Source: Marinobacterium sediminicola (GTDB lineage Bacteria > Pseudomonadota > Gammaproteobacteria > Pseudomonadales > Balneatricaceae). From it: a stretch of DNA of 64,000 bases. Below the pieces are notes generated by a model that searched no databases, was not told the origin of the DNA, and worked only from the letters and a program-made list of their open reading frames with translations. The translations under genes and the position numbers were made by a program. Shown here in pieces: positions 1 through 64,000 of the stretch; position 1 is the stretch's first letter, and the number at the start of each line of letters is the position of its first letter. The stretch lies in the NCBI RefSeq assembly GCF_022343685.1, contig NZ_CP092123.1, positions 992,001 to 1,056,000 of the forward strand, written 5' to 3'.

Positions 1-1
1 G

Positions 2-793
2 ACCGAGCAGGATGATCGCAATGGCGTGTCTGGTTATGACGCCAACACCGGTGGTCTGGTCATCGGTCTGGACAGCGAGATCAACGACACAACCCGCCTG
101 GGTGTGGCCTTCGCCTACGCCACCACCAACGTGGACGGCAACTCGTCAATTGCGCCGCACAATCTGGATATCGACAGCTATCAGTTGATCGGTTACGGCT
201 CTCGCTCGCTGGATGAAAACACGGATCTGACCTTCCAGGTCGACTTCGGCCAGAACCAGAACGAAGGCAAGCGTCAGATCGCCTTCACCAGCAGCGTTGC
301 GGACTCCGACTATGACAGCTACTCGGCCCATTTGGGCATGGGGATTGTCCGTGGCTACGCCATCAACGACACCAGCCGTGCAACGGCAACCCTTAAGGCT
401 GACTACACCTGGATCAAGGATGAGTCCTACACCGAGACGGGTGCGGGCCTGCTGAACCTGGATGTGGACAGCAATACCACCGAAGCGCTGGTTGCGGGTG
501 TTGAAGGTCAGCTGATTCATACCCTGAATCCGACCACCGACCTCACCGCCAAGCTGGGTGTGGGCTATGACCTGATCAATGAACAGGCCAGCATCACTTC
601 CGCCTTTGCCGGCGCGCCGGGTGCACAGTTCATCACTAAGGGTATCGATCCCAATCCCTGGATCGGTAATGTCGGCCTGGGCCTGCTCCACACCACGGAG
701 AGCGGTGCCGAAATCAGTGCTGACTACAACGCCGAATACCGCTCGGACTACCTGAGTCATACCGCTTCACTGAAGCTGCGTATGGCATTCTAA
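2..793 (+). CDS. Autotransporter-type outer-membrane beta-barrel protein, C-terminal part (5' truncated by window)
   Basis: The reading frame is open from the first bases of the window, so the true start lies upstream. About 264 residues are visible. They show alternating polar/hydrophobic strands separated by Asp/Asn/Gly-rich turns, with recurrent tyrosines, and the chain ends in Leu-Arg-Met-Ala-Phe; a terminal aromatic residue is typical of proteins folded by the BAM complex. This is the pattern of an autotransporter beta-domain, which inserts in the outer membrane and carries or exports an N-terminal passenger. The passenger is not visible, so its function is unknown. A terminator that probably belonged to this gene now lies at 2005-2035, beyond the inserted IS110 element. 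A general beta-barrel outer-membrane protein is the alternative. Confidence 0.7.
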   Translation, partial: TEQDDRNGVSGYDANTGGLVIGLDSEINDTTRLGVAFAYATTNVDGNSSIAPHNLDIDSYQLIGYGSRSLDENTDLTFQVDFGQNQNEGKRQIAFTSSVADSDYDSYSAHLGMGIVRGYAINDTSRATATLKADYTWIKDESYTETGAGLLNLDVDSNTTEALVAGVEGQLIHTLNPTTDLTAKLGVGYDLINEQASITSAFAGAPGAQFITKGIDPNPWIGNVGLGLLHTTESGAEISADYNAEYRSDYLSHTASLKLRMAF

Positions 794-839
794 TGTCATA
801 AAGCGGTTGTATGGATAATTCCGTGTGTTTTCCGGGTAA

Positions 840-1966
<1,127 letters not shown>

Positions 1967-2004
1967 TTATTTATGCTGGACACCACAGTCACTTGTTAGG
2001 ATGA

Positions 2005-2035
2005 AGGTCATGAGCAGTGCTCATGGCCTTTTTTA
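2005..2035 (+). terminator. Rho-independent terminator, separated from its gene by IS110
   Basis: AGG-T-CATGAGCA pairs with TGCTCATG-G-CCT around a one-base loop and is followed by a run of T. It probably ended transcription of the outer-membrane protein gene before IS110 copy 1 landed between them. Confidence 0.65.
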
Positions 2036-2057
2036 TTCATGGAACGACGTTAATGTG

Positions 2058-2906
2058 ATGATAAATGCAGCTGTTGAAAGCCGCTTTTGGCGATACCTGT
2101 TATGGGGAATAGCGGCTGTTATGCTTTCGGCCTGCACCAGTATTCCTTCCCCTGAAGAGCGCATAAGCCACGCAGCTCATTTGGCTGCTCAACACGGGTG
2201 GTCAAGGTTTGTTATACAGGCAGGTATTTTTGAGTTAACGGGGTATGCTCCGAACCATGCAAGAGGAAATGAGCAGCTTCGTATCTACATTGAGGGGGAT
2301 GGACTTGCCTGGGTGAGTCGCAGCCGTCCTTCGTCCAATCCGACACCGGTAAATCCAATGGCATTGCAACTGGCACTGTCCGACCCCACAACTGAGGTCA
2401 TATATCTGGCCAGACCTTGCCAATACACTCCAGGCATAGACTGTTCTTCTCGTTACTGGTTAGGAGAGCGTTTTTCTCCCGAGGTTATTCACTCTTACAA
2501 CCTGGCGTTGGACGAACTCAAGCGGCGCCAGGGCGCCCAGTCGCTTACCTTAATCGGATATTCGGGAGGAGGAGCCATTGCTGCGCTGCTGGCGGCAAGG
2601 AGGCAGGATGTTGATGGGTTGGTGACTGTTGCCGGAAATCTGGATACCGAGTACTGGACTCGATACCATCGAATAACTCCATTACAGGGTTCGCTCAACC
2701 CCGCTGACGAAGTTCAAGTATTGAAGCATGTGCGCCAATGGCACTTCGTGGGTAGTGATGATCAGATTATCCCACCGACCATGGTGCAGCAGTTTGTTGA
2801 CCGTTTCCCAGGTAGTATGAAACCCGGTTTTGAAATAGTTCCAGGTTACAGTCACCATTGCTGTTGGGATAAAAACTGGCCAGCACTTTTGAGAAATGTT
2901 CGATGA
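2058..2906 (+). CDS. Lipoprotein alpha/beta hydrolase
   Basis: A 282-residue protein from the chosen ATG, which places a short charged N-terminus before the hydrophobic stretch YLLWGIAAVML and the lipobox Leu-Ser-Ala-Cys. It is therefore exported and lipid-anchored. The nucleophile elbow is LIGYSGGGAIAALLAARR (G-Y-S-G-G). An acidic residue follows in FVGSDDQIIPP and a histidine in GYSHHCCW, giving a complete Ser-Asp-His set. The reading frame is open upstream into the IS110 transposase, but no start there gives a signal sequence; the ATG at 2010 lies in the terminator stem. The substrate is unknown. It sits alone, convergent with the group II intron. Confidence 0.75.
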   Translation: MINAAVESRFWRYLLWGIAAVMLSACTSIPSPEERISHAAHLAAQHGWSRFVIQAGIFELTGYAPNHARGNEQLRIYIEGDGLAWVSRSRPSSNPTPVNPMALQLALSDPTTEVIYLARPCQYTPGIDCSSRYWLGERFSPEVIHSYNLALDELKRRQGAQSLTLIGYSGGGAIAALLAARRQDVDGLVTVAGNLDTEYWTRYHRITPLQGSLNPADEVQVLKHVRQWHFVGSDDQIIPPTMVQQFVDRFPGSMKPGFEIVPGYSHHCCWDKNWPALLRNVR

Positions 2907-2912
2907 AACTGC

Positions 2913-2947
2913 TGGAGCGGGTGAAGGGAATCGAACCCTCGTCTTAA
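2913..2947 (-). tRNA. 3' exon of a tRNA-Gly gene split by a group II intron
   Basis: On the minus strand this holds the end of the anticodon stem, a 4-nt variable loop, the T-arm (GAGGG-TTCGATT-CCCTT), the acceptor strand CACCCGC, discriminator T and an encoded CCA. The acceptor strand pairs perfectly with GCGGGTG of the 5' exon at 5534-5572. The joined tRNA body would be 71 nt, the same length as the intact tRNA-Gly at 4700-4773. Confidence 0.85.
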
Positions 2948-3022
2948 GTCGGGTAGGAAGATGACCTCACGGTCATCCTCCCCCCTAAGAACCGGACGTG
3001 CAAGTTTCCCTGCATCCGGCTC
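2948..3022 (-). ncRNA. Group II intron domains V and VI
   Basis: Domain V (2989-3022) is a 34-nt hairpin starting GAGCCGG and ending CCGGTTC around GGGAAACT, the catalytic core. Domain VI (2949-2985) is a hairpin GGATGACC-GTGA-GGTCATC with the likely bulged branch-point A seven bases from the intron end. Confidence 0.9.
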
Positions 3023-3031
3023 AAGCAGCCG

Positions 3032-4675
3032 TTAAGCCTGACCTTTCAGCCAAGCCGGCGGCCATGTCGTGCAGCCTCTAGCATGAACTTGTTTGTGGCA
3101 GTTCATGTGTAGAAGCACCAGATTTGCGTCTTCATCGCCTCCTCCGAGACTCTTCCAGACTTTATGGTGTATATCCCATGTGGTCTGTTGAGTGATCAGT
3201 TCTTGGCAAATCGGACATTTTCCCTTTTGGGCCAACCAAATGCGGTTTATCTTGGCTTTGGCCTGCTCGATCATGTTCCGTTTGACCCTGTTTTCGAAGT
3301 AAACCTCGTCGGCAGGATCATAGGGGTTGGCATCGGACCGGATCTTTAGGTGCCTGTTGCACCGGATCCGCGATAACCTGAACAGTTCGAGCCCTCGACT
3401 GACAAACACCCAATCCCGGCTTTTGATGCGCGACCAATATCGCCGCTTGATCCATCTTCGGCCTTTGTTTGGGTGTCTTCTTTGCGCCCAGCGCCAGAGC
3501 AGGTACCAGATTTTGTGGTCCACCTGGTTGAACGTACGTGTAGCACTGACGTGCTTGTGGTACATCCCCCAGCCCCTGATAACAGGGATCAGTTTAGAGA
3601 TCAGTACATCTTGGGACGAAGCCCGATGAGTTCTGACCACATCTCTGACATTTGCGTAGAACCTTTTCTGGTTTTTCTGTGAGGGCGTCATACGCCATTT
3701 GCCTTTGAGCTTTCTGAACGTCCAACCCAGGAAATCAAACCCGTCATTGATATGGGTTATTTTGGTTTTCTGCTCTGACAACTCCAGTCCACGTTCAGCC
3801 AAGAAGTTACGGATCAGGCGCTTGGCCGTTTCCAAAGTCTCTGGATCGGTGGCTGTGACGACAAAGTCATCGGCATAGCGAATGAAATTTACTTTCCGGC
3901 GTCTCGGGAAATGCTTCTTGAGCATTCCTTCCATACCGTCCAGTGCCAGGTTTGCCAACACGGGTGAGATAATTCCTCCCTGTGGCGTTCCCGAGTCAGT
4001 TGGGAAAAGTTTACGCAGTTCGACAAAACCAGCTTTGAGCCATTGCTTCAGCACGGGCCGCTCCAACGGCACATGATTCAGCAACCACTCGTGACTGATG
4101 TTATCGAAGCATCCTTTAATATCACCTTCCAGAATCCACTGTGGGGAGTTTTGACGAGATAGTGCATTGCAGCACTGTGCCATCGCATCCTGAGTGGATC
4201 TATGTGGGCGAAACCCATAGGAATTTCCATCCCCCGTTGTTTCCGATACGGGCTCTAGCGCCAGCAGGTATAGAGCCTGCATAGCACGATCACCCATAGT
4301 TGGAATACCGAGTGGCCGTTTACCGCCATTGGCTTTAGGGATATGGATTCTGCGTAGGGGCTTGGCTTTGTAGTCTCTTGTTGAGAGGTTACTTAGCGCA
4401 AGCATTTTGGCTTTAGGCGTGGACCACACAACCCCATCAATACCAGGGGTCTTGCTGCCTCTATTTTCGGTTACTCGTTTGATGGCTAACGCCTTCGCAC
4501 TCGTTGACCGTGTCAAAAGGCGTTGGAGCTGTTTGACCTTACGCCAGTTGCACTCCATGGTCGCCTTTGCTATTCGGACTTGCAATCTCCTGACCCGAAT
4601 GATGACAGATCGCCACTCCGTAGAGTGCCATTCTGACCACTGGGGGGAGACGACATCACGATTACTCGCGTCCAT
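3032..4675 (-). CDS. ltrA: Group II intron reverse transcriptase/maturase with HNH endonuclease
   Basis: A 547-residue protein. The ATG at 4675 is preceded by GGAGG five bases upstream, so it is preferred to the GTG four codons earlier. RT blocks are clear: the RPLGIPT region, GFRPHRSTQDA, EGDIKGCFDNISHEWLL, GTPQGGIISPVLANLALDG and the active-site YADD near residues 267-270. A thumb/maturase region follows (FLGWTFRK through GWGMYHKH). The C-terminus is an HNH nuclease: two CxxC-type cysteine pairs around WDIHHKVWKSLGGGDEDANL and the last His-Ala-Arg. It promotes splicing of its own intron and target-primed mobility. The frame is intact, so the intron may be mobile. It ends ten bases before domain V. 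Confidence 0.95.
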   Translation of the reverse strand: MDASNRDVVSPQWSEWHSTEWRSVIIRVRRLQVRIAKATMECNWRKVKQLQRLLTRSTSAKALAIKRVTENRGSKTPGIDGVVWSTPKAKMLALSNLSTRDYKAKPLRRIHIPKANGGKRPLGIPTMGDRAMQALYLLALEPVSETTGDGNSYGFRPHRSTQDAMAQCCNALSRQNSPQWILEGDIKGCFDNISHEWLLNHVPLERPVLKQWLKAGFVELRKLFPTDSGTPQGGIISPVLANLALDGMEGMLKKHFPRRRKVNFIRYADDFVVTATDPETLETAKRLIRNFLAERGLELSEQKTKITHINDGFDFLGWTFRKLKGKWRMTPSQKNQKRFYANVRDVVRTHRASSQDVLISKLIPVIRGWGMYHKHVSATRTFNQVDHKIWYLLWRWAQRRHPNKGRRWIKRRYWSRIKSRDWVFVSRGLELFRLSRIRCNRHLKIRSDANPYDPADEVYFENRVKRNMIEQAKAKINRIWLAQKGKCPICQELITQQTTWDIHHKVWKSLGGGDEDANLVLLHMNCHKQVHARGCTTWPPAWLKGQA

Positions 4676-4699
4676 ATCTGCCTCCACTTATTTAGGAAG

Positions 4700-4773
4700 T
4701 GGAGCGGGCGAGGGGAATCGAACCCCCGTACCTTGGTTGGGAACCAAGTGCTCTACCATTGAGCTACGCCCGC
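4700..4773 (-). tRNA. tRNA-Gly(CCC), intact, lying inside the group II intron
   Basis: A full cloverleaf can be drawn: acceptor GCGGGCG/CGCCCGC, D-arm GCTC-AATGGTA-GAGC, anticodon arm CTTGG-TTCCCAA-CCAAG (anticodon CCC), variable GTAC, T-arm GGGGG-TTCGATT-CCCCT, discriminator T and encoded CCA. It ends about 25 bases before the maturase start codon and lies between the intron 5' RNA domains and the maturase gene. Its sequence differs from the split tRNA-Gly, so it is not a simple duplication of it. Confidence 0.93.
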
Positions 4774-5533
4774 TCATGGGAATACCCATGAAGGCAAACA
4801 TTTCACCCAAATGGGCGTCATGATTGCCCATTTGGGTTCTTTGATTTGCAGAGTCTGTCTAGCAACAGACCACCAAGCGGAAGTCAGCACCCTTTCAGGT
4901 TGGGGCAATCATTGCATCCCCTATCCGCACCATTACAGCACGGCATTCGCTTTTTCCGCCATCCTTTAACCGCTACCACTTCGCAGCCCCTTGCGGTTCG
5001 CTAGTCTCAAGGACATGGTATCGGTCTTACCCTGTTCCGTGTAAGTAACACGGGCTGAGAGGGTTCCATCTTAACGCCGGTGGTTATTTTGCCAACGTAG
5101 AGCAACCAAGCAGTGCTCTAACCAACCACTCCCCAGAGGGGATGGGCCACTTATCCGCGTAAGCCCATTCAGCTTGACGACGCTTCGATAATGGTTCGCT
5201 TGCGCTAACCCTTCAGCTCAACCTAGCATCTCACCTGCTTGCGGAAGCAAGATCCTGCTTTGGCCCTCACGGACCTTAGCAGACCCGTGAGGGTGATTAC
5301 ATTGTCAGAGCGCTTAGTACCCGGCAGTTACCCGCCACGCACCGCTCCTAGGTTACGGATGGTCGGACATCCGGTCCTCTACGGGTACAAGACCCGCCGG
5401 ACAATTACTTACACGGCTTACACCGTGGAAAGGACTCAGCACGAAGGTTGAGACCACATTTGGATTGCTATTTTCCTCACGCTAACAATGCGTGGTGAGG
5501 AGGCTAGCTACCTCCACGACTCTCAGGTCGCAC
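4774..5533 (-). ncRNA. Group II intron 5' RNA (domains I-III and start of IV)
   Basis: No protein is encoded here. The stretch holds many strong hairpins, including the EBS1 loop at about 5100-5120 (AGAGCA-CTGCTTGGT-TGCTCT on the minus strand). Near 4809-4842 a long inverted repeat ACCCAAATGGGC/GCCCATTTGGGT precedes the embedded tRNA. Short reading frames on the plus strand here are not real genes. Confidence 0.8.
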
Positions 5534-5572
5534 GCTTGGGAAGCTTCTGCTCTACCATTGAGCTACACCCGC
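5534..5572 (-). tRNA. 5' exon of the intron-split tRNA-Gly(CCC)
   Basis: On the minus strand: acceptor GCGGGTG, TA, D-arm GCTC-AATGGTA-GAGC, A, anticodon strand GAAGC, loop TTCCCAA (anticodon CCC) and the first two bases of the 3' anticodon strand. The group II intron starts at the next base. After joining, four of five anticodon-stem pairs form and the outermost is a G-A mismatch. Confidence 0.87.
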
Positions 5573-5614
5573 GAAGGACCCCAGACTACCACGATCAGGG
5601 CTGAGGTACAGCCT

Positions 5615-7009
5615 TTACGTTCGGCCGTACCGATCCTCGAAGCGCTCGATATCCTCTTCATCCAGACGTTCACCGGACTGCACTTCCAGAATCAGCAGTT
5701 CCTGATCGGTGGCGTTTTGCAGCCGATGCCGTTCGCCGCGAGCGATAAAGGTGGACGCGTTAGCCCCCAGATCGAAACACTGATCGCTCCGTGTGATCCT
5801 GGCGGTGCCGGACAGCACGATCCAATGCTCGGTACGATGCTCATGACGTTGCAGGGATAGAGACTCGCCCGGTTTGATGTGCAGGATCTTGACCTTGAAC
5901 CCCAGCCCTTCCGACAGCACTTCGTGCCAGCCCCAGGGGCGATAAACACGTGGATGCAGTCGCAACTCACGTCGCTGCTGATCATTGAGTCGCTGCAGCA
6001 GCGGGGCAAGACGGTCCATATGATCACGGTTGGCCAGTAACAGAGCATCCGGTGTATCCACTACAAGTAGCCGGTCAAGGCCGACCCCGGCGATCAATCT
6101 CTTGTCACCAAATACCAGCGTATCTGCACAGCCTTCCAGCAGGGTGTCACCCAGCTTTAAGCAGCCACGCTCATCAGACTGATGATCGTGAAGTTTGGCC
6201 AGTGCTTCCCAGCTGCCCAGGTCCTGCCAGTCGGCATCAAGGCGGGTGCAGTGGCGATGGGATTCGTGTTCCAGAACGGCGTAGTCAATGGAGATCGACG
6301 GTGACTGCCGAAATGCATCAGGTTGAACACGAATGAAATCAAGATCGCGCTGTTTCTGTTGCCAGGCACGGCGGCAGGCGTCGTGCAATGCAGGCTGGCA
6401 CTGCTGCACAGCGTTCAGCCAACGGTCAGCGCGACACAGCAGCAACCCGGAGTTCCACAGGGCTCCTGCGCTGATCAGCTCGGCAGCAGTGTCCACATCC
6501 GGTTTTTCCACAAAGCGTTCCACCCGACCATCTGTTTGCGCCAGTATATAACCGTAGCCGGTTTCCGGACGGCAGGGGGGGAGGCCAAAGACGCAGAAAG
6601 CGCCTTCATGTGCGGCGCTCGTAGCGCTATCAACCGCTTTGGCAAGCGCTTCAATCGGCCTGATACGCTGGTCAGCCGGGAGGACCAGCAGCAATTCATC
6701 CGCCGCACCGTTTTCGGTGCAGGCCAACGCGGCAAGCGTGAGCGACGCGGCGGTGTTGCGACCTTCCGGCTCCAGAATGATTTGGCCTTCAAGACCGCTT
6801 TCCTGCAGTTGTTGGGCAAGCAGAAAACGGTGCTCATCCTGGCCAATCAGTAGCGCAGGCCGATGGCACAGTTGGGCGGCTCTTTGCAGACACTGTTGCA
6901 GCAGCGATGCCTGGCTCCCGTCCAGAGTCAGAAACTGTTTCGGATAGTGCTGGCGCGAAAGGGGCCAGAGGCGACTGCCGGTTCCACCGGCCAGAATGAC
7001 GGCTTGCAT
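5615..7009 (-). CDS. manC: Mannose-1-phosphate guanylyltransferase / mannose-6-phosphate isomerase (bifunctional, type II PMI)
   Basis: 464 residues, the usual length of AlgA/ManC/CpsB enzymes. The N-terminal nucleotidyltransferase starts with ILAGGTGSRLWPLSRQHYPKQF, the GTP-binding signature, and continues with FVEKPD, NSGLLLCRAD and WQDLGSWEAL. The C-terminal cupin-type isomerase domain has YRPWGWHEVL, the metal-binding LSLQRHEHRTEHWIVLSGTA and FIARGERHRLQN. It makes GDP-mannose from mannose 6-phosphate (with phosphomannomutase) for cell-surface polysaccharide or alginate-like exopolymer. It is a single gene whose 3' end faces the split tRNA-Gly; no polysaccharide operon is adjacent, so the polymer is unknown. 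Confidence 0.93.
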   Translation of the reverse strand: MQAVILAGGTGSRLWPLSRQHYPKQFLTLDGSQASLLQQCLQRAAQLCHRPALLIGQDEHRFLLAQQLQESGLEGQIILEPEGRNTAASLTLAALACTENGAADELLLVLPADQRIRPIEALAKAVDSATSAAHEGAFCVFGLPPCRPETGYGYILAQTDGRVERFVEKPDVDTAAELISAGALWNSGLLLCRADRWLNAVQQCQPALHDACRRAWQQKQRDLDFIRVQPDAFRQSPSISIDYAVLEHESHRHCTRLDADWQDLGSWEALAKLHDHQSDERGCLKLGDTLLEGCADTLVFGDKRLIAGVGLDRLLVVDTPDALLLANRDHMDRLAPLLQRLNDQQRRELRLHPRVYRPWGWHEVLSEGLGFKVKILHIKPGESLSLQRHEHRTEHWIVLSGTARITRSDQCFDLGANASTFIARGERHRLQNATDQELLILEVQSGERLDEEDIERFEDRYGRT

Positions 7010-7138
7010 TACGAGGCTCGTATCTGAATTACAAAAGGGAGATTGTACTCCAGAATCAACCGGCTACGGATGAGCGGGTACCGACTGTCTGCTAACATGC
7101 GTCTAAACCCTTGATAACCTTTGCTGTGGATCGAAACG

Positions 7139-8590
7139 ATGACACTGGAAAGCCTGCTTCCCGCCATCCTGGCCTCCTGCCTGGTGGCCCTGTCGGTCTG
7201 GGCCCTGACCCGTTGGCAAGCGTCTGCTACCTTGCAGCAGTTAAAGGTTGCGAATGAGCAGTTGCAGCAACAGGCTGAGCAGCTTCAGGACGAGGCTGAC
7301 ATGCTGCGTGATCAGAGCCTGTCGCTGCAGCAGGAGCAGGGGCAGCTGCAGGTGGAGCTGGGACGGTTGCAGACCCGAGCCGAAGAGCGTGATCAGACCC
7401 TGCAGCAGTACCAGACATGGTGGCAGCAGGAACAGCAGCGTTATCAACAACTGCAGGCTGAATTCCAGCAACTTCAATCCGAACACAGTGCTCTCTCGTC
7501 ACGCCGAGAGCAGCAGGAGCTTCACTTTCGTGAGCAACTCAGGCAGTTGGAGCAGAGCCGTGAACTGCTGAAAAAAGAGTTCGAGCAGCTTGCGGCCGAG
7601 ATTCTTGAACGCAAGGGCAAGGCGTTTACGCAGATGAGTGAGCAAAGTCTGAACCAGCTGCTCAATCCGATCCAGCATGAAATGAAAGGCTTCCGTGAGA
7701 AAGTCGAGCATATTCATTTGCGTGAAACCGAGCAGCGGGTGCAGTTGCGCACCGAACTGCAGAATCTGCAGCAATTGAACAAGGCGATTACAGATCAGGC
7801 CGAAAAGTTGACGACGGCGCTGCAGGGGCAGAAAAAGGTACAGGGCAACTGGGGCGAATTGATGCTGGAGAATGTGCTCGATAATGCGGGCCTGCGACTG
7901 GGTCATGACTATCGGCGTGAGGTCAGCATCAACACCGAGGAGGGACGGCAGCGACCGGACGCGATCGTGTATCTGCCGGGTGACAAGCACCTGATTATTG
8001 ATGCCAAAACCTCTTTGGCCGCTTACACCCGGTATGTCAACGCCGAGCAGGAAAGTGAGCGACAGCAGGCCTTGCGTGAACATGCCCGTGCGGTATCAGA
8101 CCGCATCAAAGAGCTGGCCGAGCGCCGTTACGACAAGTTGCCGGGTCTGAATTCTCCGGAGATCGTGATCATGTTCATTCCGGTGGAATCTGCCTATGTG
8201 GAAGCACTGAAGGCTGATGAAACACTTTACCAGCGAGCCCTGGAGCAGAATGTTCTGGTAGCGACGCCGACCACGTTGCTGACCAGTCTGAACATCGTGC
8301 GTCAGTTGTGGCGTTTTGAGGATCAGAGCCGCCATACCGCCGAGTTGGCGGAGCGGGCCGAGAAGTTTTACAACAAGCTCAACAGCTTTTTGACCAGCAT
8401 GCAGGATGTGGGCAAGAAGCTGGATGGTGCCCGTGCCAGTTACGACAGAGCCTTCGCTCAGCTGTATTCCGGACGGGGCAATTTGATCAAGCAGGCCGCC
8501 GAATTCAAGGACCTGGGCGTGTCCGTGCAGAAAGAGCTGCCGGCAGAACTGGTCGACAAGGCGCGATTGGAGCTGGATAGCGGCGCCTGA
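7139..8590 (+). CDS. rmuC: DNA recombination protein RmuC
   Basis: 483 residues from the ATG at 7139; a TTG six codons upstream is also in frame. One N-terminal membrane segment (about residues 7-24) is followed by a long glutamine-rich coiled coil to about residue 210. Then comes the conserved RmuC nuclease-like core: VQGNWGELMLENVLDNAGL, RPDAIVYLPGDKHLIIDAKTSL, PEIVIMFIPVESAYVEAL and LNIVRQLWRFEDQSRHTAELAERA. RmuC limits recombination at inverted repeats in E. coli and has recently been linked to handling of DNA-protein crosslinks and foreign DNA. It is monocistronic and divergent from manC. Confidence 0.95.
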   Translation: MTLESLLPAILASCLVALSVWALTRWQASATLQQLKVANEQLQQQAEQLQDEADMLRDQSLSLQQEQGQLQVELGRLQTRAEERDQTLQQYQTWWQQEQQRYQQLQAEFQQLQSEHSALSSRREQQELHFREQLRQLEQSRELLKKEFEQLAAEILERKGKAFTQMSEQSLNQLLNPIQHEMKGFREKVEHIHLRETEQRVQLRTELQNLQQLNKAITDQAEKLTTALQGQKKVQGNWGELMLENVLDNAGLRLGHDYRREVSINTEEGRQRPDAIVYLPGDKHLIIDAKTSLAAYTRYVNAEQESERQQALREHARAVSDRIKELAERRYDKLPGLNSPEIVIMFIPVESAYVEALKADETLYQRALEQNVLVATPTTLLTSLNIVRQLWRFEDQSRHTAELAERAEKFYNKLNSFLTSMQDVGKKLDGARASYDRAFAQLYSGRGNLIKQAAEFKDLGVSVQKELPAELVDKARLELDSGA

Positions 8591-8636
8591 AGCACAACAT
8601 TCATCCGGGAGGGGGCCATTCGGCGTGTCGACAGCT

Positions 8637-8957
8637 CTAACCGGCAGCGAGTCTTCTGAGTTTGGAGGCGGCCAAATCGAACGTGACCTCCGGCGGTTTA
8701 TCGGTAGAACGTCGACCCTGAGGGTTAATCGAGGCAAAAGGATGATTCTCGTGCATCCTCCTGCGCTTCTCGTTGTTGGACCGTCGGTCGATCACGGATC
8801 GGCGCCGCTCCAGCCCCTGATGGCGGGCGAACATCTTTTCTTTCCACCAGTGCTCGGCAAGTGTAAAAGTCGATAGCAGGGGGCTTTTGGTCTCGCCGTC
8901 GTCATCAACCCAATAATAGACAATACGGCTGTCGATAAGGTCTTTAACGAGATGCAT
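8637..8957 (-). CDS. Conserved small protein of unknown function
   Basis: 106 residues with AGGAG a few bases before the ATG. The first half (SRIVYYWVDDDGETKSPLLS, then AEHWWKEKMFARHQGLERRRS) looks like a compact fold. It is followed by a strongly basic RRSVIDRRSNNEKRRRMHENH segment. I recall similar small proteins with a VYYW..DDGE opening and an ERRRSVIDRR tract in Pseudomonas and relatives, none with a known job. No signal peptide or membrane segment is seen. The basic tract could bind nucleic acid, but this is a guess. It converges on rmuC with a gap of under 50 bases. Confidence 0.65.
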   Translation of the reverse strand: MHLVKDLIDSRIVYYWVDDDGETKSPLLSTFTLAEHWWKEKMFARHQGLERRRSVIDRRSNNEKRRRMHENHPFASINPQGRRSTDKPPEVTFDLAASKLRRLAAG

Positions 8958-9210
8958 ACATACTCCTGATTATTATTTTTGTATTAGGTCATATCAGCAG
9001 CAGCTCCATTGCTTTGTCTGTAAAAGTAGACACTAGTGTCCATAAATTAATTTATGGATGTTTGAATGTCGAGAACAGTCAAATGATCTACGACAATAGA
9101 AATGTTCTGGAGCACAAGGTTTATTGGCCTGAATCGTTCAACACCGTCTATATGCTTCCAGCGGAGTTTTGGGGGGCCACCGCATGGGCAGTGGCGGTAC
9201 CCAATCGACC
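8958..9210. other. Gap with an IS-end-like repeat and a perfect palindrome
   Basis: No supported gene. At 9015-9038 lies TGTCTG-AAAAGTAGAC-CTA-TG, which matches a stretch at 47765-47788 in 20 of 24 positions and shares AAAAGTAGACACT with the inner terminal repeat of the IS3-family element at 50344-51616. At 9040-9057 there is a perfect 18-base palindrome, CCATAAATTAATTTATGG, which could be an operator or a hairpin. The plus-strand reading frame through here runs into the permease gene on the other strand and is rejected. Confidence 0.4.
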
Positions 9211-10143
9211 TCAGGAATCCAGCGCCTCCCTGACCCGGCGTGCCTTGCGGCGGTTCAGCAGGTCCTTGGCGCTGACCAGGAAAATTCCCGCCAACACCAG
9301 CGTTCCACCCAATACGAAATTGGTTGTCAGCACTTCGTCGAGAATCAGTACACCAAATACCACGCCCAGCAGCGGGGTAATGAAAACAAAGGTGGCCATA
9401 CGGGAGGCCAGATAACGCTTGAGTAGCCAGAACCAGGTCAGGTAGCTGGCCAGCGCGATCAGCACTGCCTGGAATGCCATGTTCACCGTTGTTTCCGGGG
9501 TCCAGTTCATTGCACCATTACCCATCAGGAAGGCTGCACCGATCAGTAACACTGCTGCTACTGCCATCTGGTAGAACAGGGTTTTGACGGCAGGGGCTTC
9601 GGACAGCTTCGAGCCTCGTATCACCACGGTCGTTAAGCCCCAGGTGGCACCGGCAGCCAGCGCATAGGCATCTCCGAGCAGGCTGGTACCTTCACTGTTG
9701 CCTGAGCCCAGAAACGCGATGCAAACCCCGGCAAAGGCGAGGGCGATGCCGCTCCACTGGATTCGGCTCAAGCGCTCGTCAGGGTGAATAAAATGCATGC
9801 CCAGTGCCGTGAAAATTGGTGAGGTGTAGAGAAACACCACCATATGGGAGGCGCTGGTATGAACCAGTCCCTCCCCCACGAACAGAAACTCGATACCGAA
9901 CATAAGACCGGCCAGCAACCCTGCTTTCAAGGTGCCATCACTGAACATTCGCAGCCCTTCGCTGCGCAGCATCAGCAGCAGCAAAACGATGGCAGCAAAG
10001 GCTGAGCGCAGACCTATCTGCAATGTCGGAGCGATATCCGCTGCGGCCAGTTTGATGGCGATCTGCTGGAAACCCCAGCCAAGGCAAAGCACCAGCAGGA
10101 TACTGACGGCAAAGAAGTCTAGATGGCGTCGTTGGGGGCTCAT
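9211..10143 (-). CDS. EamA/DMT-family permease
   Basis: 310 residues from the ATG at 10143, which has GGAG at suitable spacing; the frame is open far upstream, but that part runs antisense to the ATP-grasp gene. About ten hydrophobic segments are visible in two repeated EamA halves: LGWGFQQIAIKLAAADIAP in the first and GATWGLTTVVIRGSKLSEAP in the second, then LASYLTWFWLLKRY and FITPLLGVVFGVLILDE. Members export metabolites such as amino acids or nucleotides, but the substrate cannot be read from sequence. The C-terminus is basic and cytoplasmic. It is divergent from the ATP-grasp gene across 168 bp of shared promoter DNA. Confidence 0.9.
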   Translation of the reverse strand: MSPQRRHLDFFAVSILLVLCLGWGFQQIAIKLAAADIAPTLQIGLRSAFAAIVLLLLMLRSEGLRMFSDGTLKAGLLAGLMFGIEFLFVGEGLVHTSASHMVVFLYTSPIFTALGMHFIHPDERLSRIQWSGIALAFAGVCIAFLGSGNSEGTSLLGDAYALAAGATWGLTTVVIRGSKLSEAPAVKTLFYQMAVAAVLLIGAAFLMGNGAMNWTPETTVNMAFQAVLIALASYLTWFWLLKRYLASRMATFVFITPLLGVVFGVLILDEVLTTNFVLGGTLVLAGIFLVSAKDLLNRRKARRVREALDS

Positions 10144-10311
10144 GTGCACTCCTGATGAGCGGATTTTAAAAATGTAATTAAGGCTACATTTTATCTCTTC
10201 AGATTGCAGCTCCCGGGTTGAAAAAAGTTGCTCGAAGAGCCGTTGAAAATGCTTTGAGCTGGTTGAAAATCGCACTATTATTCTGCGCTTTGGTTGCCTT
10301 GGTAGACAGGT

Positions 10312-11142
10312 ATGAAATACGTATCCTTCGATGCGTTCCGAACTCTTCACCTCCCTGATGTCCACTACATCAAGCCTGAACACATGTTTCGCCAGCGCGC
10401 TGAAATCGAGGCGGCCGAATGGGTGCTCTTCCCGGAGTACTGGCAGGTCAATGCCTTGGTGTTCGGCCTGAAGAAGCGGATATTTCCGAGTCTTTCGGCC
10501 TATCTGATCGGTCATGACAAGGTGCAGATGACACGCGCCTTCCAGATGGTGGTGCCGGGTCATACTCCCTGGACGCTCATCGAGCCGAATGACCCGCAGA
10601 ACGCCGAGCGAGTCTGGGATCAGATGCCTTCCCCCTTTGTCGCCAAGATACCCAAAAGCAGTATGGGGCAGGGTGTGTTTCTGATCGAGAACCGGGCGGA
10701 CTGGAATGCCTACCTGGCCAAGACCCCGGTTATTTACGCACAGGAACTGTTGCCGATTGACCGGGATCTTCGACTGGTGGTTGTGGGCGGCAAGCTGGTG
10801 GCCGGGTTCTGGCGTTGCCAGGGACATGATGGCTTCCACAACAATCTGTCACAGGGTGGTTCGGTGGATGCGGAGACGCCTCTGCCTCAGGCAGCGATTG
10901 ATCTGGTGCTGAAGGTGGCCGAGGAGCTGGAAATCGACCATGCGGGATTTGATGTCGCGATGGTAGAAGGCTACCCCTATTTGCTGGAATTCAACCGGCT
11001 GTTCGGCAATACAGGGCTTCAAGGCTTAAGCCAACAGGTGTCGGCCGCCATTCTGGAATATCTGGAAGCGGCTAACGATCACGACGATGATGACGACGAT
11101 GATCCCAAACACCCAACACCGCCCATGCCGATTGCGGTCTGA
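10312..11142 (+). CDS. ATP-grasp domain protein (RimK-like) with poly-Asp tail
   Basis: 276 residues. The centre is ATP-grasp: SPFVAKIPKSSMGQGVFLI (ATP-binding Lys and glycine loop), IYAQELLPIDRDLRLVVVGGKLVAGFWR and the metal-binding AGFDVAMVEGYPYLLEFNRLFG with paired Glu/Asn. Such enzymes join a carboxylate to an amine or thiol using ATP, for example adding amino acids to a peptide or protein. The substrate here is unknown. The C-terminus carries NDHDDDDDDDPKHP, which resembles the acidic tails that RimK-type ligases build, though here it is encoded. The last 64 bases overlap the 3' end of the hydrogenase protease gene on the other strand, and the Asp run lies inside that overlap. Confidence 0.85.
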   Translation: MKYVSFDAFRTLHLPDVHYIKPEHMFRQRAEIEAAEWVLFPEYWQVNALVFGLKKRIFPSLSAYLIGHDKVQMTRAFQMVVPGHTPWTLIEPNDPQNAERVWDQMPSPFVAKIPKSSMGQGVFLIENRADWNAYLAKTPVIYAQELLPIDRDLRLVVVGGKLVAGFWRCQGHDGFHNNLSQGGSVDAETPLPQAAIDLVLKVAEELEIDHAGFDVAMVEGYPYLLEFNRLFGNTGLQGLSQQVSAAILEYLEAANDHDDDDDDDPKHPTPPMPIAV

Positions 11143-11585
11143 TACTCCTCAGCCAGCTGCTGCGCCAGTGCGTGCGCAGCAGCGTTGATTTCCTCGGATA
11201 CTCCATCGCCCATTCCGGGTGTGCGAATGCTTACTCCGAAAATTCTCAGCCTTGTGGGCAGTTGATCCAGTTGTTGTGCCAACGCCAGTGTATTGCTCAG
11301 GCCGAAGCCGTGGCTGGAGCAGGTGTCCAGCTGCGCCAACTGGTCAGGGTCCAATTCCAGGCAACAGCCGACCGGGTGCTGTTCGCTGATGACGGCGTCG
11401 ATAAGGGTTACGCTGGCGCCTCCCTGCATCTGCTCAATCAGTTCGGGTCCGGGACGGTCAAGGCTCAGCAATTGTATCGCTGACGGCAGTCCCATTTGGC
11501 GTAATTGATCAATCACTCGCCAGCCGACCTGATCGTCTCCGAAAGGTGAGCCTATACCGATGATCAGATGCAAGTGGGTGCTCAC
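11079..11585 (-). CDS. Hydrogenase maturation protease
   Basis: 168 residues of the HycI/HyaD/HoxW family. The signature IIGIGSPFGDDQVGWRVIDQL holds the first metal-binding Asp, DAVISEQHPVG the second acidic site and SSHGFGLSNTLAL the histidine. The enzyme senses nickel in the large subunit and removes its C-terminal peptide after DPCxxCxxH. Its start overlaps the large-subunit stop by four bases, so it closes the operon. The C-terminal run of seven serines is encoded by the antisense of the neighbouring poly-Asp repeat and probably adds nothing to catalysis. Confidence 0.92.
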   Translation of the reverse strand: MSTHLHLIIGIGSPFGDDQVGWRVIDQLRQMGLPSAIQLLSLDRPGPELIEQMQGGASVTLIDAVISEQHPVGCCLELDPDQLAQLDTCSSHGFGLSNTLALAQQLDQLPTRLRIFGVSIRTPGMGDGVSEEINAAAHALAQQLAEEYQTAIGMGGVGCLGSSSSSSS

Positions 11586-12877
11586 GTTTCATGTTTCTCC
11601 AGACGAAGAAAATGAGTGGCGCAGGAGATGCACGGGTCATAGTTGCGAATCACCTGCTCGGCCCTGAGTCTGAGGGCATCTTCATCATGGTTGAGCCCAA
11701 AGCGACTCAGTGAGCGGTGCAAATCCTCTTCAATGCGGGCCTGATTCTGGCTGGTGGGCGGGACGATACGCGCAGCCTGGATGAGGCCCTGATCGTCGAG
11801 CGCGTAGCGATGCCAAAGCAGGCCGCGGGGGGCTTCGCTCATGCCGAAACCGATGCCTGGCTCGAGAAACAGGCTGTTATAGGGGGCATCGGGGTATGCG
11901 TATTCATCCAATAACCGAATGGCTTCATGCAGCGCCAGTTCAATCTCCAGCGCCCGTGCAATCAGGCTGTGAAACATATTGGATGACGGCAGCTGAAAAC
12001 CGATTTCCTGCAGCCGCGCCTGCAAGAAGTCGGGTAGCTGAGCGTGGTTGATATTCAGCCGTGCCAGTGGGCCGGTCAGGTATGGGTGGCCGTCAAGATC
12101 GGACCAGAGCGCTGTGGAGTCAGGTTTGTGGTGCTCGTGGAAATGTTGCTCGAATTGGGCCGCGTTAAGAACCAGACCGGTACTGGTATGTATCTCTCCG
12201 CTTTCCATGGCGTAATGATCAGGGTGGTGCAGAGCCACGCAGATAAAGCTCTGTGGGTCATCCGGCAGTGGCAGGCTGGCGCAGAAATGGGTCAGGTTCC
12301 GCGCATCTTCCTGAGCCCCCTTCAGTTTTTCGACCAGATCAGCAACCGTTTCTGCCGAGGGTGCGTGATGAAAACCACCCAATCGAGCGCCGACCGGATG
12401 GACCGAACGGCCGCCGAATAGCCGAATCAGTGCATTACCCATCCCTTGCAGCTTAAGCCCACGCTTGACCTCCTCCGGGTGTCGTTCTGCCATGGCGATG
12501 GCATTATCAAAACCAAGGTAGTCGGGCAGTGCCAGCAGGTGGATATGCAGCGCATGGCTTTGCAGCCACTCGCCACAGTAGAAGGCACGACGCATCCGCT
12601 GCACCCAGGGTGAGACGGCTTGGGTCGAGAGGGACTCCAGCGCGTTAAGTGCGCTGATCTGGTATGCCACCGGGCAGATGCCACAGATGCGGGCAACGAT
12701 ATCGACCACCTCTCTCGCTTCTCGGCCTTCCAGAAACTTTTCGAAGTAACGGGGTGGTTCAAAAATCGAGAGTCCCAGCTCCACAAGCTTGTTTCCCTTG
12801 ATCTCCAGCCTGAGTGAGCCTTCACCTTCAACACGCGTCAGTGCCGGCACGTCGATACGGATTCGGCGACTAGTCAT
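11582..12877 (-). CDS. hydA: NiFe hydrogenase large (alpha) subunit, group 3b type
   Basis: 431 residues from the ATG at 12877, which has AGGAG upstream and overlaps the small-subunit stop by eight bases. The two nickel-ligand motifs are ARICGICPVAYQ near the N-terminus (CxxC) and DPCISCATH at the C-terminus, followed by a nine-residue tail FLRLEKHET for the protease. The RICGICPVAYQ form, with Tyr where many families have His, is what I recall from cytoplasmic bidirectional group 3b enzymes (sulfhydrogenases). It holds the NiFe(CN)2CO site that oxidises or makes H2. There is no twin-arginine or membrane feature in the operon, so the enzyme is cytoplasmic. The hyp maturation genes are not in the window. 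Confidence 0.93.
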   Translation of the reverse strand: MTSRRIRIDVPALTRVEGEGSLRLEIKGNKLVELGLSIFEPPRYFEKFLEGREAREVVDIVARICGICPVAYQISALNALESLSTQAVSPWVQRMRRAFYCGEWLQSHALHIHLLALPDYLGFDNAIAMAERHPEEVKRGLKLQGMGNALIRLFGGRSVHPVGARLGGFHHAPSAETVADLVEKLKGAQEDARNLTHFCASLPLPDDPQSFICVALHHPDHYAMESGEIHTSTGLVLNAAQFEQHFHEHHKPDSTALWSDLDGHPYLTGPLARLNINHAQLPDFLQARLQEIGFQLPSSNMFHSLIARALEIELALHEAIRLLDEYAYPDAPYNSLFLEPGIGFGMSEAPRGLLWHRYALDDQGLIQAARIVPPTSQNQARIEEDLHRSLSRFGLNHDEDALRLRAEQVIRNYDPCISCATHFLRLEKHET

Positions 12878-13682
12878 CCTGATCTCCTGCTCGCGGGTCT
12901 TCAGCCCCTGAGCGGTAAAAGACACCTCCGGCCTGCAGAAACGCGGGTGCCTGAGAGTTAATCAACAGAAAGCGACGGGCAATGGCATCGGGTACGAGAC
13001 TAAGGCCGGCAAAGCGACGGGCCAGCGTTTCAGACTGTGCCGTTTCACTGGGGCCGTAGCAGCCGTAACAATCACGGCCAAAGCGCGGACACAGGGCACC
13101 ACAACCCGTGCGTGTGACGGGCCCCATGCAGGGGGTTCCCTGAGTGACCATGACGCAGACTGTCTGTTGGCGCTTGCATTCCAGGCATACCCTGTCGCGA
13201 TCATCCACCGGCGCTACCCCGAATAAGAGGGCACGGACGGCAGCAAGAATCTGGACGCTGTTCACCGGACAGCCCCAGAGTTCAAGGTCCACCTTTACCT
13301 CGGATGCGATGGGCACAACGTTTTTCAGCGTGTGGATAAATTCAGGCTGGGCATAGATCGCATCACGCCACTCATCATGGTGCCCATCAAGGTTACGCAA
13401 TGCTTGAAGGCCACCGCTTGTCGCACAGGCACCGATGGTGATCAGATACTGGCTGTTGGCGCGGACCTGCCGGATGCGTTCCAGTTCATCAGGAGTCGAC
13501 AGGCTGCCTTCAACAAAAGCGATATCGACGTCGGCCGAGACATCACTCATACCGGCTTCAAGAAAGTGCAGTATCTCGACCTGCTCATTCAGTTGCAGCA
13601 GAGCTTCGCCCAGATTGAGAAAGGCCAGCTGGCAACCGTCGCAGGAACTGAACTTGTGAACCGCAATACGTGGTTTGGCCAT
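12870..13682 (-). CDS. hydD: NiFe hydrogenase small (delta) subunit, group 3b type
   Basis: 270 residues. Starting at 13682 gives MAKPRIAVHKFSSCDGCQLAFLNL, with the proximal-cluster CxxC; a longer upstream frame is antisense to nothing useful and is rejected. Further cluster cysteines are in TIGACATSGG, LWGCPVNS, VCLECKRQQTVCVM, GTPCMGPVTRTGCGALCPRFGRDCYGCYGP. These carry three 4Fe-4S clusters that pass electrons from the NiFe site to the diaphorase subunits. There is no Tat signal, in line with a cytoplasmic enzyme. Its start codon overlaps the stop of the FAD subunit gene. Confidence 0.92.
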   Translation of the reverse strand: MAKPRIAVHKFSSCDGCQLAFLNLGEALLQLNEQVEILHFLEAGMSDVSADVDIAFVEGSLSTPDELERIRQVRANSQYLITIGACATSGGLQALRNLDGHHDEWRDAIYAQPEFIHTLKNVVPIASEVKVDLELWGCPVNSVQILAAVRALLFGVAPVDDRDRVCLECKRQQTVCVMVTQGTPCMGPVTRTGCGALCPRFGRDCYGCYGPSETAQSETLARRFAGLSLVPDAIARRFLLINSQAPAFLQAGGVFYRSGAEDPRAGDQDD

Positions 13683-14524
13683 CAGACTCCCTCCAGTCCC
13701 AGACGCCCGCACAGTCGAGGGTAGGGTATGACCGGGCCGTCGTGACAGATGAAGTCGGAACCGAACTGGCAATGGCCGCAGTGGCCTGTTGCACACTGCA
13801 TGTTGCGCTCCATGCTGAGCCAGATGGATTCGGCCGGGACATGCTGGCGGATCAGCTGCTCTGCGCTGGCCTGCATCATCGGCTCGGGGCCGCAGCAGCA
13901 CACCAGTGTCTTATCGGGTTTGAGCGGCAGGCGTTTGATCAGCTCGGTTACCCGCCCGCTGTACCAGGGCCAGCCGGGGGCAGCGACGTCGGCGGCCATC
14001 AACACCGTGGTATTGGGCTGCTGTGCCCAGAATTCGTAACGGCTGCGCCAGAGCAGGTCGGCCGAGTGCTTGACGCCCTGAATGATATGGATGTGCCCGT
14101 AGCTCGTCCGGTTGGCAAAAGCATGCTCAATGATGGAAACCGCAGGGGCACAGCCGAGACCGCCGGTAATGACGCACAGGTCCCTGTTTTCGGCCTGTTC
14201 CAATGGCCAGCCCTGCCCAAAGGGCCCGCGCAGTCCGATTCGATCGCCCGGCAACAGCTCGGCCAGAGATCGGCTGACACGGCCAACGGCACGAATGGTG
14301 TGTTCCAGTACCGGGTGGCCCTGATCATCTTCGCTGATCGCCTTGAACGAAATGGGGATCTCACCCACGCCATAACGGTAGAGCATATTGAACTGGCCCG
14401 GTTGAATACCCAGCCGCCACTGCTGGCTCGGGTCGGTCAACTGCAGCTGGAGGGTAAAGATATCCTCGGTTTCCTGAATCCGATTCAGGACCACGGCTTC
14501 GGTTGGCAGTGCCGGATTGCTCAT
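13682..14524 (-). CDS. hydG: Hydrogenase FAD/NAD(P)-binding (gamma) subunit
   Basis: 280 residues of the ferredoxin-NADP reductase fold used by sulfhydrogenase gamma and dihydroorotate dehydrogenase electron-transfer subunits. The flavin-binding region is LGIQPGQFNMLYRYGVGEIPISFKA and the NAD(P) loop is VITGGLGCAPAVSIIEHA. Near the C-terminus CCCGPEPMM is typical of the family, and MQCATGHCGHCQFG...C binds a 2Fe-2S cluster. It moves electrons between NAD(P)H and the hydrogenase clusters. Its stop overlaps the small subunit start and its start overlaps the beta-subunit stop, so the four genes are translationally coupled. Confidence 0.92.
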   Translation of the reverse strand: MSNPALPTEAVVLNRIQETEDIFTLQLQLTDPSQQWRLGIQPGQFNMLYRYGVGEIPISFKAISEDDQGHPVLEHTIRAVGRVSRSLAELLPGDRIGLRGPFGQGWPLEQAENRDLCVITGGLGCAPAVSIIEHAFANRTSYGHIHIIQGVKHSADLLWRSRYEFWAQQPNTTVLMAADVAAPGWPWYSGRVTELIKRLPLKPDKTLVCCCGPEPMMQASAEQLIRQHVPAESIWLSMERNMQCATGHCGHCQFGSDFICHDGPVIPYPRLCGRLGLEGV

Positions 14525-15609
14525 TCAACGTCCTCTCTGCCCAATTCAGTCAAAGCCTCAAGCGGATCGATACCTACAGGGCACCAGCTGATGCAGCGGC
14601 CACAGCCGGTACAGCCACTGCGACCATACTGTTCGACCCAGCTGCCAAACTTGTGCGTCAGCCACTGGCGATAGCGACTCTTGGTGTCGGGACGGAAACG
14701 GTGGCCGTGAATGTAGCTGTGTCCCTCGCTGAAACAGGAGTCCCACTGGCGCTGATGGCCGGAGGTCGTGCCATCCAGCTCGGGAACTTCGCTTTCACTG
14801 AAACAGAAGCAGCTGGGACAGACCGATGTGCAGTTACCGCAACTGAGACAGGCTTCAGCAAGACTGTCCCAGATCGGGTGCTGGCCTTGATGGATCAACC
14901 TGCTCGGCTCAAACGCAGGCAGATGTCGCTGTTGTTGACAGGCTTTTTGGTGTTGCTCGTCAGTCTGCTGTTGCTGTTCCGGGGTTGCAGCGTCCAATGG
15001 CAGATTGTCCATCAGGCTCTGTCCCTTTGGGCTCCCGGCACGAATCCGGTAGCCGTCATCCAGTTCGACAAGTGCCAGGTCGTAACCGGCCCTGGCATCC
15101 GGCCCGTCACCTGTACTGGCACAGAAACAGGTGTCTGCCGGATGTGAGCAGTCCACAGCGATCAGCAACAGAGAATCACGTCGCTGTTGATAATAGGGGT
15201 CACCTGAGAAATGTTGATCCTGCAGCGAGAGGGCTGCTAGGTCACAGCCGCGAACCCCCAGTACTGCAGTCGGTTCAGTTGTCTCGATGACCTCTTCAAA
15301 GCGAAGACTGCCGTCCGCTTGCAAGTGCGAACGCCAAAGGGTTTCACGTGGTGCAAAGGTCAGGGGCTTTAGTGCCTGCGGGCCATTGGCCCAGCTGAAC
15401 AGGCGAGGACCTTGGGTCCTGATCAGCCGGTACTGGCCAGGCTGCTGAATCTGTTCAATTCCCGCAGGAAGCTGATCGGCTTGCTGTAAAGGGCGGTAAA
15501 GGATAGCGCCATCGATGACTTGCGGACCCACTACCCGATAACCCTGCTGCTGGAGCAGGTCGATGAGGGACGACAGGCTTGAACGGGGCAGAAAATCCGC
15601 TGCAGACAT
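14521..15609 (-). CDS. hydB: Hydrogenase iron-sulfur (beta) subunit
   Basis: 362 residues, first gene of the operon. The N-terminal half contains VLGVRGCDLAALSLQDQHF and VDCSHPADTCFCASTGDGPDA, seen in the HydB/AsrA family. The C-terminal half has two 4Fe-4S motifs, ACLSCGNCTSVCPSCFC and GCTGCGRCISWCPVGID. It links the FAD subunit to the small subunit. A glutamine-rich insert (about residues 210-235) is probably a linker. The start at 15609 is 30 bases downstream of the diguanylate cyclase stop on the same strand, so the operon may share its transcript. Confidence 0.9.
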   Translation of the reverse strand: MSAADFLPRSSLSSLIDLLQQQGYRVVGPQVIDGAILYRPLQQADQLPAGIEQIQQPGQYRLIRTQGPRLFSWANGPQALKPLTFAPRETLWRSHLQADGSLRFEEVIETTEPTAVLGVRGCDLAALSLQDQHFSGDPYYQQRRDSLLLIAVDCSHPADTCFCASTGDGPDARAGYDLALVELDDGYRIRAGSPKGQSLMDNLPLDAATPEQQQQTDEQHQKACQQQRHLPAFEPSRLIHQGQHPIWDSLAEACLSCGNCTSVCPSCFCFSESEVPELDGTTSGHQRQWDSCFSEGHSYIHGHRFRPDTKSRYRQWLTHKFGSWVEQYGRSGCTGCGRCISWCPVGIDPLEALTELGREDVE

Positions 15610-15639
15610 AAGGTGTTTCCGCTGGGCTTTTCTCTTACG

Positions 15640-17640
15640 TTAGGTTCCGGGAGAGGAGAACACAAGCTTGGGCGAGCTGTCGGCGATCATTAAACGGTTA
15701 CGACCTGCCGATTTGGCTTGATACATGGCTTTGTCGGCAGCACGAATCAGCGCATCGACACTGTCGGCATGCTGCGGGTAGGCGGCGAGGCCAATGGAAA
15801 CCGTCAAAGGAGGGAGGGGATCACCTGACGAGGTACACAGCGTCAGCTGACGAATACCCTGCAGCAGGTCCAGGGCACGGTCCTGAGCGTGGAACAGGCT
15901 TGCTTCGGGCAGGGCCACGACAATCTCTTCCCCGCCAAAGCGGCAGGCGATATCACTTTCACGAATCCGCTCGGTGATGAAGGTGGCGATGCCTTTGAGG
16001 GCCTCGTCACCGGCTTCATGCCCCAGGCTGTCGTTAAGACGTTTGAAGTGATCAATGTCGATCAGCATCAGGCACATGGGCCGCCCATGACGGTTGCACC
16101 GTGCTAGTTCTGATCCCAGCCAGTTGTGCAGATGGCGTCGGTTGTACAATCCGGTAAGGGGGTCATGCGTGGCTTCCTGCATGAGTTGCTCACGCAGTTG
16201 CAGGTTGGTCAGAGCCAGTGAAAGGTGCTCGGACAACATCTGCAGAACGAAGCTGATCGCCGTATTACCGGGTGGTTCGGCTCCCAGCAGAACGACACCG
16301 ATCAGTTTGCGTCCTGATTTCAGGGGCAGTACGCGATGAATGTTGCGTGTTCCCTCGGGGTCGTAGAGAGAAACCTGTTCCCAGTGCTCCGACTCGTCCG
16401 GCAGTTCCAGCTGGGCGGCATAATGCGCGCCGATGAGGGCGTGGCGTCCCCAGTGGGTCAGAATTTCCAGCCGCTGATCTTGGGTAAAGCGACACAGCAC
16501 CCCTTCCAACTGCGGCAGCTGGCGGGGCAGATATTCAGTCAGCGCATCGATAATTTCCTGCGCCGAACTTGCCGAGTGGAGCCGGGAGTCCAGTTCAGCC
16601 ATCAGGTTCAGCATCTGGTAGCGTTCCTGCAATTCGGCCTGCACATTTTCTCGCTCGCGGATTTCGGCGCTCAGCAGACGGTTGCTGCGGCTGAGCATCT
16701 GGTTTGACTGTGTAAGCCGCTTGGACCAGTAGCGGAACAGAAAAATACCGAACAGCGACATGGCGCTCATCAGGATCAGCAACACGGTCATCAGCGCATC
16801 CACCGAGTCCTGAACCATGTCGGCGACCGGTTGCCAAAGCTGGGGATCACGGCTGTACGCCGCAGTACTGATAGCGGTTTTAGTCAAGTTGGTACTGAGC
16901 CAGGTAAACAGCATCGCGGTCGATACCAGTATTGCGGCGACCACCAGCGTCATGCGCAGGCCATCCGTGCTGGATTGCCGCGCAACCCAGAACCCGGTAC
17001 TTCGCTGCCAGCGGCGGATGAATGTCAGACTCAGCAGCAGAACCGGCAATACCACCAGTATGTTCTGAAGCAGAAAGCCCATCCACCAGCCTTCCCAGAC
17101 CTCATAAAGACTGGTGATATCAGCTTGGGTGGCATGACTCCAGATGAAGGCGCCGATGGAGCTGAGCACGGCAGCCGCAAAGCTGATCAGGATGAATAGA
17201 ACAATGTTACTGGGACGCCTGAAATCGGCGGTATGGGGCTGAGCCCGGTAGATCATGGCAATCAGGGCCAGCCCCAAAGGGTCGGAACAGGCGAAAAGCA
17301 GCGCCCATTCGTACGGCATGCCGTAATAACTGGCCAACAGGAAGGTGGATAGCCAGGTCGGGATCGCCGCCCACCAGAACCCGAACCACAGCAGCCAGAA
17401 CATGGCCAGAATCAGTGGTGGATAGAGGGTGACATGAAAAGTATGCGGACCCAGATCGATCGGCAGGGCCGACCAGTTGTATTCAACTGCAGCAACGCCA
17501 AGGATCACGGACAGGAAGCCGCTGGCAGCCCAGATCAAAAGAATTAAACCGCGCATTTTGGGGTTATGTCGGCTCAGCAGGAGACCCATGCTCAGCTGAT
17601 CATGTTGGCTGGAAACTGAAGTCACAGAAAAATCAGTCAT
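15640..17640 (-). CDS. Membrane diguanylate cyclase (MASE1-like sensor, GGDEF)
   Basis: 666 residues from the ATG at 17640 (an in-frame GTG lies four codons upstream). About eight hydrophobic segments fill the first 300 residues in a MASE1-like pattern. A short coiled coil and a GAF-like region (about 350-490) follow, and then a GGDEF domain from DPLTGLYNRRHLHNWL. The active loop is RFGGEEIVVA, a functional GGEE variant, and RESD five residues before it is the RxxD inhibitory I-site. It makes cyclic di-GMP in response to an unknown membrane or cytoplasmic signal. Position upstream of the hydrogenase operon may be chance or may link hydrogen use to lifestyle switching. Confidence 0.9.
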   Translation of the reverse strand: MTDFSVTSVSSQHDQLSMGLLLSRHNPKMRGLILLIWAASGFLSVILGVAAVEYNWSALPIDLGPHTFHVTLYPPLILAMFWLLWFGFWWAAIPTWLSTFLLASYYGMPYEWALLFACSDPLGLALIAMIYRAQPHTADFRRPSNIVLFILISFAAAVLSSIGAFIWSHATQADITSLYEVWEGWWMGFLLQNILVVLPVLLLSLTFIRRWQRSTGFWVARQSSTDGLRMTLVVAAILVSTAMLFTWLSTNLTKTAISTAAYSRDPQLWQPVADMVQDSVDALMTVLLILMSAMSLFGIFLFRYWSKRLTQSNQMLSRSNRLLSAEIRERENVQAELQERYQMLNLMAELDSRLHSASSAQEIIDALTEYLPRQLPQLEGVLCRFTQDQRLEILTHWGRHALIGAHYAAQLELPDESEHWEQVSLYDPEGTRNIHRVLPLKSGRKLIGVVLLGAEPPGNTAISFVLQMLSEHLSLALTNLQLREQLMQEATHDPLTGLYNRRHLHNWLGSELARCNRHGRPMCLMLIDIDHFKRLNDSLGHEAGDEALKGIATFITERIRESDIACRFGGEEIVVALPEASLFHAQDRALDLLQGIRQLTLCTSSGDPLPPLTVSIGLAAYPQHADSVDALIRAADKAMYQAKSAGRNRLMIADSSPKLVFSSPGT

Positions 17641-17775
17641 AAAACCGCTCACAAAAATGCGGGGGCTTGTATAGGTATAGTGAAAAATGAGAGTTTAATC
17701 ACCTGTTTATTTCATCAATGTTTCTTTTTAGCAACTATTTTTTCTGGGGAAGGGTTCAAGGCGTGAAAGCGGGTG

Positions 17776-17813
17776 AAAAAGGGGGCGACAGCCCTGTCTT
17801 GCACGGGGCTGTC
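17776..17813 (-). terminator. Rho-independent terminator after the reductase gene
   Basis: GACAGCCC pairs with GGGCTGTC around an 11-base loop, followed on the minus strand by GCCCCC and a T run. It ends the diiron oxygenase/reductase operon. Confidence 0.75.
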
Positions 17814-17834
17814 GAAAGAAGTGACTGGCTCGTT

Positions 17835-18881
17835 TTAGCCGACCAGTCGGTCACTTGAAGGCGTTTCCGGTTGTGCCTGATCAAAGAAGCCTTCGGTATG
17901 AATCATGTCAGCCTGAGCGCCCTGTGCCTTGACGGCGGCAATGCAGTCTTCAACGAACTCGGGGCTGCCGGCGATATAGATGGCATGCTTTGACAGGTCC
18001 GGATACTGTCCGGCAATCAGTTCGGGAATGCGGCCATGCAAGGTGCCTTCCTTTTCTTCCCGGGTCAGCGTTGGAATGAACTTGAAGCGGCGATGGCGCG
18101 TGTTCCACAGCTCCAGCAGGCCGCGGCAATAGATATCAGCCTCGGTGCGTGCCGAAAACATCAGGTGCACCGGCTGCTTGAAGCCACGTCTCAGGGCTGC
18201 GTCGGTCAGACTCAGAATCGGTGCCAATCCAGTACCGGCGGCCAGGCAGAGTACAGGGCCATCCGTGCTCGGATCGCCAATGAAGGTGCCATAGGGACCT
18301 GAAAGATTCACCATGCTGCCCGGGCGAACGTCCTGATGCACCCAGTTGCTGGTCTTGCCTTCAGGCACTCGTGTGATCTGCAGCACGATTTCACCGTCCG
18401 GGCGAGGTGCATTGGCAATGGAGTATGAGCGTGGCGTCACCGTTTTCTGGGTATCGGTCAGGCTGACGTACTGGCCGGGCCAGAATCGCAGAGGTTCACC
18501 AATGGGACGCAGGCGAATCTCGGCGATACGGTCGGTGCGCTCGATACGATCCACGACCATGCAGCGTACATTTTCGCGTGGCGGAAACAGCTTGGGCTTG
18601 GCATCATCGGTGCCCCAGTCGATTTCAAGCACTTCGCCCAAGGGCTTACACATGCACATCAGGCCATAGCCCTCGGCACGTTCTTCCTGAGACAGCGCCA
18701 TGTCCAGCACCATGCCCTGGTCGAATTCACCCTCCAGAACCTTGACCTTGCACTCGCCACAGGCACCGGCACGGCAGTTGTTGGGCAGTGCGTAGCCGGC
18801 ATTTTCCAGCGTTTCGAGTACGGTTTCACCGGTTTTGGCTTCCACTTCCTTGCCGGACGGGGATAAACGGATCGTCGTCAT
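17835..18881 (-). CDS. 2Fe-2S/FAD/NAD(P)H oxidoreductase, partner of the diiron oxygenase
   Basis: 348 residues. The N-terminal plant-type ferredoxin domain has NNCRAGACGECKVKV and a fourth Cys in GLMCMCKPLG. Then comes an FAD domain with WPGQYVSLTD and PRSYSIANAP (RxYS flavin motif), and an NAD domain with LCLAAGTGLAPILSL and the closing EGFFD. This is the layout of the reductases of soluble diiron and ring-hydroxylating oxygenases (MmoC, BenC type). It lies about 110 bases after the diiron oxygenase gene on the same strand and surely feeds it electrons from NAD(P)H. No separate coupling protein is seen. Confidence 0.92.
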   Translation of the reverse strand: MTTIRLSPSGKEVEAKTGETVLETLENAGYALPNNCRAGACGECKVKVLEGEFDQGMVLDMALSQEERAEGYGLMCMCKPLGEVLEIDWGTDDAKPKLFPPRENVRCMVVDRIERTDRIAEIRLRPIGEPLRFWPGQYVSLTDTQKTVTPRSYSIANAPRPDGEIVLQITRVPEGKTSNWVHQDVRPGSMVNLSGPYGTFIGDPSTDGPVLCLAAGTGLAPILSLTDAALRRGFKQPVHLMFSARTEADIYCRGLLELWNTRHRRFKFIPTLTREEKEGTLHGRIPELIAGQYPDLSKHAIYIAGSPEFVEDCIAAVKAQGAQADMIHTEGFFDQAQPETPSSDRLVG

Positions 18882-18990
18882 GGGTACCTCCGGGCACTGT
18901 GTTGCAGTAACCCTGTAAAACTGAAATGGGGACAGGAAAGCAGCCGGCCGGACCTGCCGGGCGGCTGCTGCCAGAATCGTGCAGAACGGA

Positions 18991-20016
18991 TCAGAAGATC
19001 GGGATGATGTCTGCAGAGTCCAGATCGGCCTGAGTCACTTCTTCACCGGTGATGTCCACTTCAGGGATCGCCGGGAACGGAGTGTCGTACTTGTCCAGTA
19101 CCGCTTTCAGGTTGAGCATGGCGCTGCGCCAGTTGTCCAGCTTGTCCTCGTAGCTCGGGATGCCGAAGCCGGCTTCGCGGGCAATTGCTTCGGCTTCACG
19201 CTGGGTGGCGATGAAGTCTTCCGGCAGGTCCCAGAACTCGGCCGGCGGCTCGAACAGGACCGCAGACAGGAACAGGTAACCAGCGCGGATCTGTTTGGTA
19301 ATGATTTTCTTGTCTTCGGCAGACAGGTTCGGGTAGTCACGCTCCATCAGCGACAGGCAGATCGCCATGTGACGACCTTCGTCACGACCGATGTTCTTGA
19401 ACGCTTCGGTGAACACCAGCTCTTCACAGCTCTGCGACATCTGCTTGAAGATGGTTGCAGCCGCGATTTCACCCATCAGGAAGGAGCTGAACAGGACCGC
19501 CAGGTTGTACTTGGGCACGGCCTGCTTGTAGCCATTCCAGTAGCGGCCACCGTTGTAATACAACCAGCGAGCGTTTTTCTGCAGGCGACGGCCCAGATCG
19601 GTTTTCGGTTCATATTCCAGCGGGCTGGCAGACTCCAGCATCTTGGTGATCACCAGACCACACATCTGTTCGTGGTTCTGCTCATCACGGGTCACGGAGA
19701 AGAAGCAGCGACGGATGGCATCCTCTTCGTGGTCTTCGTAGGTCTTGATAAAGGCTTCGGCAAATACCGGCGGTGCAGATGCATCGAATACAGAGAGCAG
19801 GGTCCACCAGTAGGCGATCGCCTCACGCTCTTCCCAGGAATAGCTGGAGACATCAAGGGTATCCCAGGGCAGGTCTTTCGGGTTCCAGGCTTCACGCAGA
19901 GACGCATCCCAGATCTCTTCCATCTTGGAGGTCTTGGTTTCCCAGCGCAGCGGGTAGATGTTCGGCTGCGGCGTTTCCGGCGGGAATTCCATGGTATTAG
20001 CGATTTTATCGTGCAT
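18991..20016 (-). CDS. Ferritin-like diiron oxygenase, substrate unknown
   Basis: 341 residues, soluble. A full set of four-helix-bundle diiron ligands can be picked: Glu87 (VFAEAF), Glu112 and His115 (DEQNH), Glu183 (LMGEIAA), Glu213 and His216 (DEGRH), i.e. four Glu and two His, as in soluble diiron oxygenases and R2-like proteins. An R2 role is unlikely: no large subunit is adjacent, and the next gene is a ferredoxin-NAD(P)H reductase, which points to a two-component hydroxylase. It lies at the edge of the steroid island, so a steroid or other alicyclic substrate is possible but not shown. None of the island's ATCGTC-N6-GACTA motifs was found upstream. Confidence 0.85.
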   Translation of the reverse strand: MHDKIANTMEFPPETPQPNIYPLRWETKTSKMEEIWDASLREAWNPKDLPWDTLDVSSYSWEEREAIAYWWTLLSVFDASAPPVFAEAFIKTYEDHEEDAIRRCFFSVTRDEQNHEQMCGLVITKMLESASPLEYEPKTDLGRRLQKNARWLYYNGGRYWNGYKQAVPKYNLAVLFSSFLMGEIAAATIFKQMSQSCEELVFTEAFKNIGRDEGRHMAICLSLMERDYPNLSAEDKKIITKQIRAGYLFLSAVLFEPPAEFWDLPEDFIATQREAEAIAREAGFGIPSYEDKLDNWRSAMLNLKAVLDKYDTPFPAIPEVDITGEEVTQADLDSADIIPIF

Positions 20017-20353
20017 GGATCTTACCTCTGTATTGAGCTGTTCTTGTTGTTAAGGACAACTTGAATCTAGATTTAAGTGATACATAAATCAACACAAAAA
20101 AAATCCATTCCGTATCACTTTATGGGTGGGCACGAAATATGCAAAATGACCAATGGTTTGTTTTATAAACAATTACTTAAATTAAATTTCGATCCATTGA
20201 GAGGTCGCTGTAGAGGATAAAAACGGGTGTCAGGTAACCCGTTTAGATAGTGTGGTTATTTGACTCGAGTCAAAAAAGTATCACTTGTTGCAAATGCGTA
20301 AAGGAGAGGCTGACTAGGGGAAAGGCCTCCATGACTGGAGGCCGAAATGGAGA
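20017..20353. other. AT-rich promoter gap with a terminator
   Basis: No gene. It contains the AT-rich promoter region of the diiron oxygenase operon (minus strand) and, at 20317-20343, a hairpin GGCCTCC-ATGACT-GGAGGCC followed by TTTCCCC on the minus strand, a likely terminator for the serine hydrolase gene. TTGACTCGAGTCAA at about 20261-20274 is a perfect palindrome. A sigma-54-like box at 20128-20143 points the wrong way (see rejected items). Confidence 0.5.
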
Positions 20354-21685
20354 TCAGTGGTTGGCGAAGCGGTCAGACAGGCTTTGGTAAAGAGGCAGGC
20401 TCAGACAGTCATTCGACTTGTTGGCGGCTATCGGATGAGAGGCAAAGCGGGCGATGACCAGCTCACGGGCCGGGTCAATGTAGAGGCTTTGGCCGTGGAC
20501 ACCCCGGGCCATAAACGCGTCATTCTCATTGCCAGTAACCCACCACATGCTGCGGAATGACCAGCTGGCCATGCTTTCATGCAAGGGGGCTTCAAAAGCC
20601 GGGAAGGCACTGCCCATGCGAATGTCCTTGAGCACATCCGGGTGCAGAATCTGCTCATCACCGAAACGGCCATTGTTGCGCAGCAGTTCGCCGAACCGGG
20701 CCAGATCACGCAAGCTGGCGTTAAGGCCACCACCGGAGAAGGGCGTGCCGTACTCATCAATCTGGAACACGGCCGCGCGCTCCATGCCGATCTTGCTCCA
20801 GATTTTCTCTTCCAGATAATCGGCCACAGACATGCCGGTGACACGCGCTACCAGCCAGCCGATGACCTCGGTATTGGCCGTGCGATAGTGGAAGCCTTCG
20901 CCGTGCTCACCCTTCTTCTGTACCATCGGCAGGTACTCATAGTATCCGGTCGGGCCCTGATAGCCCTTGGGTTTGGGCAGCGGGTTACCGGCAGCGGAGA
21001 AAACCCAAATCTCGGACTTGGGATCGGCGTAGTTTTCGTCAAAATCGATACCCGTCGTCATATCGAGTACCTGCTTGACGGTCGCATCACCAAATCCCGA
21101 AGTCTTCAGTTCCGGAATGTAGTGGCTCACCGGCAGGTTTTCATCAATCTGCCCGCGCTTGATCAGATCCAGTGCCAGTGTGCCGGTCACCGCCTTGGTC
21201 ATCGACATCAGCAGATGACGTTCGTAATCCTTGAAACCGTCCAGATAATGTTCGTAGACCACCTGACCCTTATGCATGATCAACAGGCCATCGGTATAGG
21301 TCTCGCGCAGAGCCTGTTCCAGACTGATCGGCTGCTCGTATCCCCAAGGGGTATAGGTGTGCTGCTCAAGGCTTTCATCCAGTGCGTATGGAAGCGCATT
21401 GGGCGGCGTATTCCGCCGACTGACCAGCGTCGTGGGCAGGAATTCGTTCATGTGGCGAACACTGTAGCGCAGCGCCGGAAACTTGAAGAAAGATCCATCT
21501 GCCAGTTTGACGCGACGGTCAACAGGCGGCGGGCTGCCCTGCATCCAGCCCATTTCCTCAGGGACGGACTCTTTGGCAGGCAGAAATTGCGTCTCGGCAG
21601 GTGCCTGGCACTGGCTTGCCTGTGCCGACAGTGTGGATAAACCGAACAGGGCCGCCAGCAGCAGGCCGGGTTTGGTGCAGGACAT
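20354..21685 (-). CDS. Exported serine hydrolase of the beta-lactamase/esterase (class C-like) family
   Basis: 443 residues with a signal peptide ending Ala-Gln-Ala around residue 23. The SxxK motif is SMTK (Ser161, Lys164) in HLLMSMTKAVTGTL. A Tyr-rich HYRTANTEVIGWLVARVTG segment provides the second motif and GVHGQSLYIDP lies near the third. The layout resembles 6-aminohexanoate-dimer hydrolase and EstB-type esterases more than true beta-lactamases. It probably cleaves an ester or amide in the periplasm. It follows the 3-alpha-HSD-like gene by 14 bases, so it belongs to the island and may release a conjugated steroid; that role is inferred only from position. Confidence 0.85.
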   Translation of the reverse strand: MSCTKPGLLLAALFGLSTLSAQASQCQAPAETQFLPAKESVPEEMGWMQGSPPPVDRRVKLADGSFFKFPALRYSVRHMNEFLPTTLVSRRNTPPNALPYALDESLEQHTYTPWGYEQPISLEQALRETYTDGLLIMHKGQVVYEHYLDGFKDYERHLLMSMTKAVTGTLALDLIKRGQIDENLPVSHYIPELKTSGFGDATVKQVLDMTTGIDFDENYADPKSEIWVFSAAGNPLPKPKGYQGPTGYYEYLPMVQKKGEHGEGFHYRTANTEVIGWLVARVTGMSVADYLEEKIWSKIGMERAAVFQIDEYGTPFSGGGLNASLRDLARFGELLRNNGRFGDEQILHPDVLKDIRMGSAFPAFEAPLHESMASWSFRSMWWVTGNENDAFMARGVHGQSLYIDPARELVIARFASHPIAANKSNDCLSLPLYQSLSDRFANH

Positions 21686-21699
21686 AAAAACTCCCCGAA

Positions 21700-22467
21700 T
21701 CAGAACTTGTTGGCGCGGACCATCGCGTCCATACCACCGTCGATGAACAGAACCGAGCCATTCACGAAGGCCGATTTGTCAGACAACAGGAAGTCGACAC
21801 CGTGGGCGATTTCGTCGGGGATACCGGCCCGTCCCATCGGGGCAACAAAATTTTTCACCGCTTCGCCAAAACGGGCATCCTCTTTGGAGGCCTGGTGCAG
21901 AGGGGTTTCAACGGCTCCCGGGGCGATGATGTTCAGACGCATGCCACGCTTGCCCCATTCAACCGACTTGCGACGGCCAAAGACGGTTACCGCGTATTTG
22001 GAGGCGGCATAAGCAGCGGCAGGGTCACCGAACTCTTCAGCCATCTGGCGAGCCTTGGTTTCGTCATTGTCCAGCATGGCTTCGGCCATCGGATGGGGTG
22101 TCGCCACCATATGGCTGCCCGCTACCGATCCGATGATGACGGCTGTACCCTTGCCACTGGCGCTCAGCGCATCTTCAAGACCGTTCAGATATTCAGTCAC
22201 ACCAAAATAATTGACACCGACAATCAGGCCGATGGATGGAGCTGTGACGCCCACACCGGCGCAGGCGACAACTGCGTCCAGTTGGTTATTGCAGGCACTC
22301 AGGGTTTGCTCGATGGCAGCCTGGCGGCCTTCAGAACTGGACAGGTCGGCGTTAACGTCAGCGTTGCGAAGGTCAACGCGAATCAGAGTGTGACCGGCCG
22401 CTTCGAGATGTTTGCAGACGGCAGCGCCGATACCTGAAGCGGCACCGGTTACAGCGATAGTGGACAT
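21700..22467 (-). CDS. hsdA: 3-alpha-hydroxysteroid dehydrogenase/carbonyl reductase-like SDR
   Basis: 255 residues, the length of Comamonas testosteroni 3-alpha-HSD/carbonyl reductase, which I recall well enough to see a shared layout. The short N-terminus has TGAASGIGAA; the middle has VNYFGVTEYL, IIGSVAG and the catalytic YAASK. The end shares GA.ETPL.QA, the FV.PMGR region and the closing FIDGGMDAM.R...F. Like that enzyme it lacks the long helical segment that most SDRs use to form tetramers. It interconverts 3-alpha-hydroxy and 3-oxo steroids with NAD(H). It heads a two-gene unit with the serine hydrolase, with a copy of the island motif 60-80 bases upstream. Confidence 0.82.
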   Translation of the reverse strand: MSTIAVTGAASGIGAAVCKHLEAAGHTLIRVDLRNADVNADLSSSEGRQAAIEQTLSACNNQLDAVVACAGVGVTAPSIGLIVGVNYFGVTEYLNGLEDALSASGKGTAVIIGSVAGSHMVATPHPMAEAMLDNDETKARQMAEEFGDPAAAYAASKYAVTVFGRRKSVEWGKRGMRLNIIAPGAVETPLHQASKEDARFGEAVKNFVAPMGRAGIPDEIAHGVDFLLSDKSAFVNGSVLFIDGGMDAMVRANKF

Positions 22468-22538
22468 GTGGCATTCCTCATTTTTATCATTTTTCCCATC
22501 AGACTATGCAAGTGATGTCCGGGTGACTCTTCGTCCGT

Positions 22539-23876
22539 TCAGACTATGGCATTGACTCCGGCCGTTGTGCCTCGGCTAGCCTGATCCTGTTGCTGAGCCG
22601 AGTAGGCTCTTTGCAGGAACAGCATGGCGACAAAGGTACTCACACAGCCCAACAGCAGGGAGTAGCGCAAAGACTCGGTGGCCAGGAAGGGCGTCATCAT
22701 GTCACTCAGGCCGCCGACTGCCAGAGGGCCAATGCCAACCCCAAAGAGTGTCACAAGCACCGTTTGGCACGCCATGGCTACGGCACGGCTGTCAGGTGAT
22801 ACCAGTCGCGTAATCATGCTGAAACAGGGACCTACCCACCAGACGGCAAAAAAACCGTTCAGCGCACACCATATCATGGCTGTCGGCAGGGACTGATTGA
22901 AGAGCATCATTTGGCTGTCCGCAGGCCAAAGCAGATAGGCCGCCATGGCGAAGATTCCAATGCCGTGGCCTACTTGTGGAATCAACAATTGCCAGCGAGG
23001 GTGTGCGCTGATCAGTCGATCGGTGAACCAGCCACTGAACAGCATGCCAATGGCAGCTGAGCCACCGCCAACAAAACCGGCCAAGACACCGGCCTGTTGC
23101 AGATCCAGACCGTGGGAGCGCACCAGAAAGGTGGCATTCCACATGCCATAGGCGTTGGCACCCAGCGTGCTCATGCCTGCGGCAAATATCAGGAAGCGAT
23201 AGGGCTTCAGTGCCCATAAGGATTTCAGGGTTTCTACTAAGGACAGGGGCATTCGCGGCTCTGCTGGCGGGTGGTCCCAGGTTCCCCGCGCCGGTTCGCG
23301 TACCAGCAGTATGGCCAGAGCGATCAGGCTGGCCGGAATGCCAACTACAATGAAACCCGTACGCCAGCCATATGCCTCGACCAGCCAGGCTCCGGCGCTC
23401 ATGGCAATGATGGCCGCGAGTGTGGGAGCCGTGCTGTAACAGCTGATCGCGAAGGCACGACGGTTGGCCGGATAAAGATCGGCAATCAGTGAAATCGAGC
23501 TCGGTGTTACGGCCGACTCACCGATGGCGACCAGCATGCGGGCCATGACCAGCAGGGCAAATCCCGTGGTGAATCCGCACAGTACCGTGGTCAGGCTCCA
23601 GATCAGGGCACAGACGGCAAGCACGCGGGTACGCGGCAGGCGGTCTGCCAGGCGGCCCGCGCCGAGCCCGAACAGAGCGTAAACGCCGGCAAAAGCCAGA
23701 CCGGATACAAGCCCCATGGCAGTATCGCTGGCGTTGAACTCTTGCTTGATCGGCTCGATCATCACCGCCATGATCTGGCGGCCGATAAACGTATCCATGT
23801 AGAGAACGGCCAGCAGGAGTAATAGCCCGTGGCGACGCCAGGCGGGAATGGAACTGGGGGAACCGGTTGTCACCAC
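22539..23876 (-). CDS. MFS transporter (spinster-like), probable steroid or intermediate uptake
   Basis: 445 residues with about 12 hydrophobic segments. The motif A region GAGRLADRLPRTRVLAV lies between helices 2 and 3, and FNASDTAMGLVSGLAFAGVYALFG is close in wording to the second MFS protein at 35507-36838 (FGASDTMMGLLTGLAFAVLYGILG), so the two are paralogues. It is the last gene of the operon starting with the flavin reductase at 28470 and follows the aldolase by 36 bases. Sequence alone does not give the substrate; position suggests an acidic or steroid intermediate. Confidence 0.88.
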   Translation of the reverse strand: MVTTGSPSSIPAWRRHGLLLLLAVLYMDTFIGRQIMAVMIEPIKQEFNASDTAMGLVSGLAFAGVYALFGLGAGRLADRLPRTRVLAVCALIWSLTTVLCGFTTGFALLVMARMLVAIGESAVTPSSISLIADLYPANRRAFAISCYSTAPTLAAIIAMSAGAWLVEAYGWRTGFIVVGIPASLIALAILLVREPARGTWDHPPAEPRMPLSLVETLKSLWALKPYRFLIFAAGMSTLGANAYGMWNATFLVRSHGLDLQQAGVLAGFVGGGSAAIGMLFSGWFTDRLISAHPRWQLLIPQVGHGIGIFAMAAYLLWPADSQMMLFNQSLPTAMIWCALNGFFAVWWVGPCFSMITRLVSPDSRAVAMACQTVLVTLFGVGIGPLAVGGLSDMMTPFLATESLRYSLLLGCVSTFVAMLFLQRAYSAQQQDQASRGTTAGVNAIV

Positions 23877-23912
23877 GGCTACTCTCCTTGTCGATAATGG
23901 GGCTTGCAGGGG

Positions 23913-24941
23913 TCAGAGCAGCCCTTTTTCCCTGGCCATGGTCAGTGCCAGGTCTTCAATCATGTCTTCCTGACCACCGACGGTGCCGCGGCGACCCAGC
24001 TCTACCAGAATGTCACGGGCCTGTATGCCGTACTTCTTCTCCGCGCGCTGGGCAAACAGCAGGAAGGAGGAGTAGACGCCGGCGTAGCCCAGCGTCAGTG
24101 CATCGCGGTCCACGCGGATCGGCTGATCCATGATCGGGAACACCCGGTCTTCAGCCACGTCCATGATCTTGTACAGATCAATCCCGGTCTCGACGCCCAT
24201 GCGATCCAGAACCGCGCAGAACACCTCCAGCGGCGTGTTGCCGGCACCGGCACCGAGGCCCGCGACGGAGCCATCGACACGAGACGCGCCCGCTTCGATC
24301 GCCGCCAGCGAGTTGGCGATGCCCATGCCCAGATTGTGATGACCATGGAAGCCGACTTCGACGTTCGCCGGCAGTTCAGCACGCAGCAGGCCGATACGAG
24401 CGGTCACGTCATCCGGCAGCATGTAACCGGCGGAGTCAGTGGCATAGATGCAGTTGGCGCCGTAGCTGACCATCAGCCTGGCCTGCTCCAGGATCTTCTC
24501 CGGGCTGACCATGTGCGCCATCATCAGGAAGCCGACGGTGTCCATTTCCATCCTGGCGGCCATACCGATGTGCTGTTCGGACACATCCGCTTCGGTGCAG
24601 TGAGTCGCCACACGGATGGTGGACACACCCAGGTCTTTCGCCATCTTCAGATGATCCACGGTACCAATACCCGGCAGCAGCAGGGCGGAAACCCTGGCAT
24701 TTTTCATCTTGGGAATGACTGCACCCAGATACTCTTCGTCACTGTGTGCCGGAAAACCGTAGTTGACCGACGTGCCGCCGAGACCATCGCCATGGGTGAC
24801 TTCGATCAGCGGCATGCCCGCTTCATCCAGGCCGGTGGCGATATTGACCATCTCGTCGAGACTGATCTGGTGACGCTTGGCATGCATGCCGTCACGCAGA
24901 GACATGTCGTGCAGCGTGACTTTCTTACCGTTCAGATTCAT
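23913..24941 (-). CDS. dmpG: 4-hydroxy-2-oxovalerate aldolase
   Basis: 342 residues from the ATG at 24941, with GGAGG nearby upstream. [17 protein letters not shown] is the TIM-barrel opening with the catalytic Arg-Asp pair; [15 protein letters not shown] carries the metal-binding HxH; the C-terminal DmpG communication domain is present. It splits 4-hydroxy-2-oxoacids into pyruvate and an aldehyde and channels the aldehyde to the dehydrogenase encoded just upstream. In steroid pathways this step is HsaF/TesG. Hydratase, dehydrogenase and aldolase are encoded in that order with short gaps. Confidence 0.95.
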
Positions 24942-24954
24942 TTGCTTTCCTCCG

Positions 24955-25866
24955 TTAGCCACGCTCAGGCAAGGTAATGGTGCCATTGGACACCTCTTCG
25001 GCGAACATCTCGGCGGTGCGCAGACCGGCCGCGGTCATGATGTCCAGGTTGCCGGCGTACTTCGGCAGGAAGTCGCCCAGGCCTTCCACTTCCATGAAGC
25101 AGGTCACACGGTTACCGTCGAAGACCGGGCCGTTGACCAGGCGGTAGCCCGGCACGTACTTCTGCACCTCTTTCACCATGGCATGCACGGATTCGGTAAT
25201 GGCGGCCTGATCCGGCTCGCTTTCGGTCAGGCAATGGATGGTGTCACGCATGATCAGCGGCGGCTCGGCCGGATTGATCACGATGATGGCCTTGCCTTTC
25301 CTGGCGCCGCCCACTTTTTCCACGGCACCGGCCGTGGTGCGGGTGAACTCGTCGATGTTCTGGCGCGTGCCCGGACCGACAGAGCGGGAAGACACGGTGG
25401 CGATGATTTCGCCGTACTCCACCGGCTGTACACGACTGACCGCCGCGACCATCGGGATGGTCGCCTGGCCACCGCAGGTGACCATGTTGACGTTCATCTC
25501 CAGGTTCTTGGCGTGCGCTTCCAAATTCACCGGCGGGACGCAGTAGGGACCAATGGCAGCCGGGGTCAGGTCAATCATGATCACGCCGAGTTCGTTCAGC
25601 TTGCGGCTGTTCTCGGCATGTACGTAAGCGGACGTGGCATCGAATGCCACGCGGATATCGTCTGCGATCACGTGCTCCAGCAGACCATCGACGCCGGTGG
25701 CGCAGGTCTTGATGCCCATCTCGGCGGCGCGCTTGAGTCCTTCGGATTCAGGGTCGATCCCGACCATCCAGACCGGCTCGATCCATTCCGAGCGCTGCAT
25801 TTTCATCAGCAGGTCGGTACCGATGTTACCCGGGCCGATGATGGCCGCTTTCAGTTTTTTGGACAT
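24955..25866 (-). CDS. dmpF: Acetaldehyde (propanal) dehydrogenase, CoA-acylating
   Basis: 303 residues; the ATG at 25866 is preferred to a GTG four codons earlier. The Rossmann motif is [15 protein letters not shown], the catalytic cysteine is in [17 protein letters not shown], and [17 protein letters not shown] is family-specific. It converts the aldehyde released by the aldolase to acyl-CoA with NAD. In steroid catabolism this is HsaG/TesF, which takes propanal to propanoyl-CoA. It forms a complex with the aldolase. The genes are 13 bases apart. Confidence 0.95.
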
Positions 25867-25896
25867 AGTTAGTTCCACTTCTACTTGAATCGGTAG

Positions 25897-26688
25897 TTAT
25901 TCCACGAAGCTGATCGAGCAGCTGCCCAGACCTTCTGCGGTGAGACTGAAATGATCGCCTGCCGCTGCCGGAATCAGCGGTGCCAGCGCACCGGAAAGGA
26001 TGATTTCCCCTTTGCGGAAAGGGATGCCGTACTCGCCCAGCGTATTGGCCAGCCAGGCCACGGCTTCCGCCGGATGCCCTTGTACCGCTGACCCCAGACC
26101 GGAACCGGCTGGTTGGCCGTTCTTCTCGATCTCCATGGCCACTGCGGCCAGGTCGAGGGTGCTCGGGTCGGTGTGGGTCTCGCCGATGACAAACACGCCA
26201 CAGGACGCATTGTCAGCCACGGTATCGACAATGCTGATGCGCCAGTCATCGATACGGGAATCCACAATTTCGAAGCAGGGCGCAACCCATTCGGTGGCTG
26301 CAAGTACGTCCTCGGCGGTAACGCCGGGGCCGGTCAGGTCAGTCTTGAGACAAAAGGCGATCTCACCTTCGGCACGGGGCTGAATCAATCCGGACCTGGA
26401 CAGGCTCACTTCAGCACCATCGGCAAAGTGCATGCGATCGGTCAGAAAACCGAAGTCAGGCTGATGCACGTTCAGCATCTCCTGTACGGCCTTGGAGGTG
26501 ACGCCAATCTTCTTGCCGATCACCCGCTCGCCGTCCGCTTCACGCAATTTCAGCGTGTGCAGGGAGATATGGTAGGCATCGTCGATGCTCAGCTCCGGAT
26601 GGCGCTCGATTAAAGGCGAAAGGGTGCAGCCTTCTTTGAGCGCAATGTGCAGCTCCTGACCCAGTTGGCTGATCAGTGGTGTGTTCAT
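25897..26688 (-). CDS. dmpE: 2-hydroxypenta-2,4-dienoate-type hydratase
   Basis: 263 residues from the ATG at 26688, preceded by AAGGGGAA. IGKKIGVTSKAVQEMLNVHQPDFG, AEGEIAFCL, the EIVDSRIDDWR metal-site region and GNAVAWLAN-like spacing in AVAWLANTLGEYGIPFRKGEIILSGA are diagnostic of MhpD/DmpE/HsaE hydratases. It adds water to the dienol from ring A cleavage to give the 4-hydroxy-2-oxo acid for the aldolase. The ring-cleavage dioxygenase and hydrolase that must act before it are not in this window. Confidence 0.93.
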   Translation of the reverse strand: MNTPLISQLGQELHIALKEGCTLSPLIERHPELSIDDAYHISLHTLKLREADGERVIGKKIGVTSKAVQEMLNVHQPDFGFLTDRMHFADGAEVSLSRSGLIQPRAEGEIAFCLKTDLTGPGVTAEDVLAATEWVAPCFEIVDSRIDDWRISIVDTVADNASCGVFVIGETHTDPSTLDLAAVAMEIEKNGQPAGSGLGSAVQGHPAEAVAWLANTLGEYGIPFRKGEIILSGALAPLIPAAAGDHFSLTAEGLGSCSISFVE

Positions 26689-26698
26689 GCGCTTCCCC

Positions 26699-27469
26699 TT
26701 AACCCCAGACGCTGCCTTCGGCACCACCATCCACCTCGATCACCTTGCCGGTGACCCAGCTGGACGCTGGCGTGGCGAAATACAGCGCGGCTGCCGCGAT
26801 ATCCTCAGGCTCGCCAATGCGTTGCAGCGGCGTGTTTCTGGCCATGGTTTCCAGCATGGCGGCAGGTGCGGCGTTCTCCAGAGCCGCTGTACGGATGGGG
26901 CCCGGTGCGATGGCGTTGACGCGGACTTCTGGCGAGAAGTCCTGAGCCAGAAGTTTGGTCAGGTGGGTCAGTGCGGCCTTGGCGGTGCCATAGGCGCTGA
27001 AATGCTTCTGGATATAACGTGCAGCCCCGGAGGTGATGTTGATCACGTTGCCGCCGCCGGCCTCACGCATGTGCGGTACACACAGCTGGGTCAGTGAATA
27101 GGCAGACGTCACGTTGAACTCGAGGACACCGGCAAAGTCTTCCGCTGTCATTTTCAGAGGATCGTTGGGACCGGAGCCCCCCGCGTTGTTGACCAGGTGC
27201 GTAATCCTGCCCATGCCTTCAACGGCAGCGGCAACCAGAGCTTCACGCTGTGACGGGTCGTTCACGTCGCAACTGACGGCGAGAGCACGACGGCCCAAAG
27301 CACGTACTTCTTCGGCCACTGCTTCCACATCCGCCAGGGTACGGGCAGAGCAGACGACATCGGCACCCGCTTCTGCATAGGCCAATGCGATGGCGCGTCC
27401 CAGGCCGCGACCGGCTCCGGTGATCACGGCAACCTGACCGTCCAGGTTGAACCTGTTGAGAATGGACAT
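26699..27469 (-). CDS. Short-chain dehydrogenase, possibly a hydroxysteroid dehydrogenase
   Basis: 256 residues, classical SDR: TGAGRGLGRAIA (NAD(P) loop), NNAGG, Ser in INITSGAARY and catalytic YGTAK. The family is similar to 7-alpha-HSD and 3-oxoacyl reductases, which sequence wording alone cannot separate. It sits between the flavin reductase and the hydratase in the lower-pathway operon, so it probably oxidises a hydroxyl on a steroid or on a ring-opened intermediate. Confidence 0.85.
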   Translation of the reverse strand: MSILNRFNLDGQVAVITGAGRGLGRAIALAYAEAGADVVCSARTLADVEAVAEEVRALGRRALAVSCDVNDPSQREALVAAAVEGMGRITHLVNNAGGSGPNDPLKMTAEDFAGVLEFNVTSAYSLTQLCVPHMREAGGGNVINITSGAARYIQKHFSAYGTAKAALTHLTKLLAQDFSPEVRVNAIAPGPIRTAALENAAPAAMLETMARNTPLQRIGEPEDIAAAALYFATPASSWVTGKVIEVDGGAEGSVWG

Positions 27470-27501
27470 GGCAACTCCTTGTTATTATTCAGTCTTCAAA
27501 A

Positions 27502-28470
27502 TCAGTTAGAGACGGCCCAGAGATCCGGCAGGCCAGGGTCGGTACGTTCGATCAGGCGCTTGAGCAGCAGTTTCAGCGCCATGGCGTCACCGGGGCCCAG
27601 TGCTTCCACGAGCTCTTCCTCGATTGCCTTGGCCTGAGCGATCTGATGTAGCGAGGCTTCACGGCCATCTGCCGTAAGGCGGTAGCGACCATCCTCGATG
27701 ACAACGTGTCCACCGGTTATCAGTACCTCCATGTCGTTCAGGTCCACGGTGTAGCCGGTGTAGGCGATGTATTCGTTGATGTCGTCGAGAGTCAGGCGGT
27801 CACGAATGCAGAGGACTGACAGGATAAAGAACTGCTCCTGGGCCAGATGTTGCTCATCCAGCAGGCCCTTGAGACGGTTGACCATCTGAAAGTGAGCTCG
27901 GCCGAGCAGATACCCCAGCAGGTCTTCGGTATAGCTGCACTCGGGAGGCGGCTCTGCACGGGTCAGGCGGATCTCTTCTCGGGGCTTGCGGGCGGTGAGG
28001 GCGTATTGACCACTCTGGAATACCAGTGGTGGCAGGTCATTGTGATCGAACCGGAGCACCTCGCCGATGAAGATCAGGTGGTCACCACCGTCATGGATAA
28101 ACGCGGTGCGACATTGAAAACGGGCAGTACAGCCGGGCAGCAATGGGGCGTCCGTCAGGCCGTCATCCAGCTCGATTCCGGCAAACTTGTCCTCGCCACG
28201 TGAGGCAAAGCGTCCCGAAAGCGACTCTTGCTCGACCGAGAGGACATGGACGTTCCAGTGCTTGGTTTCAGTGAAAACGGGCAGACTGTTAGCTGACTTG
28301 GCCAGGCTCCAGAGGACCAGGGGTGGATCCAGAGACACCGAATTGAAGCTGTTGGCGGTAATGCCAACCCTGGTGCCGTCCTGTGCGGTGGCGGTGATGA
28401 TGGTGACACCTGTAGTGAAGGTGCCCAATGCCGCACGAAAGGCTTTGCTGTCGAAATTATTATTAGTCAT
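27502..28470 (-). CDS. Flavin reductase with C-terminal MarR-like domain (HsaB / HPAH C1 type)
   Basis: 322 residues from the ATG at 28470. The first 170 or so form a flavin reductase domain (FRAALGTFTTGVTIITA, GITANSFNSVSLDPPLVLWSL, GRFASRGEDKF). The last 130 look like a winged-helix MarR-type domain (FFILSVLCIRDRLTLDDINEYI through GRYRLTADGREASLHQIAQA). That fusion is known from the C1 component of Acinetobacter 4-hydroxyphenylacetate hydroxylase, where the extra domain binds the aromatic substrate and switches on FMN reduction. Here it probably supplies reduced flavin to the HsaA-like oxygenase at 58012, about 30 kb away. It is the first gene of the lower-pathway operon. Confidence 0.87.
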   Translation of the reverse strand: MTNNNFDSKAFRAALGTFTTGVTIITATAQDGTRVGITANSFNSVSLDPPLVLWSLAKSANSLPVFTETKHWNVHVLSVEQESLSGRFASRGEDKFAGIELDDGLTDAPLLPGCTARFQCRTAFIHDGGDHLIFIGEVLRFDHNDLPPLVFQSGQYALTARKPREEIRLTRAEPPPECSYTEDLLGYLLGRAHFQMVNRLKGLLDEQHLAQEQFFILSVLCIRDRLTLDDINEYIAYTGYTVDLNDMEVLITGGHVVIEDGRYRLTADGREASLHQIAQAKAIEEELVEALGPGDAMALKLLLKRLIERTDPGLPDLWAVSN

Positions 28471-28529
28471 GGTATGCCTCTGCTGGCCGGTGAGTCTCAG
28501 CCGAGTATTGCAGTGGTGACAAGGGGGTT

Positions 28530-28582
28530 CATCGTCTTTATGGACTAAGAGGATGTCGCCGCTGTCGTCCGTCTGGACGAGG
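28530..28582 (+). promoter_or_regulatory. Two copies of the island operator motif in a divergent promoter
   Basis: CATCGTCTTTATGGACTAAG at 28530-28549 and CGTCCGTCTGGACG at 28566-28579 (a perfect palindrome) both fit CGTC-N6-GAC. They lie between the flavin reductase operon (minus) and the aldehyde dehydrogenase gene (plus). Confidence 0.55.
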
Positions 28583-28669
28583 TTTTCAGCCGTATCTAAG
28601 GGTAGTAATGTGGAGGTCATAACAATAAAGACAGCCGCTTGTCCGGCTGAATGAAACAAGGAGAACATA

Positions 28670-30115
28670 ATGGCTGCAGCCGTAACGACCCCCGCCGGCA
28701 TCCATGCCCTTCTGGATGTCCAGCAGCAGGCTTTCAATCGTGAGGGTGCGGTCAGCGCCGAAACCCGCAAGGCACGCATTCAGCAGGTGATCGATCTGCT
28801 GGTCGATCACTGTGATGCCCTTGCCGATGCCATGGGCGCCGATTTCGGTGAAGGAACCTCCGGGGGACGCCCTCGTGCCTTTTCCATCATGAATGATGTT
28901 CTGGGCTCGCTGGGGTCGCTCAAGCATGCCCGTGATCATCTCGAAGAATGGATGAAAGCGGACCCACGTAAACCCTTTGTGCCCTATGACCAGCTGGGTG
29001 GGCAGGCGGAAGTGCTGCATCAGCCCAAGGGCAGTGTGGGGATTATCGGCACCTGGAACGCGCCACTGTTTACGCTGTTCAGCCCGCTGGCCTGCGCGCT
29101 GGCAGCCGGCAACCGTGCGATCCTCAAGCCTTCCGAGGTGGTGCCCCAGACGGCTGCGCTGGTCGCCGAACTGGTCAGTGCTCACCTGGATCCCGAGATC
29201 GTGGGGGTGGCAGTGGGAGATGCCGAAATCGGTGCTGCTTTTGCGTCGTCACCTTTCAATCATCTGGTGTTTACCGGCAGTACCGCCGTAGGGCGCAAGA
29301 TCATGCGTGCGGCCGCGGAGAACCTTGTGCCGGTAACGCTTGAACTGGGGGGCAAATCCCCTGTCATCATGGGGCGCAGTGCCGACCTTGATGATGCCTG
29401 CCGTCGCCTGGCGATTGCCAAGGGTACCAATGGTGGTCAGATCTGCATCAGTCCTGACATTCTCTATGTCCTGGCTGACAAGCTGGAGAGCGTGATCACA
29501 TCACTGAAAGAGCACTTTTGCCAGTTCTACCCAACGGTGGATGACAACCCGGACCTTGTGGCCGCCGTCAATGACAGCCATCTGCAGCGTGTGGAAAGCT
29601 ATCTGACCGATGCCCGTGAGCGTGGTGTACGCATTGAATCCAGCCATCCTGAAGCCTCGGGAACAACTCGCAAGCGTCCTCTTCGTCTGGTGATCAACCC
29701 GCCCGCTGACAGTCTGGTCATGCAGGAAGAAATTTTTGGCTCGGCCTTGGTGGTCAAGCCCTACGAAGAACTCGATCAGGCAATCGAGGATATTCATGGT
29801 CGTGGCAGACCGCTGGCGCTGTATTACTTCGGCTGGGATGCTGATGAGGAGGAGAAGGTACTGAGCAATACCCTGTCCGGTGGCGTGACCGTTAATGATC
29901 TGATGATGCATGCGGCCATGCACGAGGCGCCCTTTGGTGGCGTGGGGGCATCAGGTATGGGGCATTATCACGGTTATGAGGGGTTCCTCGAGTTCAGTCA
30001 TGCTCGAACTGTCTTCCGTGCGCCTCAGTATGATCCGCGAGGGGAATGGGGCATGTTACCGCCGCACCATGATCAATTCGAAGCGATGATGCGGGCCCAG
30101 GTCACCAAGGATTGA
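28670..30115 (+). CDS. Aldehyde dehydrogenase (coniferyl aldehyde dehydrogenase-like)
   Basis: 481 residues of the class 3-like ALDH family. Seen: VGIIGTWNAPLFTLFSPLACALAAGN (Rossmann and proton relay region), VFTGSTAVGRKIM, the general base in VTLELGGKSPVIM, and the catalytic cysteine in TNGGQICISPD. It oxidises an aldehyde to an acid with NAD(P). In the island it may act on a steroid side-chain aldehyde, but the family is broad. It starts a plus-strand pair with the enoyl-CoA hydratase gene ten bases further on. Confidence 0.88.
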   Translation: MAAAVTTPAGIHALLDVQQQAFNREGAVSAETRKARIQQVIDLLVDHCDALADAMGADFGEGTSGGRPRAFSIMNDVLGSLGSLKHARDHLEEWMKADPRKPFVPYDQLGGQAEVLHQPKGSVGIIGTWNAPLFTLFSPLACALAAGNRAILKPSEVVPQTAALVAELVSAHLDPEIVGVAVGDAEIGAAFASSPFNHLVFTGSTAVGRKIMRAAAENLVPVTLELGGKSPVIMGRSADLDDACRRLAIAKGTNGGQICISPDILYVLADKLESVITSLKEHFCQFYPTVDDNPDLVAAVNDSHLQRVESYLTDARERGVRIESSHPEASGTTRKRPLRLVINPPADSLVMQEEIFGSALVVKPYEELDQAIEDIHGRGRPLALYYFGWDADEEEKVLSNTLSGGVTVNDLMMHAAMHEAPFGGVGASGMGHYHGYEGFLEFSHARTVFRAPQYDPRGEWGMLPPHHDQFEAMMRAQVTKD

Positions 30116-30125
30116 GGATATAAGG

Positions 30126-30869
30126 ATGACAACGCTGATTCAGACTCTGGATGCCGGGATTCTAAGGCTGACGCTTAATCGTGCCGACAAGCGGAATGCA
30201 TTTGACCGTGATCTCTATGCCGCCCTGACCGCGGCTTTGAACGCGGCCGATGGCAACCCGGAGGTTCGAGTCGTAGTGCTCGGGGCTGAAGGTGACTGCT
30301 TCAGTGCCGGTAACGATATTGCCGACTTTCTGGCGGAGCCCGAGCAGGGAAGGCGTACCGACCCGCCGCTGAGGCTGTTGCGTGCATTGCGTGCTTGCCG
30401 CAAGCCCCTGGTGGCCCAAGTGAACGGTAAGGCGGTCGGGATTGGAGCTACTCTGTTGCTGCATTGTGATCTGGTGTATGCCAGTGAGCAGGCCGCGCTG
30501 GTATTTCCCTTCGTTGCCCTTGGGCTTTGCCCCGAGGGCGGCAGCACTCAGCTGATCCCGCAGCTGGCCGGGCATGTGAAAGCGTTTGAGTGGCTGGTAT
30601 TGGGGCAGCCCTGCAATGCTCAGGATGCCGCCATGTGCGGTTTGGTTAATGCCGTGTTGCCGGTTGATCAACTGGCCGGGCAGGTCGACAAGGCTGCGTA
30701 CAAGCTGGCGGCACTGGACCCGGACGCGGTGCAGCAGTCCCGACGTCGTCTGCAGCAGGCCTCGGGCGAACAGCTGGACGCTCTCATGCTGGCGGAAATG
30801 GACCTGTTCGAGCAGCTTTTGCAAGGAGAAGCAGCACAACAGGCGTTGCAGGCGTTTGTAAATCGCTGA
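30126..30869 (+). CDS. Enoyl-CoA hydratase/isomerase family protein
   Basis: 247 residues, crotonase fold: LTLNRADKRNAFD, the oxyanion-hole stretch GDCFSAGNDIADF and KAVGIGATLLLHCDLVYA, and one acidic residue in LCPEGGSTQLIPQLAG. Typical hydratases have a second Glu where this protein has Thr (GIGATLL), so a one-Glu isomerase-type chemistry is more likely than hydration. It probably acts on a CoA-activated side chain or ring fragment. A strong terminator follows. Confidence 0.85.
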   Translation: MTTLIQTLDAGILRLTLNRADKRNAFDRDLYAALTAALNAADGNPEVRVVVLGAEGDCFSAGNDIADFLAEPEQGRRTDPPLRLLRALRACRKPLVAQVNGKAVGIGATLLLHCDLVYASEQAALVFPFVALGLCPEGGSTQLIPQLAGHVKAFEWLVLGQPCNAQDAAMCGLVNAVLPVDQLAGQVDKAAYKLAALDPDAVQQSRRRLQQASGEQLDALMLAEMDLFEQLLQGEAAQQALQAFVNR

Positions 30870-30893
30870 ACCTTCTGGCCAGCCTGCATCCGA

Positions 30894-30922
30894 CGGCCGC
30901 TCATCGAGCGGCCGTTTTTGTT
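30894..30922 (+). terminator. Rho-independent terminator
   Basis: CGGCCGCTC pairs with GAGCGGCCG around a three-base loop, followed by TTTTTGTTT. It ends the aldehyde dehydrogenase/enoyl-CoA hydratase unit. Confidence 0.9.
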
Positions 30923-31073
30923 TGTGCAGGACGCCACTTCGGGGGAATGGCTCGTGTATTACACATTCTGAGTGTTCGATCTGGCTGTCGCACACGGATA
31001 GATGCATTGAATGGTGTGCGTCGGGGGATGAACCATTACGCGGTGCTGACAGCGCAAGACAGACGCGGCTGGC

Positions 31074-31099
31074 AAAAAAAACGGCCTCGTGAGAGGCCG
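31074..31099 (-). terminator. Rho-independent terminator after the DUF1302 gene
   Basis: On the minus strand CGGCCTC pairs with GAGGCCG around four bases, followed by an eight-base T run. It ends the DUF1329-DUF1302 operon. Confidence 0.85.
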
Positions 31100-31139
31100 C
31101 AAAATGAAGTGAAGGAACAAACGTTGTATCAGTTCTGCA

Positions 31140-32660
31140 TCAGAATGCGTATTTCACACTCAGAGAGATGTTGTCACGATCTGTCAGCGGCTTCTGTTCG
31201 ACCGGAATGGCCGCGTCAGCGTCACCCATGTAGGTCAGGTAGTTCAGGCCGACCTGAACACCGGTACGGTGGGTGAAGTCTGCACCGATGCTGAAGCGGT
31301 GATCACCCTCACCACCGACACCGCCGGTGATGGTGCGACCGCTGAGCTGGTGCGAGTAGGCCATGGGCACACTCAGATCCCAGTTCTCGGTGAAGCCCGG
31401 GTAGCTCAGTGTCAGGCTGCTCGAGAAGGCCAGGCCGTGACCGGAGTAGTAGAAGTCATCCGTTTCGCTACCCGGAACGCCGTTGATGCCACGCGCTTCA
31501 ACATCCATGATATCGACGTAAGAGAGCTCGGCCACCAGTGTGGTGGTATCGGCCAGCCATGAACGACCAAAGTTGACCAGGGCATTCACGTTGGTCTGCA
31601 TGATGTCTGCCCGGGTTGCAGAGGGCAGCGGGCTGCCGAAGAAGCTGGTATTAACCAGTACCGGGGCACCCTTCTTGTAGGTGATTTCACCCGCAACCGA
31701 CGCCATGCCGAGGCTGGTGGTCATGGTCGCGCCATACAGCTCGATATCATCGAAATAACGAACGTTGTAATCGGCACTGAAGTCCGGGTTAATGGTGACT
31801 TCAGTCAACGGAATACGGTCATGATAGTTGAGGTAGTACAGGCCCCACTCGGTTTCCAGACTGGTGCGGAAACGGGTACCGATACCCCACTGACCAAATT
31901 CATCCGGCTCGATATTGCGGCCGCGTGAGCCGAAGAAACAAGGGGCCCCCGGGGGTGCGCTCAAACAGGTTGCGCCCTTGCCGACCGCTTCACTGGTGCT
32001 CAGGTAGCTGCCGGGCTCAGGCACCTGAACCGGGTGCCAGTTATACTGGGCATGCGCCATGATGGACCAGTTCGGATTGACTTCCAGCTGCATGGAGATC
32101 TGGTCTTCCGGCAGCAGGATATCCTTGACCTCTACGCCCGGGATACCGGCCTTGGTGCCGTCTGACGGACCCTGAGCCAGTGACATGCTGGGCATGAACA
32201 GGGCTTCGCCCCAGGCGACTACGTGCTTGCCCAGACGCAGGTCGAGGAAGCTGCCGTTGTCAAACTCAAAGCTGGTATAACCGTACAGGTCCAGCAGGCG
32301 GGTGTAGCCTCCGTGGTATTTCTCCGCATCATCGCTGAACTTGTCATCATCCTGATAGACATCGTCATAGAAGGTACTGGCTGACATCACCAGGCCGGAG
32401 TTGCCCTTGTGCAGGCGACCTTCCATCAGCAGGCCAACGCGGTTGTTGATCAGGTCGCCCTGGTCAAAATTGCCATTGCCGCTACTGGTCAGGGTGTCGT
32501 CCCGGTCATCCACTCGAACGCCCAGACCGTAGCTCAGGGTGCCTTTCCAGTCCAGGGTAACGCCGTTACCCATATCAATGCTTTCACCTGCATGGGCCTG
32601 AGTAGTGATACCTGCGGCCAGAACAGCGAGGGCCAACAGGTTCGGTTTGAATGCTGTCAT
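31140..32660 (-). CDS. DUF1302 outer-membrane-type protein
   Basis: 506 residues with a signal peptide ending Ala-His-Ala near residue 24. The mature part is rich in Asp/Asn/Gly turns and alternating strands and ends in Val-Lys-Tyr-Ala-Phe, as beta-barrels do. Family-type wording includes GVTLDWKGTLSYGLGVRV, NRVGLLMEGRL, LRLGKHVVAWGEALF and LPEDQISMQLEVNPNWS. DUF1302 and DUF1329 proteins travel together with RND/MMPL and YCF48-like genes in clusters for steroids and other hydrophobic compounds, and are thought to help uptake or export across the outer membrane. It is the second gene after the DUF1329 gene. Confidence 0.9.
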   Translation of the reverse strand: MTAFKPNLLALAVLAAGITTQAHAGESIDMGNGVTLDWKGTLSYGLGVRVDDRDDTLTSSGNGNFDQGDLINNRVGLLMEGRLHKGNSGLVMSASTFYDDVYQDDDKFSDDAEKYHGGYTRLLDLYGYTSFEFDNGSFLDLRLGKHVVAWGEALFMPSMSLAQGPSDGTKAGIPGVEVKDILLPEDQISMQLEVNPNWSIMAHAQYNWHPVQVPEPGSYLSTSEAVGKGATCLSAPPGAPCFFGSRGRNIEPDEFGQWGIGTRFRTSLETEWGLYYLNYHDRIPLTEVTINPDFSADYNVRYFDDIELYGATMTTSLGMASVAGEITYKKGAPVLVNTSFFGSPLPSATRADIMQTNVNALVNFGRSWLADTTTLVAELSYVDIMDVEARGINGVPGSETDDFYYSGHGLAFSSSLTLSYPGFTENWDLSVPMAYSHQLSGRTITGGVGGEGDHRFSIGADFTHRTGVQVGLNYLTYMGDADAAIPVEQKPLTDRDNISLSVKYAF

Positions 32661-32679
32661 GACTATATTTCCTCGCTAT

Positions 32680-34071
32680 TTAGTGAGCGCGACGACGCAG
32701 CGCGGCGGGTGTGAAATCTTCAGGGTCCAGGCCACCAGCGTTCAGGATCGGGCCCTTTTCCAGATCCTGGAACAGGTTGTAGGCCACGTAGCCGCCTGTT
32801 GTCAGGTCATGGTAGAAGCTGGTGCCGGCGTGCCATGCACTCATGTCATAGGCGTAGTAGTAGTTCAGCAGCGCATGGTTAACCAGCTCGCCACGGGTAT
32901 CGTAGTAATCGCTCATGACGCCATGCCAAGTGTCTTCATCGATGAACAGTACGCGCTTGCCGTACTTGTGACGGTGGGTCTCTTTCAGCGTGCCTTCCAG
33001 CACCCAGACGCGGCGCAGTTCGTAACGCATCAGGTCAGGGTTGGCGTGGTTCGGGGTCAGCAGCTGATCGTAGGACACGCCTTCTTCGTGGATACGGTAG
33101 GCGTTGGCCGGGACGTAGATTTCACGCTTGCCCTTGAGCTCCCAGTTGTATCGTTCCGGAGAGCCGTTCATCAGGCGGTCCTGGTCGATGGTCATCTTGC
33201 CGGAAGTACCTGCAGCCGGAGTATCAAAGCCGTATTCAGGCAGCTGGCGCACACGGCGGGTACCCGGGTTATAGGTCCAGGCCAGACGCTGGCCCTGAGC
33301 AAAGTTCATCGGCTCGATGGAAACGGTACGCTTGCCCTTGTCACGGGTCGGCAGCAAGGTGCCGGTGTCACTGTAGGCCATGATGTCGCCGATCGGCTTA
33401 CCGATCAGGTCCGGCAGCGTGATGACGTTCAGCGTTGAGTTGAAGGTACGGCCCCAGGTGATCTCACCGCTGGTGTTCACATCGGCCAGGTCACGTTGTT
33501 CCATGACTTCAGTGAAGGCGCGGTACGGGTAGTTGTGATTGGCAAGTACCTGCATCGCCTGGTTTTCACCGGAGGGGATCGGGAAGGGTACCGGGCCCAT
33601 ATAGCCCTTGAAGCCCATACCGCCATCTACCAGCTGTGCTTCAACGGCGTTTTTCTTGGCGACTTCGCAGACATTGTCCGGATAGCGGAAGTCACGACGT
33701 CCCTGGTATACCGGAATGCGGAACGTATCCGGGAAACGCTTGAACAGTGCGATCTGGCCTTCTGTCAGGTTGTCCTTGTACTGTTCCCAGTTCTGACCGG
33801 TAATCTGAAACTGTGGCTTGTCTTCGGGATAAGGATCAATGGGGTGTTGACCCACATTGGGGGTGTACTCGATGCCTGGCGGGGTACCGAGCCATTTGCC
33901 GGAGAAGGCTGGAATGGTTCCTGCTTCGTTACCGGCGGCGATGCCACCCATGCAAGTCAGTTCATTACCCAGCTTTGACGCCTCTTGCGGCGTAACGCTG
34001 GCATAAGCGGATGCGGACAGGGCTAATGCGATAGAAGCTGCGAGCGGCTTCCACAGTTGCTGCTTTCTCAT
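32680..34071 (-). CDS. DUF1329 periplasmic/outer-membrane-associated protein
   Basis: 463 residues, signal peptide ending Ala-Tyr-Ala at about residue 24. Family features: GNELTCMGGIAAGNEAGTIPAFSG, YPDNVCEVAKKNAVEAQ, RVRQLPEYGFDTPAAGTSG, ERYNWELKGKREIYVPANAYR, RYELRRVWVLEGTLKETHRHKYGKRVLFIDEDTW. The fold is LolB/LolA-like in related entries as I recall, which would suit carriage of a hydrophobic molecule. It pairs with the DUF1302 gene 19 bases downstream and has an island motif about 120 bases upstream. Confidence 0.9.
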   Translation of the reverse strand: MRKQQLWKPLAASIALALSASAYASVTPQEASKLGNELTCMGGIAAGNEAGTIPAFSGKWLGTPPGIEYTPNVGQHPIDPYPEDKPQFQITGQNWEQYKDNLTEGQIALFKRFPDTFRIPVYQGRRDFRYPDNVCEVAKKNAVEAQLVDGGMGFKGYMGPVPFPIPSGENQAMQVLANHNYPYRAFTEVMEQRDLADVNTSGEITWGRTFNSTLNVITLPDLIGKPIGDIMAYSDTGTLLPTRDKGKRTVSIEPMNFAQGQRLAWTYNPGTRRVRQLPEYGFDTPAAGTSGKMTIDQDRLMNGSPERYNWELKGKREIYVPANAYRIHEEGVSYDQLLTPNHANPDLMRYELRRVWVLEGTLKETHRHKYGKRVLFIDEDTWHGVMSDYYDTRGELVNHALLNYYYAYDMSAWHAGTSFYHDLTTGGYVAYNLFQDLEKGPILNAGGLDPEDFTPAALRRRAH

Positions 34072-34187
34072 CTTGCCTCCAGATGTGAACCCAAGCTGTC
34101 AGCCATAATCGGGATTGTGTCTGCAGTGGGTGGCAGTGGGTTTTATTGTTGTTGTCCGCTGATTGTTCTGGAGTTGGCTGGATAAAA

Positions 34188-34207
34188 AATCGTCTAAAAA
34201 GACTAGT
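34188..34207 (+). promoter_or_regulatory. Island operator motif upstream of the DUF1329 operon
   Basis: AATCGTCTAAAAAGACTAGT fits ATCGTC-N6-GACTA. It lies about 120 bases upstream of the DUF1329 start codon (minus strand); the central GTC..GAC is palindromic, so its orientation is not decisive. Confidence 0.55.
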
Positions 34208-34231
34208 CGTGTTGAGTGGCTGGCAAATGGC

Positions 34232-34265
34232 AAAAAAAAACGGCCCGGAAGCTGCTCTCGGGCCG
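34232..34265 (-). terminator. Rho-independent terminator after the Rieske oxygenase gene
   Basis: On the minus strand CGGCCCG pairs with CGGGCCG, followed by a nine-base T run. Confidence 0.9.
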
Positions 34266-34292
34266 TTTTCAGGTCATGAATGACGGGAATTA

Positions 34293-35387
34293 TCAGCGCT
34301 GAGTGTAGGGTTCTGCGCCGTTGGGTACATATACGCCTTCACACTTGTCGAGGAATTCGGCGCTGCGCTCACGCGGGTTGTAAAACTGCTTGTACCAGAT
34401 GCGGGCCTTCATGAACGGACCGTCACTCGGGATGAACATGCCGTTCAGGCAGGGTGCCTTGTTGGTCCAGACTTCGAAGTCCTGTGCAAACGCCAGACGG
34501 CTGGCAAGCTGGAACTGGGCGGCGGCGATCTCGTCTTCAACGGTGGCTTTGGCATTGCCATTCGGTGATTTCACCAGCAGGGCGTGCCAGACGTGGACGC
34601 TGCCGTCTTCGATCGGTGTATGGTTGATCATGAGGATCGACTCGTAGTAACCGGTCAGGTGTGAAATCAAAACGCCCGGGCCATGGTACTTGGTGATGGT
34701 GTGCAGGATCGGGCTGACACCGTCATCACCGACCAGCGTACGGTGCGGACCACACTGGCGCTGGATGGCGTGATGGCCTTTGAACTCGTTTTCATAGCGC
34801 TGCACGGTGGAGCCATGAATGGGGCTCAGGTGGCCATAGTCGCAGATGTTATCAACTACTTCCTGAGGGTGCTGTTTCAGCTCGCCCAAGTCGTCCCACT
34901 TCCACTGTACCCATGCTTCATCATCCCACTCAGGCAGGCTCGGGCATTCCCATTCCGGCTCGCCGCCCTCAGGGTCGTGCCATATCCAGATGGCACCCAG
35001 GCTTTCTTTTACGGTCCAGGACTTCACGCAGACGGTCTTGGGAATGGCACCGTCGTGATAGGGAATGTCGTCACACTCGCCTTTGTCGTTGAAGCGCCAG
35101 GCGTGATAGGGACAGCGGATGCTGTCGCCTTCGATGTTGGTGCCACCGCCGTCGATGATGACATAGGACGTGTCATTCGGTGCCGCAAGATGGGTTTTCA
35201 TGTGCGGACAGTAGGCGTCAAGCAGTACCACCTTGCCAGTGGCGCGGCCCCGGTAAAGGGCGAAATCACGACCGAAGAAGCGAACGGCCAGCGGCTTGTG
35301 AGTGTTGATCTGATCGGAAGTTGCGATCATGAACCAGCCACGGGGGAACGTGAAATCTCCGAGCCGGTAGTCCTGGGATGTTGCCAT
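34293..35387 (-). CDS. kshA: Rieske oxygenase, 3-ketosteroid 9-alpha-hydroxylase (KshA)-like
   Basis: 364 residues from the ATG at 35387 with a good GGAG. The Rieske 2Fe-2S motif is Cys60-Pro-His62 and Cys92-Pro-Tyr-His95. The mononuclear iron site is VVDNICDYGHLSPIHG, with Asp183 bridging and His186/His191 as ligands. The size and the single-subunit architecture fit KshA, which hydroxylates C9 of 3-ketosteroids and so opens ring B together with 1,2-dehydrogenation. A KshB-like reductase is encoded at 59252. Another Rieske steroid or terpene hydroxylase is possible, since I cannot score the substrate pocket. Confidence 0.78.
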   Translation of the reverse strand: MATSQDYRLGDFTFPRGWFMIATSDQINTHKPLAVRFFGRDFALYRGRATGKVVLLDAYCPHMKTHLAAPNDTSYVIIDGGGTNIEGDSIRCPYHAWRFNDKGECDDIPYHDGAIPKTVCVKSWTVKESLGAIWIWHDPEGGEPEWECPSLPEWDDEAWVQWKWDDLGELKQHPQEVVDNICDYGHLSPIHGSTVQRYENEFKGHHAIQRQCGPHRTLVGDDGVSPILHTITKYHGPGVLISHLTGYYESILMINHTPIEDGSVHVWHALLVKSPNGNAKATVEDEIAAAQFQLASRLAFAQDFEVWTNKAPCLNGMFIPSDGPFMKARIWYKQFYNPRERSAEFLDKCEGVYVPNGAEPYTQR

Positions 35388-35450
35388 GGGGAAACTCCTT
35401 GATCTTGTTGTTATTACCCGTTCGATTCTGAATTTCGGTTCCGAACGGGA

Positions 35451-35473
35451 CATACCCTGTTTGGACGATATGG
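35451..35473 (-). promoter_or_regulatory. Degenerate island operator motif upstream of kshA-like gene
   Basis: On the minus strand ATCGTCCAAACAGGGTATG fits the motif apart from GGGT for GACT. It lies about 65 bases before the start codon. Just beside it CCCGTTCG and CGAACGGG (35417-35450) form a spaced inverted repeat. Confidence 0.4.
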
Positions 35474-35506
35474 ATTCCAGCGCCTGATCTGCGTCAATAG
35501 AGAAGA

Positions 35507-36838
35507 TCAGTTCAGGCTGGCATCCAATTGCTCAAGGCGACGCTGATAGGGTTTGATCGCCAGGGCATAGAGAACAGCGGTTACCAGCAATAGGCAGAGT
35601 ACGGTGACCAGCGCCCAGCGCAGTCCATCCGGCCCCATCGTGCGGGTGTATACATCACTCAGCGTGCCTGAAATGAAGGGGCCGAGGCCTGCGCCAATCA
35701 ATGTCATGAACAGGTTGACGAAAGCGGCCCCCATGGCGCGCTGCGAGCTGGTTAGCAGGTGGCTGACAGCGGCAAAGGTGAGGGTAGGCCACCAGCTCTG
35801 GAAAAAGGCGAAGCCGGCGCAGAACAACATCGCGTAGGGGACGTTGAACGGGCCCATGCTGAAGCTGGAAGTCTGTGGCCAGAGCAGGAAGGCAATGCCC
35901 ATCGGCAGGCTGATCAGAATGCCCAGCATCGGCAGGGCGATCTGCCAGCGGGTGTCACGGCGAATCAGGCGGTCACACAGCCAGCCACAGAACAGGGTGC
36001 CCAGAACCGCAAACAGGCCGCTGGAGATACCGAACAGGAAACCGGCATGCGCCAGAGGCATTTCGTACGTGCGCAGCAGGAAAGTGGGGGCCCAGATGCC
36101 AAAGCCGTAGCCCACCACACCGGTCAGCGCGACGCCGAAGCACAGCAGAACGAATGCGCGTACCTTGAAGATGCTTTTGATTTGCGGAGCGGCCTTGATA
36201 TTGCGGGCAGCTTCAGCCTGGCGCCGCTCTTCGGCGCTGTCGAATACCCCTCGGCCCGGGTCACGGGTGAAGAACCAGAGCGTGGCGGCAATGGCCACAC
36301 CGGGGATGCCGAAGACCAGAAAGGTGGTGCGCCAACCGTAGGTCTGGGCGATATAGCCGCCGACGACCATCGCAATCAGGATGCCCAGCTGTGGTCCCAG
36401 CATGAAAATGCTCATTGCCATTGAGCGGCGCGACTTGGGATAGAGGTCCGCGACCATGGAAACGGAGGGTGCCATGCCGCCGGCCTCGCCAACGGCGACA
36501 GTCATACGTGCGATCAGCAGCTGCCAAAAGCTGGATGCCATGCCGCATGCCATGGTGGCGATGCTCCAGAGACCGCAGCAGATGGAGATCATTTTGCGGC
36601 GGTCGGCGCCTCGGTCAACCATGCGGCCCAGCGGAATACCAAGAATGCCGTAGAGAACTGCAAACGCCAGGCCGGTCAGCAGTCCCATCATCGTATCAGA
36701 GGCGCCGAATTCCTGTTTGATTGGTTCAATTACGATCGCGATGACGTTACGGTCGATAAAAGAGAACACGTACACCAGGGCCAGCAAGACCAGTGTAAAG
36801 TGGCTCCTGACCGTCACTTTGGGTGGCATGATCGACAT
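35507..36838 (-). CDS. MFS transporter (spinster-like), second paralogue
   Basis: 443 residues with about 12 membrane segments; motif A is GIPLGRMVDRGADRRKMISI. It shares wording with the carrier at 22539-23876 (FIDRNVIAIVIEPIKQEFGASDTMMGLLTG against FIGRQIMAVMIEPIKQEFNASDTAMGLVSG, shown here in part). Two paralogous carriers in one island suggest different steroids or import and export. It is divergent from the metallo-hydrolase gene, with an island motif between them. Confidence 0.88.
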   Translation of the reverse strand: MSIMPPKVTVRSHFTLVLLALVYVFSFIDRNVIAIVIEPIKQEFGASDTMMGLLTGLAFAVLYGILGIPLGRMVDRGADRRKMISICCGLWSIATMACGMASSFWQLLIARMTVAVGEAGGMAPSVSMVADLYPKSRRSMAMSIFMLGPQLGILIAMVVGGYIAQTYGWRTTFLVFGIPGVAIAATLWFFTRDPGRGVFDSAEERRQAEAARNIKAAPQIKSIFKVRAFVLLCFGVALTGVVGYGFGIWAPTFLLRTYEMPLAHAGFLFGISSGLFAVLGTLFCGWLCDRLIRRDTRWQIALPMLGILISLPMGIAFLLWPQTSSFSMGPFNVPYAMLFCAGFAFFQSWWPTLTFAAVSHLLTSSQRAMGAAFVNLFMTLIGAGLGPFISGTLSDVYTRTMGPDGLRWALVTVLCLLLVTAVLYALAIKPYQRRLEQLDASLN

Positions 36839-36898
36839 GGCGAACTCCGCTTGGATTTATTGTTGTTGGTGACAACTTACCTGACTGCCAGACAGCAG

Positions 36899-36921
36899 CA
36901 TCGTCCTTTTGGACGTAGTGG
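36899..36921 (+). promoter_or_regulatory. Island operator motif in the MFS/metallo-hydrolase divergent promoter
   Basis: CATCGTCCTTTTGGACGTAG contains the perfect palindrome CGTCC-TTTT-GGACG. A weaker CGTC-N6-GACT copy lies at 36938-36951. Confidence 0.55.
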
Positions 36922-36992
36922 CAAGGGGGAGTGATGGCGTCAGATGGGACTCTGGAACTGCTCTGCCCCTACCAATATAACAGGAGAGAGTC

Positions 36993-38069
36993 ATGCTTGA
37001 ACGTGAGACCGAAGCGCAGGTGCGTGCCCGCAAGGTGGCCGAAAAGGATGCGCTCGAGTATCCACACCAGCCCCCTCAAGACAGCGGGGAAGTGGTCGAG
37101 GTGGCTGACGGCGTCTATTGGGCGCGCATCGCCATGCCGATGGCGCTGGATCATATCAACGTCTATCTGCTCGCCGATGACGACGGCTGGTACCTGGTCG
37201 ATACCGGTCTCAATACCCAGGCATCGCGTGACAGTTGGCAGGCTTTGTCCGAGCGGCATTTCTCGGGTAAGCCTCTGAAGGGGATTATCTGTACCCACTT
37301 TCATTATGACCACGCCGGGCTTGCCAGCTGGTTGATGAAGGAGTTCAGCGCGCCCCTGTACATGACCCACGGTGAATATTTCACCATGCGAGCTTTGGCC
37401 AGCTCCGATACCACCATCAAGGAAGACTCTCAGCGGGAGTTTTTTCTGCGTACCGGTATGCCGCTGGAGCGGTTTGAACGTATGCTGGGTTCGCACCGGC
37501 GCGACCCTTTCATTCCGGAGTTCCCGGCCAGTTTCATTCGCCTCCGTGATGGAGATGAGCTGACCATAAAAGGACGCCAGTGGCGAGTAGTCGTGGGGGA
37601 AGGACACTCTCCCGAGCATGCCTGCCTCTATGCTGAGGATGACAGAATATTACTGGCCGGGGATCAGGTTCTGCCCGGTATCAGCTCAAACGTATTGGTT
37701 AGCGATGTGGAGCCTGAGGCCGATCCGCTCAAACTGTGGATGAGCTCGCTCGACCGGCTCAAAACGCTGGCAGAAGACACGCTGGTACTGCCGGCGCATG
37801 GTTTGGTATTTCGCGGCTTGCATACCCGCGTCGACCAGCTGCACGCCCATCACCAGCGTCAGCTAGACGTGTTGATGGGGCCAGCCCGCCAGGGAGAGAG
37901 CTTTACCGCCTGGGAGGCGATGAGCTGGCTGTTTACTCGCGAGCTCAATTCGATCGAACTGATGCTGGCGCAGGGTGAAACCCTGGCGCACCTGAATTAC
38001 CTGTGCCGAACCGGACAGCTCCTTCGGCAGCGCGGCGAAGATGGTATGGACCGATACTGCGCACAGTGA
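36993..38069 (+). CDS. Metallo-beta-lactamase-fold hydrolase
   Basis: 358 residues with AGGAGAG before the ATG. The di-metal site is complete: THFHYDHAG (HxHxDH), a further His in GEGHSPEHACLY, Asp in LLAGDQVLPG and the last His in LPAHGLVF. The C-terminal helical extension resembles LACTB2-like and glyoxalase II-like hydrolases. It likely hydrolyses a thioester, lactone or ester in the cytoplasm. It is the first gene of a run that continues with the CoA ligase 34 bases downstream, so a CoA-thioester or lactone of a steroid fragment is a fair guess. Confidence 0.88.
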   Translation: MLERETEAQVRARKVAEKDALEYPHQPPQDSGEVVEVADGVYWARIAMPMALDHINVYLLADDDGWYLVDTGLNTQASRDSWQALSERHFSGKPLKGIICTHFHYDHAGLASWLMKEFSAPLYMTHGEYFTMRALASSDTTIKEDSQREFFLRTGMPLERFERMLGSHRRDPFIPEFPASFIRLRDGDELTIKGRQWRVVVGEGHSPEHACLYAEDDRILLAGDQVLPGISSNVLVSDVEPEADPLKLWMSSLDRLKTLAEDTLVLPAHGLVFRGLHTRVDQLHAHHQRQLDVLMGPARQGESFTAWEAMSWLFTRELNSIELMLAQGETLAHLNYLCRTGQLLRQRGEDGMDRYCAQ

Positions 38070-38103
38070 TTGAATTCTGAATACAACAATAAGAGGAAAC
38101 ACA

Positions 38104-39798
38104 ATGAATGCCATTGCGGAAAAGGTTGCGGCCATTCAGGCTCAACTGACAGCGCCTGGAGCGCCTTTCGAACTGGCCACCGTCGAAACGGATCATGGCG
38201 CCTATCGGGTCTACAAGAATGCAGCTCCCAACCTGGTTGAACTCATTCGACAGGCGCGTCGTGACGATGACGATTGTTTTATGGTCTACCAGGGGGATCG
38301 CTGGAGCTTCCGCCGTTTTTATGCGCATGTGGACGCGCTGGCCTCCTGGATGTATTGCCAGGGCATCAAGCCCGGTGACCGTGTGGCAATCGCCATGCGA
38401 AACCGTCCCGAGTGGGTTGCGGTCTTCATAGCTGCAGCCCGTCTGGGCGCGGTGCCTGCACCCCTGAACAGTTTCGGTCTCGGTGAAGAGCTGCGTGATG
38501 CCCTGCAGGGTCTGGATGCAGCCGTGCTGGCCTGTGACAGTGATCGTTTGAGTCGAATCGAGACATCGGCGGTGTCTGATACCACGCGCATCTTGCTCGT
38601 GGGACCGGCTCCCGAGAACGATGGTCATCGCTGCAACCCCTATGATCAGGTGATCTCAAGGCCGGTTGGTGCCTTGCCCGATGTCACGCCCAAACCCGAA
38701 GACCCGGCACTGATCCTGTTTACCTCAGGTGCTACCAGTCGCGCCAAGGCAGTTGTATCCAGTCAGCGTGCCGTGTGTCAGGCACTGTTCAATATCGATT
38801 ACATCAGTGCAATGTCGGTGATGACTTCGCCGGAGGCGATGGCGCGTATCCAGCAGATGAGGCGTGCGCCGGTCATTCTGACTGCGGTGCCGCTGTTTCA
38901 TGTCAGTGGTCTGCATGCACAGCTGCTCACCGCCGTGCGTACCGGCCGTCGTCTGATCTTCATGCACAAATGGGATCCTAAGGCAGCAGTGGAGCTGATG
39001 GCCGCTGAACAGGTTACCCAGTTCAACGGCGCACCTTCAATGGTAATGCAGCTGTTGCGTGAGGCTGAATTTCATACCGACGAGATCAAGGGCGGTCTGG
39101 CCGGCCTCGGTTTTGGTGGTGCCGGTTTGCCGCAGGGGCTCATCGACGAAGTGCTGGATGCCTTGCCGGATCAGCTGGTTGGTATTGGCTACGGCATGAC
39201 CGAGTCCAACGGGGTCGGCGCCGGTATCTCAGGTGATCTGTTCCGGTTGCAACCACCCGCTTCAGGTCTGATTTCGCCGCTGATGGACGTTCGTGTGATG
39301 GATCCGGCGGGCGAAGTTCTGGAAACCGGTCAGGACGGTGAGATCTGCCTGAAATCCATTACGCTGATGGACGGTTACCTGGGAGACGAAAATGCGACCC
39401 GTGACGCCCTGCGTGACGGCTGGCTGCACACCGGTGACCTGGGGCATGTGGATGCCGATGGCTTTATCTACATCGTTGATCGTCTCAAAGATGTTATTAA
39501 CCGTGCCGGTGAAAACATCGCCGCTGCCGAGGTTGAATCCTGCCTGTTGCGTCACCCGCTGGTGCGTGAGGCCGCGGTACTGGGTGTGCCGGATGAGGAA
39601 ACCGGTGAAGCGGTTGTAGCCGTTGTCGCCATCCAGCCGGGTGAGGAGCTGGAAGAGGCCGAGCTACAGGCGTTTGTCGGTGAGCATCTGGCCTCCTACA
39701 AGGTACCATCCATGGTTTCCGTGCAGCAGGAAAAGCTGCCGCGCAATCCGGCCGGCAAGCTGCTTAAGCAGCAGATCAAAAAACAGCTCTTCCTCTAA
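38104..39798 (+). CDS. Acyl-CoA synthetase (AMP-binding family) with unusual P-loop
   Basis: 564 residues, complete adenylate-forming enzyme: GDRVAIAMRNRPEWVAVFIAA, IGYGMTESNGVG, DGWLHTGDLGHVDADGFIY, the hinge DRLKDVINRAGENIAAAEVE and the catalytic lysine in PRNPAGKLLKQQ. The ATP-binding loop reads LFTSGATSRAKAVVSS where the family norm is SGTTGxPKG; the lysine is kept, but the glycine and proline are changed. It probably activates a steroid side-chain or ring-derived acid to its CoA ester. It is encoded between the metallo-hydrolase and the KstD-like genes. Confidence 0.88.
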   Translation: MNAIAEKVAAIQAQLTAPGAPFELATVETDHGAYRVYKNAAPNLVELIRQARRDDDDCFMVYQGDRWSFRRFYAHVDALASWMYCQGIKPGDRVAIAMRNRPEWVAVFIAAARLGAVPAPLNSFGLGEELRDALQGLDAAVLACDSDRLSRIETSAVSDTTRILLVGPAPENDGHRCNPYDQVISRPVGALPDVTPKPEDPALILFTSGATSRAKAVVSSQRAVCQALFNIDYISAMSVMTSPEAMARIQQMRRAPVILTAVPLFHVSGLHAQLLTAVRTGRRLIFMHKWDPKAAVELMAAEQVTQFNGAPSMVMQLLREAEFHTDEIKGGLAGLGFGGAGLPQGLIDEVLDALPDQLVGIGYGMTESNGVGAGISGDLFRLQPPASGLISPLMDVRVMDPAGEVLETGQDGEICLKSITLMDGYLGDENATRDALRDGWLHTGDLGHVDADGFIYIVDRLKDVINRAGENIAAAEVESCLLRHPLVREAAVLGVPDEETGEAVVAVVAIQPGEELEEAELQAFVGEHLASYKVPSMVSVQQEKLPRNPAGKLLKQQIKKQLFL

Positions 39799-39874
39799 TC
39801 CAACTGTCTTTCCTCCTCTATGGCGGGTACCCACCGGGTATCCGCTTCTTGTCGTTGTCTGCCTCACAAATTCG

Positions 39875-39894
39875 CTTAGTCCGCTTTGACGATG
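39875..39894 (-). promoter_or_regulatory. Island operator motif upstream of the KstD-like operon
   Basis: On the minus strand CATCGTCAAAGCGGACTAAG. It lies about 110 bases before the first KstD-like start codon, in a 206-bp gap that otherwise holds small hairpins (such as GGGTACCC-ACC-GGGTATCC) and no gene. Confidence 0.55.
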
Positions 39895-40004
39895 CCTGGT
39901 CTTGTTGCCCTTGCGCATGATGGGGAGCAAGTGCCAATGGCGTTGGCACAGGTCGCAGCCACACGGCTGCCCCCGGGTTGAGAATAATAAAATGGAGATA
40001 GCAG

Positions 40005-41738
40005 ATGACTTCACAGGCTACAGTCACCGACACCTATGACGTGGTGGTGGTGGGCTCCGGTGCCGGGGCCTTGTCGGCAGCGATTTTTGCCGCCGATCAG
40101 GGCATGAGTGTTCTTATTGTTGAGAAAAGCGACAAGTACGGCGGTACATCGGCATTGTCGGGTGGTGGTATCTGGGTTCCCAACAACCATTACTTCAAGG
40201 CCAAGGGGGGCAAGGACAGCTTTGAACAGGCACTGACCTACCTGAAAGCATCTGTTGGGGATCAGGTGGATGAGAAGCGCCTGCTGGCCTACCTCGAAAA
40301 TGCACCCAAGATGATGCAGTACCTGCAGGAGAACACCCGCCTCAACTACACCGTGGCGGAACGGTATCCCGATTATTATCAGCATCTGCCCGGCGCCGCA
40401 CCCGGTGGTCGTACCCTGGACCCGGAACTCTTCGATACCACTGCACTGGGTGATGAAGTTGAGAACCTGCAGCCAGCCTCGCCGACAACGCTGTTGATGG
40501 GCAAGATCGCCTGGACGGCCCGCCATGCCCACAAGGCCATGGCCCGTGAGCGCGGCTGGCGCCTGCTGCTGGTCTGGTTGATGCTGCGCTACAAGCTGGA
40601 TTTCAAGCAGCGTCGTAAAACCAGGCGGGACCGTCGTGCCGCGCTGGGTAATGCCCTGATCGCTTCTCTGCGCGCCTCACTGATGGACCGCAATGTTCCC
40701 CTGTGGCTGAACACTGATTTCCGTGAACTGGTGCAGAACGATGAGGGCCGCGTGACCGGCCTGATCGTCAAGCGCAACGGGCAAGAGCAATTGATCAATG
40801 TACGTCAGGGCGTGATTCTGGGCTCTGGCGGTTTCGAGCAGAATCAGGCCCTGCGCGACAAGTATTTGCCGAAACCGACCAGGGTCGAGTGGAGCGCCAC
40901 GCCACCTGGACGCAACACAGGAGCGGCGCTGGAAGCCGGGCAGGCCATAGGGGCCGCGACCGCCATGCTGGACTGGGCCTGGTGGGCTCCGACCATCAGC
41001 GTTCCGAAAGAAGAAAAGGCGCGCGGTGTATTCGCCGAGCGTGCTTTCCCCGGCGCCATTGTGGTTAACGGCGAGGGTAAGCGATTCGTCAACGAGGCCG
41101 TGGGTTACCTCGAATTTGTCGACGAGATGTACAAGGACAACATCAAAACCAACGGCAAAACCGTTCCTGCCTGGGTGATTTTCGACGGTCACTTCCGCTT
41201 CAACTATGCGATGGGTCCGCTGATGCCGTCGCAGGTCATGCCGGACAGCCGCTTGCCCAAGGCCTGGCACAAGACGGTCTACTGGAAAGCAGACAGCCTG
41301 GACGCACTGGCCGCCGAGATCGGCGTGGATGCAGACGGGCTCAAATATACCGTAGAGCGGGTCAACCGTTTTGCTGCCAGCGGCAATGACGAGGACTTCC
41401 AGCGCGGCGGTAACGTATTCGACCGCTACTACGGCGACAGCAACGTCAAACCCAACCCCTGTCTGGTGCAGATCAAGAAGGGGCCTTTCTATGCCATGCG
41501 CATGGATGCCGGTGATATCGGCACCAAGGGCGGCCTGTTGACCAACGAGCAGGGCTCTGTGGTGCGTGAAGATGGCAGCGCAATCAAGGGGCTCTACGCC
41601 ATTGGCAACTGTTCGGCGTCCGTAATGGGAACCACCTATCCGGGCGCGGGCGCCACCCTGGGGCCGGCGATGACCTTTGCCTACATCGCGGTCAATGATC
41701 TGGCCAAACAGAAAGCAGCGGAAAAGGTATCGGCATGA
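40005..41738 (+). CDS. kstD: 3-ketosteroid delta-1-dehydrogenase-like FAD protein (KstD)
   Basis: 577 residues. FAD binding is shown by YDVVVVGSGAGALSAAIFAADQG and VEKSDKYGGTSALSGGGIWVPNN; the C-terminal GTTYPGAGATLGPAMTFAY motif is characteristic of KstD-type enzymes. An active-site-like Tyr/Asn-rich region (ERVNRFAASGNDEDFQRGG) follows the family order. It introduces the 1,2 double bond of ring A in 3-oxosteroids, passing electrons to a quinone or similar acceptor. A delta-4(5-alpha)-dehydrogenase is a close alternative. Its stop codon overlaps the next start (ATGA), coupling it to the second flavoprotein. Confidence 0.85.
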   Translation: MTSQATVTDTYDVVVVGSGAGALSAAIFAADQGMSVLIVEKSDKYGGTSALSGGGIWVPNNHYFKAKGGKDSFEQALTYLKASVGDQVDEKRLLAYLENAPKMMQYLQENTRLNYTVAERYPDYYQHLPGAAPGGRTLDPELFDTTALGDEVENLQPASPTTLLMGKIAWTARHAHKAMARERGWRLLLVWLMLRYKLDFKQRRKTRRDRRAALGNALIASLRASLMDRNVPLWLNTDFRELVQNDEGRVTGLIVKRNGQEQLINVRQGVILGSGGFEQNQALRDKYLPKPTRVEWSATPPGRNTGAALEAGQAIGAATAMLDWAWWAPTISVPKEEKARGVFAERAFPGAIVVNGEGKRFVNEAVGYLEFVDEMYKDNIKTNGKTVPAWVIFDGHFRFNYAMGPLMPSQVMPDSRLPKAWHKTVYWKADSLDALAAEIGVDADGLKYTVERVNRFAASGNDEDFQRGGNVFDRYYGDSNVKPNPCLVQIKKGPFYAMRMDAGDIGTKGGLLTNEQGSVVREDGSAIKGLYAIGNCSASVMGTTYPGAGATLGPAMTFAYIAVNDLAKQKAAEKVSA

Positions 41739-43426
41739 GCGGATCGGCAATTACTGAAATCGGGCCGCCGCTGGAGATCGAGAACCCCGACAGCCAGAGC
41801 TGGGACCGGCAGTGCGATGTGCTGGTCGTCGGCTGGGGCGCCGCCGGTGCCTGCGCCGCGATCGAGGCGCATGATCAGGGTGCCGAGGTGATCGTAGTAG
41901 ATCGTTTCCAGGGGGGCGGTGCCAGTGCCAAGAGCGGCGGCGTAGTCTATGCCGGAGGCGGCACCAAGCATCAGCAGCAGGCGGGTTTCGAGGATACGCC
42001 TGCAGCGATGTACGACTATCTCAAGCACGAAACGCAGGGCGTCGTCAGTGATGCCACCCTCAAGCGCTTTTGTGATGACAGCGTTGCCAACCTGAAATGG
42101 CTGGAAGCCATGGGCACGCCTTACACCCACACCATGCCGCCGGGCGGCAAGACGTCCTACCCGCAGGACGGCTATTACCTGTACTACTCCGGTAACGAGC
42201 TGGTGCCCGCCTACCGTGGCGAGTTGCCGCCGCCACCCCGCGGCCATCGTACCGTCGGCAAGGGCCATGGCGGTGTGGTGCTCTACTCCCACCTGCAGGC
42301 GGCCTGTCGTCAGCGTGGTATCGCCAGTCTGACCCAGTCAGCGGTCCGTCGACTGGTGGTTGATGCCGACAATCGTGTGATTGGTGCCGAAGTCTGGTCG
42401 CTGCCGGTGGGCAGCAAGGCCGCCAGGTTGCACGCCAAGTGGGGCCAGCGCGCGGAGAAACTGCAGAATCTGGCGCCGGGCTATTGCAACCGCCTGCGCG
42501 GGAAGCTGGCCACACTGGAGCATCAACATGCACGCCGAGTGCTGGTTCGTGCACGAAAGGGCGTGATCCTGAGCACCGGCGGCTTCATCTTCAACAAGGA
42601 GCTGGTGAAGCACTTTGCCCCCAAATACCGACGCAACTTCAAGATCGGTGCCACCGGCTGCGATGGCAGCGGCCTTCGATTGGGTATGTCCGTGGGAGCC
42701 GAAGCTGACCGTCTGGATACGGTATCGGCCTGGCGCTTCATCAATCCGCCGCAGAAGTGGCCCAAGGGCATCGCCGTCAACACTCGTGGCGAGCGCTTCT
42801 GTAACGAGGAAGTCTACGGCGCCACACTGGGCCACGCGATATGTGAAAAGCAGAACGGCAATGCCTGGTTGATTCTGGACAAGCCGCTGCGCCGTCAATC
42901 CATCCGCCAGGCGCTGTTTGGCGGTTACTGGTGGTTCCAGTCGGTTCCGGCGCTGGTGATGATGCTGCTCGGGGCCAAAAAGGGCAAAACACCGGCTGAA
43001 CTGGCGCGCAAAACCGGCATGGATTCAGCCCTGCTGGAAGCCTCACTGAGGGATTACAACCAGGCCATCAGCAGTGGCCAGCACGACCCCATGGGCAAGT
43101 CGGCCGATTCCTGTCAGCCATTACGGCAGGGGCCCTTTTATGCTCTCGATATCTCGGTCAGCTCGACGGTACTGCCACTGGGCGCACTGACACTGGGCGG
43201 CCTGAAAGTGGACGAGCAGAGCGGGCAGGTACTCGATGCCGACGCCCGTCCGCTGGCCGGGCTATACGCCGCCGGCCGTACCGCGGTGGGTATCCCGTCC
43301 AATCTCTATATCAGCGGGCTTTCGCTGGCAGACTGCGTGTTCTCCGGCCGTCGTGCCGGTGCTGCCGCAGCGGCTGGTGACACAAGTGCAACACGTGAGG
43401 CGCCTGAAGCGCTGGCAACCGTATAA
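41735..43426 (+). CDS. Second KstD/fumarate reductase-family flavoprotein dehydrogenase
   Basis: 563 residues. The FAD loop is CDVLVVGWGAAGACAAIEAHDQGAEV, with GGGASAKSGGVVYAGGGT next; the C-terminal part has LAGLYAAGRTAVGIPSNLYISGLSLADCVFSGRRAG. That C-terminus differs from the YPGAGATLG motif of the neighbour, so the two enzymes are not redundant: one may desaturate C1-C2, and the other C4-C5 or another bond. It is co-translated with the preceding gene. Alternative: a 3-oxo-5-alpha-steroid 4-dehydrogenase. Confidence 0.82.
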   Translation: MSGSAITEIGPPLEIENPDSQSWDRQCDVLVVGWGAAGACAAIEAHDQGAEVIVVDRFQGGGASAKSGGVVYAGGGTKHQQQAGFEDTPAAMYDYLKHETQGVVSDATLKRFCDDSVANLKWLEAMGTPYTHTMPPGGKTSYPQDGYYLYYSGNELVPAYRGELPPPPRGHRTVGKGHGGVVLYSHLQAACRQRGIASLTQSAVRRLVVDADNRVIGAEVWSLPVGSKAARLHAKWGQRAEKLQNLAPGYCNRLRGKLATLEHQHARRVLVRARKGVILSTGGFIFNKELVKHFAPKYRRNFKIGATGCDGSGLRLGMSVGAEADRLDTVSAWRFINPPQKWPKGIAVNTRGERFCNEEVYGATLGHAICEKQNGNAWLILDKPLRRQSIRQALFGGYWWFQSVPALVMMLLGAKKGKTPAELARKTGMDSALLEASLRDYNQAISSGQHDPMGKSADSCQPLRQGPFYALDISVSSTVLPLGALTLGGLKVDEQSGQVLDADARPLAGLYAAGRTAVGIPSNLYISGLSLADCVFSGRRAGAAAAAGDTSATREAPEALATV

Positions 43427-43437
43427 GGAATTCAACG

Positions 43438-44196
43438 ATGAGTAACTCAATGGATAACAAGGTCGCGCTGATCACCGGTGCGGCCAGTGGCGTGGGCCTG
43501 GCCGTAGCCAAAGACCTGGTGGCGGCCGGTGCCCGTGTGATCATGACCGACTTGCAGGAAGCCCGCGGGCAGGCCGAAGCCGATGCACTGGGGCGCTGTG
43601 CCCGTTTCATGACCATGGATGTGGCTGACCCGGATGACTGGGACAGCGTACTCAACAGCATCCGTGAGCAGGAAGGGCGTCTGGACGTGCTGGTCAACAA
43701 CGCCGCTATCCTCAAGCCCGGCAGCATCGAAACGACCAGCTACGAAGACTGGCAGCTGTTGCACCGCATCAACGCCGACAGCGTGTTTCTTGGCTGCCAG
43801 AAAGGGCTGGCGCTGCTGAAAGAGCAGGGGGGCGCGATCATCAACGTGTCTTCCATCGCCGCCTTGGCAGGGCGACCGGATTACCTGGCCTACAGTGCTT
43901 CCAAGGGCTCGGTCGCGGCGATGACCCGCGTGGTGGCGGCACACTGCCGACATGAAAAGTATCGCGTGCGCTGTAACTCCGTGCATCCGGACGGAGTACT
44001 CACGCCGATGACCCGGGCTTCCTATCCGGAAGGGATCGACCCGAACAATTTCACCATCGACAAGGACCCGATGAACCGCATGTGCCAACCCGAAGACGTG
44101 GCCGCAGCGGTGGCGTTTCTGGCCTCTGATGAGGCGCGGGCGATCAACGGCATCGAACTGCGCGTGGACAGCGGCCAATTCATCATGAGTATCTGA
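43438..44196 (+). CDS. 3-beta/17-beta-hydroxysteroid dehydrogenase-like SDR
   Basis: 252 residues. It matches my memory of Comamonas testosteroni 3-beta/17-beta-HSD at many points: KVALITGAASGVGL, LDVLVNNAAILKPGSIET, SVFLGCQKGLALLKEQGG, the catalytic YSASK and RCNSVHPDGVLTPM. That enzyme oxidises 3-beta- and 17-beta-hydroxyls with NAD. The gene starts 11 bases after the flavoprotein gene and its stop is one base before the FadD3-like start, so it belongs to the same operon. A general SDR cannot be ruled out, but the NSVHPDG-TPM stretch is quite specific. Confidence 0.82.
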   Translation: MSNSMDNKVALITGAASGVGLAVAKDLVAAGARVIMTDLQEARGQAEADALGRCARFMTMDVADPDDWDSVLNSIREQEGRLDVLVNNAAILKPGSIETTSYEDWQLLHRINADSVFLGCQKGLALLKEQGGAIINVSSIAALAGRPDYLAYSASKGSVAAMTRVVAAHCRHEKYRVRCNSVHPDGVLTPMTRASYPEGIDPNNFTIDKDPMNRMCQPEDVAAAVAFLASDEARAINGIELRVDSGQFIMSI

Positions 44197-44197
44197 T

Positions 44198-45805
44198 ATG
44201 ACCAGCATGCAAACCCAACTAGACATTCCTCTGCAAGCGCAGACCATTCCCGAGCTGGTGTTCGAGGCTTCGCGCCGCTTTGCCGGTCGCGCGGCCATTG
44301 AAGATGGCGGCGAGGTGATCGATTATGCCGACCTGTCTTCCCGTGCACTCGAAGTGGCCCGTGGCCTGATGCGCCTTGGCGTCCAGGCCGGTGACCGGGT
44401 CGCGGTCTGGGCCCCCAACGGTGCCCGCTGGGTACTGGCGACACTGGGCCTGCAGATGGCGGGCGCCATCCTGGTACCGATCAATACCCGGATGAAAGCG
44501 GCCGAAGCCTGCGACATCATCACCCGAAGCGGCAGTCGTATCCTGTTCTCCGTGGGCGATTTCCTTGATACCGACTACCCGGCCATGATTGCCGACAGCT
44601 GCGGTGACTGGCTCGAGATGACCATCGTCATGAGCGAGCGCAAGGGGCAGCCACTGGCCAACAGTCTCGACTGGGACAGTTTTATCGAACATGGGCAGGG
44701 GGTGACCGAATCGGCGGCGCGGGTGCGCGCCAGTGAACTGACGGCAGACAGCCTGTCCGACCTGATGTTCACGTCCGGCACTACCGGTAAGCCCAAGGGC
44801 GTGATGAGCGCACATGGTGCGGCGTTGCGTGCCTTCTCCGAGTTTGTCCGCATCCTGACGTTGAAACCCGGTGACCGCTTCCTGATCGTCAACCCGTTTT
44901 TCCACACCTTCGGCTACAAGGCCGGCTGGCTCAGTTGTCTGCTCAGCGGTGCCACGATCCTGCCGCATCCGGTTTTCGATGCTGACGAGGTACTGGCACG
45001 CATCGAGAACGACAAGGTCAGCGTCCTGCCGGGGCCGCCGACACTCTACCTGTCGCTGCTGGCGCATCCCGAGCTGAACCGTAAGGACCTGAGCAGTCTG
45101 CGCGTAGCCTCCACTGGCGCGTCCACCATCCCTCCAGTGTTGATCGAACGGATGCGCAACGAACTGGGCTTTGATGTGGTGACCACGGCTTATGGTCTCA
45201 CCGAGTGCGGTGGCCTGGCCACCATCTGTGATCCGAATGATCCGGCAGAGACCATCGCCGGCACCAGTGGCAAGGCGATTCCCGGTACCGAAGTGGCGAT
45301 TCTGGACAAGGATGGCAACCGGTTGGCCGCCAACGAGAGTGGCGAAATCTGCATTCGAGGCTTCCACGTGATGCAGGGCTACTTCCAGAACCCCGAAGCC
45401 ACAGCCGAGACCATCGATGCCGACAAGTGGCTGCATACGGGCGATATCGGCACTCTGGACGAGAACGGCTACTTGCGTATCACCGGCCGTCTCAAGGACA
45501 TGTTCATCGTGGGTGGCTTCAACTGCTACCCGGCTGAAATCGAAGCGGCGCTGGTGGAGCACCCCGAAGTGGCTCAGGCTGCGGTGATCGGCGTGCCGGA
45601 TGAGCGCATGGGTGAAGTCGGCTGCGCCTTTATCGTCCGCCGTCATGGCAGTCAACTGGATGAGAAGGGCCTTATCCAGTGGTCCCGTGCCCACATGGCC
45701 AACTACAAGGTGCCGCGCATGGTGCGCTTTGTATCCGCCCTGCCGGTGAATGCGTCCAACAAGGTCGACAAGCTGGCGCTCAAGCGTGACTTTGAAGGAG
45801 CTTGA
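44198..45805 (+). CDS. fadD3: FadD3-like acyl-CoA synthetase (HIP-CoA ligase type)
   Basis: 535 residues with canonical motifs: FTSGTTGKPKGVMSAHG, AYGLTECGGLATICDP, WLHTGDIGTLDENGYL, GRLKDMFIVGGFNCYPAEIE and the C-terminal lysine in NASNKVDKLALKR. The stretch NPFFHTFGYKAGWLSCLLSG followed by ATILPH and VLPGPPTLYLSLL is what I recall from mycobacterial FadD3, which activates the C/D-ring propanoate (HIP) left after ring A/B removal. Assignment to HIP is therefore likely but rests on memory of the family. A clear terminator follows. Confidence 0.83.
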   Translation: MTSMQTQLDIPLQAQTIPELVFEASRRFAGRAAIEDGGEVIDYADLSSRALEVARGLMRLGVQAGDRVAVWAPNGARWVLATLGLQMAGAILVPINTRMKAAEACDIITRSGSRILFSVGDFLDTDYPAMIADSCGDWLEMTIVMSERKGQPLANSLDWDSFIEHGQGVTESAARVRASELTADSLSDLMFTSGTTGKPKGVMSAHGAALRAFSEFVRILTLKPGDRFLIVNPFFHTFGYKAGWLSCLLSGATILPHPVFDADEVLARIENDKVSVLPGPPTLYLSLLAHPELNRKDLSSLRVASTGASTIPPVLIERMRNELGFDVVTTAYGLTECGGLATICDPNDPAETIAGTSGKAIPGTEVAILDKDGNRLAANESGEICIRGFHVMQGYFQNPEATAETIDADKWLHTGDIGTLDENGYLRITGRLKDMFIVGGFNCYPAEIEAALVEHPEVAQAAVIGVPDERMGEVGCAFIVRRHGSQLDEKGLIQWSRAHMANYKVPRMVRFVSALPVNASNKVDKLALKRDFEGA

Positions 45806-45846
45806 GCCTGTGCGCCTGTCTCACACCGGGCAAGATTGAGTAGAAC

Positions 45847-45882
45847 AAGGGCTGGTGGGATTCTCACCGGCCCTTTTGTTTT
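45847..45882 (+). terminator. Rho-independent terminator after fadD3-like gene
   Basis: AAGGGCTGGTG pairs with CACCGGCCCTT (one mismatch), followed by TTGTTTT. It ends the kstD-fadD3 run. Confidence 0.85.
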
Positions 45883-45927
45883 CAGCGATCGCCCGTTCGA
45901 AGATCGAAACTAACGGAGGGAAAGCAT

Positions 45928-46806
45928 ATGACGGACACAACGAGAGGCGTGGCGGTGGTGACAGGAGCCAGTCGTGGCGTCGGCAAGGGCATCGCCATAG
46001 CACTTGGCTCTGCAGGCATGACGGTATACGTCACCGGGCGTTCTGCCACCGAGAGTCGGGCGTCACTCAAGGGGCAAGTGTTGCCTGGTACGGTGCGGGA
46101 AACGGCCGAAGCGGTCACGCGTGCCGGAGGGCAGGGGATCGCCGTTGCCTGTGATCACGCCGATGATCAGCAGGTGAAGGCGCTGTTTGATCAGGTCGAG
46201 CGTGAGCAGGGGCGGCTCGATCTGCTGGTCAACAATGCCATCGCCCTGCATGACAACCTGATCGATCCCGGTCCCTTCTGGGAAAAGCCGCCTGAACTGG
46301 TCAACCTGATCGATGTGGGGTTGCGCTCCTCCTATGTCGCCAGCTACTACGCTGCGCCGCTGCTGTTGAAAAGTGAACAGGCGCTGGTTGTCTTCACCTC
46401 CTCCTATGGCGGTGCCTGTTACATGCACGGTCCTGCGTATGGTGCGCAAAAGGCCGGTGGCGACAAGATGGCGGCCGATATGGCGGTGGACTTTGAAGGG
46501 ACCGGCGTCAGCTGCGTTTCCCTGTGGTTGGGACCGCAAAAGACCGAACGCTCGGCGGTCGCTGCTGTCGCCAGACCGGATTCCTACGGCGACATCATGG
46601 AGATCGGCGAAAGTCCCGAATTCAACGGACGGGTGATTCTGGCGCTGCTGCAGGACCCTCAGCTTGAGGCATATTCCGGCAAGACCCTGATCAGTGCCGA
46701 ATTGGCGCAGGACTCCGGCATCCCGGATGACAACGGTCGCCAGCCCCCCTCGTTTCGCACACTGCTGGGGGCTCCGCTGGCGTGGAACCCGGTACGCATC
46801 ATCTGA
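45928..46806 (+). CDS. Short-chain dehydrogenase (DHRS1-like)
   Basis: 292 residues, longer than a classical SDR. It has VVTGASRGVGKGIAIALGSAG at the N-terminus, LLVNNAIALHDN in the NNAG position, VFTSSYGGACYMHGPAYGAQKAGGDKM with Ser and YxxxK, and LWLGPQKTERS. The insertion between the cofactor loop and NNA (ESRASLKGQVLPGTVRETAEAV, shown in part) is seen in DHRS1-type proteins. Substrate unknown; it heads the small unit with KSI and a SnoaL-like protein, so a steroid is plausible. AGGGAAAG lies before the ATG. Confidence 0.82.
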   Translation: MTDTTRGVAVVTGASRGVGKGIAIALGSAGMTVYVTGRSATESRASLKGQVLPGTVRETAEAVTRAGGQGIAVACDHADDQQVKALFDQVEREQGRLDLLVNNAIALHDNLIDPGPFWEKPPELVNLIDVGLRSSYVASYYAAPLLLKSEQALVVFTSSYGGACYMHGPAYGAQKAGGDKMAADMAVDFEGTGVSCVSLWLGPQKTERSAVAAVARPDSYGDIMEIGESPEFNGRVILALLQDPQLEAYSGKTLISAELAQDSGIPDDNGRQPPSFRTLLGAPLAWNPVRII

Positions 46807-46867
46807 TGTGGGTGAACGCCAACGGCAATATCACCTGCAGGCTAACGAATAACAACAAGGAATTAAC

Positions 46868-47260
46868 ATGATCAATGCTGAACAGATACACACCATCATG
46901 GCGCGCTACCTGGAATTGGTCAGCAGCGGTGATGTTGACGCAATCCTGGCCCTCTATGCCAGCGATGCCATCGTCGAAGACCCGGTTGGTCAGCCTCCCC
47001 ATATTGGCCGTCATGCGATTGATGCCTTCTACCGCAATGGGCTGGGCGAGATGAAGGTCAGGGCCGAGCTGCAAGGCCCGATCCGCGCCACTGATAGTGG
47101 CTGGGGTGCCATGCCTTTCAGTGTCACCGTGACCAATGCCGATCCGGTGACCCGGATCGACGTGATTGATGTGATGGAGTTCGATGACAAGGGACGGATC
47201 AAATCGATGAAAGCCTACTGGGGCGAGCAGAACCTGACGACCCAGCCCCAGGGAGACTGA
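46868..47260 (+). CDS. ksi: Steroid delta-5-3-ketoisomerase
   Basis: 130 residues. It lines up throughout with Pseudomonas putida KSI as I recall it: IMARYLELVSSGDVDAI, VEDPVGQPPHIGRHAIDAFY, GLGEMKVRAELQGPIRAT, GAMPFSV, DVIDVMEFDDKGRI, AYWGEQNL. The catalytic residues are all present at the expected offset of two: Tyr14, Asp38 (the base) and Asp101, equivalent to Tyr16, Asp40 and Asp103. It moves the 5,6 double bond of 3-oxosteroids to the 4,5 position. This is the firmest single proof that the island handles steroids. It is followed four bases later by a SnoaL-like gene. Confidence 0.95.
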   Translation: MINAEQIHTIMARYLELVSSGDVDAILALYASDAIVEDPVGQPPHIGRHAIDAFYRNGLGEMKVRAELQGPIRATDSGWGAMPFSVTVTNADPVTRIDVIDVMEFDDKGRIKSMKAYWGEQNLTTQPQGD

Positions 47261-47264
47261 TGCC

Positions 47265-47708
47265 ATGGATCTTGAACAGCGCATCACCCGCATCGAGGCA
47301 TTGGACGCGATCCGCACGCTGAAACACCGCTATCTGAATGCCTGTGATCTCAAGGAAGTGGAGAGCATCCGGGCATGTTTTGCGGAAGGAGAAATCGATA
47401 TCGATTACGGTCCCATTGGTCGATTCAGCGACCGTGACAGTTTTATCGAACTCTACCGGCAGCTGGCCTGCCATGAGCGGGTCAAGGATCTGCATCACGG
47501 CAGCAACCCGGAAATTGAGCTGATCAGCGACACCGAAGCGACAGGCCGCTGGGGGCTCTTCTACTTCAATCTGGATGCGGAAAGCGGCGCAACCCTGCAG
47601 CTGAGCGGGGTCTATTACGACCGTTATCGGCGCCTTGATGGCCATTGGAAGATCGTGGCTACGCGGTTTGAGCGGCTGCAAGAGCTGGCATCTCCCGCCG
47701 TTACCTGA
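47265..47708 (+). CDS. SnoaL-like (NTF2-fold) protein, KSI neighbour
   Basis: 147 residues: ITRIEALDAIRTLKHRYLNACD, CFAEGEIDIDYGPIG, and a C-terminal strand pair GVYYDRYRRLDGHWKIVATRFER, typical of the SnoaL_4 NTF2-like fold. Members include isomerases, dehydratases and cyclases. It is not KSI itself, since the Tyr/Asp/Asp set is not in place. Position right after ksi suggests a lyase or isomerase step on a steroid intermediate. A second NTF2-like protein of similar length is at 52183. A GCCGGTG-CCT-GCACCGGC hairpin follows the stop. Confidence 0.8.
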   Translation: MDLEQRITRIEALDAIRTLKHRYLNACDLKEVESIRACFAEGEIDIDYGPIGRFSDRDSFIELYRQLACHERVKDLHHGSNPEIELISDTEATGRWGLFYFNLDAESGATLQLSGVYYDRYRRLDGHWKIVATRFERLQELASPAVT

Positions 47709-48181
47709 TTGCAGCAGGGCCGGTGCCTGCACCGGCTATTTCCTGTGTGTAGTAGCCCAAGTAATGTCTGGAAAAGTAGACCCTAATGGGGCAGGATTGA
47801 GGCTTAAAGGATTCAAGGGCCTGCTTCATTGCGAATAGCCCGACAACACATGTACGCCTGATCATTTTCAACGGAAGGGAGATGGAAGCGTTGTCTTACC
47901 GTATCAATACTTTAGTTCATTGCCTGTTTCTGTATCTCAAGTGCCACTGTACTGCCTTCAAGCGAGGTATGTTCCAAAGTGTGCACGTGCTTGAGATGGG
48001 CGTACCCGCTCGGTGGTTCGAATCCGAGAAAAGTACCTTTTTGTTCGGATTTCTTGGTATAAAATCCATTTATTTCAATGAGTTATTCAGTGCTGGTCAG
48101 AATTAAAAGGTATACCCGATAATAATTATTATGAGGTCGGAGACCTCATTAACAGACTGTTAGCGCTCAGAAGGAGATAGC
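47709..48181. other. Junction between steroid island and cassette patch; no confident gene
   Basis: Begins with a GCCGGTG/GCACCGGC hairpin (terminator-like). At 47765-47788 lies the IS-end-like repeat shared with 9015-9038. Around 48009-48028 a TGGTTCGAATCCGAG stretch looks like a tRNA T-loop, but no full tRNA can be drawn. At 48132-48148 TGAGGTC-GGA-GACCTCA forms a hairpin, and TAACAGACTGTTA at 48150-48162 followed by GCGC is a possible degenerate attC remnant. A 74-codon frame at 47882-48106 has no family features and is not called. Base composition turns AT-rich from here on. Confidence 0.45.
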
Positions 48182-48562
48182 GTGAAGACTCATCTTCAAT
48201 ATTCAGATAAAGACATTTACCTAGTCAATGACATAGTCAAGAACTGGAAGAAAAAAGGTTTTGTAGGGACATTAGACGAAGGTAATTGCTCAAAGGGCTT
48301 TGTTGATATATCCACCGATGATTGGACCCAACCAGGTACGAGAGAAGTAATTTTTAGATTGCATAAGATATATGCAGGCTCGGGCTTTTTTGGGGAGAAA
48401 TGCTTGTGGGTCTCTGAGCTATTTACTAAAGCAGGTGGCGAAATCACGAAGTACGGGTGTGTTGAAGCTAAGAACCAACTTAAAGCTCTTGACAGAGCTA
48501 TAAATCAAGTCGGATTTGGCTTTTCAAGCAAAACGAAAATTGAAGATTACTATCTTGTATAG
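48182..48562 (+). CDS. Cassette-borne protein of unknown function (126 aa)
   Basis: 126 residues starting at a GTG with AAGGAG seven bases upstream. No family is recognised. It is a small soluble-looking protein without signal or membrane segment, rich in Lys, Gly and aromatic residues (KNWKKKGFVGTLDEGNCSKGFVDIS, shown in part). Codon use is clearly more AT-rich than the island genes, as in integron cassettes. It is followed eight bases later by a second unknown gene on the same strand, and the pair ends at an attC site, so both probably arrived as one cassette. Confidence 0.7.
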   Translation: MKTHLQYSDKDIYLVNDIVKNWKKKGFVGTLDEGNCSKGFVDISTDDWTQPGTREVIFRLHKIYAGSGFFGEKCLWVSELFTKAGGEITKYGCVEAKNQLKALDRAINQVGFGFSSKTKIEDYYLV

Positions 48563-48570
48563 GGGAATGT

Positions 48571-49083
48571 ATGAGTTTTGAAAATATGGCATTGGAAGGC
48601 TACTACACAAAAAGCGGTGTTCCGGAACAAGAGGCCAAAGTGATTTCCTCATTATTTGGTGGAAATTTTATTCATCTACAAGCTGAGCAGAGACAGCAGG
48701 GTGGAGGGAAAAAATCAAAGGCGCTAGCTGCGGTCCATGTATCTGATGGAATATTTGCTGGCGCCAGCCTCTATGGTGACTTTCCATTATGGGATCAAGC
48801 AGATTCACTCGACGAAGTGGAGCGGGTTGTAAAGATCGTTCGTGCGGCAGGTGTTTGTAGTGTCTGCGTTTATGCATATGCTTTGGATTCTGATATTACA
48901 GAGCAATCAAAAGAGTCTTATAGAGATTTTCTAAGAATTGCCCAGAGCAAAGCTTCTACATTCGGCGGTTCTTTGAAAACAGATGAATTCTTATCAGAGT
49001 TTTCGCAGACAATAGACAGGTTAAGCATTGCATCAGCAGCACATGGGGAAAGAAAAGGCTTCTTTTCCAAGATCTTTGGGTAA
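48571..49083 (+). CDS. Cassette-borne protein of unknown function (170 aa)
   Basis: 170 residues, ATG after GGGGAATGT. No family recognised. Soluble, with a mixed alpha/beta look: an N-terminal helix-rich part, AALAVHVSDGIFAGASLYG-like strands, and a C-terminal helix ending ERKGFFSKIFG. The gene stops four bases before the left arm of an attC site that is broken by IS110 copy 2. AT-rich codon use matches the preceding gene. A two-gene cassette may be a toxin-antitoxin or immunity pair, but nothing in either sequence shows this. Confidence 0.7.
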   Translation: MSFENMALEGYYTKSGVPEQEAKVISSLFGGNFIHLQAEQRQQGGGKKSKALAAVHVSDGIFAGASLYGDFPLWDQADSLDEVERVVKIVRAAGVCSVCVYAYALDSDITEQSKESYRDFLRIAQSKASTFGGSLKTDEFLSEFSQTIDRLSIASAAHGERKGFFSKIFG

Positions 49084-49120
49084 AGCGCTAACAAGTGACT
49101 GTGGTGTCCAGCATAAATAA

Positions 49121-50247
<1,127 letters not shown>

Positions 50248-50410
50248 TTACCCGGAAAACACACGGAATTATCCATACAAGGCGCTGCTGTCGGACAAAT
50301 TTTCCGCTGCGCTCCAAATTCGCCGCAGAGCGCAGCGTTAAGATTCCGAGTTACCCACGAACAGTAGACACCTTCTATAGTTAGGTTTACCCCTGACGAG
50401 GAGGTGCAAG

Positions 50411-50731
50411 ATGGCCAGGAAAAAGTACCAGCACTACACCGAAGAGTTTCGGCGCGAGGCCGTCAGGCGTGCTGATCAACCTGGAAATACAGCGGCCTCA
50501 GTGACAAGGAGCTGGGGATTCATCCCGGTCAGATTTACAACTGGAGACGTCAGTTTACCCGGCTGTCGAGAAGCAGTTTAACAGCTTGAACGGGGTGGAC
50601 TACTCCAAGCCGGAGAGTGATGAAGTCCGGCAGCTGAAGCGCGAACGGGATGCGCTGAAAAAGGAGCTTGAGTTCCTAAAAAAGGCAGCTGACGGAAGGC
50701 CGCCCCCGTACTTTGCGAGTCAGCACGAGTA
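50411..50731 (+). pseudogene. IS3-family OrfA, frameshifted
   Basis: Starts MARKKYQHYTEEFRREAVRR, the usual OrfA helix-turn-helix opening. After NTAASV the frame breaks; the correct continuation KELGIHPGQIYNWRRQFTRLS appears one frame over, and a second break follows before EKQFNSLNG. The remainder (YSKPESDEVRQLKRERDALKKELEFLKKA, shown in part) is a leucine-zipper segment in the original frame. Each break is explained by one missing base near 50504 and 50569. In its present frame translation stops at 50581. CTAAAAAAG near 50676 would be the normal slippage site into orfB. Confidence 0.8.
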
Positions 50732-51586
50732 AAGTACGCTCTGATACAAGAGTATCGGGGGCAGTACGCGATACGGTTGATGTGCCGAGTTCTGGATGTA
50801 TCGGCTTCAGGATTTTATCGCTGGTTGAGTCGTGAGGTTAGCACACGGGGGCTCAGGCGGCAGTTCATGGAAGAGCAGGTCATGGATACCTTTGCCACCT
50901 ACAAAGCCCGCTACGGGGCACCCCGAATCGCCAAGGAGCTTAATGCCTTGGGCATCCCTTGCTCGGTTAATTATGTCGCCAACATCCTGAAACACAACGG
51001 CACACGGGCGCGTAACGGCAAGGCGTTCAAGTACACGCCGGCCACGGAAGCGATGACAGGCGTCGCCGAAAATCTTCTCGAGCGTCGTTTCAACGCGGAC
51101 GGTCCGAACCAGAAATGGACGACCGATATAACCTACATCTGGGTGCGTGATCGCTGGCTATACCTGGCAACGGTGATGGACCTGTATTCGCGTAGTATCG
51201 TCGGCTGGTCGCTGGATACGAGCATGACAGAACAACTGATCACGGATGCCCTGAATATGGCGTTCAAGCGACGTGTTATCGAGCCGGGACTGATTATTCA
51301 CTCGGATCGTGGAGTCCAGTATCGATCCAATCGTTATCAGGCGCTTATGGAGCAACACGGTTGCAAACGGAGTATGAGCCGGAAAGGAAACTGTTGGGAT
51401 AATGCCGTCATGGAATCGTTTTCCAGCCGACTGAAGGTCGAGCTGATCTATGCTGAACAGTATCGGACGATAGACGAAGCGAAATCAGGGATCTTCGAAT
51501 ACATCGAAGTATTTTATAACCGCATACGTAGGCACTCGGCTTTGGGTTATGTCAGCCCAGCAGAGTACGAGCGCAAATGCGCATAA
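50693..51586 (+). CDS. IS3-family transposase OrfB (DDE integrase)
   Basis: The frame is open from 50693 and reads ARVKYALIQEYRGQYAIRLMCRVLDVSASGFYRWL, so OrfB is normally made by frameshift from OrfA; the first possible internal start is the TTG/ATG at 50777/50780. The DDE residues are in KWTTDITYI, IIHSDRGVQY and WDNAVMESFSSRLKVE. The C-terminus IFEYIEVFYNRIRRHSALGYVSPAEYE is typical. The catalytic frame looks complete, but without OrfA it is probably inactive except in trans. Confidence 0.9.
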   Translation, partial: RKAAPVLCESARVKYALIQEYRGQYAIRLMCRVLDVSASGFYRWLSREVSTRGLRRQFMEEQVMDTFATYKARYGAPRIAKELNALGIPCSVNYVANILKHNGTRARNGKAFKYTPATEAMTGVAENLLERRFNADGPNQKWTTDITYIWVRDRWLYLATVMDLYSRSIVGWSLDTSMTEQLITDALNMAFKRRVIEPGLIIHSDRGVQYRSNRYQALMEQHGCKRSMSRKGNCWDNAVMESFSSRLKVELIYAEQYRTIDEAKSGIFEYIEVFYNRIRRHSALGYVSPAEYERKCA

Positions 51587-51636
51587 TCAAAGTGTCTACT
51601 TTTTGTGGGTAGTACCAAACTAAGGAGAGTAAGCGA

Positions 51637-52002
51637 ATGTATGGCGATAAACTGAGATCAATTGAGTTGCCATTTAAAAGATGGCATGAAACAGGATTCG
51701 AATTTGGTTTAGAGCAGTATACAAAAGAAAACTGTCAAAAAGCAGAATCGATATTTTTAAACTTAATAGATAAGCTAATATCTATTGGTGAATCTGCAAC
51801 AGAAGAACAAAAGTTAGAACTATTTAAATCATGTGTTGAGGCCCTTAACTCTTTAAATGAAGAACTGGATGACTGTTTTATAGAAACCGGAGAGCGTGAG
51901 GATCTTTGTGAGCTTGTTGATGAGTTTACAAAAGCTGTAGGTCTAGACCCTAAAAACTACGCAGATGGCGCGGGGCTAGCTGATTTGTGGCGTGATTGGT
52001 AA
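51637..52002 (+). CDS. Cassette-borne small acidic protein, unknown function (121 aa)
   Basis: 121 residues, ATG with AAGGAG about ten bases upstream. Mostly helical and acidic: KENCQKAESIFLNLIDKLIS, KLELFKSCVEALNSLNEELDD, FIETGEREDLCELVDEFTKAVG, and it ends GAGLADLWRDW. I have seen similar ETGERE-LCEL proteins in integron cassettes and next to toxins, but the family name and role are not known to me; an immunity-type role is conceivable. AT-rich codon use. The stop is about six bases before a well-formed attC. Confidence 0.75.
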   Translation: MYGDKLRSIELPFKRWHETGFEFGLEQYTKENCQKAESIFLNLIDKLISIGESATEEQKLELFKSCVEALNSLNEELDDCFIETGEREDLCELVDEFTKAVGLDPKNYADGAGLADLWRDW

Positions 52003-52007
52003 ATTGT

Positions 52008-52061
52008 TCTAACAAATTGGTCAACATGACGCCTGGCGGTGCATGTTACCAAGGCGTTAGC
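52008..52061 (+). repeat. Integron attC recombination site
   Basis: Left arm CTAAC-AAA-TTGGT-C-AACATG pairs with right arm CATGTT-ACCAA-GGC-GTTAG. R box (CTAAC/GTTAG), unpaired three-base spacer (AAA/GGC), L box (TTGGT/ACCAA), one extrahelical C and a further six-base stem are all present. This is a textbook attC fold of about 54 bases, located right after the 121-residue gene. Confidence 0.9.
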
Positions 52062-52063
52062 TA

Positions 52064-52090
52064 TCCGAGTTACCCACGAACAGTAGACAC
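52064..52090 (+). repeat. Solitary IS3-type terminal repeat after the attC
   Basis: TCCGAGTTACCCACGAACAG followed by TAGACAC repeats exactly the left end of the IS3-family element (50344-50370), and again lies directly behind an attC. No transposase follows, so it is the relic of a second copy or of a rearrangement. Confidence 0.75.
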
Positions 52091-52182
52091 TCCTGGTACA
52101 GATGGTCGATGAGCCTAACCCCGCACGCCCGCTATGTTGGTGATCTTTATGTTTGCCCCTTGGCTAATCGGAGATCACCAAC

Positions 52183-52629
52183 ATGGCTCAGCCCGCCCAT
52201 GTACAAATCTGTAATCTTCTCTACCGCTATGCCGAGCTGATCGACAGCGGCCAGTTGGCTGCCGCAGCTGAGCTGTACCGGCATGCGCGTATTCATACCG
52301 GCAGTGAGCAGTCTCCCCTCAATGCTGATGGCCTGCTGCAAACCTGGCAATCGATGCTCAAGCTCTATCCCTGTGGTACCCCCCGTACCAGGCATATGAT
52401 CACCAACCCCCTTGTTGAGGTGGATGAGGTGGCGGGTAGGGCGAGCTGCCGTTCTTACTACACCGTCTTTCAAGCCACCGATGACCTGCCGCTGCAGCCG
52501 ATCATTACCGGTCGTTACCATGACGAGTTTGAATGCGTTGAAGGTGAGTGGCGCTTCAGCTTTCGCGATTACACACTGGTGGATCATATCGGGAATCTGA
52601 GGCACCACCTCACGACATCAATTCACTAG
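52183..52629 (+). CDS. SnoaL-like (NTF2-fold) protein
   Basis: 148 residues: ICNLLYRYAELIDSGQLAAAAELY, a variable centre, then CRSYYTVFQATDDLPLQPIITGRYHDEF and GEWRFSFRDYTLVDHIGNL. This is the SnoaL_4 arrangement seen in the protein at 47265 and in KSI-related isomerases. GC content is again that of the island, so the steroid region resumes here after the cassette patch. Role unknown; lyase or isomerase on a steroid intermediate is inferred from context. Confidence 0.78.
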   Translation: MAQPAHVQICNLLYRYAELIDSGQLAAAAELYRHARIHTGSEQSPLNADGLLQTWQSMLKLYPCGTPRTRHMITNPLVEVDEVAGRASCRSYYTVFQATDDLPLQPIITGRYHDEFECVEGEWRFSFRDYTLVDHIGNLRHHLTTSIH

Positions 52630-52677
52630 AGGCAACTGCTTTCAAATCCAGGCCCAGCAGCATTTAAATCGGTGCCG

Positions 52678-53106
52678 CTATTGTGCCTTGGGCACCAGGT
52701 CTACCACCCAGATCTCGGCATCTTCCGTTTCGCTGGGGTTACGGAACCAGTGGACTGTATCCGCATTCTCATACCAGGCATCGCCGACTTGAAGGGTGCG
52801 GCTGGACTCCCCACGGTATTCGATGACGGTGCCTTTGGTAACGCGAACGATACCCGGACGTCCATGGTGCGGGTGATTATGGATGGCGCCGCCGGGTGCA
52901 ATGCCGACAAGTCGGGCACGTAGATCATAGTCACCGACCGAACCTGGCAGCTCATGCGGGGCTAGGTCAACGAGGCCGACGGCTTCAGCACCGCCGCTGA
53001 TGCCCATGGCTTTTTCAGGGGGTGTTTCGTCGTTGGCCATGAGCGGTGCAGAGCCTATCAGCCCTGCGCATACAGCAACGCAGTAGTGGGTAATACGCAT
53101 GGTCAT
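52678..53106 (-). CDS. Exported cupin-domain protein
   Basis: 142 residues from the ATG at 53106, preceded by AAGGATG. A signal peptide ends near LMAND. The cupin motifs are GAIHNHPHHGRPGIVRVTKG (metal-binding histidines) and GDAWYENADTVHWFRNPS (second histidine), so a single double-stranded beta-helix domain fills the mature chain. Such exported cupins are often small enzymes or binding proteins of unknown role. It converges on the SnoaL-like gene. The following 280-bp gap to 53386 has no gene. Confidence 0.82.
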   Translation of the reverse strand: MTMRITHYCVAVCAGLIGSAPLMANDETPPEKAMGISGGAEAVGLVDLAPHELPGSVGDYDLRARLVGIAPGGAIHNHPHHGRPGIVRVTKGTVIEYRGESSRTLQVGDAWYENADTVHWFRNPSETEDAEIWVVDLVPKAQ

Positions 53107-53385
53107 ATCATCCTTCTTTTTATTCAGGGTGCTCCAGCGATGATGTAAGCCGTGCAGGGAGCTTATGAATAATAGGCAGTGCCATGGCAATGCGCTATTT
53201 CAGGTGCAAGGCAGGAGCAACGCCGAAATGCTACCCGCGAAACGTTAAGCCGCGCTTCCCGGTCCAGTGCCGCGTCACCTGTCATCAGATCTTTTGTTGT
53301 GTCTCCGCTAATCACTTGCGCAGCTCCAACCGCCTGCCTATAGAGTACAAGTAGTGATTGATGGCATTCGGATGCACGCAGGAAG

Positions 53386-54279
53386 ATGAAAGCACTCTCA
53401 GTTTCACTGGCAGCACTGTTACTCAGTGGTTGTACTCAGATTGGACTCAGGTTTGGGGTAAGCCTGGCCAATTTGCCCGCCAGGCTCAGTGATACGCGGG
53501 TGACCCACGACTTGGCTTACGGGCCGGATGAGCAGCACCGGCTGGATATCTACCGGCCGGCAGAAGCGGAGGGTGATGCGCCGGTGCTGGTGTTTTTTTA
53601 TGGCGGTCGCTGGACCGATGGTGACAAGTCGATGTATCCCTTTGTTGGCGAGGCTTTTGCCGGCAGGGGGTATGTCACGGTGATTGTGGATCATCGCAAG
53701 TATCCACAGGTACGCTTCCCTGAGTTTGTCCATGACGGTGCCAGTGCGCTGGCCTGGGTGCATGATCATATTGACCGCTTTGGCGGTGATCCTGATCGGT
53801 TGTTCCTCGCCGGTCATTCCTCAGGTGCCCATATCGCCTCGCTGCTGGCGGCGGATGAGCGCTACCTTCAGGCACAGGGCAAGCCGACGAATATCGTTCA
53901 GGCCTTTGCCGGGTTGGCGGGTCCCTATGATTTCGTGCCTCACGAGGACGATCTGATCGATATGTTCGGCCCGCCTGAGCGCTATCCACAGATGCAGACC
54001 ACCACCTTTATCGACGGTAAAGAACCGCCCATGTTGCTGCTTTGGGGGGAAGAGGACTCAGTGGTCTGGCAGCGCAATATCGATCAGTTGAGTCAGCGGA
54101 TTCGGGACACCTCCGGGCGAGTGACAACACGTACCTACAAGGGGATTGATCATGTGGGGATTATGGCCAGTCTGACCTGGTTCATGCGCGATCGTCGGCC
54201 CGTGTTTGAGGATATGCTTGGATTTTTCCAGCAGCATGATGTCGCTACTGAGGCTGTAACAAAAAAGGCGGCGCCCTGA
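53386..54279 (+). CDS. Lipoprotein alpha/beta hydrolase (carboxylesterase/HSL-like)
   Basis: 297 residues. Lipobox Leu-Leu-Ser-Gly-Cys gives a lipid-anchored N-terminus. The oxyanion region is VLVFFYGGRWTDGDKSMY, the nucleophile is in LFLAGHSSGAHIASLLA (G-H-S-S-G), the acid in LLLWGEEDSVV and the histidine in GIDHVGIM. It is a cell-envelope esterase that might free esterified steroids before uptake. It shares a bidirectional terminator with the convergent MMPL gene. It is not the cytoplasmic meta-cleavage hydrolase of the pathway. Confidence 0.87.
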   Translation: MKALSVSLAALLLSGCTQIGLRFGVSLANLPARLSDTRVTHDLAYGPDEQHRLDIYRPAEAEGDAPVLVFFYGGRWTDGDKSMYPFVGEAFAGRGYVTVIVDHRKYPQVRFPEFVHDGASALAWVHDHIDRFGGDPDRLFLAGHSSGAHIASLLAADERYLQAQGKPTNIVQAFAGLAGPYDFVPHEDDLIDMFGPPERYPQMQTTTFIDGKEPPMLLLWGEEDSVVWQRNIDQLSQRIRDTSGRVTTRTYKGIDHVGIMASLTWFMRDRRPVFEDMLGFFQQHDVATEAVTKKAAP

Positions 54280-54293
54280 GGACGCCACCTTTT
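54263..54293. terminator. Bidirectional terminator between esterase and MMPL genes
   Basis: AAAAGG-C-GGCG pairs with CGCC-A-CCTTTT, with A and T runs on the two sides, serving both converging genes. It overlaps the last codons of the esterase. Confidence 0.75.
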
Positions 54294-54309
54294 GAGTCTA
54301 GCGGACGGA

Positions 54310-56766
54310 TCAGCTATCGCTGGTCGCCATTGCGCGGGGCTGGCGCTGAGCCGAAGTGGATGCGGTAGCCGGTTTGGTCTTCGGCGTCAGAGGGTTGTCC
54401 ACCGCTTCTGCCTGTTCATCAGCCTCAACCTTGCTCGGCTGCACGTTCAGCCAGCAGGCCAGTGCCGGCAGCAGGAAGATGGCACCCAGTACGTTTACCA
54501 TGAACATGAACGCCAGCAGGATGCCCATGTCGGCCTGGAATTTTAGCGCCGAGAACGCCCAGGTGCCCACACCGATGGTCATGGTCACGGCGGTGAAGAC
54601 CGCGGCGGTGCCACGCTGACGCATCGCTTCGTAGAAGGATGTACGCAGGTCGACACCACGCTTCAGCGAGTGCTGCATCTGCTCGTAGATGTAGATGCCG
54701 TAGTCCACACCGACACCGACGCCCAGTGCAATCACCGGCAGAGTGGCCACTTTAAGGCCGATGCCCAGCAGCGCCATCAGGGCGTTGCAGAGGATGGTCA
54801 CCAGCATCAGCGGGACGATGACGCAGAGCACACCACGCCAGGAGCGGAAGGTCAGCCAGCAAAGCAGGGTGATGGCGCCGAAGATGGAGGCGATCATCTG
54901 TACCTCGGCCTTTTCAACCGCTTCATTGGTCGCTGCTGCGACACCCGCGTTACCGCCTGCCAGACGGAACTCCACGCCCTCCACGTTGACCGTTTCAATG
55001 TAGTGGTTGATCTCACCGATCACGTGTTTGAGGGTGTCGTTCTGGTGGTTGTCCAGATAGACCATCAGGTTGATGGTTTTACACAGGTCGTTGTTCAGAC
55101 CCAGCTCCGGGTTGGCGGCCTGGCTGCCGGAGCGCAGTGCCATTTCGGAGCGCTGCAGCGTGCGCCACAGCGGGTTGCCCTCGTTGTTGCCGGAGACATA
55201 CAGCTTGGCCATGCCGGCGACGGTGCTCACAGACTGTACGCCGGGTACGCCGCGCATGTGAAAGTCGAACTTGTCCACGGCGTTCATGACATTCCAGTCG
55301 AGACAGGCTTCGGATTCACGTTCGGTTTCCACGTACACCGACAGCACGTCCATACCGATGGAGTAGTCGCTGATGATCTTGTCGTTGTCCTGGTTGTAGC
55401 GGGATTCCGCACGCAGTTCAGGAACACCGGTACCTATATCGCCGGTCAGCAGGGAACGGGATTGCCAGGTACCTGCAACCAGCAGGATCAGCATGACAGC
55501 CAGACTGAACAGTGCCGGTTTCGGCTGTGACAGCGCGGAGATTGACCACCACAGCGGGTGGCGTTCACTGCTGCCGTTGTCCTTCAGCGCCACTTTTTCC
55601 AGTCGCAGGTGAGACAGGATGATCGGCATGAACATCTTGTTGGTAACGATCATCAGTGCAACGCCCAGACAGGCCGTTACGCCCAGTTCATGTACGATGG
55701 GGATGTCGATCACCATGATCACCATGAAGCCCAGGGCGTTGGCCAGCAGGGCGACGGTGCCGGGAATAGCCAGCTTGCGGATGGAGCTTTCGGCGGCTTC
55801 GATGGCGCTCATTCCAGCCAGTACGTCCAGTTTCCAGGCGTTGGTCATCTGCACCGCGTGGGAAACGCCGATGGAGAAGATCAGGAAGGGCACCAGTACC
55901 GACATCGGGTCGATGCCGTAGCCGATCTGCGGCAGGATACCGAGCAGCCAGACCACGGGCAGCAAGGCGACCACAATCGCCAGCAGGGTAAGGCGTATGG
56001 AGCGTGAGTAGATCCACAGCAGGGCGAAGGTGATAAAGAATGCAACGGCGAAGAAAATCACCACGGTCATCAGGCCATCCATCACATCGCCCATCACTTT
56101 GGAGAAGCCGATGATATGGATGTTGATGCGGTCATCACTCAGCTGTGCACGAATTTTTTCCAGATGCCGCGCCACGGCAGCGTAATCGGTTTTTTCACCG
56201 GTTTCGGGGTCGATCTCAAGCAATTCGGCCTGCACCATCGCTGATTTCAGGTCGTTGGACACCAGATTGCCGATCTGACCGGACTTGTAGACGTTGGAAC
56301 GTACCTGAGCCAGGCCTTCCTCGTCCGCGGTAAAGCGTGACGGAATGACTACCCCGCCGGTAAAACCGTATTCGGTGACTTCGATATAACGCACTTCAGG
56401 CGTGAACAGCGAGCGTACCGTGGTGCGGTTGATACCGGGGGTAAAGAAGACTTCGTCAGTGGCCTGACGCAGTTTGTCCATGAACTCGGCGTTATAGATG
56501 TCACCTTCGCCAGTCCATTCCAGACTGACCATCACGCGGTTGGCGCCAGTGAACTCGGCCGAGTGCTTGAGGAAGGCCTGCATGTACTCGTGCTTGAGCG
56601 GGATCAGCTTGTTGAAGCCAGGATCGAAGCGGGTTTGCAGCGCGGAAAATCCGAGCATGACGGTGATCAGCAGGAACAGGAAGCCCAGCGGCTTGCGGCC
56701 GATGATCAGAAAACGTGCCGATGTGTCAACAAATTTTTGCACGGCAGAAGAGTGTTGATGCGACAT
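54310..56766 (-). CDS. MMPL/RND-family transporter (HAE3-like)
   Basis: 818 residues. One N-terminal membrane helix (GFLFLLITVMLGFSALQTRF), a large periplasmic domain, then five helices, repeated in the second half. The charged helix motif is VIALGVGVGVDYGIYIYEQM, and VPFLIFSIGVSHAVQMTNAW is its first-half counterpart. Short RND proteins of this type without adaptor or outer-membrane genes move hydrophobic molecules such as hopanoids or sterols. With the YCF48-like gene immediately upstream and DUF1302/DUF1329 elsewhere in the island, it completes the four-part set common in steroid clusters. The C-terminus is basic and disordered. Confidence 0.9.
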   Translation of the reverse strand: MSHQHSSAVQKFVDTSARFLIIGRKPLGFLFLLITVMLGFSALQTRFDPGFNKLIPLKHEYMQAFLKHSAEFTGANRVMVSLEWTGEGDIYNAEFMDKLRQATDEVFFTPGINRTTVRSLFTPEVRYIEVTEYGFTGGVVIPSRFTADEEGLAQVRSNVYKSGQIGNLVSNDLKSAMVQAELLEIDPETGEKTDYAAVARHLEKIRAQLSDDRINIHIIGFSKVMGDVMDGLMTVVIFFAVAFFITFALLWIYSRSIRLTLLAIVVALLPVVWLLGILPQIGYGIDPMSVLVPFLIFSIGVSHAVQMTNAWKLDVLAGMSAIEAAESSIRKLAIPGTVALLANALGFMVIMVIDIPIVHELGVTACLGVALMIVTNKMFMPIILSHLRLEKVALKDNGSSERHPLWWSISALSQPKPALFSLAVMLILLVAGTWQSRSLLTGDIGTGVPELRAESRYNQDNDKIISDYSIGMDVLSVYVETERESEACLDWNVMNAVDKFDFHMRGVPGVQSVSTVAGMAKLYVSGNNEGNPLWRTLQRSEMALRSGSQAANPELGLNNDLCKTINLMVYLDNHQNDTLKHVIGEINHYIETVNVEGVEFRLAGGNAGVAAATNEAVEKAEVQMIASIFGAITLLCWLTFRSWRGVLCVIVPLMLVTILCNALMALLGIGLKVATLPVIALGVGVGVDYGIYIYEQMQHSLKRGVDLRTSFYEAMRQRGTAAVFTAVTMTIGVGTWAFSALKFQADMGILLAFMFMVNVLGAIFLLPALACWLNVQPSKVEADEQAEAVDNPLTPKTKPATASTSAQRQPRAMATSDS

Positions 56767-56768
56767 GA

Positions 56769-57749
56769 TCAGGCTCCAGACGGCTGTTTCAATTGTTCAG
56801 GCGAAATCTGCGGCAGCAATCCGCGGTCGCTGCTCATCAGCAGTTCACCCGAGTCGAGACGGGCAATGTCGGTAACGGACATGCGACCGGCCTTATGCGC
56901 GAAATGGAAACTGCGGCCTTGATCCTTGCTGAGCAGCAGGATACCGCCCTGGCCGCCAAGCAGAATGTCACCGTTATCGAGCGTCTGGTGAGTAAACAGG
57001 GACGCCGGCAGCTGACCGCCCACTGACGTCCAGGTCAGACCGTTGTCTTCACTGCGGAAGATATTGCCGCGCATACCATAGACGACCCAGACATCGCCGT
57101 TCAGGTTGAGGCCGCCATAGAGTGAACCGTTGTAGAACTCGGGAATGGGCTCCCAGCTTTCTCCGGCATCCAGCGAACGGAACAGGGTGCCTGACTCGCC
57201 CACGATCAGCCAGGTACGGTGATCTTCAGACGGCAGCAGGTTGTTCAGGTGCCAATCGGTACCGTTAGGTGGCGGCATATTGGACCAGGTATCGCCTTCG
57301 TCGCTGGAGACAACGGCCTGACCAAAGGCGCCGATCGCCATCCAGATGCCGGACGGCAGGTGATTGACGCTCAACAGCGGCTCACCACCGGGATTAAAGG
57401 CGACTTCTTTCCAGTGTCGGCCACCGTCATCTGTTTTAAGAATCCAGCCTTCGTGACCGATGGCAAGACCGGTCCGTTCGTCCTTGAAGTGCAGGCGCGT
57501 GATCAGTGCGTGCCGCTGATGCGACAGGGAGGCCTGTGTCCAGTTCTTGCCCTCATCGGACGAGATCAGGATATGGCCCAGTTCTCCGGCAGCTACCAGC
57601 CCGGCATCGGTTTGCACGATGCTGGTCAGGTTCATGTTATTCACCGGTATCTGGCGGGGGCCCAGTGATGGGGTATCCCGGTGCGAGAACGCGAAAATGC
57701 CGGCGACTGCCACTAACAGTGAAACAGCAATGCCCAGGGTTACGCGCAT
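56769..57749 (-). CDS. YCF48/BNR-repeat periplasmic beta-propeller protein
   Basis: 326 residues from the ATG at 57749, with a signal-anchor VTLGIAVSLLVAVAGIFAF. Repeats of the SSDEGKNWTQ type (ISSDEGKNW, KTDDGGRHWKEV, SSDEGDTWSN, RSLDAGESWEPI, RSEDNGLTWTSV, SKDQGRSFHF) mark six or seven propeller blades related to the photosystem assembly factor YCF48. In proteobacteria such genes sit before MMPL/RND genes, as here (gap of two bases), so it is probably a periplasmic partner of the transporter. Confidence 0.9.
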   Translation of the reverse strand: MRVTLGIAVSLLVAVAGIFAFSHRDTPSLGPRQIPVNNMNLTSIVQTDAGLVAAGELGHILISSDEGKNWTQASLSHQRHALITRLHFKDERTGLAIGHEGWILKTDDGGRHWKEVAFNPGGEPLLSVNHLPSGIWMAIGAFGQAVVSSDEGDTWSNMPPPNGTDWHLNNLLPSEDHRTWLIVGESGTLFRSLDAGESWEPIPEFYNGSLYGGLNLNGDVWVVYGMRGNIFRSEDNGLTWTSVGGQLPASLFTHQTLDNGDILLGGQGGILLLSKDQGRSFHFAHKAGRMSVTDIARLDSGELLMSSDRGLLPQISPEQLKQPSGA

Positions 57750-57856
57750 GGCAAAACTCCTATGTGTTGAGGCCTTCAGGCAAGGTTTTGTTTTTGTACT
57801 ACTGGCCTGGAGCTCGAAGAGTACGCTTCCCATTATTCTCAGCACTGCGATAGCAA

Positions 57857-57910
57857 CATCGTCCAAATGGGCTAGTGGTCGATCGAATACGTTAGTCCGA
57901 ATTGACGATG
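57857..57910. promoter_or_regulatory. Pair of inverted island operator motifs between YCF48 and hsaA-like genes
   Basis: CATCGTCCAAATGGGCTAGT at 57857-57876 (plus) and CATCGTCAATTCGGACTAAC on the minus strand at 57910-57891. The two copies face each other across 14 bases in the divergent promoter. Confidence 0.6.
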
Positions 57911-58011
57911 AGAGGGCTTGTGCGCTGTGTGAATCTGCGTCGTGAAGGAGATGGTCGGAGCAGCCGGTCATGCCCGAAGAATCCAAAATAAGAATCGAGG
58001 AGACTCGTGCG

Positions 58012-59241
58012 ATGGGCGTGTTAGTGAACAACTTTATTGCAGCGTCACAAGAAGACGAAGATTACATGACTCCTGAGGCCAAGCGCCTCGTCCAGGCGGC
58101 CGAGGAGTTGGCTCCGCGTTTGAGGGAGCGTGCTCAGGGCGCAGACGAAGTGGGCATGGTGCCGCGGGAAACGGTCAAGGAGATGGCGGAAGCGGGTCTG
58201 TTCCGTGTTCTGCAGCCCAAGCGTTGGGGCGGTTATGAGCTGGACCCGCGTGTGTTTTACCGCGTGCAGATGGCGCTGGCCAAGGGCTGCATGTCAACGG
58301 CGTGGATCTACGGCGTGATCGGCGTACATAACTGGCAGCTGCCGCTGTTCCCGGAGCAGGCGCAGCAGGATGTATGGGCCAATGGCAATGACGGTACCCT
58401 GATTGCATCTACCTATATGCCGGTCGGCAAGGTGGAGAAAGTGGACGGCGGATACCGCTTCTCCGGTCGCTGGGGCTTCTCCAGCGGTGTCGATCACTGC
58501 GAATGGATCTTCCTGGGCGGCCTGCTGCCTAAGAAGGACAACCCGGAAGAGCTGGAACACACCACTTTCCTGCTGCCGCGCAGTGATTTCCGTATCGAGA
58601 AAAACTGGGATGTGCTGGGTCTGCGCGCGACCGGCAGCCACGATATTGTCGTTGAGGATGCGTTCGTGCCGGAGCACCGCACCCACCGTACCAACGATCA
58701 TTCGGACGCCGGTTGCCCCGGTCGTGAAATCAACACCGGCTGGATCTACAAGATTCCATTCACCCAGGTGTTCCAGCGTGCGGTTTCCTCTGCCTGTCTG
58801 GGTGCTACCGAAGGTGCGATCGAAGAGTTTCGTGCCCGTGCGGCCGCTCACATAGGCAAACACGGTGCAAAAACCGCTGAAGATCCCAATGCACAGCTGG
58901 CCGTAGCTGAAGCGATGATCGCGGTTGATCAGCTCAAGCTGGTGCTGTTCCGCAACTATGCTCGTATCGTGCATTGCGCCAAGACCGGGGACAAGATGCC
59001 GGTTGAAGAGCGTCTGATGCAGCGTTCGCAGGCGTCGCTGGTGCCGAAGCTGTGTGCCGAGCGCGTCAGTGAATTGCTGCGTGCCTGTGCGGCGTCCGGT
59101 CTCTATCGCAGTAACCCGATCGAGCGGATCTTCCGTGACATCCATCAGGCGCGTGGCCACATCGCCAACAACTCTGATGCCTATGCCCGTGCCAGTGGCG
59201 CGATGATGCTGGGTCTGCCGAACACCGACCCGTACATCTAA
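58012..59241 (+). CDS. hsaA: HsaA-like flavin-dependent monooxygenase (3-HSA hydroxylase type)
   Basis: 409 residues from the ATG at 58012, which follows GAGGAG; the frame is open 14 codons further. The acyl-CoA-dehydrogenase-like fold of group D flavin monooxygenases is shown by GLFRVLQPKRWGGYELDPRVFY, GCMSTAWIYGVIGVHNW, RFSGRWGFSSGVDHCEWIFLGG, WDVLGLRATGSHDIVVEDAFVP and the HIANNSDAYARASGAMMLGLPNTDPYI end, which I recall for HsaA and HPAH C2. It ortho-hydroxylates the phenolic ring A (3-HSA) with reduced flavin supplied by a separate reductase. The reductase candidate is at 27502. It heads the hsaA-kshB pair. Confidence 0.87.
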   Translation: MGVLVNNFIAASQEDEDYMTPEAKRLVQAAEELAPRLRERAQGADEVGMVPRETVKEMAEAGLFRVLQPKRWGGYELDPRVFYRVQMALAKGCMSTAWIYGVIGVHNWQLPLFPEQAQQDVWANGNDGTLIASTYMPVGKVEKVDGGYRFSGRWGFSSGVDHCEWIFLGGLLPKKDNPEELEHTTFLLPRSDFRIEKNWDVLGLRATGSHDIVVEDAFVPEHRTHRTNDHSDAGCPGREINTGWIYKIPFTQVFQRAVSSACLGATEGAIEEFRARAAAHIGKHGAKTAEDPNAQLAVAEAMIAVDQLKLVLFRNYARIVHCAKTGDKMPVEERLMQRSQASLVPKLCAERVSELLRACAASGLYRSNPIERIFRDIHQARGHIANNSDAYARASGAMMLGLPNTDPYI

Positions 59242-59251
59242 GGAGTCCACC

Positions 59252-60292
59252 ATGAGTACGTCCCGCTATCATAACCTGCGCGTTGAGCAGGTCGTGCAGG
59301 AGACCGCCGATGCGGTATCACTGCAATTCGCTCTCACGGCTGATCAGGTCGAGCGGTTTCGCTACCGGCCCGGCCAGTTCCTGACCTTGCGCCTGCCCTG
59401 GCAGGGTGAGCATCTGCTGCGCTGCTATTCGATGTCGAGTGCGCCGACGGTGGATGCTCAGCTGCGGGTGACCGTGAAGCGCGTGGTAGAGGGGCGTGGC
59501 TCCAACTGGATCTGCGACCATGTGCGTCCTGGTGACGAGATTGAGGTGATGCAGCCGGCCGGTGTTTTCGTGCCAGAAACACTGGATGGTGAATTCCTGC
59601 TGTTTGCGGGTGGCAGCGGCATTACGCCGGTGTTTTCCATCCTGCGTTCAGTGTTGTTGCGAGGGCGTGGTCAGGTTCGCCTGATCTATGCCAACCGCGA
59701 CGAGCAATCGATCATCTTCCGTGAGGCGCTCAAGGAGCTGGGCGAGCAGTATGCCGATCGCTTTGATGTGATCCATCTGCTCGATTCGGTGCAGGGGCGG
59801 CCCAATGTCAGTCTGCTGCGCCGTCTGGCCCGAGGCATGGAGTCTGCGCAGGCGTTTATCTGTGGTCCCGGTCCGTTCATGGATGCGGCGGAAGCGGCGC
59901 TGCAGGAACTCAAACTGCCGGGCGAGCGGGTCCATGTGGAGCGTTTTGTTTCCCTGCCATCTGAAGAATCCAGAGATCAGGAACAGCGTGAGGCGCTGAC
60001 TGAGTCTGCGGAGATCGACCAGGCTCAGGTCAGTATCGAGCTGGATGGTCACCACTACGAGCTTCAGTGTCAGGGGGATGAAACCATTCTGGATGCTGCG
60101 GAAAAGGCCGGTATCGAGTTGCCGTATTCCTGCATGGCGGGCATGTGTGCCTCGTGCATGTGTGAGGTGACCGAAGGCGAGGTGAAACTGCTGCACAATG
60201 ATGTACTGGATGAACGTGATCTGTCCAAGGGGCTTACGTTGACCTGTCAGGCGGTTCCGACGACTACCCGGGTTCATCTGAAATACACCTGA
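59252..60292 (+). CDS. kshB: KshB-like ferredoxin reductase (3-ketosteroid 9-alpha-monooxygenase reductase)
   Basis: 346 residues in the order FAD, NAD, 2Fe-2S. FAD region: YRPGQFLTLRLP and LLRCYSMSSAP; then VTVKRVVEGRGSNWICDHVRPGDEIEV, FLLFAGGSGITPVFSILRS, LIYANRDEQSIIF and FICGPGPFMDAAEAALQEL. The C-terminal cluster motif is YSCMAGMCASCMCEV with a later Cys in LTCQA. The wording follows mycobacterial KshB closely from memory. It passes electrons from NADH to a KshA-type oxygenase, presumably the one at 34293. It is ten bases after hsaA. Confidence 0.88.
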   Translation: MSTSRYHNLRVEQVVQETADAVSLQFALTADQVERFRYRPGQFLTLRLPWQGEHLLRCYSMSSAPTVDAQLRVTVKRVVEGRGSNWICDHVRPGDEIEVMQPAGVFVPETLDGEFLLFAGGSGITPVFSILRSVLLRGRGQVRLIYANRDEQSIIFREALKELGEQYADRFDVIHLLDSVQGRPNVSLLRRLARGMESAQAFICGPGPFMDAAEAALQELKLPGERVHVERFVSLPSEESRDQEQREALTESAEIDQAQVSIELDGHHYELQCQGDETILDAAEKAGIELPYSCMAGMCASCMCEVTEGEVKLLHNDVLDERDLSKGLTLTCQAVPTTTRVHLKYT

Positions 60293-60326
60293 CGTTCATA
60301 TTTCCTCATCATATTCAAACACTTGA

Positions 60327-60349
60327 GACCGGCTTATGCCGGTCTTTTC
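60327..60349 (+). terminator. Rho-independent terminator after kshB-like gene
   Basis: AGACCGGC pairs with GCCGGTCT around four bases, followed by TTTCGG. Confidence 0.8.
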
Positions 60350-60352
60350 GGT

Positions 60353-60372
60353 TTAGTCTTATTGGACGATGG
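60353..60372 (-). promoter_or_regulatory. Island operator motif upstream of the SDR-OYE-ETF genes
   Basis: On the minus strand CCATCGTCCAATAAGACTAA. It lies about 130 bases before the SDR start codon, in a gap that otherwise holds only the terminator. Confidence 0.55.
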
Positions 60373-60498
60373 CAGCCCGTTGCCTCCCTCTTAATCTGAA
60401 ATCACTGACTGCGCAGGTGTAACCGCCTGTCTGTCGCGTGCAGTGGGCACACGGCAGCGAGTCTGTTCTCTGGATAACAACAACTCAGGAGACACATT

Positions 60499-61269
60499 AT
60501 GCAGGGCTGTCTACAGGGCAAGGTCGCATTTATTACCGGTGGTGGCAGTGGTATCGGTGCCGCTACGGCTGAACGTTTTGCACAGGAAGGTGCGCGGGTG
60601 GTCATCTGTGGCCGCCGTCTGGAACCACTGGAACAGGTTGTCGCCAGTATCCGAGCCGGTGGAGGTGAAGCCGAAGCGATGCAGGTGGATGTGAGTAACG
60701 AAGAGGCGTTTGTAGGGGCGCTCAAGGCGACGGCTGAGAAGTATGGCCAGCTGGACGTGCTGGTGAATAATGCCATGGCGTTCACCTGGGGCAGCATTGA
60801 AGAAATGACCACTGAACAGTGGCGCGCCAACTTTACCACATCAGTGGATGGAACCTTCTGGGGTACGCGTGCGGCGATGCAGTTGATGAAGGCCCACGGC
60901 GGTTCCATCGTCAATCTGTCCTCCATCTGTGGTGAGCTTGGTACCCCCTGGATGTCCGGTTACTCTGCATCCAAGGCTGCGGTCACCAACTTCTCCCGCG
61001 CTGCCGCTGCTGAAGGTGCGCCTTACGGTGTGCGCGTCAATGTGGTGATTCCGGCGGTGGTGGAAACCCCGGCGACCGAGGGGATGCTGGCGGATGAGAA
61101 TTCGCGCAAGAGTACCGAAAAACTGATTCCGATGGGACGTGTTGGTCAGCCGGAAGAGCTGGCAAACGCGATTCTGTTCCTGGCCAGCGACCAGGCGTCC
61201 TACATCACCGGCGCAACCTTGCCGGTCGATGGTGGTCGTTCGGCTGTACTGGTTACAGCGCTGGATTGA
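60499..61269 (+). CDS. Short-chain dehydrogenase
   Basis: 256 residues, classical SDR: FITGGGSGIGAATAERFAQEGA, VLVNNAMAFTWGSIEEM (NNA), Ser in IVNLSSICGELG, catalytic YSASK and PVDGGRSAV at the end. ACTCAGGAGACAC precedes the ATG. Cofactor is probably NAD, given the Cys-Gly-Arg-Arg after the second strand being compatible with either. It starts an apparent operon with the OYE-like and etfBA genes. Substrate may be a hydroxysteroid or a ring-C/D intermediate. Confidence 0.85.
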   Translation: MQGCLQGKVAFITGGGSGIGAATAERFAQEGARVVICGRRLEPLEQVVASIRAGGGEAEAMQVDVSNEEAFVGALKATAEKYGQLDVLVNNAMAFTWGSIEEMTTEQWRANFTTSVDGTFWGTRAAMQLMKAHGGSIVNLSSICGELGTPWMSGYSASKAAVTNFSRAAAAEGAPYGVRVNVVIPAVVETPATEGMLADENSRKSTEKLIPMGRVGQPEELANAILFLASDQASYITGATLPVDGGRSAVLVTALD

Positions 61270-61279
61270 GGTAGGCCTT

Positions 61280-62377
61280 ATGTCAGCAGTCAAACAGGAC
61301 ACACTGGTGGGAACGGAGCCTCTGTTCTCACCGGTTCAGATTGGCGCCATCGAACTGAAAAACCGCGTCGTCATGGCACCCATGACCCGCAATCGCGCCG
61401 ATGCCGATGGCATGCCCAACGACCTGATGGTTGAGCATTATGCGGCGCGTGCCGAAGCCGGCTTGATCGTGGCCGAAGGGACTTGGCCCAGCGTGACCGG
61501 CCAGGCTTACTGCCGTCAGCCCGGAATCGAAACCGCCGATCAGATCGCCGCCTGGCGCAAGGTTACCGACGCGGTTCATGCCCGCGGCGGCCGAATTGTC
61601 CTGCAGGTCATGCATGCCGGTCGCGTCGGCAGCAGCAAGATCAAGCCTGAAGGGGTGGAGACGGTTGCACCGTCTGCCATGCAGGCGCAGGGCGAAGTCT
61701 TTACCGATGCCGCCGGCATGCAGCCCTATGACATGCCACGTGAGCTGACGACCGACGAGGTGGCAGCGGTTGTTGAAGAACACCGTCAGGCGGCAATCAA
61801 TGCCCGTGAGGCGGGTTTTGACGGCGTCGAATTGCATTGCACCAGCGGATATCTGCCGATGCAGTTCATGTGCAGCGGCACCAACCAGCGTACGGACCGT
61901 TATGGCGGCAGCCTGGAAAACCGGGTGCGTTTCGCGGCAGAGTGCCTGCAGGCGATGAGCGATGCGATTGGCGCTGATCGGGTCGGTTTCCGCATCAATC
62001 CAGGCAATACCTACAACGATACGTCTGATGAAGACAGTGCCGAGACACATGCTGCGCTGATGCAGGAAGCGGCTCGCATTGGTGTGGCCTTTGTCCACAT
62101 CATGCGCTCGCCGGTGCCCGAGATCGATGCGTTTGCACTGGCGCGTGAGCATTTCAACGGCGCTCTGATTCTGAACGACAGCTTTGAACCGGAGACAGCG
62201 GCAGCAGCCATTGATGAAGGGCTGGGTGACGCGGTCTCTTTTGCCCGTCACTTTATTGCCAACCCGGACCTTGTCACACGTATCCGCAAGGGGCTGGCGC
62301 TGTCTCGCTTCGATCGCAAAACCATTTATACCCCGGGGGCAGCCGGATATACCGACTACCCCGCAGCGGCTGAGTAA
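61280..62377 (+). CDS. Old yellow enzyme-family NADH:flavin oxidoreductase
   Basis: 365 residues from the ATG at 61280 with GAGGTAG upstream. TIM-barrel FMN protein: LFSPVQIGAIELKNRVVMAPMTRNRAD, LQVMHAGRVG, NQRTDRYGGSLENRVRF and SFARHFIANPDLV. The substrate-binding pair, normally His-x-x-Asn in HGANGYL, reads HCTSGYL, so Asn is replaced by Ser; this may change the preferred enone. OYEs reduce alpha,beta-unsaturated ketones, and steroid-related enones are plausible here. It lies 10 bases after the SDR gene and 15 before etfB. Confidence 0.88.
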   Translation: MSAVKQDTLVGTEPLFSPVQIGAIELKNRVVMAPMTRNRADADGMPNDLMVEHYAARAEAGLIVAEGTWPSVTGQAYCRQPGIETADQIAAWRKVTDAVHARGGRIVLQVMHAGRVGSSKIKPEGVETVAPSAMQAQGEVFTDAAGMQPYDMPRELTTDEVAAVVEEHRQAAINAREAGFDGVELHCTSGYLPMQFMCSGTNQRTDRYGGSLENRVRFAAECLQAMSDAIGADRVGFRINPGNTYNDTSDEDSAETHAALMQEAARIGVAFVHIMRSPVPEIDAFALAREHFNGALILNDSFEPETAAAAIDEGLGDAVSFARHFIANPDLVTRIRKGLALSRFDRKTIYTPGAAGYTDYPAAAE

Positions 62378-62392
62378 TCCGAGGAAAACACT

Positions 62393-63142
62393 ATGAAAGT
62401 TCTTGTACCGGTTAAGCGTGTCATCGACTACAACGTAAAGGTACGTGTGAAGTCAGACGGCACGGGCGTGGACCTGAACAATGTCAAAATGGCGATCAAT
62501 CCGTTCGACGAGATTGCCGTTGAGGAGGCGGTGCGCCTGAAAGAAGCCGGCACGGCAACGGAAGTGGTCGTGGTAAGCATCGGTCCCAAGGCCAGTCAGG
62601 AAGTGCTGCGTACCGCTCTGGCGGTTGGCGCTGATCGCGCCATTCATCTGGAAAGCGATGTTGATCTGGAGCCGTTGGCCGTTGCCAAGTGTCTCAAACA
62701 GGTCGTTGCCGACGAGCAGCCCCAGTTGGTGATTTGTGGCAAGCAGGCAATTGATGACGATTCCAACCAGACCGGCCAGATGCTGGCGGCGCTGTTGGGC
62801 TGGCCGCAGGGAACCTTCGCATCAGAAGTGACCCCGGAAGGTAATGCGATCAAGGTGACCCGCGAGATCGATGGTGGTCTGGAAACCCTTCAACTTAACC
62901 TGCCAGCGGTAGTGACCAGCGACTTGCGTCTGAACGAGCCTCGCTATGCCTCTTTGCCCAATATCATGAAGGCGAAAAAGAAGCCGCTGGACTCCAGGCC
63001 GGTCACCGAACTGGGTATCGATGTGGCGACGCGCCTGAAGGCGGTCAACTATGCACCGCCGGCTGCGCGTAAAGGTGGTATCAAGGTTGAAAATGTGGCC
63101 GAGCTGATCGAAAAGCTGCGCCAGGAAGCCCGTGTGATCTGA
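62393..63142 (+). CDS. etfB: Electron transfer flavoprotein beta subunit
   Basis: 249 residues of normal length. [20 protein letters not shown], the [18 protein letters not shown] signature, [27 protein letters not shown] and [21 protein letters not shown] are diagnostic. With the alpha subunit it takes electrons from acyl-CoA dehydrogenases and related flavoproteins to the quinone pool. It may be the general ETF of the cell or one dedicated to steroid beta-oxidation; the position after the OYE gene (15 bases) suggests co-transcription. Confidence 0.96.
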
Positions 63143-63153
63143 AGGTGATGATG

Positions 63154-64000
63154 ATGAAAATTCTTGTAGTTGCAGAACATGATAACCAGCAGTTGAACGC
63201 GGTGACGCTGAATGTCGTCGAGGCTGCAACACGTCTGGGCGGTGAGATCGATATCCTGGTGGCGGGCGAAGGCTGTCAAACGGTAGCAGAACAGGCCGCT
63301 GCGGTTGCCAGCGTCAATCGTGTCCTGCTGGCCGATGCTGCGCATTACGCTGGCCAGCTGGCCGAAGAGCTGGCGCTGCTGGTTGTCGAAACGGTACAGC
63401 AGGGTGGCTATCAGGCCGTTCTGGCGCCGAGTTCGACTTCCGGCAAGAACCTGACACCGCGTGTCGCGGCTCTGCTGGATGTGGCTCAGGTTTCGGATGT
63501 TATTGAAATTAAAGGGGGTGGCAGTTATGTGCGCCCCATATATGCTGGTAATGTCATGCTGACAGTGGAGTCAGCGGAGCCCGTACAGGTGCTGACCGTG
63601 CGTCCGACCGCATTCGATGCGGCGGCTCAGGGTGGTTCTGCCGAGATCGTCAGTGTAACCGCATCTGCGTCTGTCGGTGTTTCGGCACTGGTGGGTCGTG
63701 AACTGAGCAAGTCTGATCGTCCGGAGCTGGGTTCTGCCGACGTGGTAGTGTCCGGCGGCCGCGGGTTGGGTGACGGTGACAAGTACCGTCAGGTGCTTGA
63801 GCCCTTGGCCGACAAGCTGGGGGCTGCTCTGGGGGCGTCCCGTGCTGCAGTGGATGCCGGCTTTGTACCCAATGATTATCAGGTCGGCCAGACCGGCAAG
63901 ATCGTCGCGCCACAGCTCTATGTGGCGGTGGGGATCTCGGGGGCCATCCAGCACCTGGCCGGCATGAGTGACTCCAAAGTGATCGTCGCCATCAACAAGG
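63154..64000 (+). CDS. etfA: Electron transfer flavoprotein alpha subunit (3' truncated by window)
   Basis: About 282 residues are visible. Three in-frame ATGs (63148, 63151, 63154) follow GAAGG; the last gives the usual MKILVVAEHD start. The FAD domain is present: SGGRGLGDGDKYRQVLEPLADKLGAALGASRAAVDAGFVPNDYQVGQTGKIVAPQLYVAVGISGAIQHLAGM, shown here by its ends SGGRGLGDGD and VGISGAIQHLAGM. It carries the FAD of the ETF dimer. The gene continues past the window end. Confidence 0.95.
   Translation, partial: MKILVVAEHDNQQLNAVTLNVVEAATRLGGEIDILVAGEGCQTVAEQAAAVASVNRVLLADAAHYAGQLAEELALLVVETVQQGGYQAVLAPSSTSGKNLTPRVAALLDVAQVSDVIEIKGGGSYVRPIYAGNVMLTVESAEPVQVLTVRPTAFDAAAQGGSAEIVSVTASASVGVSALVGRELSKSDRPELGSADVVVSGGRGLGDGDKYRQVLEPLADKLGAALGASRAAVDAGFVPNDYQVGQTGKIVAPQLYVAVGISGAIQHLAGMSDSKVIVAINK

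What the first reader, a model, noticed from the sequence alone, without database searches (positions are those of the whole stretch)
4700..4773. Intact tRNA-Gly(CCC) carried in domain IV of the intron that breaks a tRNA-Gly(CCC)
The embedded tRNA has the same anticodon as the gene the intron disrupts, but a different sequence. An intron that brings its own replacement tRNA would make insertion harmless, like an addiction-free rescue. Alternatives are two tandem tRNA genes reshuffled by intron movement, or a tRNA captured by retromobility. The encoded CCA and the position just ahead of the maturase start also mean that the tRNA could be cut from the same transcript, with RNase P/Z processing competing with splicing.
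Basis: partly seen in the sequence, partly recalled or inferred. Interest (0 to 1): 0.82.

Follow-up and report, generated by a model that had tools for sequence, protein, structure and literature searches.

The report
tRNA nested inside intron splitting tRNA
A self-splicing mobile intron has cut a bacterial glycine tRNA gene in two, and inside its own body it carries a second, intact glycine tRNA of the same kind, altered at the positions the intron uses to recognise its target, which looks like a natural backup copy but was seen in one genome only.

Summary
On the minus strand a 2,586-nt group II intron (5533-2948) with an RT/maturase/HNH protein splits a tRNA-Gly(CCC) gene (exons 5572-5534, 2947-2913). 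An intact tRNA-Gly(CCC) with CCA (4773-4700) lies in its domain IV, just ahead of the maturase gene. The joined exons equal, letter for letter, tRNA-Gly(CCC) of two alphaproteobacterial genomes: the limits are exact and the gene was probably acquired laterally. The search showed no other tRNA-Gly(CCC) in this genome and none in seven same-genus genomes. New here: nested and split tRNA differ at 14 of 74 positions. Twelve of these form six complete base pairs, and two flipped pairs break 3 of 11 predicted EBS1/EBS2 pairings with the intron and change IBS3. Of 25 other tRNA-Gly(CCC) compared, 24 keep all these contacts. So the nested tRNA looks functional and a poor target for its own intron, as a recoded backup would. 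Against: this genus seems to live without the gene; no second case was found (0 of 93 related loci carry a tRNA there); no expression data exist here. A group II intron in a bacterial tRNA gene is known (TeI4h). The nested same-anticodon tRNA did not turn up in my ten literature searches. The backup role is inferred.

The parts
5534..5572 (-). 5' exon: first 39 nt of the split tRNA-Gly(CCC), ending CCAAGC (IBS1)
   Evidence: 100% match to positions 1-39 of the joined tRNA
2948..5533 (-). group II intron, 2,586 nt, begins GUGCGAC, ends CCCGAC
   Evidence: the 3' end ACCCGAC is shared with 11 of 20 relatives examined
2913..2947 (-). 3' exon: last 35 nt of the split tRNA-Gly(CCC), with CCA
4700..4773 (-). 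nested intact tRNA-Gly(CCC) with CCA, in domain IV
5171..5175 (-). EBS2 (AAGCU, intron 359-363), pairs with IBS2 AGCUU
   Evidence: same place pairs with the 5' exon in L036, L043 and L049
5106..5111 (-). EBS1 (GCUUGG, intron 423-428) in a hairpin loop, pairs with IBS1 CCAAGC
   Evidence: L049 has a full 6-bp EBS1-IBS1 match at the aligned loop
4790..4796 (-). UGCCUUC, complementary to GGAGGCA at 4685-4679 (inferred domain IVa arm)
   Evidence: read; similar SD-covering helices in relatives; not in the minimum-energy fold with the tRNA in place
4683..4703 (-). hairpin UCCACUU/AAGUGGA joining the 3' end of the nested tRNA to the maturase ribosome-binding site
3032..4675 (-). maturase from the likely ATG start: RT, GIIM and HNH domains (ORF list start GTG 4687)
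2948..3024 (-). domains V and VI, with a bulged A 7 nt from the 3' end (2954)

Best explanation
A mobile group II intron with a reverse transcriptase/HNH maturase sits between nt 39 and 40 of an alphaproteobacterial-type tRNA-Gly(CCC) gene, placed by EBS1/EBS2 pairing with the anticodon arm. In domain IV, ahead of the maturase, it carries a complete second tRNA-Gly(CCC). Most likely one transcript gives both tRNAs: splicing rejoins the split one, and RNase P plus 3' processing frees the nested one, either from the precursor or from the excised intron. Domain IV is the place where a group II intron best tolerates a cut. The nested copy keeps the CCC anticodon and all stems but has flipped anticodon-stem pairs that mismatch the intron's EBS1, EBS2 and the IBS3 base, so it is a poor target or false splice site for its own intron. 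It would act as a recoded backup that keeps tRNA-Gly(CCC) supplied when splicing fails. Shown: anatomy, exact exons, identities, mismatches, Watson-Crick upkeep of the nested tRNA. Inferred: expression, processing, resistance and the backup role.
For: Nested tRNA intact, rank 13 of 80 by score. Joined exons identical to tRNA-Gly(CCC) of G693 and G707. Same anticodon as the split gene, and a BLAST search of the genome with the joined tRNA found, besides the two exons and the nested tRNA, only the tRNA-Gly(TCC) gene. Nested and split tRNA differ at 14 of 74 positions; 12 of these are six whole base pairs of the cloverleaf (positions, pairing by the standard cloverleaf). EBS1 6/6 and EBS2 5/5 with the split tRNA; nested tRNA loses 3 of these 11 and changes IBS3; EBS1 duplex -7.7 against -2.4 kcal/mol. 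EBS2 position supported in L036, L043, L049, EBS1 in L049. 24 of 25 other tRNA-Gly(CCC) have no change at the 12 contact positions, one has 2, the nested one has 4. Intron looks competent: RT, GIIM, HNH, domains V/VI with bulged A. TeI4h in tRNA-Ile(CAU) of T. elongatus was judged able to splice to a functional tRNA (PMC2882425, passage).
Against: Seven of seven same-genus genomes gave only a partial hit like this genome's own TCC gene, so tRNA-Gly(CCC) is probably dispensable in this genus and a backup not needed here. None of 93 related loci with enough upstream DNA has a tRNA ahead of the RT gene. Only one intron copy in the genome. No promoter signal above shuffles (1 found, 2.0 expected). 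Two tRNA-rich viral contigs carry tRNA-Gly(CCC) with the same anticodon arm, so that arm can arise for other reasons. No RNA data.
Confidence: 0.45

Rival explanations
1. Captured tRNA without a rescue role: a mature tRNA was copied into domain IV (by template switching of the intron's own reverse transcriptase, or by DNA recombination) and is kept as neutral cargo, or as a bonus tRNA for GGG codons in a host that lacks one.
For: The insert is a full mature tRNA from nt 1 to CCA in a part of domain IV that varies among relatives. The genus seems to lack tRNA-Gly(CCC), so the cargo would add a decoder rather than replace one. Single case.
Against: Sharing the anticodon with the split gene is unlikely for a random capture (about 1 in 60, my estimate). 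The changes fall on otherwise constant contact positions. Twelve of 14 differences keep or restore base pairs, so it is not decaying.
Confidence: 0.28
2. The tRNA serves the intron as a processing and control element: cutting it out splits domain IV, frees the maturase mRNA with an open ribosome-binding site, and shifts the element from mobility to expression; its anticodon is incidental or a safeguard.
For: The tRNA's 3' UCCA is predicted to pair with the maturase ribosome-binding site (UCCACUU/AAGUGGA). In 14 of 15 usable relatives the site is at least half paired, in 13 with an upstream arm 6-24 nt away. LtrA is known to occlude its own Shine-Dalgarno site (PMC3073962, passage).
Against: Rests on single-sequence folding. 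Does not explain the shared anticodon or the flipped pairs.
Confidence: 0.12
3. The nested tRNA is a phage-type tRNA whose altered anticodon stem protects it from an anticodon nuclease.
For: The same CTTGG-TTCCCAA-CCAAG arm is found in tRNA-Gly(CCC) of two tRNA-rich viral contigs, L181 and L183. [quoted passage not shown]
Against: The rest of the nested tRNA resembles the split tRNA (4 differences outside nt 26-44) and not the viral ones (L183 differs from the split tRNA at 48 positions when compared without gaps). The two viral tRNAs were picked by this very motif. The loop itself, which such nucleases cut, is unchanged.
Confidence: 0.1
4. Wrong limits: two tandem tRNA genes with an intron beside them, not a tRNA inside the intron.
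For: Two tRNA-Gly(CCC) sequences about 800 bp apart in the same orientation.
Against: Domains I-III lie before and the maturase plus domains V/VI after the nested tRNA; exons join exactly.
Confidence: 0.02

Closest known systems
TeI4h, group II intron in the single-copy tRNA-Ile(CAU) gene of Thermosynechococcus elongatus (PMC2882425, passage seen)
   Same: Bacterial ORF-containing group II intron in a tRNA gene, good EBS/IBS pairing, judged to splice to a functional tRNA
   Different: No nested tRNA mentioned in the passages I saw; different tRNA; RT class not compared here
Chloroplast trnK intron with matK (passages in PMC4424553, PMC8393795)
   Same: Group II intron with maturase gene inside a tRNA gene
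   Different: Degenerate organellar maturase; no nested tRNA mentioned
EcI5 and other group IIB introns (PMC3898094, passages)
   Same: EBS1, EBS2, EBS3 recognition of the target; RT with En domain
   Different: Not tRNA-targeting in what I saw; no tRNA in domain IV
Genomic islands and prophages that integrate in tRNA genes and restore the 3' part (recalled; one example: Mesorhizobium phage vB_MseS-P1 carries the last 35-36 nt of this tRNA beside its integrase)
   Same: Element keeps its target tRNA working by carrying tRNA sequence
   Different: Restores the gene by recombination, carries a part only; here a whole, changed tRNA rides in an intron
Synthetic recoded-rescue gene drives (recalled, no call)
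   Same: Element that breaks a gene carries a recoded, target-resistant copy
   Different: Engineered, DNA nuclease based

Membership tests
mobile group II intron (IIB-like) | Domain V/VI and domain I structure | tested here: met
   RF00029 71.1 bits, RF02012 95.3 bits; bulged A in domain VI
mobile group II intron (IIB-like) | 5' GUGYG and 3' AY ends | tested here: met
   GUGCG...GAC
mobile group II intron (IIB-like) | RT, maturase and endonuclease domains | tested here: met
   PF00078, PF13655, PF08388, PF01844; TIGR04416 373.7 bits over cut-off 300
mobile group II intron (IIB-like) | EBS1-IBS1 and EBS2-IBS2 pairing | tested here: met
   6 and 5 pairs; supported in part by relatives
mobile group II intron (IIB-like) | EBS3-IBS3 rather than delta-delta' pairing (separates IIB from IIA) | not tested
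   EBS3 not located
mobile group II intron (IIB-like) | Splicing and retrohoming activity | not testable with these tools
   needs RNA and mobility assays
functional tRNA-Gly(CCC) (nested) | Cloverleaf, CCC anticodon, CCA | tested here: met
functional tRNA-Gly(CCC) (nested) | Made and charged in the cell | not testable with these tools
   no RNA data
recoded rescue element | Carried copy of the target gene with the same decoding | tested here: met
   same anticodon, intact
recoded rescue element | Carried copy altered at the element's recognition positions | tested here: met
   4 of 12 contact positions changed against 0 in 24 of 25 others
recoded rescue element | Target gene needed by the host | tested here: inconclusive
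   genus seems to lack the gene; need in the donor unknown
recoded rescue element | Pattern recurs in independent elements | tested here: not met
   0 of 93 related loci; site pattern real only here among 369 genomes

The most novel reading that the evidence does not exclude
A natural homing element with a recoded rescue gene: a retrohoming intron that targets tRNA-Gly(CCC) and carries a target-resistant, separately processed tRNA-Gly(CCC) in domain IV, so that it can enter a needed tRNA gene without cost and without attacking its own cargo.
Probability: 0.3. Interest if true: 0.85.

Novelty: new variant of a known kind. Interest (0 to 1): 0.66.

Why it matters
If the backup role is real, a selfish RNA has arrived at the design of a recoded-rescue drive, and domain IV of group II introns can host a functional, separately processed RNA gene. 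It would also give a natural test of how tRNA processing (RNase P) and intron splicing share one transcript, and of how an intron avoids a near-copy of its own target within its own sequence.

Tried and rejected
Looked for the same intron or arrangement elsewhere. RT relatives: 10 of 96 relatives' genomes at E<=1e-50; 80 loci kept of 106 relatives found in genome contigs; 0 of 385 alphaproteobacterial genomes at E<=1e-170, a strict limit without a positive control; 1 of 249 genomes of the order of G693 at E<=1e-120, 51% identical; 11 of 381 of the window's own order at E<=1e-185, the best other 57% identical; one viral contig, 48%; 1,628 plasmid records at E<=1e-60, of which I saw 25 and fetched none. 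No close relative of the intron was found, so its history could not be traced.

Insertion-site pattern TTCCCAAGCGTGYGNNC: 4 of 369 genomes of the class; the three others show no group II or tRNA match. AGCTTCCCAAGCGTGYG in viral contigs: 4 stretches, no group II match. Source of the nested tRNA: best hits in phages 84% and plasmids 86.5% (of that search's repeat at a looser limit one short match 93.3%); the ones I read carry other anticodon arms. Tandem-array idea rejected. The relatives whose 5' ends I could not place (L033-L035, L037, L038, L041 and others) were not used for EBS tests. In one search the joined 'host' string is shifted by one base and its fold must be ignored; one search has the right one. 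In one search the start of L098 was picked wrongly and is not counted. Dropped before counts: 8 of 101 loci with under 700 nt upstream; L181 and L183 from the 25 tRNAs, because they were found by the nested arm itself. The pattern survey of 397 genomes lists only part of its matches; of the rows listed, 23 do not begin TTCCCAAGC, and none of these is a tRNA by ARAGORN.

Full report
What is there. The window holds one tRNA by ARAGORN, tRNA-Gly(CCC) at 4773-4700 on the minus strand. It scores 72.3 bits in Rfam, rank 13 of the 80 tRNA matches listed for the genome. Around it is a group II intron: RF02012 at 5374-5227 and RF00029 (domains V/VI) at 3024-2948. An ORF at 4687-3032 has RT, GIIM and HNH domains. 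The intron starts GUGCGAC at 5533 and ends CCCGAC at 2948, 2,586 nt. Its last letters ACCCGAC are shared by 11 of 20 relatives examined. Domain VI folds as a hairpin with a bulged A seven nucleotides from the end. This single complete-contig genome has one copy of the intron.

The split gene. The 39 nt before and 35 nt after the intron join to a 74-nt tRNA-Gly(CCC). Searched against 96 genomes, the joined tRNA found full-length tRNA-Gly(CCC) in other genera of the family and order. In its own genome it found only the two exons, the nested tRNA and a partial hit that is tRNA-Gly(TCC). In each of seven same-genus genomes it found only a partial hit of the same kind; I did not fetch those seven, so the absence of CCC there is inferred. 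A pattern survey pointed to two alphaproteobacterial genomes, G693 and G707. Their tRNA-Gly(CCC) is identical to the joined exons, 0 of 74 differences, whereas the gamma-type genes compared differ at 7 or more positions. So the intron limits are exact, and the tRNA was probably acquired from that group.

Neighbourhood. In same-genus genome G002 the GMP/PMI gene (window 5615-7009) and the next conserved stretch are 75 nt apart; in this genome they are about 8.6 kb apart and collinear, with the split tRNA and intron in the gap. The tRNA unit thus lies in a segment that G002 lacks.

Why the nested tRNA is inside the intron. Between the 5' exon and the nested tRNA, 4854-5374 aligns with domains I-III of 13 relatives. 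The maturase and domains V/VI follow on the other side. In relatives the stretch ahead of the maturase is a variable structured leader. In 14 of 15 usable relatives the ribosome-binding site is at least half paired, in 13 of them with an arm 6-24 nt upstream (L098 not usable, L035 unpaired, L038 pairs far away). In the window UGCCUUC (4796-4790) could pair with GGAGGCA (4685-4679), and the tRNA lies between these arms. This helix appears in one of two illustrative folds without the tRNA, and not in the fold with it; there the tRNA's 3' UCCACUU pairs with AAGUGGA over the ribosome-binding site instead. The arms are therefore an inference from complementarity and relatives.

Target recognition. 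EBS1 is GCUUGG at intron 423, in a hairpin loop, pairing 6 of 6 with IBS1 CCAAGC; EBS2 is AAGCU at intron 359, pairing 5 of 5 with AGCUU. EBS2's place is backed by relatives: at the same spot L036, L043 and L049 pair with their own 5' exons by 5, 5 and 6 pairs. EBS1's place is backed by L049, 6 of 6. EBS3 was not located.

The nested tRNA against the split one. They differ at 14 of 74 positions. In the standard cloverleaf 12 of these are both sides of six pairs (6-65, 26-42, 27-41, 28-40, 30-38, 48-62), every one a Watson-Crick pair in the nested tRNA; the other two are in the variable loop. A decaying copy would not look so. Two of the six, 28-40 and 30-38, fall on target contacts: they break EBS2 at two places and EBS1 at one, 3 of 11 pairs, and change IBS3 from T to A. 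The EBS1 duplex weakens from -7.7 to -2.4 kcal/mol. Mismatches in this pairing are said to affect targeting strongly (PMC3898094, passage). Among 25 other tRNA-Gly(CCC), 24 show no change at the 12 contact positions and one shows 2, although they differ from the split tRNA at up to 17 positions in all. In a survey of 397 genomes, of the rows listed (the list is cut) all but 23 begin TTCCCAAGC, and none of these 23 is a tRNA. The same flipped arm does occur in tRNA-Gly(CCC) of two tRNA-rich viral contigs, found by that motif.

How it most likely works. One transcript, with no sign of a promoter of its own for the nested tRNA, is spliced to the alphaproteobacterial tRNA; the nested tRNA is freed by RNase P and 3' processing. 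Natural trans-splicing introns are nearly all broken in domain IV (PMC4424553, passage), so this cut need not prevent splicing, though it should prevent retrohoming of that molecule (inference). The flipped pairs keep the nested copy from being a false splice site or insertion target. The pair then acts as target plus recoded backup. I give this 0.45. The chief doubts are that the genus seems to do without tRNA-Gly(CCC), that no second case was found (0 of 93 related loci with enough upstream sequence, one of them a duplicate), and that nothing here shows RNA.

What is known. A bacterial group II intron in a tRNA gene has been described: TeI4h in tRNA-Ile(CAU) of Thermosynechococcus elongatus (PMC2882425, passage). 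trnK/matK is the organellar parallel. A review says only in general that self-splicing introns occur in bacterial tRNAs (PMC4390854, passages). Ten full-text searches of the open library listed no paper that I recognised as describing a tRNA nested in a group II intron, or one matching the tRNA it interrupts; I read passages of eight papers and the abstract and outline of one more. Subscription papers are mostly missing from that library. I file it as a new variant of a known kind.

Noticed in passing
window 1016-1966 +: IS110-family transposase ORF (NF033542, 214 bits) in the same acquired segment as the intron.
   Followed up: no
window 1-5613 and the 3 kb before the window (L198): About 8.6 kb, with FadL-like and autotransporter-like genes (names by eye), lies between two stretches that are 75 nt apart in same-genus genome G002.
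   Followed up: partly
L191, 11-46: Mesorhizobium phage vB_MseS-P1 carries the 3' half of this tRNA-Gly(CCC) at 97% next to its integrase gene: probably its attachment site.
   Followed up: partly
L181 (4648-4722) and L183 (1068-1141): tRNA-rich viral contigs, one of 543 kb, with tRNA-Gly(CCC) that bear the same unusual anticodon arm as the nested tRNA.
   Followed up: partly
window 4805-4837: Strong 13-pair hairpin in domain IV that reads as a terminator-like site on the plus strand; relatives have a comparable hairpin ahead of the maturase.
   Followed up: no
intron 20-105 (window about 5515-5430): Compared with L036, L043 and L049 the window's intron has roughly 100 extra nt near its 5' end (160 against 56-57 nt before the RF02012 match).
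   Followed up: no
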